Source: Klenkia sp. PcliD-1-E (GTDB taxonomy: Bacteria; Actinomycetota; Actinomycetes; Mycobacteriales; Geodermatophilaceae). From it: a stretch of 41,368 nt of DNA. The DNA lies in NCBI RefSeq assembly GCF_024124375.1, contig NZ_JAMXRZ010000026.1:1-41368 (forward strand), written 5' to 3'. This document shows, piece after piece, positions 1-41,368 of this stretch. Both the position numbers and the translations under genes were made by a program. Position 1 is the stretch's first letter. Every line of letters starts with the position of its first letter. Below the pieces are notes generated by a model. The model had not been told where the DNA came from. It saw nothing but the letters and a program-made list of their open reading frames with translations, and ran no database searches.

Positions 1-179
1 GGCGCGGCCGGACGGGTGGCCCGGGGGGTGGGCGCGGCGGAGCGCGGCGGCACGGTGCTCCCCCCGGCACCGGGTCGCGCCCGCGCCGGTGGCGGGCCGG
101 AGGTCGACCGGTGTCCACCGAGGGCATCGGGACGGCGCGCGGGCCGGTTGAGGTGGCTGACCCCGACGGGGTGGCCGGG
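1..179. other. left edge, no gene assigned
   Basis: Very GC-rich sequence at the window edge. Short open frames exist on both strands, but they are rich in Arg, Pro and Gly, which is what random high-GC frames look like. It may be intergenic or hold the end of a gene lying to the left. I see no terminator-type hairpin or clear promoter. Confidence 0.4.
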
Positions 180-368
180 TCACCCCTCCGGGTGAGCAGG
201 GGCCCACCACGCGCCGTGCTCGGCGCGCAGCGGCAACCGGGTGCGGTCGCCGTCCTCGGTGGTGACGACGAGCTCGACGCCCACGACGACCCGCCCGTCC
301 GGCGGTGCCAGCCGGTCCCCCGTGGCGAGGGGGACCGGCGGCAACCGGAAGGTGTCGCCCTCGGGCAC
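180..368 (-). CDS. small hypothetical protein downstream of citrate synthase
   Basis: A 62-residue frame starts with GTG two bases after the gltA stop, so it is probably translated with gltA. It opens with MPEGDTFRLPPVPL and ends with HGAWWAPAHPEG. The composition is balanced: beta-type stretches such as VVVGVELVVTT and a Trp pair, unlike the Arg/Pro-rich shadow frames around it. I do not recognise a family. There is no signal peptide or membrane segment. The position directly behind gltA is the main support for a real gene; a chance frame remains possible. Confidence 0.5.
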   Translation of the reverse strand: MPEGDTFRLPPVPLATGDRLAPPDGRVVVGVELVVTTEDGDRTRLPLRAEHGAWWAPAHPEG

Positions 369-370
369 GG

Positions 371-1681
371 TCAGCGCTGGTCGAGGGGCACGAAGTCGCG
401 GGCGGTGGGCCCGGTGTAGACCTGCCGGGGGCGGCCGATCTTCGTGGTGGGGTCCTCGATCATCTCGCGCCACTGGGCGATCCAGCCGGGCAGCCGGCCG
501 AGGGCGAACAGCACGGTGAACATCCGGGTCGGGAAGCCCATGGCCCGGTAGATCAGCCCGGTGTAGAAGTCGACGTTCGGGTAGAGCTTGCGCTGCACGA
601 AGTAGTCGTCGGTGAGCGCGACCTCCTCGAGCTGACGGGCGAGGTCGAGCAGCTCGCTGTTGCCGCCGAGCTTGTCCAGCACGGAGTCGGCGGTGGCCTT
701 CACGATGGCCGCGCGCGGGTCGTAGTTCTTGTAGACCCGGTGGCCGAAGCCCATCAGCTTGACGCCGGGCTCCTTGTCCTTGACCCGCTTGACGAACTTC
801 GGGATGTCGCCGCCGTCGCGCTGGATGGCCTCGAGCATCTCCAGCACCGACTGGTTGGCCCCGCCGTGCAGGGGGCCGAACAGCGCGTTGATGCCCGCGG
901 AGACCGACGCGAAGAGGTTGGCGTGCGAGGAGCCGACCAGCCGGACGGTGGAGGTGGAGCAGTTCTGCTCGTGGTCGGCGTGCAGCACGAACAGCATGTC
1001 CAGCGCCTTGACCAGCTCGGGGTCGGCCTCGTAGGGCTCGGCCGGGAAGCCGAAGGTCATCCGCAGGAAGTTCTCCACCAGGCCCAGGGAGTTGTCCGGG
1101 TAGAGGAACGGCTGGCCCACGGACTTCTTGTAGGCGTAGGCCGCGATGGTCGGCAGCTTGGCCAGCAGCCGGTAGGTGCTCATCTCGACCTGCGACTGGT
1201 CGAAGGGGTCCAGGGAGTCCTGGTAGAAGGTCGACAGGGCGCTCACCGCCGAGGACAGCACCGGCATCGGGTGCGCGTCGAGCGGGAAGCCCTTGAAGAA
1301 CTGCTTGAGGTCCTCGTGCAGCAGCGTGTGCCGGCGGATCTTGTTGTCGAACTCCTGCAGCTGGGCCGCGGTGGGCAGCTCGCCGTGGATCAGCAGGTAG
1401 GAGACCTCGACGAAGCTGGCCTTGCCGGCCAGCTGGTCGATCGGGTACCCGCGGTAGCGCAGGATGCCGGCGTCGCCGTCGATGTAGGTGATCGCGGACG
1501 TGCACGCGGCGGTGTTGACGAACCCGATGTCCAGTGCCACCTGCCCGGTGGTGGCCAGCAGCTTGCCGGTGTCGTACCCGTCCGACCCCTCGGTCGCCGG
1601 GCGCAGCGGCAGCTCCAGTTCACCCCCCGGGTAGTGCAGGGTGGCCGGACCGGGTACCTCGGTGTCTGCTGTAGCGCTCAT
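371..1681 (-). CDS. gltA: citrate synthase
   Basis: A 436-residue type II citrate synthase, which condenses oxaloacetate and acetyl-CoA at the entry to the TCA cycle in the cytoplasm. Visible motifs: HADHEQNCST near residue 234, LHGGANQ with the catalytic His near 272, GFGHRVYKNYDPRA with His near 314, and FYTGLIYRAMGFPTRMFTVLF carrying the catalytic Asp just before it. Length fits the large hexameric actinobacterial form. The ATG start gives the acidic N-terminal extension usual in this group. It lies 45 bp after fumC on the same strand but has its own TAGCGT box 9 nt before the ATG, so it is probably also transcribed alone, as a near-leaderless mRNA. Confidence 0.96.
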   Translation of the reverse strand: MSATADTEVPGPATLHYPGGELELPLRPATEGSDGYDTGKLLATTGQVALDIGFVNTAACTSAITYIDGDAGILRYRGYPIDQLAGKASFVEVSYLLIHGELPTAAQLQEFDNKIRRHTLLHEDLKQFFKGFPLDAHPMPVLSSAVSALSTFYQDSLDPFDQSQVEMSTYRLLAKLPTIAAYAYKKSVGQPFLYPDNSLGLVENFLRMTFGFPAEPYEADPELVKALDMLFVLHADHEQNCSTSTVRLVGSSHANLFASVSAGINALFGPLHGGANQSVLEMLEAIQRDGGDIPKFVKRVKDKEPGVKLMGFGHRVYKNYDPRAAIVKATADSVLDKLGGNSELLDLARQLEEVALTDDYFVQRKLYPNVDFYTGLIYRAMGFPTRMFTVLFALGRLPGWIAQWREMIEDPTTKIGRPRQVYTGPTARDFVPLDQR

Positions 1682-1690
1682 CGGGACAGG

Positions 1691-1696
1691 ACGCTA
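1691..1696 (-). promoter_or_regulatory. -10 element of gltA
   Basis: TAGCGT on the minus strand, 9 nt before the gltA ATG. It fits the actinobacterial TAnnnT -10 box and predicts a leaderless or very short leader. A near-palindrome at 1705-1720 (GGTGC, six bases, GCACC) lies just upstream, in the -35 zone. It could be an operator or a weak fumC terminator hairpin. Confidence 0.5.
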
Positions 1697-1726
1697 CCGA
1701 CTCCGGTGCCCCGGAGCACCACCGCC

Positions 1727-3121
1727 TCAGGGGTGGGTCATGGACAGCACGTCGAGGGCGGCGTCCAGCTGCTCCTCGGTGAGCTTGCCCTGGGCGACGT
1801 AGCCGCGCTCCACGACCACCTGGCGGATGGTCTTCTGCTCCTTGAGCGAGGTCTTGGCCACCACGGCGGCCTCCTCGTAGCCGATGTACTTGTTCAGCGG
1901 CGTCACGATCGACGGCGAGCTCTCCGCGTAGGTGCGGCACTGCTCCTCGTTCGCGGTGATGCCGTCGATGCACCGGTCGGCCAGCAGCGTCGAGACGTTG
2001 GCCAGCAGCCGGATCGACTCGAGCACGTTGCGGGCGATCAGCGGCAGGGTGACGTTGAGCTCGAAGGAGCCGGTGGTGCCGGCGAAGGTGACGGCGGCGT
2101 CGTTGCCGATGACCTGGGCGGCGACCTGGATCGCGGCCTCGGGCAGCACCGGGTTCACCTTGCCGGGCATGATCGACGAGCCGGGCTGCAGGTCGGGGAG
2201 GGCGATCTCGCCGAGGCCGGTGCGCGGGCCCGACCCCATCCACCGCAGGTCGTTGCAGATCTTCACCAGGCCGACGGCGATGGTCTTGAGCTGGCCGGAC
2301 GCCTCGACCAGGCCGTCGCGGGAGCTCTGCGCCTCGAAGTGGTCGCGCGCCTCGGTCAGCGGCAGCTGCATGTCCGCGGCGAGCTTCTGGATGATCTTGG
2401 CGGCGAACCCGGGCGGGGTGTTGATGCCGGTGCCGACCGCGGTGCCGCCCAGCGGCAGCTCGCCGATGCGGGGGAGCGAGGCCTGCAGCCGCTCGACGCC
2501 GTACCGGATCGCCGCGGCGTAGCCGCCGAACTCCTGGCCCAGGGTGACGGGGGTGGCGTCCATCAGGTGGGTGCGGCCGCTCTTGACCACGGTGGCGAAC
2601 TCGGTCGCCTTGCGCTCGAGGCTGGCGGCCAGGTGCTCCAGGGCCGGGACCAGGACGACGACGACGGCGCGGGTGGTGGCGATGTGGATGGCCGAGGGGA
2701 ACACGTCGTTGGAGGACTGCGAGGCGTTGACGTGGTCGTTGGGGTGCACCGACAGGCCGGAGGCGTCCGAGGCCAGGGTGGCGATGACCTCGTTGGTGTT
2801 CATGTTCGACGAGGTGCCCGAGCCGGTCTGGAAGACGTCGATCGGGAAGTGGGCGTCCCAGTCGCCGCGGGCGACCTCCTGCGCGGCGGCGTGGATGGCC
2901 TGGGCGACGTCGCCGTCGAGCACGCCGAGCTCGGCGTTCACCGTCGCGGCGGCGCCCTTGATGGCGGCCAGCGCCCCGATGAGCTCGCGCTCGATGGGGG
3001 TACCGCTGATCGGGAAGTTCTCCACGGCGCGCTGGGTCTGCGCCCGCCACTTCGCGTGCGCGGGTACCCGGACCTCGCCCATGGAGTCGTGCTCGATGCG
3101 GAAGTCCTGCTCGGTGGCCAC
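1727..3121 (-). CDS. fumC: class II fumarate hydratase
   Basis: A 464-residue iron-independent fumarase that interconverts fumarate and malate in the TCA cycle. It has [14 protein letters not shown] near residues 99-112, [14 protein letters not shown] near 126, [11 protein letters not shown], and the superfamily signature [11 protein letters not shown] near 314-324. I chose the GTG at 3121 because GGGAGA sits 5 nt upstream and the protein then begins as the family does; an upstream in-frame ATG at 3175 would add an unlikely basic extension. The order fumC-glpX-DUF4245 is conserved in mycobacteria. gltA follows on the same strand. Confidence 0.95.
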
Positions 3122-3291
3122 GCTGCTCTCCCGGTGGGTTGGTCTCGGCTCGGACGGCACCCAGACCCTAGACACCGGTCGCGGGACGCTCTCGGCCCGG
3201 CCAGGTCACCGGATGATCACGAGGGGTGGCCGTTCGTGGGACCGGTCCCTACGATCCGCACGCCAGGGTCCGGAACCGAGGAGTCCACCAG

Positions 3292-4266
3292 ATGTCCCAA
3301 CCCCCCTACCCGCCCAACGACGGCCAGCAGCCCTGGGGCGGTGGCGGTGAGCAGCCCGGGCAGTCCGGGCAGCCCTGGGGCGGCCAGCAGGGTCAGCCGG
3401 GCCAGTACGGCCAGCAGCCCTCCTACGGCCAGCCGGGCCAGTACGGCCAGCAGCCCTCCTACGGCCAGCAGTCGCCCTACGGCCAGGACCAGTACGGGCA
3501 GCAGAACCAGTACGGCCAGCAGGGGCAGTACGGCCAGCAGGGCCAGTACGGGCAGCCCGGGCAGTACGGCCAGCCGCCCTACGGCCAGCCCCCGAAGAAC
3601 AACAAGAACACCGTGATCGCGCTGTCCATCGGCGCGGTCGTCGTGGTCGCGGCGGTCGTCGTGGGCCTCGTGCTGTTCCTGAACCGTGGCGACGACGACA
3701 CCGTCGCCACCCCGACCAGCACCTCGCAGCAGACCTCCACGTCGGCCTCGCGCACGACGTCGTCGGGGGCCTCCTCCAGCTCCTCCGGCGGGGGGTCGGT
3801 GCCGGCGGGTGAGTCCCCGTCCGGCCTGGGCGACGACGCGTCCCTCGACCAGCTCGCCGACTCCTGCTACGGCGAGGACTGGGCGGCCTGCGACGACCTC
3901 TGGCTGACCTCGGACATCGGCAGCGACTACGAGGAGTACGGCTCGACCTGCGGCCAGCGGACCAGCGAGACGTACGGGGGGTGCGCGGACCTCTACGGCG
4001 ACGGGTCGTCGAGCAGCTCGAGCGGTGGGTCCGGTGGCGGGTCCGGGGACGTGCCGCCGCCCGGGGCCAGCCCCGACGGTCTCGGTACCGATGCCGCCCT
4101 GAACCAGCTGGCGCAGAGCTGCTACGACGGCAACATGAGCGACTGCGACTCGCTGTTCTTCCAGTCCCTGGGCTCCGGCCTGGAGGCCTACAACGACTAC
4201 GGCGACTCCTGCGCGGGTCGTCAGCCGACCGGCACGGGGACGCCCTGCATCTCCGCCTTCGACTGA
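3292..4266 (+). CDS. single-pass membrane protein with Tyr-Gly-Gln repeats and two Cys4 domains
   Basis: 324 residues; start ATG 3292 with GAGGAG upstream. Residues 1-103 are low complexity (Gln, Gly, Tyr, Pro) with eleven YGQ units at Tyr 39, 45, 51, 57, 63, 68, 74, 80, 86, 92 and 97. One transmembrane helix spans about 107-130, then a Thr/Ser-rich linker. Outside are two related modules, about 172-236 and 256-324, each with a Gly-Leu-Gly-x-Asp opening, an SCY motif, a YG motif and four cysteines (192, 200, 220, 231 and 277, 285, 307, 319), probably paired as disulfides. The topology suggests a cytoplasmic sticky tail and an extracellular pair of folded units. Function is unknown; similar tails are common in actinobacterial membrane proteins. 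Confidence 0.85.
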   Translation: MSQPPYPPNDGQQPWGGGGEQPGQSGQPWGGQQGQPGQYGQQPSYGQPGQYGQQPSYGQQSPYGQDQYGQQNQYGQQGQYGQQGQYGQPGQYGQPPYGQPPKNNKNTVIALSIGAVVVVAAVVVGLVLFLNRGDDDTVATPTSTSQQTSTSASRTTSSGASSSSSGGGSVPAGESPSGLGDDASLDQLADSCYGEDWAACDDLWLTSDIGSDYEEYGSTCGQRTSETYGGCADLYGDGSSSSSSGGSGGGSGDVPPPGASPDGLGTDAALNQLAQSCYDGNMSDCDSLFFQSLGSGLEAYNDYGDSCAGRQPTGTGTPCISAFD

Positions 4267-4272
4267 CCGACC

Positions 4273-4339
4273 GTGCGTCGGTACCTGCCGACGCACCCGA
4301 CGACGACGGCCGGGCCCCTCGGGGACCCGGCCGTCGTCG
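4273..4339. terminator. bidirectional double-hairpin terminator
   Basis: Two hairpins fill the gap between the convergent membrane-protein gene and glpX. The first has 9-bp arms at 4273-4281 and 4288-4296 with a 6-nt loop. The second has 14-bp arms at 4301-4314 and 4326-4339, with further pairing possible in the loop. There is no U-tract, as is usual in high-GC actinobacteria. Confidence 0.7.
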
Positions 4340-4348
4340 CGCGCGGGA

Positions 4349-5404
4349 TCAGTAGTCGGAGCCGGCGGCGGAGTACTGGTTCAGCTTCTCCAGCGAGTGC
4401 AGGCTCTCGATGGCGCGGATGGTGCCCGACCGGGAGCGCATGACCAGCGACTGCGTGGTGCACCCGCCGGCGCGGTACTGCACGCCGCGCAGCAGCTCGC
4501 CGTCGGTGATGCCGGTGGCGACGAAGAACACGTCACCGCGGACCAGGTCGTCGATGTCGAGCACCCGGTCGAGGTCGTGGCCGGCGTCGATGGCCTTCTG
4601 CTTCTCGTCGTCGTCCTTGGGCATGAGCCGGCCCTGCAGCGCCCCGCCCATGCACTTGAGCGCGCAGGCGGTGATGATGCCCTCGGGTGTGCCGCCGATG
4701 CCCAGCAGCAGGTCCACGCCGGTGCCCTCGCGCGCCGCGGCGATGGCGCCGGCGACGTCGCCGTCGGTGATGAACTTGATCCGGGCGCCGGCGTCGCGGA
4801 CCTCCTGGGCCAGCGCCTCGTGCCGGGGCCGGTCGAGGATGACGACGGTGACGTCGGCCGGCCACGCCTTCTTGGCCTTGGCCACGCGGCGGATGTTCTC
4901 CTTCACCGGCAGCCGGATGTCGACCACGTCGGCCGCGATCGGCCCGGTGGCGATCTTGTCCATGTAGAAGACCGCGGACGGGTCGTACATCGCGCCGCGG
5001 TCGGCCACCGCGAGCACCGAGACCGCGTTCGGCATGCCCTTGGCCATCAGCGTGGTGCCGTCGACCGGGTCCACCGCGACGTCGCACTCGGCGCCGGTGC
5101 CGTCGCCGACCTCCTCGCCGTTGAACAGCATCGGGGCCTCGTCCTTCTCGCCCTCCCCGATGACGACGGTGCCGCGCATGCTCACCGTCTGGATCAGCGC
5201 GCGCATGGCGTCGACCGCCGCGCCGTCACCGCCGTTCTTGTCGCCCCGGCCGACCCAGCGGCCGGCCGCCATCGCTCCCGCCTCGGTGACCCGGACGAGC
5301 TCCAGCGCGAGGTTCCGGTCGGGGCGGATGCCGGTCGGCGGGGTCTGCTCGTGGAAGGCGGAGTGGTAGGTCGGGGCCGGGCCGTCGGGGACGGGCAGGG
5401 ACAA
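4349..5404 (-). CDS. glpX: class II fructose-1,6-bisphosphatase
   Basis: A 351-residue GlpX, the essential gluconeogenic phosphatase that turns fructose-1,6-bisphosphate into fructose-6-phosphate in actinobacteria. Metal and substrate motifs are intact: [17 protein letters not shown] near 52-68, [10 protein letters not shown] near 83, DPVDGTT near 112-118 and GIGGTPEGI further on. I chose TTG at 5404 because GAGGAGG sits 7 nt upstream; the frame continues further upstream but there reads antisense to the neighbouring gene. It is divergent from the DUF4245 gene, an arrangement also found in mycobacteria. The C-terminus [15 protein letters not shown] is typical of the family. Confidence 0.94.
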
Positions 5405-5488
5405 CGGAGGACCTCCTCGGGGGGCCGCCGGACCGCCGGTGCACCGCCGGTCGACGGGATGGGGGAGCGCTGCTGCGATCCTAGGTCC

Positions 5489-6106
5489 ATGGCCGACACC
5501 GCACCTCAGGGTCAGCAGCGCTCCCCGGACGTCGAGCAGCAGATGGTGGCCAGCTCGTCGCAGGAGCGCGCGGCGAAGTTCACCGCGGCGAACATGGTGC
5601 GCTCGCTGCTGCCGCTGACGGTGATCGTGCTGGCCCTGGTCGGGCTGGTGGCGCTGCGGCAGAACGGCGTCGACCCGGTCCGCACGGTGGAGACCACGTC
5701 GGGCACCCAGCTGGCCGCGGCCCGGGCGGGCTACCAGCTGCTGGTGCCCCAGGGCCTGCCCGACGACTGGCGGGCCACCAGCGTGAACACCGACGCGGGC
5801 AACGCCACCGAGGCGGGCGACCCCGTCACGCTGGCCATCGGCTACCTCACCCCCGGTGAGGAGTACGCCGGCTTCGTCATCGGCGACGAGCCCCGGGCCG
5901 AGGACCTGGCCCGGGTGCTCGACGGCCGGTCGGGGGACACCCCGGTGCAGATCGGCGGGCGGCAGTGGACGCAGACCACCACCGCCCGCGGCGAGACCGC
6001 CTACCTGCTCGAGGACGGCGCCGCGACGGTCGCGGTCACCGGGTCGGCGTCCGACGAGGAGCTGCGCACCCTGGCCGCGTCCGTGCAGCCCTACCAGGCG
6101 GGGTAG
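5489..6106 (+). CDS. DUF4245 membrane-anchored protein
   Basis: 205 residues. A polar cytoplasmic N-terminus is followed by one transmembrane helix near residues 36-56 ([21 protein letters not shown]) and an extracellular domain with the DUF4245 look ([33 protein letters not shown]). It contains no cysteine pair or catalytic motif that I recognise. It is divergent from glpX, a linkage known across actinobacteria, but its role is unknown. The 5' region has GATCCT 6 nt before the ATG, an imperfect -10 match, so the mRNA may also be leaderless. Confidence 0.85.
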
Positions 6107-6110
6107 CGGC

Positions 6111-6323
6111 TCACCCCTCGTCGGTGGGGGCGGCCCGCTGCAGCCGCTCGCGGGCCTCGTCGAGCCAGTGCTGGCACACCCCGGCCAGTTCCTCGCCGCG
6201 CTCCCACAGCGCCAACGACTCCTCCAGCGTGAGCCCACCGCCCTCCAGCTTGCGCACGACGTCGGCCAGCTCCTCGCGGGCCTGCTCGTAGCTCTGCGTC
6301 GGGGCCGGCTCCGGGGTGCTCAC
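6111..6323 (-). CDS. xseB: exodeoxyribonuclease VII small subunit
   Basis: A 70-residue XseB that binds XseA to make the exonuclease degrading single-stranded DNA to oligonucleotides. The family core [20 protein letters not shown], then [16 protein letters not shown], is plain, with a helical C-terminus. Its GTG start overlaps the xseA stop by 4 nt (GTGA), so translation is coupled. It ends 4 nt from the convergent DUF4245 stop. Confidence 0.93.
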
Positions 6324-7540
6324 GGCTGCCCATCCTGCCGGTCCACGCGCACCGGGATGCGGCCGCCGGCCACCCGCACGAGCAGGGCCTGGCCGTCGGC
6401 CACCTCCTCGGGTGCGCGCACCAGGGCGCCGTCGGTCGTCTGCACCAGGGCGTAGCCGCGGTCCAGGGTGGCCTGCGGGGAGAGGGAGGCCACCCGCGCC
6501 CGGGCGTGCTCCAGGTCGCGGACGGCGAGGTCGACGCGGTGGGTGAGGGTGCGGGTGGCCCGGCTGCGCAGCGCCGCGACCTCGTCGCCGAGCCCGGCCA
6601 GCAGCCGCCCGGGCTCGGCCAGCGAGGGCCGGCTGCGCACCGACTCCAGCCAGCGCTCCTGTTGCTCCACCCGGGCGGTGACCAGTGCGCGGGCGCGGGC
6701 GCGCAACCCGTCGACGAGGCGCCGCTGCTCCCCGATCTCGGGCACCACCCGGTGGGCGGCGTCGGTGGGGGTGGCGGCCCGGACGTCGGCGGCGTGGTCG
6801 ACCAGGGTGGTGTCGGTCTCGTGGCCGACACCGGTGACCACCGGGGTCCGGCAGGCCGCGACCGCCCGTACCAGGCCCTCGTCCGAGAAGGGCAGCAGGT
6901 CCTCCACCGAACCGCCGCCGCGGGCCAGCACGATGACCTCCACCTCGGGGTCGCGGTCCAGCCGCTGCAGCGCCTCGACGACCTCCTCGGCCGCCGAGGG
7001 GCCCTGCACGGTGCAGTGCCGGACGACGAACCGGACGGCGGGCCAGCGGCGCCGCGCGGTGACCAGGACGTCGCGCTCGGCGGCGCTGCCCTTGCCGGTG
7101 ACCAGCCCGACGACGGCGGGGGCGAAGGGGAGCGGGCGCTTGCGGTGGACGTCGAAGAGGCCCTCGGCGGCCAGCAGAGTGCGGATCCGCTCGATGCGGG
7201 CCAGCAGCTCGCCCAGCCCGACGGCGCGGATCTCGGTGGCGCGCAGGGAGAACGACCCGCGGGCGACGTAGTAGTCCGGCCGCGCCCGGACGAGCACCCG
7301 GGCCCCCTCGGTCAGCGCCGCACCCGGCCGCTCGGCGACGTCCCGGGGGCAGGTGACCGGCACCGAGAGGTCGGCGGCGGTGTCGCGCAGGGTGAGGAAC
7401 ACCGTCGCCGACCCGCGCCGGGACAGCTGGGCCACCTGGCCCTCGACCCACACCTCGCCGAGGCGGCCGATCCAGTCGGCCACCTTGCGCGCCACGGTGC
7501 GAACCGGCCACGGCTGGTCCGGGGAGGACGGTGCGGTCAC
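6320..7540 (-). CDS. xseA: exodeoxyribonuclease VII large subunit
   Basis: A 406-residue catalytic subunit of exonuclease VII, acting in DNA repair and recombination. An N-terminal OB-fold runs over about residues 12-105 (VWVEGQVAQLSRRGSATVFLTLRD), followed by the nuclease core with VGLVTGKGSAAERDV, VIVLARGGGSVEDLLPFSDE and VTGVGHETDTTLVDHAAD. A helical region holding XseB follows. The start is GTG. It is the first gene of a two-gene unit with xseB and divergent from the penicillin-binding protein gene, with 65 bp between. Confidence 0.95.
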   Translation of the reverse strand: MTAPSSPDQPWPVRTVARKVADWIGRLGEVWVEGQVAQLSRRGSATVFLTLRDTAADLSVPVTCPRDVAERPGAALTEGARVLVRARPDYYVARGSFSLRATEIRAVGLGELLARIERIRTLLAAEGLFDVHRKRPLPFAPAVVGLVTGKGSAAERDVLVTARRRWPAVRFVVRHCTVQGPSAAEEVVEALQRLDRDPEVEVIVLARGGGSVEDLLPFSDEGLVRAVAACRTPVVTGVGHETDTTLVDHAADVRAATPTDAAHRVVPEIGEQRRLVDGLRARARALVTARVEQQERWLESVRSRPSLAEPGRLLAGLGDEVAALRSRATRTLTHRVDLAVRDLEHARARVASLSPQATLDRGYALVQTTDGALVRAPEEVADGQALLVRVAGGRIPVRVDRQDGQP

Positions 7541-7554
7541 GGGCCCGAGCCTGC

Positions 7555-7578
7555 CAGGTGCACCTGCAGGGAGCTCCC
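7555..7578. promoter_or_regulatory. two adjacent perfect palindromes between xseA and PBP gene
   Basis: CAGGTGCACCTG (7555-7566) and GGGAGCTCCC (7569-7578) are both perfect palindromes, separated by 2 bp, in the 65-bp divergent spacer. They could form an operator for either gene. I know of no regulator for this motif, and it is not an actinobacterial LexA box. Confidence 0.3.
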
Positions 7579-7605
7579 AGCCGGCGCCCAGGGGGCCGGG
7601 GCAGG

Positions 7606-9678
7606 GTGCGATGCGTGCGCTGGGTGGTCGTGGGGAAGCTTCTGGGAGCCGTCGTCGTCGCGGGCGTGCTCGTCGCCGCCGTGGCCGGGCCGTGGCTGGT
7701 CGGGCTCGACCTGGCCGGCCGCGCCGCCGCCGACAGCCAGGGGCCGGTGTCGAGCAACGCGGTCGAGGAGGTCACCACCGCACCGCTGCCGGGCATCACG
7801 CAGGTGCTGGCCGCCGACGGGTCGCTGATCGCCGACTTCTACGACCAGGACCGGGTGCCGGTCACCGCCGCGCAGATCGCGCCGGTCATGGGGACGGCGC
7901 TGGTGGACATCGAGGACTCCCGCTTCTACAGCCACGGCGGCGTCGACCCGATCGGCACGCTGCGCGCACTGGTGACCGACGTGTCCAGCGGTGGCGCGGC
8001 GCAGGGCGGGTCGACGATCACCCAGCAGCTGGTCAAGCAGACCCTGCTGCAGCGGGCGACCACCAGCCAGGGCCAGCAGGAGGCCACCGCCGACACCCTC
8101 GCCCGCAAGCTCACCGAGGCCCGGCTGGCGCTGGCGGTGGACGCCCGGCTGAGCAAGGCCGACGTCCTCACCCGGTACCTGAACACGGTGTACTTCGGCC
8201 ACGGTGCCTACGGCGTCCAGGCCGCGGCGCGGACCTACTTCTCCGTCGACGCCTCCGCGCTGACCCCGCTGCAGGCCGCCACCCTGGCCGGGCTGGTGCA
8301 GAACCCGTCGGCCGACGACCCGATCGCCCACCCCGACGTCGCGCAGGCCCGCCGGGACGTCGTGCTGCACCGGATGCACGACCTCGGTGACCTCTCCGAC
8401 GCCGACCTGGCCACCGACCTGGCCACCCCGGTGACCACGGTGCCCGGGGGCACCCCGCCGCAGGGGTGCGCGCAGGCCCTGGTGGGCGGCTTCTTCTGCA
8501 GCTACGTGCGCGGGTACCTGACCGGCACGCTCGGGCTGACCGACCAGCAGCTCGACGACGGCGGGCTGACCATCCAGACCACCCTGGAGCCGGGGGTGCA
8601 GCGGGCCGGGGACGCCGCGGTGGTGCGCACGGTGCCGCAGGACAGCCCGCTGGCCGCGGTCTACGACGTCGTCCAGCCCGGCACCGGGCACGTGCTGGCG
8701 ATGAGCGTGAACCGCACCTACGGCTGCACCGGCACCGGGTGCACCTCGGTGGACCTGCCGACCGCGGCCGCGCGCGGGTCGGGGTCGACCTACAAGCTGT
8801 TCACCGCGGCGTACGCGCTGCAGCACGGCTACACCGCGTCGTTCACCCAGACCACGTCGGACCCCTACACCTCGACGGTCTACAAGAAGAACGGCGGCAC
8901 GCGTGGGGCGCCCTACGTGGTGCAGAACGCGGGCCACTACCCGGAGACCCTCGACCTGGCCGATGCGCTGGTGGAGTCCTCCAACACCTTCTTCGTGGGG
9001 CTGGAGGACCACCTGGGCAGCGTCGCGGGCCCGGTGCGGGAGGCGCAGAAGCTGGGTCTGGCCTCCTTGACCGACCAGGACGCCCAGCAGGTCATCGACG
9101 GCGAGGAGGGCTCGTTCACCCTGGGCCCGCTGGCCACCAGCCCGCTGGACCTGGCCGATGCCTACGCGACGGTGTTCTCCGGGGGGACGCAGTGCGACCC
9201 GACCCCGGTGACGGCCGTCCTGGCCGCGGACGGGTCCCCGATGACCGGTGCCGACGGCGCCGCGCTGGACACCGGCGACCACTGCACGGCCGGCGCGCTG
9301 CCGGCGCCGGTGGCGCACACGCTGGCCCAGGTCATGCGCGGGGACGTGCAGTCCGACATCGGGACGGCCAGCCGCGCCCGCATCGCCGGGCACGACATCG
9401 CCGGCAAGACCGGGACGACGCAGGGCAACGTGTCGGTCGCCTTCGTCGGGTCGACGCCCGAGTACACGGCCAGCGTGCTCGTGTTCAACCCGGACGAGAA
9501 CGTCGACGTCGGTGGGTTCGGCGGCGGGAAGAGCGCGCAGATCTGGCACGACGCGATGGCCCCGGTGCTGGCCGCCGGGCCGACCGCGGCGTTCCCGGCC
9601 GCGGACCGTCAGGTGCTGGGCGTCCCCGCCGGCGGGGACTGCCCCTTCACCGAGGGCAACCTGACGCTGGTGTGCTGA
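7606..9678 (+). CDS. class A penicillin-binding protein (transglycosylase/transpeptidase)
   Basis: About 690 residues, building peptidoglycan outside the membrane. A signal-anchor helix lies near 7-32. The GT51 glycosyltransferase shows DIEDSRFYSHGGVD with the catalytic Glu near 103 and GGSTITQQLVKQ near 134. The transpeptidase shows S-T-Y-K at 394-397, S-S-N at 458-460 and K-T-G-T at 601-604. It ends shortly after the transpeptidase with no PASTA domain; the tail carries two cysteines. The start is uncertain: GTGs at 7606, 7615 and 7624 all fit, giving nearly the same protein. A gene of this type is, as I recall, absent from the equivalent M. tuberculosis block, so it may be a lineage-specific insertion. 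Confidence 0.9.
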   Translation: MRCVRWVVVGKLLGAVVVAGVLVAAVAGPWLVGLDLAGRAAADSQGPVSSNAVEEVTTAPLPGITQVLAADGSLIADFYDQDRVPVTAAQIAPVMGTALVDIEDSRFYSHGGVDPIGTLRALVTDVSSGGAAQGGSTITQQLVKQTLLQRATTSQGQQEATADTLARKLTEARLALAVDARLSKADVLTRYLNTVYFGHGAYGVQAAARTYFSVDASALTPLQAATLAGLVQNPSADDPIAHPDVAQARRDVVLHRMHDLGDLSDADLATDLATPVTTVPGGTPPQGCAQALVGGFFCSYVRGYLTGTLGLTDQQLDDGGLTIQTTLEPGVQRAGDAAVVRTVPQDSPLAAVYDVVQPGTGHVLAMSVNRTYGCTGTGCTSVDLPTAAARGSGSTYKLFTAAYALQHGYTASFTQTTSDPYTSTVYKKNGGTRGAPYVVQNAGHYPETLDLADALVESSNTFFVGLEDHLGSVAGPVREAQKLGLASLTDQDAQQVIDGEEGSFTLGPLATSPLDLADAYATVFSGGTQCDPTPVTAVLAADGSPMTGADGAALDTGDHCTAGALPAPVAHTLAQVMRGDVQSDIGTASRARIAGHDIAGKTGTTQGNVSVAFVGSTPEYTASVLVFNPDENVDVGGFGGGKSAQIWHDAMAPVLAAGPTAAFPAADRQVLGVPAGGDCPFTEGNLTLVC

Positions 9679-9688
9679 ACGGGGCCGG

Positions 9689-10582
9689 TCAGCCCTGCTC
9701 GCGGGCCAGCTTCTCCTTGCGGTTGCGCAGCAGAGTCAGGAACGGCGGGCGGGCCTGGTGCGCCTCCTCCCAGGCCAGCAGCTCGTCCACCGTCACCGGC
9801 TGGTAGCCGCGGAGGCGGCCGCGCAGCTGGGCGATGGTGAAACCCTCGTACCCGGTCACCGGCGCCTCGGCGGCCACCTCGTGCGCGGCGTCGATGGCCT
9901 TCTCCGACGCCGCGATGACCGCGTCGTCCTCGGCGGCGGAGTCGCTCATCCCGACGGCGAGCTCGTCGACGGTCGCGGTGATCTCGTCGGCCTCGGGGTC
10001 GTCGGGCAATGCGGCCACGTCGGCGTCGGTGAGCGCGGCACCCCCGAGGTCGGCGGTCAGGCCGGTGGCCAGCAGCTCCTCGGTGGCCAGCGTCTCGTCG
10101 GCGAGGTCGTCGTCGCCGATCGCCGCCGCCTCGTCGACGACCAGCACGGGCTCCTCGAACGGCTCGTCGGCCAGGTCGTCGGCTTGGTCGTCGACGGGGC
10201 CGTCGGCAGGGGTCCCGTCGTCGACCAGGTAGCCGTCGGGGGCGAAGGCGTCCTCGGGGTCGACCGGGACGCGGTCGAAGGAGGAGGTGCGCGACCCCAG
10301 GCCGCCGGTCGCGGTGGGCCGGGCCGGGGGCAGGTCGTCCTCGTCGTCGTCGAAGGTGGCCAGGCCGGGTTCGTCCTCGCCGCGCAGGCCGGTCAGCAGC
10401 TCGTCGCCGCGGGCGACCAGCCCGGTGTACTCCTGCTGCACCTTCAGGGCCGTCTGCATGGCCAGCCCGATGGCGCGGACGGGGAGACCGGGGAGGGTCT
10501 CGGGCAGCTTGCGGGCCTCGTCCAGCAGCGTGGCGGCCAGCCCGGCGGCGGCGCGGACGGGTTCGGGGATCTCACGGGCCAT
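9689..10582 (-). CDS. acidic 'lipid droplet-associated' protein (Rv1109c-like)
   Basis: 297 residues. A helical, amphipathic N-terminus (about 1-70, with [20 protein letters not shown]) is followed by a long, strongly acidic, Asp/Glu/Ala-rich middle of about 150 residues that looks disordered. A conserved C-terminal module starts near 240 ([20 protein letters not shown], then [20 protein letters not shown]). The gene lies between xseA and ispH, the position of Rv1109c, whose family is annotated as lipid droplet-associated in actinobacteria. Function is not established; the C-terminal module may be a protein-protein domain. ATG 10582 was chosen because upstream residues overlap the ispH promoter. 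Confidence 0.75.
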
Positions 10583-10630
10583 GGGGGAAGGGTGCCCCAG
10601 CGAGCGCTGCGGCGCGCCCGGAGGCCCACG

Positions 10631-10636
10631 TACCGT
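10631..10636 (+). promoter_or_regulatory. -10 element of ispH (leaderless)
   Basis: TACCGT lies 7 nt before the ispH ATG and no Shine-Dalgarno sequence is present. This predicts transcription starting at or next to the A of the ATG. Confidence 0.6.
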
Positions 10637-10643
10637 GGGCGCC

Positions 10644-11627
10644 ATGCCTGCTGATCAGCGCGGACGTGTCCTGCTCGCCGACCCCCGTGGCTACTGCGCC
10701 GGTGTCGACCGCGCGGTGATCGCGGTGGAGAAGGCCCTGGAGATCCACGGCGCCCCGGTCTACGTCCGGAAGCAGATCGTGCACAACAAGCACGTCGTCG
10801 CCACCCTCGAGCGCCGTGGCGCGGTCTTCGTCGAGGAGACCGACGAGGTGCCCGAGGGCGCGGTGGTCGTGTTCAGCGCGCACGGGGTGTCCCCGGCCGT
10901 GCACGAGCAGGCCGCGGCCCGCCAGCTGCGCACCATCGACGCGACGTGCCCGCTGGTCACCAAGGTGCACAAGGAGGCCAAGCGGTTCGCCGCCGAGGAC
11001 TACGACATCCTGCTGATCGGCCACCGCGGGCACGAGGAGGTCGAGGGCACGATGGGCGAGGCGCCCGAGCGCACCCAGCTCGTCGACGGCGCCGAGGACG
11101 TCGCGAACGTGCAGGTGCGCGACCCGGAGAAGGTCGTGTGGCTGTCCCAGACCACGCTGTCGGTGGACGAGACGCTGGCCACGGTCGACCAGCTCAAGGG
11201 CCGGTTCCCGGGTCTGCAGGCCCCGCCCAGCGACGACATCTGCTACGCCACCCAGAACCGCCAGCAGGCGGTCAAGCAGATGGCCGCCGAGTGCGACCTG
11301 GTGCTGGTGGTCGGCTCGACCAACTCGTCGAACTCCGTGCGGCTGGTCGAGGTCGCGCTGGAGGCCGGTGCCCGGGCCTCCTACCTGGTCGACTACGCCG
11401 CCGAGGTGGACGAGGCCTGGCTCGAGGGCGTCTCGACCGTCGGGGTGACCAGCGGGGCGTCGGTGCCCGAGGTGCTGGTGTCGGAGCTGCTGGACTGGCT
11501 GGCCCAGCGCGGCTACCCCGACGTGGAGACGGTGAAGGCGGCCGAGGAGCGGCTGGTCTTCGCCCTGCCGCAGGAGCTCAAGCAGCGCCGGCAGGCCCTC
11601 GCGGTCGACACCGCGACGGACGACTGA
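10644..11627 (+). CDS. ispH: 4-hydroxy-3-methylbut-2-enyl diphosphate reductase
   Basis: A 327-residue IspH (LytB), the last enzyme of the MEP isoprenoid pathway, reducing HMBPP to IPP and DMAPP with a 4Fe-4S cluster. The three cluster cysteines are at 18 ([10 protein letters not shown]), 102 ([11 protein letters not shown]) and 200 ([11 protein letters not shown]). Substrate residues are also present: VHNKH near 46-50, SAHGVSP near 79, HEEVEGT near 130 and [13 protein letters not shown] 10644 is favoured by the -10 box 7 nt upstream. The gene is divergent from the acidic protein gene and convergent with the DUF6542 gene. Confidence 0.96.
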
Positions 11628-11634
11628 CCGGCCA

Positions 11635-11660
11635 CCGGTCCCGCAGCGGTGCGGGACCGG
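11635..11660. terminator. bidirectional terminator between ispH and DUF6542 gene
   Basis: A perfect 10-bp stem (CCGGTCCCGC and its complement) with a 6-nt loop lies in the 39-bp gap between two converging genes. There is no U-tract. Confidence 0.7.
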
Positions 11661-11666
11661 CCGGCC

Positions 11667-12233
11667 TCAGCGGCGGGTGACCGCCCGGACCAGGGCGACG
11701 ACCAGGGCGGCGCCGACGGCGATGGCCATGGCGGGGAAGCCGCGGATGAGCAGCGTGGCGATCGTCGGCAGCGAGAGCGTGGCCGACGGCGCGAGGACGA
11801 TGTTGACCAGCGCGACACCCACGAACACCAGCGGCGGGGCGACGGCGACGGTGGCCAGGTCGCGCCGGCGGACCAGCAGCCCGGCCGCGACGGTGGACCC
11901 GACGAGGGCGATCGTGGTGAGCGTGCCGAGCCCGACCCCGAGGTAGGAGTCGGCGGCCGCGGCGGCGAGGGTCACGAGGAAGACGCCGAGCACGCCGAGG
12001 GCGCCGGCCACCCCGCGCTGGGGGGCGGCAGCGCGGCGCGGGGCCTGGCGCTGGCTGCGGCCGGCGTCACGCCGGCCGTCACGGCGGGGGTCGCGGGCCC
12101 CGGGGCGCTGGGGCCGGGACGACCCCGAGGAGAGGTCGTCGAAGGACCAGTCGTCCTGCGCCACGGACCGGCTCCGGGGTGCTCCGGCGCGGGGCCTGGG
12201 AGCGTCGCCGGGGTAGCTGCGCTCGGGACGCAC
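11667..12233 (-). CDS. DUF6542-type membrane protein
   Basis: 188 residues. A charged, Arg/Pro/Ser-rich cytoplasmic N-terminus (about 1-75) with an FDDL motif is followed by four hydrophobic helices ending in a basic tail (VRAVTRR). The pattern and the place between ispH and ychF match Rv1111c and the DUF6542 family, of unknown function. GTG 12233 was chosen because GGGAGG lies 5 nt upstream; an ATG or GTG further up would read into the leader. A likely promoter is about 100 nt upstream. Confidence 0.75.
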   Translation of the reverse strand: MRPERSYPGDAPRPRAGAPRSRSVAQDDWSFDDLSSGSSRPQRPGARDPRRDGRRDAGRSQRQAPRRAAAPQRGVAGALGVLGVFLVTLAAAAADSYLGVGLGTLTTIALVGSTVAAGLLVRRRDLATVAVAPPLVFVGVALVNIVLAPSATLSLPTIATLLIRGFPAMAIAVGAALVVALVRAVTRR

Positions 12234-12330
12234 CGCACCCTCCCGCCTGGATCCGACTGCACTGATCGGTGCGATGGTGCACCTCCTCGCTGCCGACAGC
12301 ACCCCTGCGGAGCCGCCGTTCGATCACCGC

Positions 12331-12336
12331 ACGGTA
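12331..12336 (-). promoter_or_regulatory. candidate -10 for the DUF6542 gene
   Basis: TACCGT on the minus strand, flanked by TTCGA and TCGAA half-sites (about 12320-12346), in the 170-bp gap between rmuC and the DUF6542 gene. It would give a leader of roughly 90 nt containing the GGGAGG ribosome site. Apart from this the gap shows nothing recognisable. Confidence 0.35.
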
Positions 12337-12403
12337 ACGGTCGAACCTGTCCGGCAGCTGGAGGTGCGCGCGTGCTGGCCGGGCGCGTCGCGCACGACCG
12401 GTC

Positions 12404-13453
12404 TCACCCGGTGCGCAGCTCCGGGTCGGGGGCAGGGTGCAGCTCGCGGACCTGGGCGCTGACCGGGGCCGGGGTGGGCACGGGGGTGGCGGAGACCCCG
12501 AGGTCGTCGAAGCGCCGGGCGGTGGTGAGGACCGACCGCTCGTAGCTGCCCACCGTGTCGTTGAACCGGCCCACCGCGGACCCGAGGGCGGCGCCGAGCT
12601 TGGTCAGGTGCCCGGACAGGGTGCCCAGCCGGGTGTGCAGCAGGCGGCCGACCTCCAGCACCGCGCCGGCGTCGCGAGCCAGCCGCTCGGTGCGCCAGGA
12701 GTAGGCGACGGTGCGCAGCAGGGCGAGCAGGGTGCTGGGGGTGGCGATCACCACGTCGCGGCCGAAGGCGTGCTCGAGCAGGCCGGGCTCGGCCTCCAGC
12801 GCCGTGGTGAGGAATCCGTCGGAGGGCACGAAGAGGACGGTGAAGGGTGCGGCGGGGTCGAAGGCGGTGGGGTAGCGGCGGGCGGCCAACGCCTCGACGT
12901 GTGCGCGCAGCTGGCGGGCGTGCTCGGCGACGCGGGCGACCCGGACGGTCTCGTCGGTGGCCTGCACGGCCTCGATCCAGCCGGCGAAGGGGACCTTGGC
13001 GTCGACCACCACGTGCTTGCCGTCGGCCAGGGTGACCACCAGGTCGGGCCGGACCCCTGCGCCCAGGTCGTTGACCGAGGAGGGCTGCTGCACGAAGTCC
13101 GCGTGCTCGAGGAGGCCCGCGACCTCGACCAGCCGGCGCAGCTGCACCTCGCCCCACCGGCCGCGCACGTGCGGGGTGCGCAGCGCGGTGACCAGGGCCG
13201 CGGTCTCCTGGCGCAGCAGCGCCGAGGTCTGCCCCACCGTGCCCACCTGCTCGCGCAGCTCGCCGTGCGCGGTGGCCCGGTCGCGCTCGATGCCGGCCAG
13301 CAGCCGGTGCAGGTGGTCCAGCGACTCGTGCACCGGCTCCAGGCCGTCGGGCTGCGGGGCGCGGCGCCGGACCACGGCGACGACCCCGAGGGTGACCGCG
13401 GTGGCCAGCAGCGCACCGACGAGCAGGCCCAGCAGCAGGGAGGCGGCGTCCAT
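12404..13453 (-). CDS. rmuC: RmuC-type DNA recombination protein
   Basis: 349 residues. An N-terminal membrane helix (about 5-28) is followed by a helical, coiled-coil stretch to about residue 90 and then the RmuC nuclease-like domain with RGRWGEVQLRRLVEVAGL, RPDLVVTLADGKHVVVDAKV and the TVLFVPSDGFLTTALE segment. RmuC limits recombination at inverted repeats in E. coli; the biochemical role is inferred from a PD-(D/E)xK-like fold. It sits next to two alkylation-repair genes on the same strand, 36 bp after ogt's stop side, and may share in DNA repair. Confidence 0.88.
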   Translation of the reverse strand: MDAASLLLGLLVGALLATAVTLGVVAVVRRRAPQPDGLEPVHESLDHLHRLLAGIERDRATAHGELREQVGTVGQTSALLRQETAALVTALRTPHVRGRWGEVQLRRLVEVAGLLEHADFVQQPSSVNDLGAGVRPDLVVTLADGKHVVVDAKVPFAGWIEAVQATDETVRVARVAEHARQLRAHVEALAARRYPTAFDPAAPFTVLFVPSDGFLTTALEAEPGLLEHAFGRDVVIATPSTLLALLRTVAYSWRTERLARDAGAVLEVGRLLHTRLGTLSGHLTKLGAALGSAVGRFNDTVGSYERSVLTTARRFDDLGVSATPVPTPAPVSAQVRELHPAPDPELRTG

Positions 13454-13489
13454 GCCCGGGAGGGTGCCCGAGGGGTCCGACAGAACCGG

Positions 13490-14011
13490 TCAGGCAGGCG
13501 CCGGGGTGGGCACGGGCGCGTGCGCCGCCTCGTGGTCCAGCAGCCAGCGCTTGACCGGCGTCCCCCAGCGGAAGCCGCCGAGCCCGCCGCCGGTGGCCAG
13601 CACCCGGTGGCACGGGACGAACAGCGCGGCGGCGTTGCGGGCGCACGCCCCGGCCGCGGCGCGCACCGCGGCCGGGCGGCCGCACCGGGCGGCGAACTCC
13701 GCGTAGCTGTCGGGCTGCCCGGCCGGCACGGTGCGCAGCACCTCCCAGGCCTCCTGCAGGAAGGGGCCCGACCGCTGCCGGACCGCCACCCCGTCGATCG
13801 CCGCGACGTCGCCGGCGTGGAAGGCGTCGACGACGTCGAGCACGGGCAGCCGCTCCACTGCGGTGACCTCGGCCGGCCGCAGCGAGCGGTGCACCACGGG
13901 GAGCAGGTCGCCGATGTCGGCGGTCCAGCCGCTGGCGAGCACCGCGTCGTCCTGCACGAGGACGGTGAAGGGCCCGATCGGGGTCCCGGTGGTTGCGTGC
14001 AGCGCGGTCAT
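13490..14011 (-). CDS. ogt: methylated-DNA--protein-cysteine methyltransferase
   Basis: A 173-residue suicide repair protein that takes the methyl group from O6-methylguanine. The active site is FVPCHRVLATGG with Cys134 and the DNA-binding helix is RAAAGACARNAAALF. The N-terminal half is the usual variable domain. ATG 14011 overlaps the stop of the Ada-AlkA gene by 4 nt (ATGA), so the two repair enzymes are translationally coupled. Confidence 0.94.
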   Translation of the reverse strand: MTALHATTGTPIGPFTVLVQDDAVLASGWTADIGDLLPVVHRSLRPAEVTAVERLPVLDVVDAFHAGDVAAIDGVAVRQRSGPFLQEAWEVLRTVPAGQPDSYAEFAARCGRPAAVRAAAGACARNAAALFVPCHRVLATGGGLGGFRWGTPVKRWLLDHEAAHAPVPTPAPA

Positions 14012-15510
14012 GGCGAGTCCTCGGGGTGGCGGGTGAACAGGGCGGGGGCGGACATCGCCCACAGGTGCAGCACGGCGTAGGAGCGCCAGGGCCGCCAGCG
14101 GGTGGCGGCGTCGGCGTCCGAGCTGCCGAGCGCCGTGAGCGCGCGGCGCAGGGCGAGGTCGCCGGGCAGCCAGACATCGGGGTCACCGAGGCCGCGCAGT
14201 GCGACGAGCGCGACGGTCCACGGCCCGATGCCCGGCAGCGCCAGCAGAGCGCGGCCGGCCTCGGCGCGGTCGGCCCCCGGGCCCAGGTCGACGTCCCCGC
14301 CGGCCAGCGCCGCGGCGAGGGCGTGCACGGTGGCGCGCCGCTTGCCCGTCAGCCCGACGGCGCCGAGGTCGGCGTCGACGAGCGCCTGCGGCCGGGGGAA
14401 GGCGTGGGTGAGCGTGCCGACCGGCTCGGGCAGCGGGGTGCCGGCGGCGGTGAGCACGCGGGCGGTGAAGGTGCGGGCGCCGGCCAGGGAGACGTGCTGG
14501 CCCAGCACCGCGCGGACGGCGGCCTCGGCGGCGTCGGGGTGGGTGGGCACCCGCCGCCCGGGCGCGGCACGGACCAGCCGGGTCAGCGCGGGGTCGGCGG
14601 CGAGCACGTCGTCCACGGCCGTGGGGTCGGCGTCCAGGTCGAGCAGGTGCCGGCAGCGGGCCACCGCCGTCCCCAGGTCGCGCAGCTCGCCCAGGTGCAG
14701 CCGGGCGGTGACCGAGGCGCCGTCGGCACCGGGGGAGAGCCGGACGACGCCGGGGCCGTGGGGGAGGTCGAGGACGCGGGAGAAGGTGGTGCCGTCCCAC
14801 TCCTCCAGACCGGGGACGGCGTGGCCGCCGAGGAACAGCAGCACCTCCGGCGCGCTGAACGGGGCGCGGGCGGCCAGCCGCAGGGTGAACCAGCCCGACG
14901 GGCCGTGCGCGGCCCGCGAGCGGGACCCGCGCAGCCCGGTCGGGGTGGTGGCGAAGACCTCGCGGACGGTGTCGTTGAACTGCCGGACGCTGGCGAACCC
15001 GGCGGCGAAGGCGATGTCGGCGACGGGCAGGTCGGTGGTCTCCAGCAGCACCCGGGCGGTCTGCGCACGCTGGGCGCGGGCCAGGGCGAGCGGGCCGACG
15101 CCGAGCTCCCCGACCACCAGCCGGTGCAGCTGCCGCTCGCTGTAGCCCAGTGCGGACGCCAGCCCGCGCACGCCGCTGCGCTCGACCTCGCCGTCGGCGA
15201 CCAGCCGGACGGCGCGGGCCACGACATCGGCCCGGACATCCCACTCCGGCGAGCCGGGGACGGCGTCCGGGCGGCAGCGGCGGCAGGCGCGGAAGCCGGC
15301 CGCCTGGGCGCCCGCCGCCGTGGGGTGGAAGGAGACGTTGCCCGGCAGCGGCGTCCGGGCCGGGCAGGAGGGGCGGCAGTAGATGCCCGTGGTGTGCACC
15401 GCGGTGAAGAACCAGCCGTCGAAGCGGGCGTCGCGGCTGGCGACGGCGCGGTAGCAGCGCTCGTCGTCCAGTCCGCGTCCTTCGAGCAGCTCGGTCACGG
15501 GACCGAGCAT
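14008..15510 (-). CDS. Ada-AlkA fusion: alkylation sensor and 3-methyladenine glycosylase
   Basis: About 500 residues joining three parts. First, an Ada-type zinc domain with four cysteines (45, 49, 76, 79, in the Ada spacing of 4, 27 and 3) that can accept methyl groups from phosphotriesters. Second, an AraC-type helix-turn-helix pair (about 93-185; ASALGYSERQLHRLV, FASVRQFNDTVREVF). Third, an AlkA N-domain and HhH-GPD glycosylase with LPGIGPWTVALVALRGL and the catalytic Asp in PGDLALRRAL. It should be both regulator and enzyme of the adaptive response. The start is uncertain: ATG 15510 used here; GTG 15498 and GTG 15549 are also in frame. Confidence 0.92.
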   Translation of the reverse strand: MLGPVTELLEGRGLDDERCYRAVASRDARFDGWFFTAVHTTGIYCRPSCPARTPLPGNVSFHPTAAGAQAAGFRACRRCRPDAVPGSPEWDVRADVVARAVRLVADGEVERSGVRGLASALGYSERQLHRLVVGELGVGPLALARAQRAQTARVLLETTDLPVADIAFAAGFASVRQFNDTVREVFATTPTGLRGSRSRAAHGPSGWFTLRLAARAPFSAPEVLLFLGGHAVPGLEEWDGTTFSRVLDLPHGPGVVRLSPGADGASVTARLHLGELRDLGTAVARCRHLLDLDADPTAVDDVLAADPALTRLVRAAPGRRVPTHPDAAEAAVRAVLGQHVSLAGARTFTARVLTAAGTPLPEPVGTLTHAFPRPQALVDADLGAVGLTGKRRATVHALAAALAGGDVDLGPGADRAEAGRALLALPGIGPWTVALVALRGLGDPDVWLPGDLALRRALTALGSSDADAATRWRPWRSYAVLHLWAMSAPALFTRHPEDSP

Positions 15511-15564
15511 GCCAGCGGGGCCGGAGGGGTTCTGGCGGGAATCGGACACGACGGTGGGGCCCCG

Positions 15565-15570
15565 TACCCT
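15565..15570 (+). promoter_or_regulatory. -10 element of ychF (leaderless)
   Basis: TACCCT lies 8 nt before the ychF GTG, with no ribosome site between. It also lies in the spacer shared with the divergent Ada-AlkA gene. Confidence 0.55.
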
Positions 15571-15578
15571 GGCTCCCC

Positions 15579-16652
15579 GTGAGTCTCACCATCGGGATCG
15601 TCGGCCTGCCCAACGTCGGCAAGTCGACCCTGTTCAACGCGCTGACCAAGAACGACGTGCTGGCGGCGAACTACCCGTTCGCCACCATCGAGCCGAACGT
15701 GGGCGTCGTCGGCGTCCCCGACACCCGACTGGGTGTGCTGGCGCAGCTGTTCGGCAGCGCGAAGACCATCCCGGCGACGGTGTCCTTCGTCGACATCGCC
15801 GGCATCGTGCGGGGCGCCAGCGAGGGGCAGGGGCTGGGCAACAAGTTCCTCGCCAACATCCGCGAGTCCGACGCGATCTGCCAGGTCATCCGGGTGTTCG
15901 CCGACCCCGATGTCGTGCACGTCGACGGCAAGGTGTCCCCGAAGGACGACATCGAGACGATCAACACCGAGCTCCTGCTCGCGGACCTGCAGACGCTGGA
16001 GAAGGCGGTCCCGCGGCTGGAGAAGGAGATGCGCAAGGACAAGGACCGCAAGGCCCTGTACGACGCCGCGGTCGCCGCGCAGCAGGTGCTGGACGGCGGG
16101 CAGACCCTGTTCGCCGCTGGGGTGGACACCGAGCCGCTGCGCGAGCTGGGCCTGATGACCACCAAGCCGTTCCTCTACGTGTTCAACGTCGACTCGGACG
16201 AGCTGGGCAACACCGAGCTCCTCGACGAGCTGCGCGCGCTGGTCGCCCCGGCCGAGGCAATCGTGCTCGACGCGCAGACCGAGGCCGAGCTGGCCGAGCT
16301 GCCCGACGAGGAGGCCGCCGAGCTGCTGGCCGCCGTCGGGCAGGAGGAGCCGGGCCTGCACCAGCTCGCCCGGGTCGGGTTCGCCACCCTGGGCCTGCAG
16401 ACCTACCTGACCGCCGGCCCCAAGGAGTCGCGCGCCTGGACCATCCCGGTCGGGGCCACCGCGCCCCAGGCCGCCGGGGTCATCCACACCGACTTCCAGC
16501 GCGGCTTCATCAAGGCCGAGGTGGTCTCCTTCGGCGACCTGGTCGCCGCCGGCTCGATGGCCGAGGCCAAGTCCCGCGGCCAGGTGCGCATCGAGGGCAA
16601 GGACTACGTGATGGCCGACGGCGACGTGGTCGAGTTCCGCTTCAACGTCTGA
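15579..16652 (+). CDS. ychF: redox-regulated ATPase/GTPase YchF
   Basis: A 357-residue Obg-family P-loop NTPase. Walker A is GLPNVGKST (about 8-16), G3 is DIAGIVRGASEGQGLGNKFL, and the C-terminal TGS domain begins near 280 (LGLQTYLTAGPKESRAWTI) and ends in ADGDVVEFRFNV. YchF usually binds ATP rather than GTP and associates with ribosomes; its exact role is unsettled. GTG 15579 gives the standard N-terminus MSLTIGIVG. It is convergent with the CtaG-like gene, with the two coding ends overlapping by 11 bp. Confidence 0.96.
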   Translation: MSLTIGIVGLPNVGKSTLFNALTKNDVLAANYPFATIEPNVGVVGVPDTRLGVLAQLFGSAKTIPATVSFVDIAGIVRGASEGQGLGNKFLANIRESDAICQVIRVFADPDVVHVDGKVSPKDDIETINTELLLADLQTLEKAVPRLEKEMRKDKDRKALYDAAVAAQQVLDGGQTLFAAGVDTEPLRELGLMTTKPFLYVFNVDSDELGNTELLDELRALVAPAEAIVLDAQTEAELAELPDEEAAELLAAVGQEEPGLHQLARVGFATLGLQTYLTAGPKESRAWTIPVGATAPQAAGVIHTDFQRGFIKAEVVSFGDLVAAGSMAEAKSRGQVRIEGKDYVMADGDVVEFRFNV

Positions 16653-17553
16653 GATCCCGCTGCGGGTCGTCGCGTCCGGCCGACCCGTAGCGGGCCCGCA
16701 GCACCGGGTCGGCCAACCACCACGGCTCCCCGGTCGGTGCCGCCCGGTCAAGCTCGGCGTCCACCCGCACCGCCTCGCGGCGCTCGACCCGGATCCACTG
16801 CAGCACGGTGAGCACCAGGAACGGCAGGTCCAGCACCTCGGCGACCGTCCACAGCAGGCCCCCGGCCGACTGCTGCCCGGCCAGCCACCCGGGCGCGTCG
16901 AACCACGGGACCGTCAGGTGCGTCTCCAACCGCAGGACGATCCCCGGCACGGCGTCCAGCAGCAGCTCGACCACACCGACGGCCAGCGCCGCACCGACCG
17001 CCAGCGAGCTGCGCGCGTCGTCGCGGTCCACCAGCGGCAGCGCCACCACCGCACCCACGGCGAGCAGCGCGAGGTGCAGCGCCCAGGAGACCGGTTCCGA
17101 GGACAGCGCGAGCTGGCCCACCCCGCCGAAGAACAGCAGGCCGCAGACCACGGGCACGTACAGCGGTGACAGCGCCGGGTGCCCCACCAGCCGCAGCACC
17201 CGCGGCGTCCGGTGCGTCCCCCGCAGCAGCGCCACCGGCTGGCCCGCGACCAGCAGGACGGGGACGACGAGCAGCAGGAGCAACTCCTGCGCGGTCCACA
17301 CCCACTCGACCTGCTCACCGCGCACCTGCAGGATCCCCGAGGTCGTCCACGCAGCCAGCAGCACGCCTGCCGCGAACGCCACGTCCCGCAGCACCGGCCA
17401 CGGCTGCCCGGCGGCCCGCAGCCGCAGGCGGGCCCGGACCACCAGCCCGACGAGGACGGCGAGCGCGGCGGTGGTCAGCCAGTCCGGCCGCCACTGCAGG
17501 AGCACCCCCACGGACGCCGATGGTGCCGCCCGCACCTGTGGGACGGCTGGCAC
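16642..17553 (-). CDS. CtaG-like (Caa3_CtaG family) membrane protein
   Basis: 303 residues with about seven to eight hydrophobic helices. It resembles the caa3-type CtaG family: RPDWLTTAALAVLVGL, MAGQ-like segment VLLVAGQPVALLR, HPALSPLYVPVV, SWALHLALLAVGAV and WTVAEVLDLPFLVLTVLQW. Such proteins are tied to cytochrome c oxidase or copper handling, but no oxidase gene is present here. The C-terminal ~45 residues are polar and cytoplasmic. GTG 17553 is used; GTG 17535 is possible. The gene is divergent from the DUF427 gene, only 25 bp apart. Confidence 0.8.
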   Translation of the reverse strand: MPAVPQVRAAPSASVGVLLQWRPDWLTTAALAVLVGLVVRARLRLRAAGQPWPVLRDVAFAAGVLLAAWTTSGILQVRGEQVEWVWTAQELLLLLVVPVLLVAGQPVALLRGTHRTPRVLRLVGHPALSPLYVPVVCGLLFFGGVGQLALSSEPVSWALHLALLAVGAVVALPLVDRDDARSSLAVGAALAVGVVELLLDAVPGIVLRLETHLTVPWFDAPGWLAGQQSAGGLLWTVAEVLDLPFLVLTVLQWIRVERREAVRVDAELDRAAPTGEPWWLADPVLRARYGSAGRDDPQRDLRR

Positions 17554-17566
17554 CCGCGGCGCGGTC

Positions 17567-17572
17567 TAGCGT
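17567..17572 (+). promoter_or_regulatory. -10 element of the DUF427 gene (leaderless)
   Basis: TAGCGT lies 6 nt before the ATG at 17579. No Shine-Dalgarno sequence can fit, so a leaderless transcript is likely. Confidence 0.6.
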
Positions 17573-17578
17573 GGGCCC

Positions 17579-18379
17579 ATGTCGCTGACGCTGGGCACCG
17601 GACCGCTCGCCCGCCCCCCGCAGGGCCAGCTCAACGTCGACCTGTGGTCGGTCGCCCCGGCCCACGCGCTCTACCTGCACCCGGTGCCCGAGCGGGTCCG
17701 CGGGCTGGTCGGCGACCAGGTGGTCGTGGACACGACCGGCGCGCAGCTGCTGCACGAGACCGGTCTGCTGCCACGCTGGTACCTGCCGCTCGCCGACGTC
17801 GCCCCCGGCGTCCTCACCCCGAGCGCGACCCGGACCACCTGCCCCTTCAAGGGCGAGGCAAGCTACTGGGACCTGCAGGTCGGGGACCACCGGGTCGCCG
17901 ACGCCGGCTGGAGCTACCCCGAGCCGATCGAGGGGTGCCCGCCGCTGGCCGGCCTCGTGTCGTTCGAGATGTCGAGCCTGGACACCTGGCTCGTGGAGGA
18001 CGACGTCGCGCTGGGGCACCCCCGCGACCCGTTCCACCGGGTCGACGCCCGGCGCTCCTCCCGGCACGTCACCGTCCGGGTGGGCGGTGAGGTCGTGGCC
18101 GAGACCGGCGCCCCGGTCGCGGTGGTCGAGACCGGTCTGCCGGTGCGCTGGTACGTGCCCGAGGCCGACGTCCGCACCGACGTGCTGACCCCCAGCGACA
18201 CCAGCACGGTGTGCCCCTACAAGGGCGTGGCCGGCTACGAGCACGTCACCGTCGGCGGACGCCGGTACGACGACGTCGCCTGGCACTACGCCGAGCCGTT
18301 CCCCGAGGCGGTGACCTTCGCCGGTCACCGGTCCTTCGACGGGGACGGCGTCGACGTGCAGGTGGAGATGCGTCCCTGA
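17579..18379 (+). CDS. tandem DUF427 protein
   Basis: 266 residues holding two DUF427 copies, about 40-130 and 155-255. Each repeats the same pattern: a Val-rich strand, ETGLLPRWYLPLADV or ETGLPVRWYVPEADV, then TCPFKGEASYWDLQVG or VCPYKGVAGYEHVTVG, then a WSYPEPIEG or WHYAEPFPE motif. Single-domain DUF427 proteins are common; the paired form is frequent in actinobacteria. Function is unknown. No signal peptide or membrane segment. The gene ends 2 bp from the convergent deacetylase gene. Confidence 0.88.
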   Translation: MSLTLGTGPLARPPQGQLNVDLWSVAPAHALYLHPVPERVRGLVGDQVVVDTTGAQLLHETGLLPRWYLPLADVAPGVLTPSATRTTCPFKGEASYWDLQVGDHRVADAGWSYPEPIEGCPPLAGLVSFEMSSLDTWLVEDDVALGHPRDPFHRVDARRSSRHVTVRVGGEVVAETGAPVAVVETGLPVRWYVPEADVRTDVLTPSDTSTVCPYKGVAGYEHVTVGGRRYDDVAWHYAEPFPEAVTFAGHRSFDGDGVDVQVEMRP

Positions 18380-18381
18380 GG

Positions 18382-19182
18382 TCAGGCGGTCGGCGCCACG
18401 AAGACGTCGTCCAGGGTGACCGTGGTCAGGCCGCGCGAGTCGAGGATCTGGCGCAGCTGCGGGAACACCGTGGTCACCGGGGTGAAGTTCAGGTGCCCGA
18501 TCACGATGTGCTGCGGCAGGAACCACTGGTCGGCGAAGCCGAGCAGCGCCTCCGGGGTGATCAGCGCCGAGTCCGACAACGACCCGTACCAGAGCACCGG
18601 GCAGGTGTAGCCGATCTCGGCGGCGGCGGCATCGGTGGCGGGGTTGCGGTACCCGTAGGGCGGGCGGTAGTAGGGCCGCATGTCCACGCCGTAGGTGGCC
18701 TGCACGAAGTCGTGGTTGCGCTGCAGCTCCTCCTGGATGCCCGCCGCCGACAGCGACGTCAGGTCCGCGTGGCTCCAGGTGTGGTTGCCCAGCTGGATGC
18801 GGCCGTCGGCGACCAGGGGCCGCAGCAGGTCGGCGTTCTCGGTCCACGCCGGCTTGGAGCCGTTGAGGAAGAAGGTCAGCCGGGTGCCGGTGTCCCGGCC
18901 GAACTCGGTGTAGGCGCGCACCACCGAGCTGTCGTCGCCGTCGTCGACGGTCCAGGCCAGCAGCGACCCCTCGCCGGGCAGGCCGGTGAGCTTCCCCGGC
19001 GGGATGGGCACCCGGGTCAGCTGCGGCGCCGGGAACGTGGGGGACGGCGTCGTGGTGGGGGCGGTGGTGGTCGGCCGCGCGGTGCTGGACGGTGCGGCCT
19101 GCGTGGCGGGCGGCGTGCTGCACCCGGCGAGCACCGCGGCACCCCCGGCGAGGGCGGTCGCGAGGAAGCGTCGGCGGTCCAC
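18382..19182 (-). CDS. polysaccharide deacetylase family lipoprotein
   Basis: 266 residues. The N-terminus MDRRRFLATALAGGAAVLAGC combines twin arginines with a lipobox (Cys21), so export by Tat or Sec and lipid anchoring is likely. A Thr/Pro/Ser linker follows to about 55. The NodB-type (CE4) fold shows DDGDD with the catalytic and metal Asp pair near 80-81, NHTWSH with metal His 134 and 138, and RPPYGYRNP near 178. It probably removes acetyl groups from cell wall glycans. The GTG start is supported by TAGCCT 7 nt upstream. Confidence 0.88.
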   Translation of the reverse strand: MDRRRFLATALAGGAAVLAGCSTPPATQAAPSSTARPTTTAPTTTPSPTFPAPQLTRVPIPPGKLTGLPGEGSLLAWTVDDGDDSSVVRAYTEFGRDTGTRLTFFLNGSKPAWTENADLLRPLVADGRIQLGNHTWSHADLTSLSAAGIQEELQRNHDFVQATYGVDMRPYYRPPYGYRNPATDAAAAEIGYTCPVLWYGSLSDSALITPEALLGFADQWFLPQHIVIGHLNFTPVTTVFPQLRQILDSRGLTTVTLDDVFVAPTA

Positions 19183-19189
19183 GGCGGTG

Positions 19190-19195
19190 AGGCTA
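19190..19195 (-). promoter_or_regulatory. -10 element of the deacetylase gene (leaderless)
   Basis: TAGCCT on the minus strand, 7 nt before the GTG start, with no ribosome site. Confidence 0.55.
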
Positions 19196-19256
19196 CGTCG
19201 GGTGCGGTCGGTGGCCGGGCCTCCGGGGCGGGTGTCGGGCTGCCGATAGCAGCGGC

Positions 19257-19421
19257 ATGACCAGGACGGTGTGCGAGGCCCTGCAGCGTGCGGGGGCGGT
19301 GGCCGCGACCCTGTCGGCCGACCCCGGTGGCGACGACCTGTTCACCGCGGCGGGCTGGCTGAGCACCGCGGTCACCGAGGCGCTGGAGGCGCGCGACCTG
19401 GCGGTGCTGGCGCCGCTCTGA
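19257..19421 (+). CDS. small hypothetical protein (54 aa)
   Basis: ATG to TGA frame beginning MTRTVCEALQRAGAVAATLS and ending EALEARDLAVLAPL. Composition is like a small helical protein (Ala, Leu, Asp, Glu) with little Arg or Pro, unlike shadow frames. No family recognised and no membrane segment. It is divergent from the deacetylase gene and 19 nt before the next small gene on the same strand. Real coding is likely but not proven. Confidence 0.55.
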   Translation: MTRTVCEALQRAGAVAATLSADPGGDDLFTAAGWLSTAVTEALEARDLAVLAPL

Positions 19422-19427
19422 CGGCCG

Positions 19428-19433
19428 TAGGGT
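19428..19433 (+). promoter_or_regulatory. -10 element of the 66-aa gene (leaderless)
   Basis: TAGGGT lies 7 nt before the GTG at 19441. It supports that GTG as both the transcription and translation start. Confidence 0.5.
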
Positions 19434-19440
19434 CGGGGCC

Positions 19441-19641
19441 GTGCCGAACGTGTTCACCGACTACGCGGAGACCCACTGGGTGCCGATCAACGACGACGTG
19501 GTGACGGTGCAGACCGTCGACGCGGCCGGCCGGCGGGATACCCACGTGCTCCCGGTCGCCGAAGCGCTGGCCCAGTTCAAGGTCAAGTACCCGTTCGTGG
19601 ACGACGCCCAGGCCGCGGAGCTCTTCGCCCGCGGCGGTTGA
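19441..19641 (+). CDS. small conserved-looking hypothetical protein (66 aa)
   Basis: Begins MPNVFTDYAETHWVPINDDV and ends in DDAQAAELFARGG. It has a beta-rich first half (DDVVTVQTVD, HVLPVAEAL) and a helical tail, with no cysteine or signal peptide. I do not recognise the family. A -10 box 7 nt upstream suggests its own leaderless transcript. It precedes vapBC but is separated from it by a likely operator, so it is not obviously part of that module. Confidence 0.65.
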   Translation: MPNVFTDYAETHWVPINDDVVTVQTVDAAGRRDTHVLPVAEALAQFKVKYPFVDDAQAAELFARGG

Positions 19642-19659
19642 CCGTCGCGACCGGCCGGC

Positions 19660-19685
19660 GCATCATCATGAGCATCATCTGATGC
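19660..19685. promoter_or_regulatory. probable vapBC operator
   Basis: A repeat-rich, AT-richer patch upstream of vapB. GCATCA (19660-19665) and TGATGC (19680-19685) form an inverted repeat, and GCATCATC occurs twice in direct orientation (19660-19667 and 19672-19679). VapB antitoxins commonly bind such sites to autoregulate the operon. Binding here is inferred. Confidence 0.5.
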
Positions 19686-19701
19686 CGCGAGAGGTGCCAC
19701 G

Positions 19702-19899
19702 GTGCGGACGACGGTGACGCTGGACGACGACCTGGTGGCCCGGGCGCAGGAGCTCACGGGCACGACCGAGCGGTCCGCGCTGATCCGGGAGTCGCTGGAG
19801 CTGCTCGTGCGGATCGAGAGCGGGCGCCGGCTGGCGGCGCTCGGCGGGAGCGACCCGGGCGCGGAGGCCGGTCCGCGCCGGCGCGACCCCAACGCGTGA
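19702..19899 (+). CDS. vapB: VapB-family antitoxin
   Basis: 65 residues. The N-terminal ribbon-helix-helix domain (MRTTVTLDDDLVARAQEL, then SALIRESLELLVRIESGRRL) binds DNA as a dimer; the Asp/Arg-rich tail (GSDPGAEAGPRRRDPNA) should wrap around and block the toxin. GTG 19702 has GAGAGG about 8 nt upstream. Its stop overlaps the toxin start (GTGA). Confidence 0.9.
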   Translation: MRTTVTLDDDLVARAQELTGTTERSALIRESLELLVRIESGRRLAALGGSDPGAEAGPRRRDPNA

Positions 19900-20264
19900 T
19901 CCTGGTCGACACGTCGGTCTGGATCGACCACCTGCACGAGAGCGAGCCGGCCCTGGTCGACGCGCTGGCGAGCGACGAGGTCGGCCAACACCCGCTGGTG
20001 GTCGAGGAGTTGGCGATGGGGCGGCTCGCCGACCGCGACGCCGTCCTGGTCGAGCTCGAGCGGTTGCGGGCCTTCCCCGTGCTCAGCCACGCGGAGGTCA
20101 TCCTGCTGACGACGAGCAACCGGCTGGGGGGCCGAGGGCTGAGCGCGGTCGACGCCCACCTGCTGGGCTCGGTCCGCCTGGTCCCCGGCTCGTTGCTGTG
20201 GACCCGCGACCGGCGGCTGCGCGATGCCGCGCTCGACCTCGGGCAACCGGTCGTCGACGACTGA
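19896..20264 (+). CDS. vapC: VapC-family PIN-domain toxin
   Basis: 122 residues. A PIN-domain endoribonuclease that likely cuts tRNA or rRNA when freed from VapB. The four acidic residues that hold the metal are visible: Asp5 (VDTSVWID), Glu38 (VVEELAMG), Asp86 (SAVDAHLL) and Asp105 (WTRDRRL). Full family length, so it looks intact. The GTG start overlaps the vapB stop by 4 nt. It ends 3 bp from the convergent DUF808 gene. Confidence 0.92.
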   Translation: MILVDTSVWIDHLHESEPALVDALASDEVGQHPLVVEELAMGRLADRDAVLVELERLRAFPVLSHAEVILLTTSNRLGGRGLSAVDAHLLGSVRLVPGSLLWTRDRRLRDAALDLGQPVVDD

Positions 20265-20267
20265 CGC

Positions 20268-21224
20268 TCAGTGCGCGGCGGCCTTGCCGCCGCGTCGGGG
20301 CACCAGGTGCAGCACGGCCACGATGACCGCGCCCACCACGACGCCGACGACGGCCGACAGCGCGGTGTTGGTCAGCCAGCCCAGCACCCCGCCCAGCGCA
20401 CCGGTGGCGTCGTGCACGGCCACCTCGACGTGGTGCACCAGGTCGTAGGGCCACGCCCAGCCCAGCTCCTCGGCGCCGACCAGCAGGATGTGCCCGCCGA
20501 CCCAGAGCATCGCCGCCACGCCCACGGTGGCCAGCGTCGACAGCACGACGGGCATGGCCTTGACCAGCCCGCGGCCCAGCGCGGCGACGCCCCTCGACGG
20601 CTTCGCGGCCAGCGCGACCCCGGCGTCGTCCATCTTCACGATCAGCCCGACGACGCCGTACACCAGCGCGGTGATGAGCAGCGCGACGACGACCAGGATG
20701 ATCGCCCGGGACAGGAACGGCTCGGTGTCGACCTCGTTGAGCGCGATCACCATGATCTCGGCGGACAGGATGAAGTCGGTGCGCACCGCCCCCGAGACGA
20801 CGGCCTTCTCGTGCTCGGCCGGGTCGGCCACCGTCTCGTCCGCGGCGGCGGTCTCCTCCGGGTGGTGGCCGGAGACCTTCTCCCACAGCTTCTCCGCGCC
20901 CTCGTAGCAGAGGTAGGCCCCGCCGCACATGAGGATCGGGGTCAGCAGGAACGGCAGGAACTGAGACAGCAGCAGGATCGCCGGCAGGATGACCAGCAGC
21001 TTGTTGCGGATCGACCCCTTGGCGATCCGCCAGATGATCGACAGCTCCCGCTCGGGCTTCAACCCCTGCACGTAGCGCGGGGTGACCGCGGCGTCGTCGA
21101 CCACGACACCTGCGGCCTTGACCCCGGCCCGGCCGGCGGCGGCGCCGATGTCGTCCAGCGAGGCCGCGGACAGCCGGACCATGGCGGCGACGTCGTCGAA
21201 CAGGGCGAACAGACCGCTGGCCAT
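20268..21224 (-). CDS. DUF808 (YedI-type) membrane protein
   Basis: 318 residues. The N-terminus MASGLFALFDDVAAMVRLSA and the RYVQGLKPERELSIIWRIAKGS segment are hallmarks of the DUF808/YedI family. Several transmembrane helices follow (near 75-105, 170-200, 220-250 and 275-310) and the middle holds an acidic loop. Function is unknown; it may be a transporter-like protein. It lies 45 bp upstream of nothing on its own strand except dhaM, and has its own TAGCCT box, so it is probably transcribed separately. Confidence 0.88.
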   Translation of the reverse strand: MASGLFALFDDVAAMVRLSAASLDDIGAAAGRAGVKAAGVVVDDAAVTPRYVQGLKPERELSIIWRIAKGSIRNKLLVILPAILLLSQFLPFLLTPILMCGGAYLCYEGAEKLWEKVSGHHPEETAAADETVADPAEHEKAVVSGAVRTDFILSAEIMVIALNEVDTEPFLSRAIILVVVALLITALVYGVVGLIVKMDDAGVALAAKPSRGVAALGRGLVKAMPVVLSTLATVGVAAMLWVGGHILLVGAEELGWAWPYDLVHHVEVAVHDATGALGGVLGWLTNTALSAVVGVVVGAVIVAVLHLVPRRGGKAAAH

Positions 21225-21256
21225 CAGGGGGCGCCGCTCAGGAGGGTCACAGCAGC

Positions 21257-21262
21257 AGGCTA
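21257..21262 (-). promoter_or_regulatory. candidate -10 of the DUF808 gene
   Basis: TAGCCT on the minus strand, 32 nt before the DUF808 ATG, in the short gap after dhaM. It would give a leader of about 25 nt. Confidence 0.4.
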
Positions 21263-21269
21263 GGACATC

Positions 21270-21677
21270 TCAGCCCAGCTGGGCCTCCTTCGGCGCGAGC
21301 CCGCGAGCGGCCTCCGCGGCCACCTGCTCACGGCTCGCGCCGCCGGCGGCCACCACCACGGCCCCCACCAGGCCCTCGACCAGCGGCGCCGCCGACAGCG
21401 TCGTCCGCTCCCGGACGTCGTCGGGCAGGAACTCCAGGGCCGTCTCCGCCGACAGCACCGCGCTGCCCAGGTCCATGAGGACGACGGTGCCCTCGCCGCT
21501 GTCGGCGGCCTCGACAGCCGCCGACACCGCCATCGCGTCGGTGCCCAGCCCGCCGTCCTCGGTGCCCGCCGCCACCTCGACCGCCAGCTCGCGGCCGGGC
21601 AGCATCTGCCGGGCCAGCTCGACGGCGGCGTCGGCCAGCGCCCGGCTGTGCGAGACGACGACGATGCCGACCGTCAC
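21270..21677 (-). CDS. dhaM: DhaM: PTS-dependent dihydroxyacetone kinase phosphotransferase subunit
   Basis: 135 residues: only the EIIA-type domain (mannose family), without the HPr and EI domains seen in E. coli DhaM. The phospho-acceptor is His10 in VVVSHSRALAD; MAVSAAV and VLMDLGSAVLSAETAL are family segments. It passes phosphate from HPr to the ADP held by DhaL, so it needs EI and HPr encoded elsewhere. GTG 21677 lies 7 nt after the dhaL stop. Confidence 0.9.
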   Translation of the reverse strand: MTVGIVVVSHSRALADAAVELARQMLPGRELAVEVAAGTEDGGLGTDAMAVSAAVEAADSGEGTVVLMDLGSAVLSAETALEFLPDDVRERTTLSAAPLVEGLVGAVVVAAGGASREQVAAEAARGLAPKEAQLG

Positions 21678-21684
21678 GACAGCC

Positions 21685-22253
21685 TCACGACAGCGTCTCG
21701 GCGGCGGCCTGCAGCAGCAGCGCGGTGGAGGTGGCGCCGGGGTCGGCGTGCCCGGCGCTGCGCTCGCCCAGGTAGCTGGCCCGGCCCTTCCGGGCGACCA
21801 GCGGCACGGTGGCGTCGCGGCCCTCGACCGCGGCCTGCGCCGCCTCGGCCACCGACTTCCCGGCGTCGAGGGCGTCGCAGGCCGGGCCCAGCGCGTCGAC
21901 CATCGTCTTGTCCCCGGGCTCGGCCTTGCCGCGGGCCAGCACGCCCTCGTACCCGGCCCGCAGCGCCGCCGGGAAGGTGTCGGCACCGGCCATCCGCAGG
22001 AACAGCGTGCCGTACAACGGTCCGCTCGCCCCGCCGACCTTGGACACCAGGGTGGCGCCGGTCTTCTTCAGCAGCGCCGCGGCGTCGGCCGGCGGGGCCT
22101 CCTCCAGGGCGGCGAGCACCGCGGTCATCCCGCGGTCGAGGTTGGCGCCGTGGTCGGCGTCGCCGATGGCGGAGTCCAGGGCGGTCAGCTCGTCCTTGTG
22201 CTCGTGCACCAGCTCGGCGAACCGGCGCAGCCAGGCCTGCAGCTCGTCGAGGT

Positions 22254-22257
<4 letters not shown>
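21685..22257 (-). CDS. dhaL: DhaL: ADP-binding subunit of dihydroxyacetone kinase
   Basis: 190 residues. The nucleotide-binding Asp cluster is clear in [18 protein letters not shown] (Asp28, 33, 35), followed by [23 protein letters not shown] and a C-terminal [11 protein letters not shown]. DhaL holds ADP as a fixed cofactor that DhaM re-phosphorylates and that phosphorylates dihydroxyacetone on DhaK. GTG 22257 overlaps the dhaK stop (GTGA). Confidence 0.94.
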
Positions 22258-23255
<998 letters not shown>

Positions 23256-23261
23256 GCTGCG

Positions 23262-23267
23262 ACGCTA
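23262..23267 (-). promoter_or_regulatory. -10 element of dhaK, built on the GNAT stop codon
   Basis: TAGCGT on the minus strand, 6 nt before the dhaK ATG. Its first three bases are the TAG stop codon of the upstream acetyltransferase gene. Predicts a leaderless dhaKLM mRNA. Confidence 0.55.
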
Positions 23268-23738
23268 GGACCCTGTGGTCGCCACCACAACGGGTCGCAC
23301 CCAGCTGTGCCAGGTCCGCGAGGGGTCGCGTCGGCTGACCACCACCGGACCGTCGAGCACGAACCCCAGCGCGGTGTAGAGCCCGACCGCCGGGGCGTTG
23401 TCGTCGAACACCCGCGCGACGACCCGGACGGCGCCCTCCTCGCGGCTCCACCGGTCGACGGCGTCCACCAGCAGCCGGCCCACCCCCTGGCCGCGGGCGG
23501 TGGGGGAGACCCACATGCCCGACAGCACCGCGTCCTCGCCCTCGCGCGTGCCGCTGACCAGCCCGAGCGGGTGGGACAGGAACCAGGCCGAGCCGGTGAC
23601 GCGCTCGCGCCACCGGTCGGGGGTGAGGTCGCGCTCGCCGTCCAGGGTGGGGCCGAAGGCGTCCGGGTCCGCGCGCAGGGCACGGAGCCGGACGTCGCGC
23701 AGCAGCGCCCAGTCGGCGCCGTCGAGGCGGCGGATCAG
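23265..23738 (-). CDS. GNAT family N-acetyltransferase, probable CTG start
   Basis: About 157 residues. The acetyl-CoA site is in VLSGMWVSPTARGQGVGRLL (near 93-110) and the C-terminal part NAPAVGLYTALGFVLDG is typical. The frame lacks an ATG, GTG or TTG near the expected N-terminus. CTG at 23738 fits: it overlaps the gabT stop as CTGA and has GAGGTGA 7 nt upstream, and it gives LIRRLDGADWALLRDVRL, the normal opening of this family. Substrate unknown. It lies between gabT and dhaK. Confidence 0.82.
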   Translation of the reverse strand: MIRRLDGADWALLRDVRLRALRADPDAFGPTLDGERDLTPDRWRERVTGSAWFLSHPLGLVSGTREGEDAVLSGMWVSPTARGQGVGRLLVDAVDRWSREEGAVRVVARVFDDNAPAVGLYTALGFVLDGPVVVSRRDPSRTWHSWVRPVVVATTGS

Positions 23739-25081
23739 GAGCCGGTCACCTCGGCGAAGGCCTCCTCGAGGACGTCGAGGGCCTCGGTGAGCAGGTCGTG
23801 CCCGATGACCAGCGGCGGCAGGAAGCGCAGCACGTTGCCGTAGGAACCGGCGGTGAGGACGACGACGCCACGGGCGTGGCAGGCTTTGGCCACCCGGCCG
23901 GCGAGTGCGGCGTCGGGCTCGGTGGTGCCCGGGCGGACCAACTCGACGGCGATCATCGCGCCGCGGCCGCGCACGTCGCCGATGACCGGGTGGCGCTCCG
24001 CCATCGACCGCAGCCGGGGCAGCATCACCTCGCCGATGGAGCGGGCGGCCCCGACCAGGTCGTCTGCCCGCATGGTCTCGATGGCGCCCAGGGCGGCGGC
24101 GCAGGCGACCGGGTTGCCGCCGTAGGTGCCGCCGAGCCCGCCCGGGTGGACGGCGTCCATGATCTCCGCGCGGCCGGTGACCGCGGCCAGCGGCAGCCCG
24201 CCGGCCATGCCCTTGGCCGTGGTGACCAGGTCGGGGACGACGCCCTCGGCGTCGACGCCGAACCAGGCGCCGGTGCGGCAGAAGCCGGACTGGATCTCGT
24301 CGGCGATGAGCACCACGCCGTTGCTGGTGCACCACTCGCGCAGGGCGGTGAGGAAGCCCGGCGCCGGCTCGATGAAGCCGCCCTCGCCCTGCAGCGGCTC
24401 GATCAGCACCGCGGCGGTGTTGCCCGCGCCCACCTGCACCTCGATCTGCGAGATCGCGCGGGCGGCGGCGTCCGGGCCGGACAGCCCGTCGCGGAAGGGG
24501 TAGCTCATCGGCACCCGGTACACCTCGCCGGCGAAGGGCCCGAAGCGGTGCTTGTAGGGCATGTTCTTGGCGGTCAGCGCCATCGTGAGGTTGGTGCGGC
24601 CGTGGTAGGCGTGGTCGAACACGACGACGGCCTGCCGGCCGGTGGCGTGCCGGGCGATCTTGACGGCGTTCTCGACGGCCTCGGAACCGGAGTTGAACAG
24701 CGCGCTCTTCTTGGCGTGGTCACCGGGGGTGAGCTCGGCCAGCGCCTCGCACACGGCCACGTAGCCCTCGTAGGGGGTGACCATGAAGCAGGTGTGGGTG
24801 AAGTCCGCGACCTGGGCCTGCACCGCCTCGACCACCCGGGGCGCGGCGTTGCCCACGCTGGTGACCGCGATGCCCGAGCCCAGGTCGATGAGGGTGTTGC
24901 CGTCGACGTCCTCGAGGACCCCGCCGCCGGCGCGGGTGATGAACACCGGGAGGGTCGTGCCGACGCCGGCCGAGACGGTGGCGTCCCGCCGGGCCATGAG
25001 CTCGACCGACCGGGGGCCGGGGATCTCGGTGACCAGGTGGCGGCGCTGCCGCAGGCCGGTCTGGTCCAGCACGTCGGTCAT
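23735..25081 (-). CDS. gabT: 4-aminobutyrate--2-oxoglutarate aminotransferase
   Basis: A 448-residue class III PLP aminotransferase. PLP Lys290 lies in TTAKGMAGGLPLAAVTG; LIADEIQSGFCRTG carries the cofactor Asp261; the phosphate site is in FNSGSEAVENAVKIAR near 129. It fits GabT, converting GABA to succinic semialdehyde, better than ornithine or acetylornithine enzymes, but specificity is not certain. No succinic semialdehyde dehydrogenase is next to it. GAGGAG lies 6 nt before the ATG. It heads a compact run into the acetyltransferase and dhaKLM. Confidence 0.88.
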   Translation of the reverse strand: MTDVLDQTGLRQRRHLVTEIPGPRSVELMARRDATVSAGVGTTLPVFITRAGGGVLEDVDGNTLIDLGSGIAVTSVGNAAPRVVEAVQAQVADFTHTCFMVTPYEGYVAVCEALAELTPGDHAKKSALFNSGSEAVENAVKIARHATGRQAVVVFDHAYHGRTNLTMALTAKNMPYKHRFGPFAGEVYRVPMSYPFRDGLSGPDAAARAISQIEVQVGAGNTAAVLIEPLQGEGGFIEPAPGFLTALREWCTSNGVVLIADEIQSGFCRTGAWFGVDAEGVVPDLVTTAKGMAGGLPLAAVTGRAEIMDAVHPGGLGGTYGGNPVACAAALGAIETMRADDLVGAARSIGEVMLPRLRSMAERHPVIGDVRGRGAMIAVELVRPGTTEPDAALAGRVAKACHARGVVVLTAGSYGNVLRFLPPLVIGHDLLTEALDVLEEAFAEVTGS

Positions 25082-25148
25082 GGGTGTCTCCTCACAGGCG
25101 GTCGGTCACCGCCATGGTGTCACCGATCGGGCCCCGGTGGGGAATCCG

Positions 25149-25166
25149 TCGTGGAGAACTCCACGA
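25149..25166. promoter_or_regulatory. perfect palindrome upstream of gabT
   Basis: TCGTGGAG-AA-CTCCACGA: 8-bp arms around 2 bases, 68-85 nt before the gabT ATG. The symmetry suits an operator for a dimeric regulator of gabT. It could instead be a second small hairpin behind the sdhB terminator. Confidence 0.4.
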
Positions 25167-25171
25167 GCGAC

Positions 25172-25211
25172 GGAAAGGGGCGGTCGACCCGGAGGTCGAC
25201 CGCCCCTTTCC
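25172..25211. terminator. strong terminator of the sdh operon
   Basis: A perfect 18-bp stem (arms 25172-25189 and 25194-25211) with the 4-nt loop CGGA, starting 16 nt after the sdhB stop. On the minus strand the stem ends CCGCCCCTTTCC-like; it lacks a long U-tract but is by far the strongest hairpin in the window. Confidence 0.85.
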
Positions 25212-25226
25212 GCGGGGTGGGCCGGC

Positions 25227-25982
25227 TCAGCTCGCGGGCACCGCGCCGGCGCGCAGGGCGCCGAGCAGGTCGTGGTTGAGCCGGGAGATGGTCTCCATGG
25301 AGATGCCCTTCGGGCACACCGCGGAGCACTCGCCGATGTTGGTGCAGCCGCCGAAGTCCTCGGCGTCCTGCTGGGCGATCATCCGGACCACCCGGGAGTC
25401 CCGCTCGGGCTGGCCCTGCGGCAGCAGCCCCAGGTGGGTGACCTTGGCGGCGGTGAACAGCATCGCCGAGCCGTTCGGGCACGCCGCGACGCAGGCGCCG
25501 CAGCCGATGCAGGTCGCCGCGTCGAAGGCGGCGTCGGCGTCGACCTTGGGGACCGGGGTGGCGTGCGCGTCGGGCGCGGTGCCGGTGGGCGCGGAGATGA
25601 ACCCGCCGGCGGAGATGATCCGGTCGAAGGCGGACCGGTCGACGACGAGGTCCTTGACGACCGGGAAGCCCCCGGAGCGCCACGGCTCGATGTCGATGGT
25701 GTCGCCGTCGGAGAAGGACCGCATGTGCAGCTGGCAGGTGGTGGTCTGCTCGGGGCCGTGCGCGATCCCGTTGATCATCAGCCCGCAGCTGCCGCAGATG
25801 CCCTCGCGGCAGTCGTGGTCGAAGGCGATGGGGTCCTCGCCGTCGAGGATGAGCTGCTCGTTGAGCACGTCGAGCATCTCGAGGAACGACATGTCCTCCG
25901 ACACGTCGGTCAGGTGGTAGTTGGCCATCTTCCCCTTGACCTGGGGGGAGGGCTGGCGCCAGACCCGGAGGGTCAGCTGCAT
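25227..25982 (-). CDS. sdhB: succinate dehydrogenase iron-sulfur subunit
   Basis: 251 residues. Ligands for all three clusters are present: 2Fe-2S Cys58, 63, 66, 83 ([17 protein letters not shown]); 4Fe-4S Cys158, 161, 164, 168 ([14 protein letters not shown]); 3Fe-4S Cys168-region partner plus 213, 219, 223 ([15 protein letters not shown]). It carries electrons from SdhA to quinone at the membrane. It is the last gene of sdhCAB, 23 bp after sdhA, and is followed by a strong terminator. Confidence 0.95.
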
Positions 25983-26005
25983 CGTGTCTCAGCTCCCGTT
26001 GATCG

Positions 26006-27952
<1,947 letters not shown>

Positions 27953-27969
27953 GTCGGATCTCTCCTGTC

Positions 27970-28707
27970 TCAGGCCACGATGCCGGTGAGGACGACGAAC
28001 GGGACCACGAGGTAGCCGCCGATCAGCAGGACGGCGAAGGCCGTGGCGAACACGTTGACCGCGCGCTCGCGGCGCTTGTTGCTCTGCCCCAGGGTCTGCG
28101 TCGCGCTCCACACCCCGTGGCGGAGGTGGAAGCCGAGGGTGACCAGCGCGAGGACGTAGAAGAACACGACGACCGGGTTGGACATGCTGGCGATCAGCCG
28201 GTCGTAGGGCGTGCCGCCGGTGCCGTCGAGGTTGGCGACGCCCCAGGTGAGGTCGAGCAGGTGGTAGATGATGAACAGCCCGACGATGACCCCGCCCCAG
28301 CGCATCGTCCGCGAGGCGTAGCTCTGCTGGACGCGCTTCTTGGTCTGGTAGGCGACCGGGCGGGCCCGCTTGGCCTGGCGCCACAGCGAGACCGCAGCCC
28401 ACCCGTGGGCGAGCACCGACAGGGTCAGCACGATCTCGATGACGGTCAGCAGGGTGCGCGGCGGCAGCGCCGGCTCACCGACCTGGCGCAGCCACTCCGA
28501 GTAGTCGTTGAACGAGGCCGCACCCTGGAAGACGTGCAGGTTCCCGATCATGTGCGCGATCAGGAACAGGACCATGATGATCCCGGTGACCGCCATGACG
28601 GCCTTCTTGAAGACCGAGGAGCCGTACCGGCCGGTCTTGGGGTCCCGCTTCGGACCGGGGTTCGCCCCCGCCGACTGCCCTGCCTGCTGCGTCGTCACTG
28701 TCGCCAC
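27970..28707 (-). CDS. sdhC: succinate dehydrogenase cytochrome b subunit
   Basis: About 245 residues with five transmembrane helices, the b558-type single-subunit anchor, so no sdhD is needed. Candidate haem His residues lie in [36 protein letters not shown] and [11 protein letters not shown], consistent with two haems. It reduces menaquinone. GTG 28707 was chosen because TACCGT lies 6 nt upstream; an upstream ATG frame start would extend it past this promoter. The protein then begins [11 protein letters not shown]. Confidence 0.92.
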
Positions 28708-28713
28708 GAGCAC

Positions 28714-28719
28714 ACGGTA
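28714..28719 (-). promoter_or_regulatory. -10 element of sdhCAB (leaderless)
   Basis: TACCGT on the minus strand, 6 nt before GTG 28707, with no ribosome site. A 6-bp inverted repeat (TGAGAC at 28734, GTCTCA at 28762) lies upstream in the divergent region. Confidence 0.55.
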
Positions 28720-28788
28720 CGACGATGCACAGGTGAGACCCATGTGAACGCCGCGTGACACGTCTCATGGAAGGGCAGCCTTACCCGG

Positions 28789-28815
28789 GGAACGAACGAC
28801 CTCCTACCCGTGTTC
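28789..28815 (+). promoter_or_regulatory. SigR/SigH-like ECF promoter
   Basis: GGAAC (28789-28793), 18 bases, then GTT (28812-28814). This matches the consensus known for Streptomyces SigR and mycobacterial SigH (GGAA(T/C), N17-18, GTT). It also forms a GGGGAAC/GTTCCCC inverted repeat. The predicted start is near 28821, followed by GGGAGG (28834-28839) and the ATG at 28845. Confidence 0.5.
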
Positions 28816-28844
28816 CCCCGACCGAACCCGAATGGGAGGCAACC

Positions 28845-29456
28845 ATGCCCGGACCCACCCGAGGATTCCTCGGCCGCACCCGCCCCGCCCGTGACCCGAG
28901 GCTGCCCCCGGGCCAGTACGACGTGGGCGCCGACTGGCCCGTGCTGACCGCCGAGCCGACGCCGCGGATCAGCCCGGAGACGTGGAGCATCACCGTCGCC
29001 GGGAACGTCGAGGTCCCCACCACCTGGGACTGGGACGGCGTGCACGCCCTGCCGCGCAGCGAGTACCGCGGCGACATCCACTGCGTGACCACCTGGTCGA
29101 AGTTCGACACCCACTTCGCCGGCGTCTCCCTCGACGCGCTCTGGGACGTCGCCCGCCCGACGCCGGAGGGCCAGTACGTCATGGCCACCTCCAAGTCCGG
29201 CTACACGACCAACCTGCCGCTGGAGGACCTCACCGGCGGCAAGGCCTGGCTGGTCTGGGAGTTCGACGGCCGGCCGCTGACCGTCGAGCACGGTGGCCCG
29301 GTCCGGTTGCTCGTGCCGCACCTGTACTTCTGGAAGTCCGCCAAGTGGGTGACCAAGCTCGACATCCTGAAGCGGGACCAGCAGGGTTTCTGGGAGCGCA
29401 ACGGGTACCACGACCGCGGCGACCCGTGGCGCCAGCAGCGCTACCAGGGTGACTAG
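28845..29456 (+). CDS. sulfite oxidase-like (MsrP/YedY-type) molybdoenzyme
   Basis: 203 residues of the oxidoreductase molybdopterin-binding domain, without a dimerisation domain or visible Tat signal. The molybdenum ligand is Cys80 in RGDIHCVTTWSKFD; other family parts are GVSLDALWDVA, TSKSGYTTNLPLEDL, HGGPVRLLVPHLYFWKSAKWV and NGYHDRGDPW. Such short cytoplasmic forms may reduce sulfoxides or oxidise sulfite; the substrate is unknown. GGGAGG lies 5 nt before the ATG. It overlaps the reductase gene by 8 nt, so the flavoprotein is its likely electron partner. Confidence 0.88.
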   Translation: MPGPTRGFLGRTRPARDPRLPPGQYDVGADWPVLTAEPTPRISPETWSITVAGNVEVPTTWDWDGVHALPRSEYRGDIHCVTTWSKFDTHFAGVSLDALWDVARPTPEGQYVMATSKSGYTTNLPLEDLTGGKAWLVWEFDGRPLTVEHGGPVRLLVPHLYFWKSAKWVTKLDILKRDQQGFWERNGYHDRGDPWRQQRYQGD

Positions 29457-30147
29457 CCCGCCCGGCCCGTGGACGACGGCGACGGTGTCCGGGGTACGTC
29501 GGCCGCTGCCGCGGTCGGTCCAGCTGCGCCTGGACGTCGCCGACCGCGTCGACCACCTGCCCGGCCAGCACTACGTCGTCCGGCTGACCGCCGAGGACGG
29601 CTACACCGCGCAGCGGTCCTACTCGGTGGCCTCCCCGCCCTCGGACCCGCTGGTCGAGCTGTTCGTCGAGCGGCTGGACGACGGCGAGGTCTCCACCTAC
29701 CTGGCCGACGTCGTCGAGCCGGGCGACACCTTCGAGGTGCGCGGACCGATCGGGGGCTGGTTCGCCTGGGACGGCGAGACCCCGGCGCTGCTCGTCGGCG
29801 GCGGCACCGGCGTCGTCCCGCTGGTGGCGATGGTCCGGCACGCCCGCGCCACCGGCACCGAGGACCTGCTGCGGGTGGCGGTGTCGGCCCGCACCCTCGC
29901 CGAGCTGCCCTACGCCGACGAGCTGCAGGCCGCCGGCGCCGTCATCCTCACCACGCGGGAAGCGCACGGCATCCGGCCGGCCGGGCGGCTGACCGCGGCC
30001 GACCTGCTGCCGCTGTGGGAGCCCGGCCAGACCGCGTTCGTCTGCGGCTCCGCGGGGTTCGCCCGGACGGCGTCGGACCTGCTCGTCGACCTGGGCTTCG
30101 CGCCGTCCGCCGTCCGGGTGGAGCAGTTCGGCCCCAGCGGCAGCTGA
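29449..30147 (+). CDS. FAD-dependent ferredoxin reductase-like oxidoreductase
   Basis: 232 residues. The FAD motif RSYSVAS (56-62), NAD(P)-binding VGGGTGVVPLV (116-126) and FVCGSAGFARTA (near 200) mark an FNR-fold reductase. There is no 2Fe-2S cysteine cluster, so electrons should go directly to a partner. Its GTG lies inside the end of the molybdoenzyme gene (8-nt overlap), which points to a two-component system in place of the membrane MsrQ. It ends 4 bp from the convergent DUF1990 gene. Confidence 0.87.
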   Translation: MTSPPGPWTTATVSGVRRPLPRSVQLRLDVADRVDHLPGQHYVVRLTAEDGYTAQRSYSVASPPSDPLVELFVERLDDGEVSTYLADVVEPGDTFEVRGPIGGWFAWDGETPALLVGGGTGVVPLVAMVRHARATGTEDLLRVAVSARTLAELPYADELQAAGAVILTTREAHGIRPAGRLTAADLLPLWEPGQTAFVCGSAGFARTASDLLVDLGFAPSAVRVEQFGPSGS

Positions 30148-30151
30148 GTCC

Positions 30152-30682
30152 TCACCCGCGCGCGGCCCGCCGCACCGCACCGGTGTAGCAGGCCAGCGCG
30201 ACCGCCTGCAGCACCCGGCTGACCGGCCCGCCCAGGCGCGCGGCGCGGGTGGCCAGCCGGGAGAAGGCGACCATCTCGAACACCACGTCCTCGCCGTCCC
30301 GGGAGACGACGAAGGACTCCTCGCCGCTCTCGGGGTGGCCGGGCAGCGTGCCGTAGGCGTAGCCCTGCCGGTCACCCCCGGTCACCGACCAGACCACCCG
30401 GCAGGGGATCCGCAGGCCCAGCGGCGGCGGACCCGCGGTCATCAGGACGACGGCACCCTCGGTGCTGGCCGGTCCGCTGGCCCGCACCCGCAGGCCGGCG
30501 TGCCGCTGCGGCGCCCAGTCGAACACCGCGGCCACCGCGCGGGCGAAGGCGTCGTCCCCGCGGCCGACCACCGACCGGCGCCGGACGACGTGCACCCCCG
30601 CCGGCAGGTCCCCGGTCCGGGTGGCGCCGACCTCCGGGTACGTGAAGGGGGCGTCGGTCAGCGCGGCGAGGTCGGGGTGCAC
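30152..30682 (-). CDS. DUF1990 family protein
   Basis: 176 residues. FTYPEVGATRTGDLPAGVHV near 13 and the C-terminal LATRAARLGGPVSRVLQAVA, then LACYTGAVRRA, are typical of DUF1990, an SRPBCC-like family of unknown function. The core has RIPCRVVWSVTGGDRQGYAYGTLPGHPESGEESF. No signal peptide. It lies 16 bp after the M1 peptidase gene on the same strand and may share its transcript. Confidence 0.85.
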   Translation of the reverse strand: MHPDLAALTDAPFTYPEVGATRTGDLPAGVHVVRRRSVVGRGDDAFARAVAAVFDWAPQRHAGLRVRASGPASTEGAVVLMTAGPPPLGLRIPCRVVWSVTGGDRQGYAYGTLPGHPESGEESFVVSRDGEDVVFEMVAFSRLATRAARLGGPVSRVLQAVALACYTGAVRRAARG

Positions 30683-30698
30683 CCGCCCAGTGTCCGCA

Positions 30699-32105
30699 TC
30701 AGGTCGGCTTGCCCGCGCCCAGCCAGTCGGCGAAGAACCCGGACAGGTCGGTGCCGGCGACTTCGGCGGCCAGCTCGGTGAACTCCGCCGTCGTCACCGC
30801 CTGCCCGGCCCGGTCGGTGGTCCACCGCGACAGCAGCTCGTCGAACGCGTCGTCCCCGATCCCCTCCCGCAGCGCCGCCAGGGTGGCCGCGCCCCGGACG
30901 TAGACCGCGGTGCTGAACAGCTCGTCGGTGGCCGGGCCCGGGTCGCCGATCGCCTGCTGCCAGAACTCGTCGTCGGCCGACAGGTCGGTGACGGCGGCCA
31001 GCTGGTCGGCCACCGTCTCGCCACCCTCGGCCTCCGTCCACGCCCACTCGGCGTAGGTCGCGAAGCCCTCGTTGAGCCATATGTCGGACCAGCGGTCCAG
31101 CCGCAGGTCGTCGCCGGTCCACTGGTGGGCCAGCTCGTGCACCACCACCAGCTCGGCGGCCGACGCCGTCCCGAAGAAGTCGCGGGCGTAGATCGGCCGG
31201 GTCTGGGTCTCCAGCGCGAACCCCAGCGAGGAGTCGGTGACGATGCCGCCGCACTCGGTGAACGGGTAGGGCGAGCCGAACATGCCGGCGAGGAAGTCCA
31301 CGACCTCGGGCTGGCGGTCCAGCGCGGCGCGGGCGTTGTCGGCCCGCCGGTCGGTCAGCCCGGTGGCGACGGCGTCCCGGTAGGTGATCCCGTCGACCTC
31401 GCGCTCGGTGAGGTCGTAGTCCCCGACGGCCAGGGTGATCAGGTACGGGGCCATCGGTTCGTCGCTGCGCCACACCCAGGTGCGCTCGCCGTCGACCGGC
31501 TCGCCCTCCGCGACCAGGGTGCCGTTGGAGACCGCGACCAGGTCCTCCGGCACGGTCACCGAGAGCTGGACGGCGGCTGCGTCGCGCGGGTGGTCGTTGA
31601 CCGGGAACCAGGTCGCCGCGACGTCGGGCTGCCCGACCACCAGCACGCCGTCGTCGGTGGGCACGACCCCGGAGACCCCGGGCCCGTCGCGCACCGGCTC
31701 GGGGACGCCGGAGTACTCCACCTGCACGGTGAACCGGCCGTCCACGACCACCTGGCCGGGGTCGACCAGCAGCTCGTCGCCGTCGCGGGTGGTGGTCACC
31801 TCGGTGCCGTCGACCCGCACGGAGGCGACGTCGAGGCCGACGAGGTCCAGGGAGAACCCGCGCAGCGGGGCGCCGGTGATGTCGGCGGTGACCAGCGCGG
31901 TGCCGGTGAGCTCGTCGGTGGCCGGGTCGTAGCCGATGTCGAGGTCGTAGCGCTGCACGTCGTAGCCGCCGTTGCCGTCGCCGGGGAAGTAGTCGTCGCC
32001 GATGCCGGGGGCGCCCACCACCGGGAACTCGCGGACGGCGGCCTGCCCCGCGCACCCGGCGACCAACAGCAGGGTGCCGGCGAGGAGCGCGGGCAGACGG
32101 AGCAT
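30699..32105 (-). CDS. M1 family metallopeptidase lipoprotein
   Basis: 468 residues. Signal peptide with lipobox (LLLVAGC, Cys18). Zinc site: HELAHQW with His323, Glu324, His327, and Glu346 in WLNEGFATY. The usual GAMEN exopeptidase motif is replaced by GFALETQTRPIY (Glu299), as in an actinobacterial subfamily. The N-terminal beta domain (about 50-230) is typical of M1, but the C-terminal helical domain is short. It should be an extracellular aminopeptidase. ATG 32105 has TACGGT 6 nt upstream. Confidence 0.92.
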   Translation of the reverse strand: MLRLPALLAGTLLLVAGCAGQAAVREFPVVGAPGIGDDYFPGDGNGGYDVQRYDLDIGYDPATDELTGTALVTADITGAPLRGFSLDLVGLDVASVRVDGTEVTTTRDGDELLVDPGQVVVDGRFTVQVEYSGVPEPVRDGPGVSGVVPTDDGVLVVGQPDVAATWFPVNDHPRDAAAVQLSVTVPEDLVAVSNGTLVAEGEPVDGERTWVWRSDEPMAPYLITLAVGDYDLTEREVDGITYRDAVATGLTDRRADNARAALDRQPEVVDFLAGMFGSPYPFTECGGIVTDSSLGFALETQTRPIYARDFFGTASAAELVVVHELAHQWTGDDLRLDRWSDIWLNEGFATYAEWAWTEAEGGETVADQLAAVTDLSADDEFWQQAIGDPGPATDELFSTAVYVRGAATLAALREGIGDDAFDELLSRWTTDRAGQAVTTAEFTELAAEVAGTDLSGFFADWLGAGKPT

Positions 32106-32111
32106 GGCTGC

Positions 32112-32117
32112 ACCGTA
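32112..32117 (-). promoter_or_regulatory. -10 element of the M1 peptidase gene (leaderless)
   Basis: TACGGT on the minus strand, 6 nt before the ATG. It shares a 39-bp spacer with the divergent HipA-like gene. Confidence 0.55.
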
Positions 32118-32129
32118 GGGGGGCGGCGG

Positions 32130-32135
32130 TAGCCT
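32130..32135 (+). promoter_or_regulatory. -10 element of the HipA-like gene
   Basis: TAGCCT, 9 nt before the GTG at 32145. It forms a back-to-back pair with the peptidase promoter, 12 bp apart. Confidence 0.5.
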
Positions 32136-32144
32136 CGCGGCACT

Positions 32145-32999
32145 GTGCTCGCCGCCGTCACCGCCACCCGCTACGTCCTCCCGCTGCGCGAGGGCGGCTC
32201 GCTGCCCGGCCTGGTCGAGGCCGACGACCTGGGCACCTACGTGGTCAAGTGGCGCTCGGCGGGCCAGGGCGTGCCCGTGCTGGCCGCCGAGGTCGTCTGC
32301 GGGGAGCTGGCCCGGGCGCTGGCGCTGCCGGTCCCCGCGCTGGTCACCGTGGACGTCGCGCCCGACCTCGCGACGGGGGAGCCCGACCAGGAGGTGCAGG
32401 AGCTGCTGCGGCACTCCGCCGGCACCAACCTCGGCATGGACTACCTGCCCGGGGCGCTGGACTTCTCCGCCCACGCCGCCGACGTCGGCCCCGAGCTCGC
32501 CGGCCGGGTGCTGTGGTTCGACGCGCTGGTGGGCAACGTGGACAGGTCCTGGCGCAACCCGAACATGCTGTTCTGGCACGGCCGGCTGCAGCTGATCGAC
32601 CACGGCGCCGCGCTGACCTTCCACCACCACTGGCCCGGGGCGCCGGCGGCGGTGGCCCGGCCCTACGACGCCGCGCAGCACGCGCTGGTCGAGTCCCACC
32701 CCGACGTGGCGGCGGCCGACGCCGCGCTGGGTCCGCTGGTGACCCGTCCGCTGCTGGAGCGGGTGCTGGGCCTGGTGCCCGACGCCTGGCTGCGCGGGCC
32801 CGAGGAGGAGCCGGCCGACGCCACCCGGGAGCGTTACGTCGCCCAGCTGCTGGCCCGCCTGGACGCCCGCCCGGCCTGGCTGCCCCCGCTGGTGCAGGCT
32901 GCGGCCGAGGGGTCCCGCGGCCGGGCGCCCGCGCCGCGCGGGCAGAACCGGCCCGGCTGGCTGGGCCCGCCGCCCCCGCCGGGGGTCTCGCAGCGGTGA
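32145..32999 (+). CDS. HipA-like kinase (single domain)
   Basis: 284 residues. Kinase features map onto HipA: an early Lys (YVVKWRSAGQG, Lys35), catalytic-loop Asp133 and Asn138 in LVGNVDRSWRNPNMLF, and metal Asp152 in LQLIDHGAAL. Spacing of Asp to Asn is +5 as in E. coli HipA. The HipA N-terminal domain is missing and no HipB antitoxin is near. The C-terminus is Pro/Arg-rich. It is coupled by GTGA overlap to DUF3037, a frequent partner. Substrate unknown. Confidence 0.82.
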   Translation: MLAAVTATRYVLPLREGGSLPGLVEADDLGTYVVKWRSAGQGVPVLAAEVVCGELARALALPVPALVTVDVAPDLATGEPDQEVQELLRHSAGTNLGMDYLPGALDFSAHAADVGPELAGRVLWFDALVGNVDRSWRNPNMLFWHGRLQLIDHGAALTFHHHWPGAPAAVARPYDAAQHALVESHPDVAAADAALGPLVTRPLLERVLGLVPDAWLRGPEEEPADATRERYVAQLLARLDARPAWLPPLVQAAAEGSRGRAPAPRGQNRPGWLGPPPPPGVSQR

Positions 33000-33376
33000 A
33001 CACCTACGAGTACGCGGTGCTGCGGGTGGTCCCGCGCGTCGACCGCGGCGAGCAGTTCAACGCGGGCGTGCTGGTCTACTGCCGGCAGCGGGACTACCTG
33101 GGCTCCCGGGTGCACCTGGACACCGACCGGCTGCGGGCGCTGGACCCCGCGGCCGACCCGGTGGCCATCGCGTGGGCGCTGCAGGCCGCCGCCGACGTCT
33201 GCGCCGCGGTGCCCGGCGCCGGGGCGGCCGGCCGCGAGGTGCTCGGCTCCCGGTTCCGCTGGCTGACCGCGCCGCGCTCGACCGTCGTCCAGCCCGGCCC
33301 GGTGCACACCGGGCTGACCGCCGACCCCGACGCCGAGGCCGACCGCCTGCTCGACCTGCTGGTGCTGCCGCTGTAG
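32996..33376 (+). CDS. DUF3037 protein
   Basis: 126 residues. The opening MNTYEYAVLRVVPRVDRGEQ, then FNAGVLVYCRQRDYLGSRV, and the conserved late SPRST-like stretch (WLTAPRSTVVQPGPVHTGL) mark DUF3037, of unknown function. Its GTG overlaps the stop of the HipA-like gene by 4 nt, so the two are made together. It may regulate or be modified by the kinase (inference). It ends 8 bp from a convergent gene. Confidence 0.85.
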   Translation: MNTYEYAVLRVVPRVDRGEQFNAGVLVYCRQRDYLGSRVHLDTDRLRALDPAADPVAIAWALQAAADVCAAVPGAGAAGREVLGSRFRWLTAPRSTVVQPGPVHTGLTADPDAEADRLLDLLVLPL

Positions 33377-33384
33377 TCGGCGGC

Positions 33385-33903
33385 TCAGTGGCGGCCCCCG
33401 CAGCACTGGTGGGGGGAACGGATCTCCACCGGTCGCCAACGGCCCGGGCCGGCCGGGTCCACCAGCAGCTCCACGCCGTCGGGGTGGCGGACCGGCCGGA
33501 GGTAGCCGTCGACGGTGTCGACCACGTCCTCGGGGTGGGCCGGCGCGCCGATGCCGACCACCCGGTCCACGGGCGTCGACGCCACCAGCTCGGCGACGGT
33601 GAGCTGCACGGGCACCGCGTCGCTGCCGGGGAAGCGGACCACCCGCCCGTCGACGGGAGGCCCACCGGCCGGCCGGGCCGTGCCGCCGAACGCAGCGGCG
33701 AACTGCGCGGCGGGGAGCGCAGGGCCGTCGTCCAGCTGCCAGCCGGCGATCAGCACCGGTGCCGGGCCGCGGCGGTCGACGTGCGTCTGCACCCACACCG
33801 CACAGCGACCCGACCCCGCCAGCACCGCGTCGAGGGCGGCCAGCAGATGGGCGTCCTCGGCCTGCGCCGGGACGCCCACCCACCAGTGGTCGGCGCTGGT
33901 CAC
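33385..33903 (-). CDS. unknown protein with a His-Cys-Cys-His C-terminal tail
   Basis: 172 residues starting MTSADHWWVGVPAQAEDAHL and ending RSPHQCCGGRH. No signal peptide or membrane segment. The middle has VWVQTHVDRRGPAPVLIAGW and a PVQLTVAELVASTPVDRVVG segment, beta-alpha in character. The end pattern H-x-C-C-x3-H looks able to bind metal. I do not recognise a family. The GTG start overlaps the stop of the PHP hydrolase gene by 4 nt (GTGA), so the two are co-produced and perhaps work together, although one is exported and the other appears cytoplasmic. Confidence 0.75.
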   Translation of the reverse strand: MTSADHWWVGVPAQAEDAHLLAALDAVLAGSGRCAVWVQTHVDRRGPAPVLIAGWQLDDGPALPAAQFAAAFGGTARPAGGPPVDGRVVRFPGSDAVPVQLTVAELVASTPVDRVVGIGAPAHPEDVVDTVDGYLRPVRHPDGVELLVDPAGPGRWRPVEIRSPHQCCGGRH

Positions 33904-35606
33904 ACCACGTCGACGAAGACCGGGTTCGCGTAGAACCAGAGGTCGGCGAACGGGTCCTCCTGCCCGGCCACGTCCATCCGCGGGTTGATCCCGTCCAGCT
34001 GCTTGCCGTCGCTGCCGCGCAGCCGCAGGTAGAACGACTGCTGCACGTCGCGGAAGGTGTGCTCCAGCCGCACCCGCCGGCCGGGGGGCCGGGTGGTGTC
34101 GAAGGTCTGCACGACCCGGGTCTGCGGCGCGGAGAGCGTGTCGCGGTCGGCGGCGGCACCGGTCACCGGCCCGCTGATCAGGTCCACCTTCGCCAGCTGG
34201 GGCACCTGACCGCTGGAGTTGGGGCCGCCGGCGCGGTCGATGGTGATCTCGACCGTGACGTCCCCTCCCCGGGCCACGAAGGTCCGGCCGCCGAGGGTGA
34301 CCCCGCGCCCATCGCCGTCCCCGCGGGTGGCCCGCACCCGGACGTCGAGGCCGTCGATCAGCCGACCGTGCACGGCCACCACCTGGCCGGACTGCAGCCC
34401 CCGCATGACGTCGACGTAGTCCTTCGACCGGGCCGCGACCAGCGTCGAGGAGTACTGGCCGGGCCAGAAGTCGCCGTAGGAGGTGATGGGGGCGCCGGTG
34501 TCGACCGGGGCGCCGCGGCTGCCGGTGGCGTCGTAGCTCTGGGTGCCGGGGGCGAAGGTGTCCCGCCAGACCTGGTGCGAGTCGGAGGTGGAGGTGATCC
34601 ACCAGGGCTTGCCCTCGGCCAGCAGGGAGTCCCACACCCCGCCGACCTTGGCCGTCATCCAGTCGAACCCGCCGTAGGTGCGGTACGGGTTCTCCGTCGC
34701 GGAGGGGGCGTAGCCGGGGAAGCTGTCGGCGGTGGGCGCGAAGTCGTAGTACCCGCGGGCCCTGCCGGGCCCGCCGGCCGACAGCGGGATGCCGGCCGCC
34801 TGGTGCCCGGGGGCGCCCTCCATGCCGACGGCGACCTGCGGTGCGGCGTCGCGCCAGGCCCGCAGTTCGTGCGGGCTGTCGATGCCGCGCCGCGCCGGGT
34901 GGTTGGCGAACATGAGCGCGATGTCGGCCCGGCCGCTGCGCACCTGCTGGTCCAGGTACTGCAGGGCCTGCACGGCGAAGCGCTCGCCGGCACCGTTCGT
35001 CGCGCCGGGGATGGTCCCGTTCGCGGCCAGGACCGCGCCGTCGTAGGCGAGCTCGAAGGCCTTGAGGATGTCGACGGTGTTGCGGCCGGGGGGCAGGAAG
35101 ACCGTGGCGTGCTCGGCGCCGGGGATGTTCCACTCCAGGCCCTGGTAGACCAGCACGTCCCGGTAGGCGTTGCGCGAGGCCTCGATGTTCGGCGTCACCT
35201 GGTCGATGGAGAACTTCTGGTGCGCCACGCTGCCGTGGTCGGTGATGACCACCCAGGACAGGCCGTACTCCCGGCCCTTGGCCACCTGCTGCTCGACGGT
35301 GTACTGGGCGTCGGGGGAGTACTGGGTGTGGATGTGGTGGTCGCCGGCGTAGAAGCGCGCGCCGCCGGACCACGGGTTGACCGGCTGCGGGCGCGCCCCG
35401 GGTCGCCCGGGAGTGCCTCCGGGCGCGGCCGCGGCCAGGCCGGTGCCCAGCACGCCGGCGCCGGCGGTGGCCCCGGCGACGAGGGCGGCGCGGGTCAGGA
35501 ACTGCCGGCGCGACACCGACAGCGGGTCGTCGGCGTGCTCGTCGCGCCAGCTGACCTCCACCGGTCCTTGGTCGTGGGTGTGCTGGTGCCCGTGGTCGTG
35601 GCCCAT
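33900..35606 (-). CDS. Tat-exported CehA/McbA-type PHP metallohydrolase
   Basis: About 568 residues. It begins with a His-rich stretch (MGHDHGHQHTHDQG), then a Tat signal (SRRQFLT with Arg33-34, then a hydrophobic AALVAGATAGAGVLGTGLAA). The PHP-type metal site includes GDHHIHTQYSPDA (near 88-100), ITDHGS, ANHPARRG and TSTSDSHQ. A C-terminal beta domain starts near 440. It is likely an extracytoplasmic phosphoesterase or hydrolase; CehA (carbaryl hydrolase) is a relative in name only, and the substrate is unknown. ATG 35606 was chosen with GGGAGG upstream; GTG 35645 is also in frame. The next 118 bp upstream show no clear promoter. Confidence 0.85.
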   Translation of the reverse strand: MGHDHGHQHTHDQGPVEVSWRDEHADDPLSVSRRQFLTRAALVAGATAGAGVLGTGLAAAAPGGTPGRPGARPQPVNPWSGGARFYAGDHHIHTQYSPDAQYTVEQQVAKGREYGLSWVVITDHGSVAHQKFSIDQVTPNIEASRNAYRDVLVYQGLEWNIPGAEHATVFLPPGRNTVDILKAFELAYDGAVLAANGTIPGATNGAGERFAVQALQYLDQQVRSGRADIALMFANHPARRGIDSPHELRAWRDAAPQVAVGMEGAPGHQAAGIPLSAGGPGRARGYYDFAPTADSFPGYAPSATENPYRTYGGFDWMTAKVGGVWDSLLAEGKPWWITSTSDSHQVWRDTFAPGTQSYDATGSRGAPVDTGAPITSYGDFWPGQYSSTLVAARSKDYVDVMRGLQSGQVVAVHGRLIDGLDVRVRATRGDGDGRGVTLGGRTFVARGGDVTVEITIDRAGGPNSSGQVPQLAKVDLISGPVTGAAADRDTLSAPQTRVVQTFDTTRPPGRRVRLEHTFRDVQQSFYLRLRGSDGKQLDGINPRMDVAGQEDPFADLWFYANPVFVDVV

Positions 35607-35724
35607 CCCGTTCGGTCCTCCCGGATCGCCTGCGTGCTCGACCACCCGACCCTGGACGAGCAGGGCGAGGGGGAGGGGGCAGGTGCACGACGCCCGGGTG
35701 AACAGCCGGCAGCGGACCGGTCGG

Positions 35725-36030
35725 TCAGCCGGCGTCGGCGTCCTCGGCGAGGACGTCGACCCGGCGGGCCAGCTCGAGGTCGAGGTCGGTGACCCCGCCC
35801 GCGGAGTGGGTGACCACCGAGACCCGCACGCAGCTGTAGCGGATGTCGAGGTCGGGGTGGTGGTCCATCTCCTCGGCCACGTCGGCGATCCGGTCGACCA
35901 GCTCGACGGCGGCCCGGAAGGACCCGGTCTCCACCCGGCGGTAGATGCCCTGGGTGTCGCCGTCCCAGTGGGTCAGCTCGGCCACCGCGGTGGCCACCTG
36001 GTCGGCCGACAGTGCCTCCGGTCGTGTCAT
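35725..36030 (-). CDS. pterin-4a-carbinolamine dehydratase
   Basis: 101 residues. The active-site pattern AEEMDHHPDLDIRYSCVRVS, then VVTHSAGGVTDLD, holds the usual His pair and the later His. It dehydrates 4a-hydroxy-tetrahydropterins; in bacteria without aromatic hydroxylases it may act in molybdopterin or folate recycling. It lies 23 bp after cysH on the same strand, but no functional link to sulfur assimilation is obvious. Confidence 0.92.
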   Translation of the reverse strand: MTRPEALSADQVATAVAELTHWDGDTQGIYRRVETGSFRAAVELVDRIADVAEEMDHHPDLDIRYSCVRVSVVTHSAGGVTDLDLELARRVDVLAEDADAG

Positions 36031-36053
36031 GCGAGCAGCCTGCAGCACGACCC

Positions 36054-36767
36054 TCAGGTGTGCAGGCCGCACTCCACCTTGTTCCGCCCGGCCCAGCGCC
36101 CGGCGCGCGGGTCCTCGCCGGGGGCGACCGGGCGGGTGCACGGCGCGCAGCCGATCGAGGCGTACCCGACCTCGACCAGCGGGTTGACCGGCACCTGGTG
36201 CTCGGCGGTGTACCGGTCGACGTCGTCGGCGCTCCAGGCGGCCAGCGGGTTGACCTTGACCATGCCGCGCGTGGCGTCCCAGTCCACGACCCTGGTGCCG
36301 CGGCGGGTCTCGGCCTCGTCCCGGCGCACGCCCGAGCCCCAGGCGGAGAACCCGGCGAGGGCGCGGGCCAGGGGCTGCACCTTGCGCATCGCGCAGCACA
36401 GGTCGGGGTCGCGGTCGTGCAGCTGCGGGCCGAACTCGGCGTCCTGCTCGGCGACGGTCTGCTCGGGCTGCACCGACAGCACCCGGATGTCGGTGACCGA
36501 GGCGATCCAGTCGCGGGTGCCGAGGGTCTCGGCGAAGTGGTAGCCGGTGTCGAGGAAGACGACCTGGACGCCGGGGTGCGCGCGGCCGGCGAGGTGGGCG
36601 AGCAGGCCGTCGGCCATGGAGGAGGTCAGCGCGAAGGAGTCACCGAAGGTCTCCCCGGCCCACCGCAGGACGGCGAGCGCCTGCGCTCGAGGGTCGGCGA
36701 TGTCCTCGAAGCGGGCATCGGCCTCGGCGGCCAGCTCGGGCGTCGGCTCGACCAGGGATGTCGTCAC
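36054..36767 (-). CDS. cysH: assimilatory adenylylsulfate (APS) reductase
   Basis: 237 residues. The P-loop-like TSSMADGLLAHL and LDTGYHFAET motifs mark the PAPS/APS reductase family, and the C-terminal KVECGLHT holds catalytic Cys233. The pairs Cys124-125 (LCCAMRK) and Cys207/Cys210 (IGCAPCTR) are the 4Fe-4S ligands that distinguish APS reductase from the cluster-free PAPS reductase. It turns APS into sulfite for the sulfite reductase encoded upstream. GTG 36767 overlaps the zinc-ribbon stop by 4 nt. Confidence 0.94.
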   Translation of the reverse strand: MTTSLVEPTPELAAEADARFEDIADPRAQALAVLRWAGETFGDSFALTSSMADGLLAHLAGRAHPGVQVVFLDTGYHFAETLGTRDWIASVTDIRVLSVQPEQTVAEQDAEFGPQLHDRDPDLCCAMRKVQPLARALAGFSAWGSGVRRDEAETRRGTRVVDWDATRGMVKVNPLAAWSADDVDRYTAEHQVPVNPLVEVGYASIGCAPCTRPVAPGEDPRAGRWAGRNKVECGLHT

Positions 36768-36925
36768 GGCTGCTCCACTCCTGTTCCCGTCGTCCGCAGG
36801 GCGAAGGTCCGCAGGCACGACCCGCAGTGCCATTCTCCCTCGGTCTCGCGCGGCCGCAGGGTCTCCTCGCCGCAGTACGGGCAGTGGAACGGCGGGAGCT
36901 GCCGGACCCTTCCCTCGCCGCTCAG
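36764..36925 (-). CDS. small zinc-ribbon protein between sulfite reductase and cysH
   Basis: About 53 residues with two Cys pairs: HCPYCGEETLRP and WHCGSCLRTFALR, a rubredoxin/zinc-ribbon type knuckle. No ATG is available. CTG 36925 overlaps the sulfite reductase stop as CTGA and has GAGGAG 8 nt upstream; an in-frame GTG at 36934 would have its ribosome site immediately adjacent, so I favour CTG. The stop overlaps the cysH start. Its place suggests a helper (electron carrier or zinc factor) for sulfite or APS reduction; the function is unknown. Confidence 0.75.
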   Translation of the reverse strand: MSGEGRVRQLPPFHCPYCGEETLRPRETEGEWHCGSCLRTFALRTTGTGVEQP

Positions 36926-38580
36926 CGCAGCCACTCCTCGTCGGCGCGGGCGGCGTAGCCGGCGAAGGTCTCGCCCTCGGTGCGGTGCTCGAGGTAGCCG
37001 CGCAGCACCCGCTCGACGTAGTCGGCGGTCTCGGTGGCGGCGACCTTGTGCCCGCGCAGCTTGCGGCCGATGGAGGACTCGAACCCGAGGTGGCCGCCCA
37101 GGTGCACCTGGAAGCCCTCCTCCCCGCCCACGACCATCCCCTTCAGGCCGATGTCGGCGGTCTGGAAGCGGGCGCAGGAGTTGGGGCAGCCGTTGACGTT
37201 GATGGTCAGCGGGGTGTCGAACTCCGGCAGTCGGCGCTCGAGCTCGGCGGTGAGCTCCTTGGCCCGGCCCTTGGTCTCGACGATGGCCAGCTTGCAGAAC
37301 TCGATGCCGGTGCAGGCCATGGTCTGCCGGCGGAAGACGCTCGGGCGGACCAGCAGGTCGTGCTCGGCGAGCGCCGCGACGGCGTCCTCGACCTGGTCGT
37401 CCGGGACGTCGAGGACGACCAGCTTCTGGTCGGCGGTGGTCCGGATGCGGCCCCGCCCGTACCGCTCGGCGATGTCGGCCACGGTCGCCAGCAGCTCGCC
37501 GCCGATCCGGCCGGTGTGCAGCGCGAAGCCCAGCGCGTTGGTGCCGTCGACCTGCGCCATGACGCCGACGTGGTCGCGCTGGTCGGTGGCCGGCCGCTCG
37601 GGGGCCGGGCCGTCGGGCAGGGTGTGGTGCAGGTACTCGTCCTGCAGCACCTGGCGGAACTTCTCCGGCCCCCAGTCGGCCATCAGGAACTTGATCCGGG
37701 CGTGGGTGCGCGAGCGCCGGTAGCCGTAGTCGCGGAAGACGCCGCAGACCCCGGCCCACACGTCGGCGACCTGGTCGGGCCGGACGAACACGCCCAGGCG
37801 CTCGGCGAACCGGGGATTGGTCGAGAGCCCGCCGCCGACCCACAGGTCGTAGCCGGCCTCGCCGGCGGCGTCGCGGACACCGACGAAGGCGACGTCGTTG
37901 ATCTCGTGGTTGGTGCAGTGGTGCGCGCAGCCGGAGATCGAGGACTTGAACTTGCGCGGCAGGTTGGAGAACTCCCGGTCGCCGAGGTACCGGTTCACGA
38001 CCTCGGCGACGGCGGGGGTGGCGTCCAGCACCTCGTCGTCGAGCACCCCGGCCAGCGGGCAGCCGAGGATGACGCGGGGGGTGTCGCCGCACGCCTCCGT
38101 CGTCGACAGGCCCACGGCCTCCAGCCGCTCCCAGATCTCGGGGACGTCCTCGATGCGGATCCAGTGCAGCTGCACGTTCTGCCGGTCGGTGACGTCGGCG
38201 ACCCCGCGGCCGAACTCGGTGGAGATGCCGGCGACGACCCGCAGCTGCTGCGCCGACAGCTGCCCGCCGTCGATGCGCACGCGCAGCATGAAGTAGGCGT
38301 CCTCGAGCTCCTCGGGCTCCAGCACGGCGGTCTTCCCGCCGGGGATGCCCTGGGCGCGCTGGGTGTAGAGGCCCATCCAGCGCATCCGGCCGCGCAGGTC
38401 GCCGGGGTCGATGCCGTCGAAGCCGGTGCGGGCGTAGACGTCGAGGATCCGCTGGCGGACGTCGAGGCCGTCGGAGTCCTTCTTCATCCGCTCGTTGGGG
38501 TTGAGCGGCTCGCGGTAGCCGAGGGCCCACTGGCCCTGCCCCTTCTGGGCCGTGCGGCTGGGGCGGGTGGGGGAGGACAC
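36922..38580 (-). CDS. ferredoxin-dependent sulfite reductase (NirA/SirA type)
   Basis: 552 residues. Siroheme and 4Fe-4S ligands are Cys423, 429 (TACTGIEFC-like MACTGIEFCKLAI) and Cys465, 469 (NGCPNSCARF). Tyr72 and Cys164 have the same 92-residue separation as the Tyr69-Cys161 crosslinked pair of M. tuberculosis NirA, which supports sulfite rather than nitrite as substrate. It makes sulfide for cysteine synthesis. GTG 38580 has AAGGAG 7 nt upstream. The first gene after the leader peptide. Confidence 0.94.
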   Translation of the reverse strand: MSSPTRPSRTAQKGQGQWALGYREPLNPNERMKKDSDGLDVRQRILDVYARTGFDGIDPGDLRGRMRWMGLYTQRAQGIPGGKTAVLEPEELEDAYFMLRVRIDGGQLSAQQLRVVAGISTEFGRGVADVTDRQNVQLHWIRIEDVPEIWERLEAVGLSTTEACGDTPRVILGCPLAGVLDDEVLDATPAVAEVVNRYLGDREFSNLPRKFKSSISGCAHHCTNHEINDVAFVGVRDAAGEAGYDLWVGGGLSTNPRFAERLGVFVRPDQVADVWAGVCGVFRDYGYRRSRTHARIKFLMADWGPEKFRQVLQDEYLHHTLPDGPAPERPATDQRDHVGVMAQVDGTNALGFALHTGRIGGELLATVADIAERYGRGRIRTTADQKLVVLDVPDDQVEDAVAALAEHDLLVRPSVFRRQTMACTGIEFCKLAIVETKGRAKELTAELERRLPEFDTPLTINVNGCPNSCARFQTADIGLKGMVVGGEEGFQVHLGGHLGFESSIGRKLRGHKVAATETADYVERVLRGYLEHRTEGETFAGYAARADEEWLR

Positions 38581-38636
38581 GGGCGGGCTCCTTCGCGCAG
38601 GTGCGCGGTGTGCTGCGGGGGACTGGGAGGCGAGGC

Positions 38637-38719
38637 TCAGAACCAGCGGCGACAGGCGGCGCTCACGACGCGGCCCAGGTCGACGTGCAGGCGCGCGACC
38701 AGGGGCGTGCCGCGGTCAG

Positions 38720-38723
<4 letters not shown>
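38637..38723 (-). CDS. 28-aa cysteine leader peptide
   Basis: MTDRGTPLVARLHVDLGRVV followed by SAACRRWF. It matches the 'putative leader peptide' pattern placed before sulfur genes in actinobacteria (Arg-x-His-x-Asp-Leu-x-Arg-Val-x-Ser-x-x-Cys). The single Cys24 uses TGT, uncommon in this GC-rich DNA, four codons from the stop. Ribosome stalling there when cysteine is low would control the sulfite reductase gene 56 nt downstream. The GTG overlaps the cysC stop (GTGA), so it lies inside the operon. A CGCGCA/TGCGCG hairpin precedes the AAGGAG of the next gene. Confidence 0.8.
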
Positions 38724-39256
<533 letters not shown>

Positions 39257-39270
39257 GGCGGGGAAGTCAA

Positions 39271-39753
39271 TCAGTCGACCGGGACGGCCCCGAACGAGCG
39301 CCAGGCGCTCTCGACCTCGGCCAGCTCGGCCACCGCGGCGGGCAGCTGCCCCGCGACGACGTCGGCGAGGGTGACCTGCTCCAGCACCCGGCGGTAGGAG
39401 TCGCGGGCGGCCACCCAGACGCTGGTCAGCTCCTGGGCGACGCCGGGGTAGGTGGCGTCCTCCGGGCGCTGGCCGTGCACCTCGGCGAGGAAGCCCTGCT
39501 CCACCCGCATGACCCGGGCGATGGACACCTCCGACGGCGGCAGCGCCAGCCGGTAGCCGCCGTCCCGGCCGCGCTGGCTGGTCACCAGCCGGGCGTGCTG
39601 CAGGTCGCCGAGGATGGCCTGCAGGAACCGGGACGGGATGCCCTGGGCCTGCGCGATGCGGTCGCAGGTGAGCGACTCCGGGCTCGCGGCGGCCAGTTCC
39701 AGGGCGGCCCGTACCGCGTAGTCGACCCGGGCGGAGATGCGCACGACGGCCAT
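39271..39753 (-). CDS. Rrf2-family regulator (CymR-like)
   Basis: 160 residues. The winged helix has VDYAVRAALELAAASPESLT, IPSRFLQAILGDLQHARLV and SQRGRDGGYRLALPP, all standard for Rrf2. It has only one cysteine (in LTCDRIAQ), so the three-Cys Fe-S site of IscR is missing; this resembles CymR, the cysteine repressor. As first gene before cysC it probably controls this operon and itself. ATG 39753 is used; GTG 39744 is an alternative. Its promoter must lie in the neighbouring coding region because the divergent gap is only 23 bp. Confidence 0.9.
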   Translation of the reverse strand: MAVVRISARVDYAVRAALELAAASPESLTCDRIAQAQGIPSRFLQAILGDLQHARLVTSQRGRDGGYRLALPPSEVSIARVMRVEQGFLAEVHGQRPEDATYPGVAQELTSVWVAARDSYRRVLEQVTLADVVAGQLPAAVAELAEVESAWRSFGAVPVD

Positions 39754-39776
39754 CCTGCCCGGTCTGGGAAGCTCGG

Positions 39777-40538
39777 GTGGTGTTCCAGCTGCGATTCACC
39801 ACGCTGGTGGAGGCGCCGCTGACGGTGGCCCACGACGTGGCCCGTGCCCTCGGCCGGCCCTGGCCGTGGCCGCTGACCGAGGTCTGCTCGCAGCGCCCCG
39901 TCGCCGACGAGTTCCACGGGTCGGGCGGGCTGCTGGCCCGCGTGCGGCACACCCGGCGGTTCACCCCGACCGGCGCCGGCACGCTGGTCGACGAGCAGGA
40001 GGAGTGGGACAACCGGGTGCCCGGCCCCCTCGGCCGGCTGCTGGACCAGACCGTCGTCCGCCGCCGGGTGCTGGCCGCGATGCAGGCCCACCTGGACCTC
40101 TACGCCGCGGCCGCGCAGCGCCGGGCGCAGGACGTCGTGCAGGTCGTCGGTGCCGCCCTGGTGGACGGCGACCGGGTGCTGGTGGCCCGCCGCGGCTCCG
40201 GGTCGCTGGCCGGGCGGTGGGAGTTCCCCGGCGGGAAGGTCGAGCGCGGGGAGCCCGAGCTCGACGCGCTGGTCCGGGAGTGCCAGGAGGAGCTGTCGGT
40301 GGACATCGCCCCGCAGGGCTTCCTCGGCGAGGTGCCGCTGCCCGGCGTGGTGGCCGGCGGCTCGCCCGGTGCCTCCACGCTTCGGGTGTGGTGGGGCCGG
40401 GTCACCGGCGGCGAGCTGGTCGCCCACGAGCACTCCGAGGTGCGCTGGGTGACCGCCGGCGAGCTGGAGGACCTGGACTGGATCCCCGCCGACCGGCCGC
40501 TCCTGCCCGCCGTCCGGGCGCTGCTCGGGCGGCTGTGA
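39777..40538 (+). CDS. SRPBCC-Nudix fusion protein
   Basis: 253 residues in one frame. Residues 1-115 resemble an SRPBCC/polyketide cyclase-like fold (FTTLVEAPLTVAHD; ARVRHTRRFTPTGAGTLVDE; PLGRLLDQTVVRRRVLAAM). Residues 120-253 are a MutT-type Nudix hydrolase with RWEFPGGKVERGE; the Nudix box runs from Gly153 through Glu159, Arg167, Glu168, Glu171 and Glu172, with Ser174 in place of the usual Gly. The Nudix half is like 8-oxo-dGTP pyrophosphatases. The joint function is unknown. GTG 39777 or 39780 may start it. Confidence 0.85.
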   Translation: MVFQLRFTTLVEAPLTVAHDVARALGRPWPWPLTEVCSQRPVADEFHGSGGLLARVRHTRRFTPTGAGTLVDEQEEWDNRVPGPLGRLLDQTVVRRRVLAAMQAHLDLYAAAAQRRAQDVVQVVGAALVDGDRVLVARRGSGSLAGRWEFPGGKVERGEPELDALVRECQEELSVDIAPQGFLGEVPLPGVVAGGSPGASTLRVWWGRVTGGELVAHEHSEVRWVTAGELEDLDWIPADRPLLPAVRALLGRL

Positions 40539-40541
40539 GCG

Positions 40542-41368
40542 TCAGCCGGTCGCGTTCCCGGTGATGTTCCACGACACCAGGGACAGCGCCGGGACGGCGA
40601 CCCGGTGGGTGCCCCACGCCGTGGAGGTCAGCGTTCGCGGCACCGCCTGCACCTGCGACCCGACGGTCACCGCCCCGGGGGCGAGGGCCTCCAGGTAGGA
40701 CTGGGTGAACCGCAGCGTGGAGACCGGGCGCACGACCCGGCCGTCCTCGACCAGCCAGACGCCGTTGCGGGTCAGGCCGGTCCACACCGAGCGCTTCTGG
40801 TCCAGCACGCGGGTGTACCAGACGTCGGTGACCAGCAGGCCGCGCTCCAGCCGGCCGACCAGGTCGTCGACGGTGCCGCCGCCCCCGGCCGCGAGCACGG
40901 CGTCGGTGGCCACCGGGCCCCAGGTCGCCGATGCCGGTCCGCCGTGCCCGGTGGAGGCGCCGCCGGTGGCCGCCGCGGTCCGCCGGTCGGACGTCACCCC
41001 GACCGGGACGCCGGCCCGGACCAGCTCGACCGGGCGCTTGGGCGTCCCCTCCGTGTCGAAGGGCAGCCCGAACCCGGCCGGGTCGGCCAGCGACACCGCG
41101 GGGTCGAACTGCTGCTCGCCCCGCCGCAGCCCACCGGTGCCGTCGAGGACGGCCTTGGCGTGGAACTGGCCGGTCAGCAGGCCCGCGACCACGTCGGCCA
41201 CGGCGGTGGGCTCGAGCACCACCGGCCAGCGGCCCGGGTCGACGGGGGAGGGGTCGGTGCCGGCCCGCGCCTTGGCCGCCGCCCGGGCGCCCAACGCGGC
41301 GCAGTCCAGCTCGCCGACCGCCGCGGTGACCTGACGGGCCACGCCGTCCGCGCCGGGCAGCCGGGCGA
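40542..41368 (-). CDS. TldD/PmbA family protein, C-terminal part
   Basis: The frame is open to the right edge, so the N-terminus lies outside. At least 275 residues match the C-terminal portion of a TldD/PmbA-type metallopeptidase or modulator: PVVLEPTAVADVVAGLLTGQF, then GLPFDTEGTPKRPVELVRAG and YLEALAPGAVTV. TldD and PmbA act together as a protease on small peptides. The usual partner gene is probably to the right. It ends 4 bp from the convergent fusion gene. Confidence 0.88.
   Translation of the reverse strand, partial: ARLPGADGVARQVTAAVGELDCAALGARAAAKARAGTDPSPVDPGRWPVVLEPTAVADVVAGLLTGQFHAKAVLDGTGGLRRGEQQFDPAVSLADPAGFGLPFDTEGTPKRPVELVRAGVPVGVTSDRRTAAATGGASTGHGGPASATWGPVATDAVLAAGGGGTVDDLVGRLERGLLVTDVWYTRVLDQKRSVWTGLTRNGVWLVEDGRVVRPVSTLRFTQSYLEALAPGAVTVGSQVQAVPRTLTSTAWGTHRVAVPALSLVSWNITGNATG

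Follow-up and report, generated by a model that had tools for sequence, protein, structure and literature searches.

On the minus strand of the window, by which we mean the whole 41,368-nucleotide stretch of Klenkia DNA analysed here, a gene for an Rrf2-type regulator (39753-39271) is followed by cysC (39256-38720), a short leader frame (38723-38637), sir (38580-36922) and cysH (to 36054). The features on which the argument turns are these:

39271..39753, minus strand: Rrf2-type regulator (TIGR00738, 94.5 bits, cut-off 73.3), with a 14 nt gap to cysC
38720..39256, minus strand: cysC, APS kinase (TIGR00455, 184.6 bits, cut-off 138.7; PF01583)
38731..38741, minus strand: TGTGGGAGACT, extended -10 promoter-like element in the last cysC codons, 7 nt before the leader GTG
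38734..38737, minus strand: GGAG, Shine-Dalgarno-like, 10 nt upstream of the leader start, in 9/9 of the genus
38720..38723, minus strand: GTGA, leader start on the cysC stop, kept in 9/9 genus genomes
38637..38723, minus strand: leader ORF, GTG start, 28 codons, TGA stop, peptide MTDRGTPLVARLHVDLGRVVSAACRRWF
38652..38654, minus strand: single Cys codon TGT at H+11, proposed sensing codon (TGT in 188/188)
38581..38636, minus strand: leader-sir spacer, C-rich, 56 nt
38588..38593, minus strand: AAGGAG, Shine-Dalgarno-like, 7 nt ahead of the sir GTG
36922..38580, minus strand: sir/nirA-type sulfite reductase, presumed regulated gene (PF01077 and PF03460 above cut-off)
36054..36833, minus strand: cysH, (P)APS reductase (NF002537, 250.9 bits, cut-off 154)

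The NCBIfam equivalogs match sir but score below their cut-offs, and the cysH coordinates are those of the open reading frame as listed, the real start of which may lie further downstream. A small frame with two CxxC pairs (HCPYCGEETLRPRETEGEWHCGSC; 36764-36930, minus strand) lies between sir and cysH and overlaps the start of the listed cysH frame. Against the CymR model the Rrf2-type gene scores 58.9 bits, below that model's cut-off of 195. A gene of the same type, CymR-like though under that cut-off, precedes the leader at 30 of the 32 loci from other genera of the family (Geodermatophilaceae), in one of them on the opposite strand, and could possibly provide a second layer of control.

The leader frame and its relatives

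The first-pass annotation had described a cysteine leader peptide of sulfur genes abutting cysC, with a GTG start that forms GTGA with the cysC stop and a single TGT, a codon rare in the window, close to its own stop. This description holds up well. The 28-residue frame is indeed found at 38637-38723 (minus strand), its GTG at 38723 overlapping the cysC TGA (38722-38720); the only Cys of the peptide is residue 24 of 28, encoded by TGT at 38654-38652, and codon usage in 32 window frames that were selected for their codon bias, cysC not being one of them, gives 115 TGC against 2 TGT. The frame is more than a chance opening, as is clear from its matches to leader models, from the recurrence of its motif before sir in relatives and from the retention of the GTGA within the genus.

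In an hmmscan against NCBIfam the leader reaches 28.9 bits (E 6.3e-7) with NF042936, the model of the Ms4527A Cys-rich leader, and 25.7 bits (E 6.2e-6) with NF042934 (cis_reg_atten, a putative leader peptide), where its core is aligned over 17 of the 19 profile positions. Because both scores lie below the curated cut-offs (45 bits for NF042936 and 27 bits for NF042934), we do not file the leader as a member of either family but take it as a relative. One leader from another Geodermatophilaceae genus scores still lower (21.9 bits against NF042934, from a typed peptide), so the two models may simply be narrow. As in attenuators of the mycobacterial kind, a short frame stands 56 nt upstream of sir, with cysH next on the same strand; the polycysteine tract of that kind is absent, the peptide having one Cys, and 38 of the 41 family leaders have one Cys in their conserved part. 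Rfam returned two matches in window positions 38400-39000, with E values of 4.5 and 4.8 and scores far under the gathering score, and none in the regions of 7 relatives, while a tRNA scan of four loci gave nothing informative.

To place the leader among its relatives we used two sets of sir loci. The gene itself is present in all 9 genomes of the genus, in 104 of 112 Geodermatophilaceae and in 187 of 246 genomes of a class sample. The first set comprises 140 regions upstream of sir (40 from the family and 100 from the rest of the class) and the window, hence 141; a leader with the shared motif precedes sir in 131 of them, the window included, and in all 41 belonging to the family. No leader was found in the other ten (L067, L084, L087, L089, L090, L106, L107, L122, L124 and L152). 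The second set, of 80 named sir loci, has a leader in 78, with none found in L205 and L218, and 61 of its leaders are sequences absent from the first set. All of our statistics count loci, although the loci are related; the first-set leaders with TGT span 24 families. In four of the ten leaderless regions (L067, L107, L122 and L124, from genomes G133, G147, G220 and G231) the general leader model matches the opposite strand, which would fit a leader acting on a divergent gene. One second-set leader, L231, carries HVDFLRIRSA, yet has no Cys before its stop, which reflects either a lost sensor or a sequence error in a metagenome assembly.

The junction with cysC was compared across related genomes, a check proposed with the original annotation, and the GTGA overlap proved to be retained in every one of the nine genus genomes. 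Of the 32 other family loci, 17 have a same-strand cysC upstream, and in the remaining 15 none was found. Where it is present, its stop falls 27 to 109 nt ahead of the leader in 15 cases; in L022, which belongs to another genus, the GTGA overlap recurs, and in L049 the cysC frame runs past the leader start. The overlap is thus a trait of the genus with one parallel case.

The TGT codon at H+11

Whenever a sir leader has Cys at position H+11, counted from the His of the motif, the codon is TGT: this is so in 188 of 188 leaders, with TGC in none. The count is 128 of 128 in the first set and 60 of 60 among the new leaders of the second, the 61st being the Cys-less L231, and the three first-set leaders that have their Cys elsewhere also use TGT, at H+9 (L057) and at H+12 (L082 and L148). 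As a control, the Cys codons of 80 sir genes number 635 TGC versus 27 TGT, and the other Cys codons after the His in first-set leaders 33 TGC versus 10 TGT; in the same leaders His is CAC 124 times versus CAT 6, and Asp GAC 111 times versus GAT 20. Three further leaders in this genome, which precede genes named by eye as a TauE/SafE-like permease, a DUF4395-sulfurtransferase pair and a cysteine-dioxygenase-like gene, have TGT at the key place in 3 of 3 and TGC for their remaining Cys. Among the best 30 Ms5788A-type loci (one of them a duplicate) TGT occupies this place in 29 of 29, and among the best 30 general-model loci with a locus in 30 of 30, these two sets overlapping each other and partly the sir set.

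The base that follows TGT is also restricted, being C in 154 leaders, T in 24, A in 10 and G in none (n=188), compared with G at the start of 450 of 1024 codons at eight other leader positions and after 11 of 47 other Cys codons. Since the residues after TGT vary (R, L, P, C, M, Q, S, H and I), the constraint looks like one on bases. The peptide ahead of the codon is conserved, yet several of its positions differ in the third base; the Arg at H-2, for instance, is CGC in 74 leaders, CGG in 39, CGT in 39 and CGA in 36.

With one codon fixed at one position and a one-step synonymous change unseen, the most economical reading is that the ribosome has to stop at precisely this codon, UGU being read more slowly by a single tRNA-Cys(GCA), and we infer that the UGU at H+11 is the sensor codon; the conserved peptide before it suggests help from the nascent chain. 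A UGU fixed at this one position, when other Cys codons are mostly UGC, would mark the sensing codon in a control system found throughout the class. In the literature on cysteine leaders and UGU that we searched, a coverage outside of which most subscription papers fall, no report of a fixed UGU without a following G was found.

Two other explanations of the fixed codon were rejected. If TGT were kept for base pairing, its third base should be paired, and the modelled pairing is mixed (above 0.8 in 49 and below 0.2 in 32 of 128 leaders, with a mean of 0.57); nor can TGT be an artefact of how leaders were picked, since the picking accepted Cys by either codon. A separate bias concerns Ser, which at H+8 is AGY in 174 of 179 leaders and at H+7 in 25 of 101 (as AGC). 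We did not adopt the AGY at H+8 as a second sensor: inertia under a strict demand for Ser can explain it, albeit unproven, and is plausible because going from AGY to TCN takes two steps by way of another amino acid, whereas going from TGT to TGC takes one.

The promoter-like element in the cysC tail

An extended -10 promoter has an A and a T four bases apart with TG ahead of them. Elements of this form, TGnnAnnnT, stand 6-7 nt before an in-frame RTG in all 41 family leaders, in 99 of 131 leaders overall and thus in 58 of the 90 outside the family; AnnnT alone occurs at the same spacing in 117 of 131, and the control of 3954 other ATG or GTG triplets in the same regions gives 19 full elements and 185 AnnnT, where it should be borne in mind that the count allowed any in-frame ATG or GTG 6-25 codons before the His, which favours leaders somewhat. 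In the second set 64 of 78 leaders have the full element. Given the spacing of 6-7 nt, the RNA start would fall at the leader start codon. A sigma-70 scan, which requires a -35, found no promoter at the locus.

In this genus the element, TGTGGGAGACT, spans the cysC codons GGT/GCT GTG GGA GAC, in a gene that otherwise seldom has A or T at third positions: these make up 45 of 1602 third bases in the 9 genus cysC genes (178 aligned codons). Across the 178 columns the GGA of the element is the sole codon ending in A or T that all 9 genes share; the T of GGT/GCT is likewise invariant. Because invariant codons are as such frequent in these cysC genes (65 of the 138 columns that have a single amino acid), only the A and T bases indicate selection on the DNA. 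With the element intact at the very end of cysC, the leader probably heads a leaderless transcript of its own, which we take as the main route, read-through from cysC being possible besides.

Similar arrangements turn up at two other places. In 5 of the 9 genus genomes (L016, L017, L018, L020 and L021, the window not being among them) the cysC start too has TGnnAnnnT 6-7 nt ahead of it, some 690-720 nt upstream of sir, which suggests a leaderless cysC transcript there. At a second, Ms5788A-like leader of the Klenkia genome itself (L004, C125:1799-1855, minus strand), which precedes DUF4395 and a sulfurtransferase, a thioredoxin-like gene, named by eye, stops just before TGTTACCCT-N7-GTG, so that leaderless starts placed directly after a gene may be a common arrangement.

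It had been proposed earlier that this leader, unlike others of its kind, does not front a transcript but sits inside the operon, where its translation may be coupled to that of cysC. The supposed difference is not supported, for the promoter-like element of the family recurs in the cysC tail at an unchanged distance from the leader. Coupling as such fares better in part, for the GGAG found in 9/9 of the genus permits it, even as the leader's own promoter-like element in the cysC tail speaks against the leader's being reached from cysC alone. In its strict version the leader would be read only from the transcript that brings in cysC (Rrf2-cysC), by ribosomes reinitiating at the overlapping GTG once they have translated cysC. 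We regard this as improbable. The GTGA overlap of the whole genus and of L022 does argue for it, as does the GGAG 10 nt upstream, given that GGAG, AGGA or GAGG at 5-11 nt is seen in just 5 of the 32 other family loci and 3 of the 74 loci outside the family with an assigned start, and a terminator scan found none between cysC and sir. But it leaves unexplained why all nine genomes keep the family element intact at its usual spacing by means of A/T-ending codons that are rare elsewhere in cysC, and why the 15 other family loci where cysC was not found upstream keep the same leader behind the same element. A version in which both promoters matter, the leader filtering a basal read-through as well as a strong leaderless mRNA and GGGAGACT acting as ribosome site in the one and as -10 in the other, can be entertained only tentatively: GGGAGACT is fixed in 9/9 and each function needs bases within it, but the GGAG may be just the local form of the -10.

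We thus prefer the reading in which the leader begins its own leaderless mRNA, while the GGAG leaves possible room for its translation from cysC read-through mRNA. A rise of sir and cysH without cysC, which had been suggested as a possible effect of the arrangement, would fit either an own transcript or a coupled one. More generally, the locus suggests that a regulated leaderless promoter may be written into the coding end of the preceding gene, and that an overlap of frames need not mean coupling.

Read-out of the leader and likeness to known systems

Judging from the sequence comparisons as a whole, we think it likely that the element is a leader ORF through which sir and cysH are controlled in response to cysteine. 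We propose that RNA polymerase would start at or beside the leader GTG, producing a leaderless mRNA on which the leader is read at once. When cysteinyl-tRNA is scarce, the ribosome would halt at the UGU of H+11, with four more codons to read before the stop, and sir would be expressed; when cysteine is plentiful, the ribosome would finish the leader and sir would stay low. What would suit UGU for sensing is its decoding by G-U wobble, together with a next base that is not G. An mRNA reading through from cysC could also carry the leader, with GGAG as its ribosome site. How might the stall be passed on to sir? In this genus it could be either through Rho-dependent termination in the C-rich spacer or through access to the sir start.

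Rho-dependent read-out, in which the C-rich stretch after the leader stop would be a Rho site shielded by the stalled ribosome, is in our view a tentative option. A Rho mechanism for mycobacterial cys leaders was put forward in 2005, and the authors themselves called it rather weak (PMC1262725). C outnumbers G over the first 40 nt past the leader stop in 9 of 9 loci of the genus and in 128 of 131 overall, and does so at least twofold in 58 of 131; the corresponding number for a 40-nt stretch before the leader is 8 of 131. This is a matter of composition, however; outside the family C reaches twice G in just 26 of 90 loci, and C-rich spacers could instead serve to remain unstructured. Sequestration of the sir ribosome site, that is, translation attenuation as described for mycobacteria, appears on our models rather unlikely here. 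What speaks for it comes from other genera of the family, for which 30 of 32 loci were aligned. There GCGCTG at the leader end could pair with a CAGCGC of the spacer (95.6% of cells paired), or its GCGCT part with a GCGC flanking the sir Shine-Dalgarno (98.0%), and either helix would preclude the other. Yet covariation is nearly nil, with one two-sided change in the first helix and none in the second, and GCGCT at the leader end, present in 29 of the 32 other family loci, is found in 0 of 9 of the genus and 6 of 90 loci outside the family. Moreover, when a stall was modelled at 15 of the 41 family loci (all 9 of the genus and 6 others), the opening of the sir Shine-Dalgarno rose by more than 0.1 in only 1 of the 9, and among the six others access went up by more than 0.1 in two and down by more than 0.1 in two.

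A bolder generalisation, which we offer as a conjecture with less confidence than the control of sir and cysH itself, is that actinobacterial sulfur leaders share a single-codon cysteine sensor rather than a codon-run attenuator. The nascent chain RxHVDLxRVxSAx in the exit tunnel would prime the ribosome, and the trigger would be a lone UGU at H+11, never with G as the next base. UGC would not be tolerated, since it would be the slow wobble reading of UGU by tRNA-Cys(GCA) that gives sensitivity to charging, and perhaps also to a sulfur-dependent tRNA modification (ms2i6A37); here the sensor and promoter would be folded into the last cysC codons. If this is true, a UGU codon dependent on ms2i6A37 would sense sulfur supply itself. 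In any case, the question of how a leader with a single Cys senses cysteine can now be reduced to one base, UGU versus UGC. In attenuators of the trp type a codon for the end product senses charged tRNA, and the run of such codons matters; in the sir leaders, by contrast, the peptide around the codon is conserved class-wide while third bases vary.

Among the closest known systems is the mycobacterial leader Ms4527A. Canestrari et al. in 2020 reportedly carried out experimental work on cysteine-responsive attenuators of Mycobacterium smegmatis, including Ms4527A before nirA/sir. The Klenkia leader shares with Ms4527A the downstream gene, a homologous motif, a promoter-like element at leaderless spacing and Cys near the stop. 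It differs in having one Cys where Ms4527A has a run, in a start that sits on the cysC stop, in a score below the NCBIfam cut-off and in a 56-nt spacer that lacks the pairing element seen in related genera. A second leader of this genome resembles Ms5788A (NF042933), which in mycobacteria precedes cysA2/Msmeg_5788, at 42.6 bits (cut-off 45; typed peptide); it has TGT at the key place as in the sir leader, but it has three Cys, two of them TGC, and belongs to a different operon.

Leaders ahead of mycobacterial cys operons were already predicted in 2005 (PMC1262725), and a small ORF on a leaderless mRNA before nirA/Msmeg_4527 appears in Fig. 7C of Shell et al. 2015 (PMC4633059). Papers citing the attenuator work call the mycobacterial leaders polycysteine (PMC13236596, PMC9031893 and PMC9094748). 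In Rhodobacterales, uORFC-8-2 before cysS likewise has Cys codons in a short upstream frame, but in the description that PMC8632094 gives of it these are two in tandem and mostly UGC, with an intrinsic terminator and no fixed UGU. By its sequence, the Klenkia element is a variant of the known cysteine leaders, one with a single Cys and with a promoter-like element and start folded into the end of cysC.
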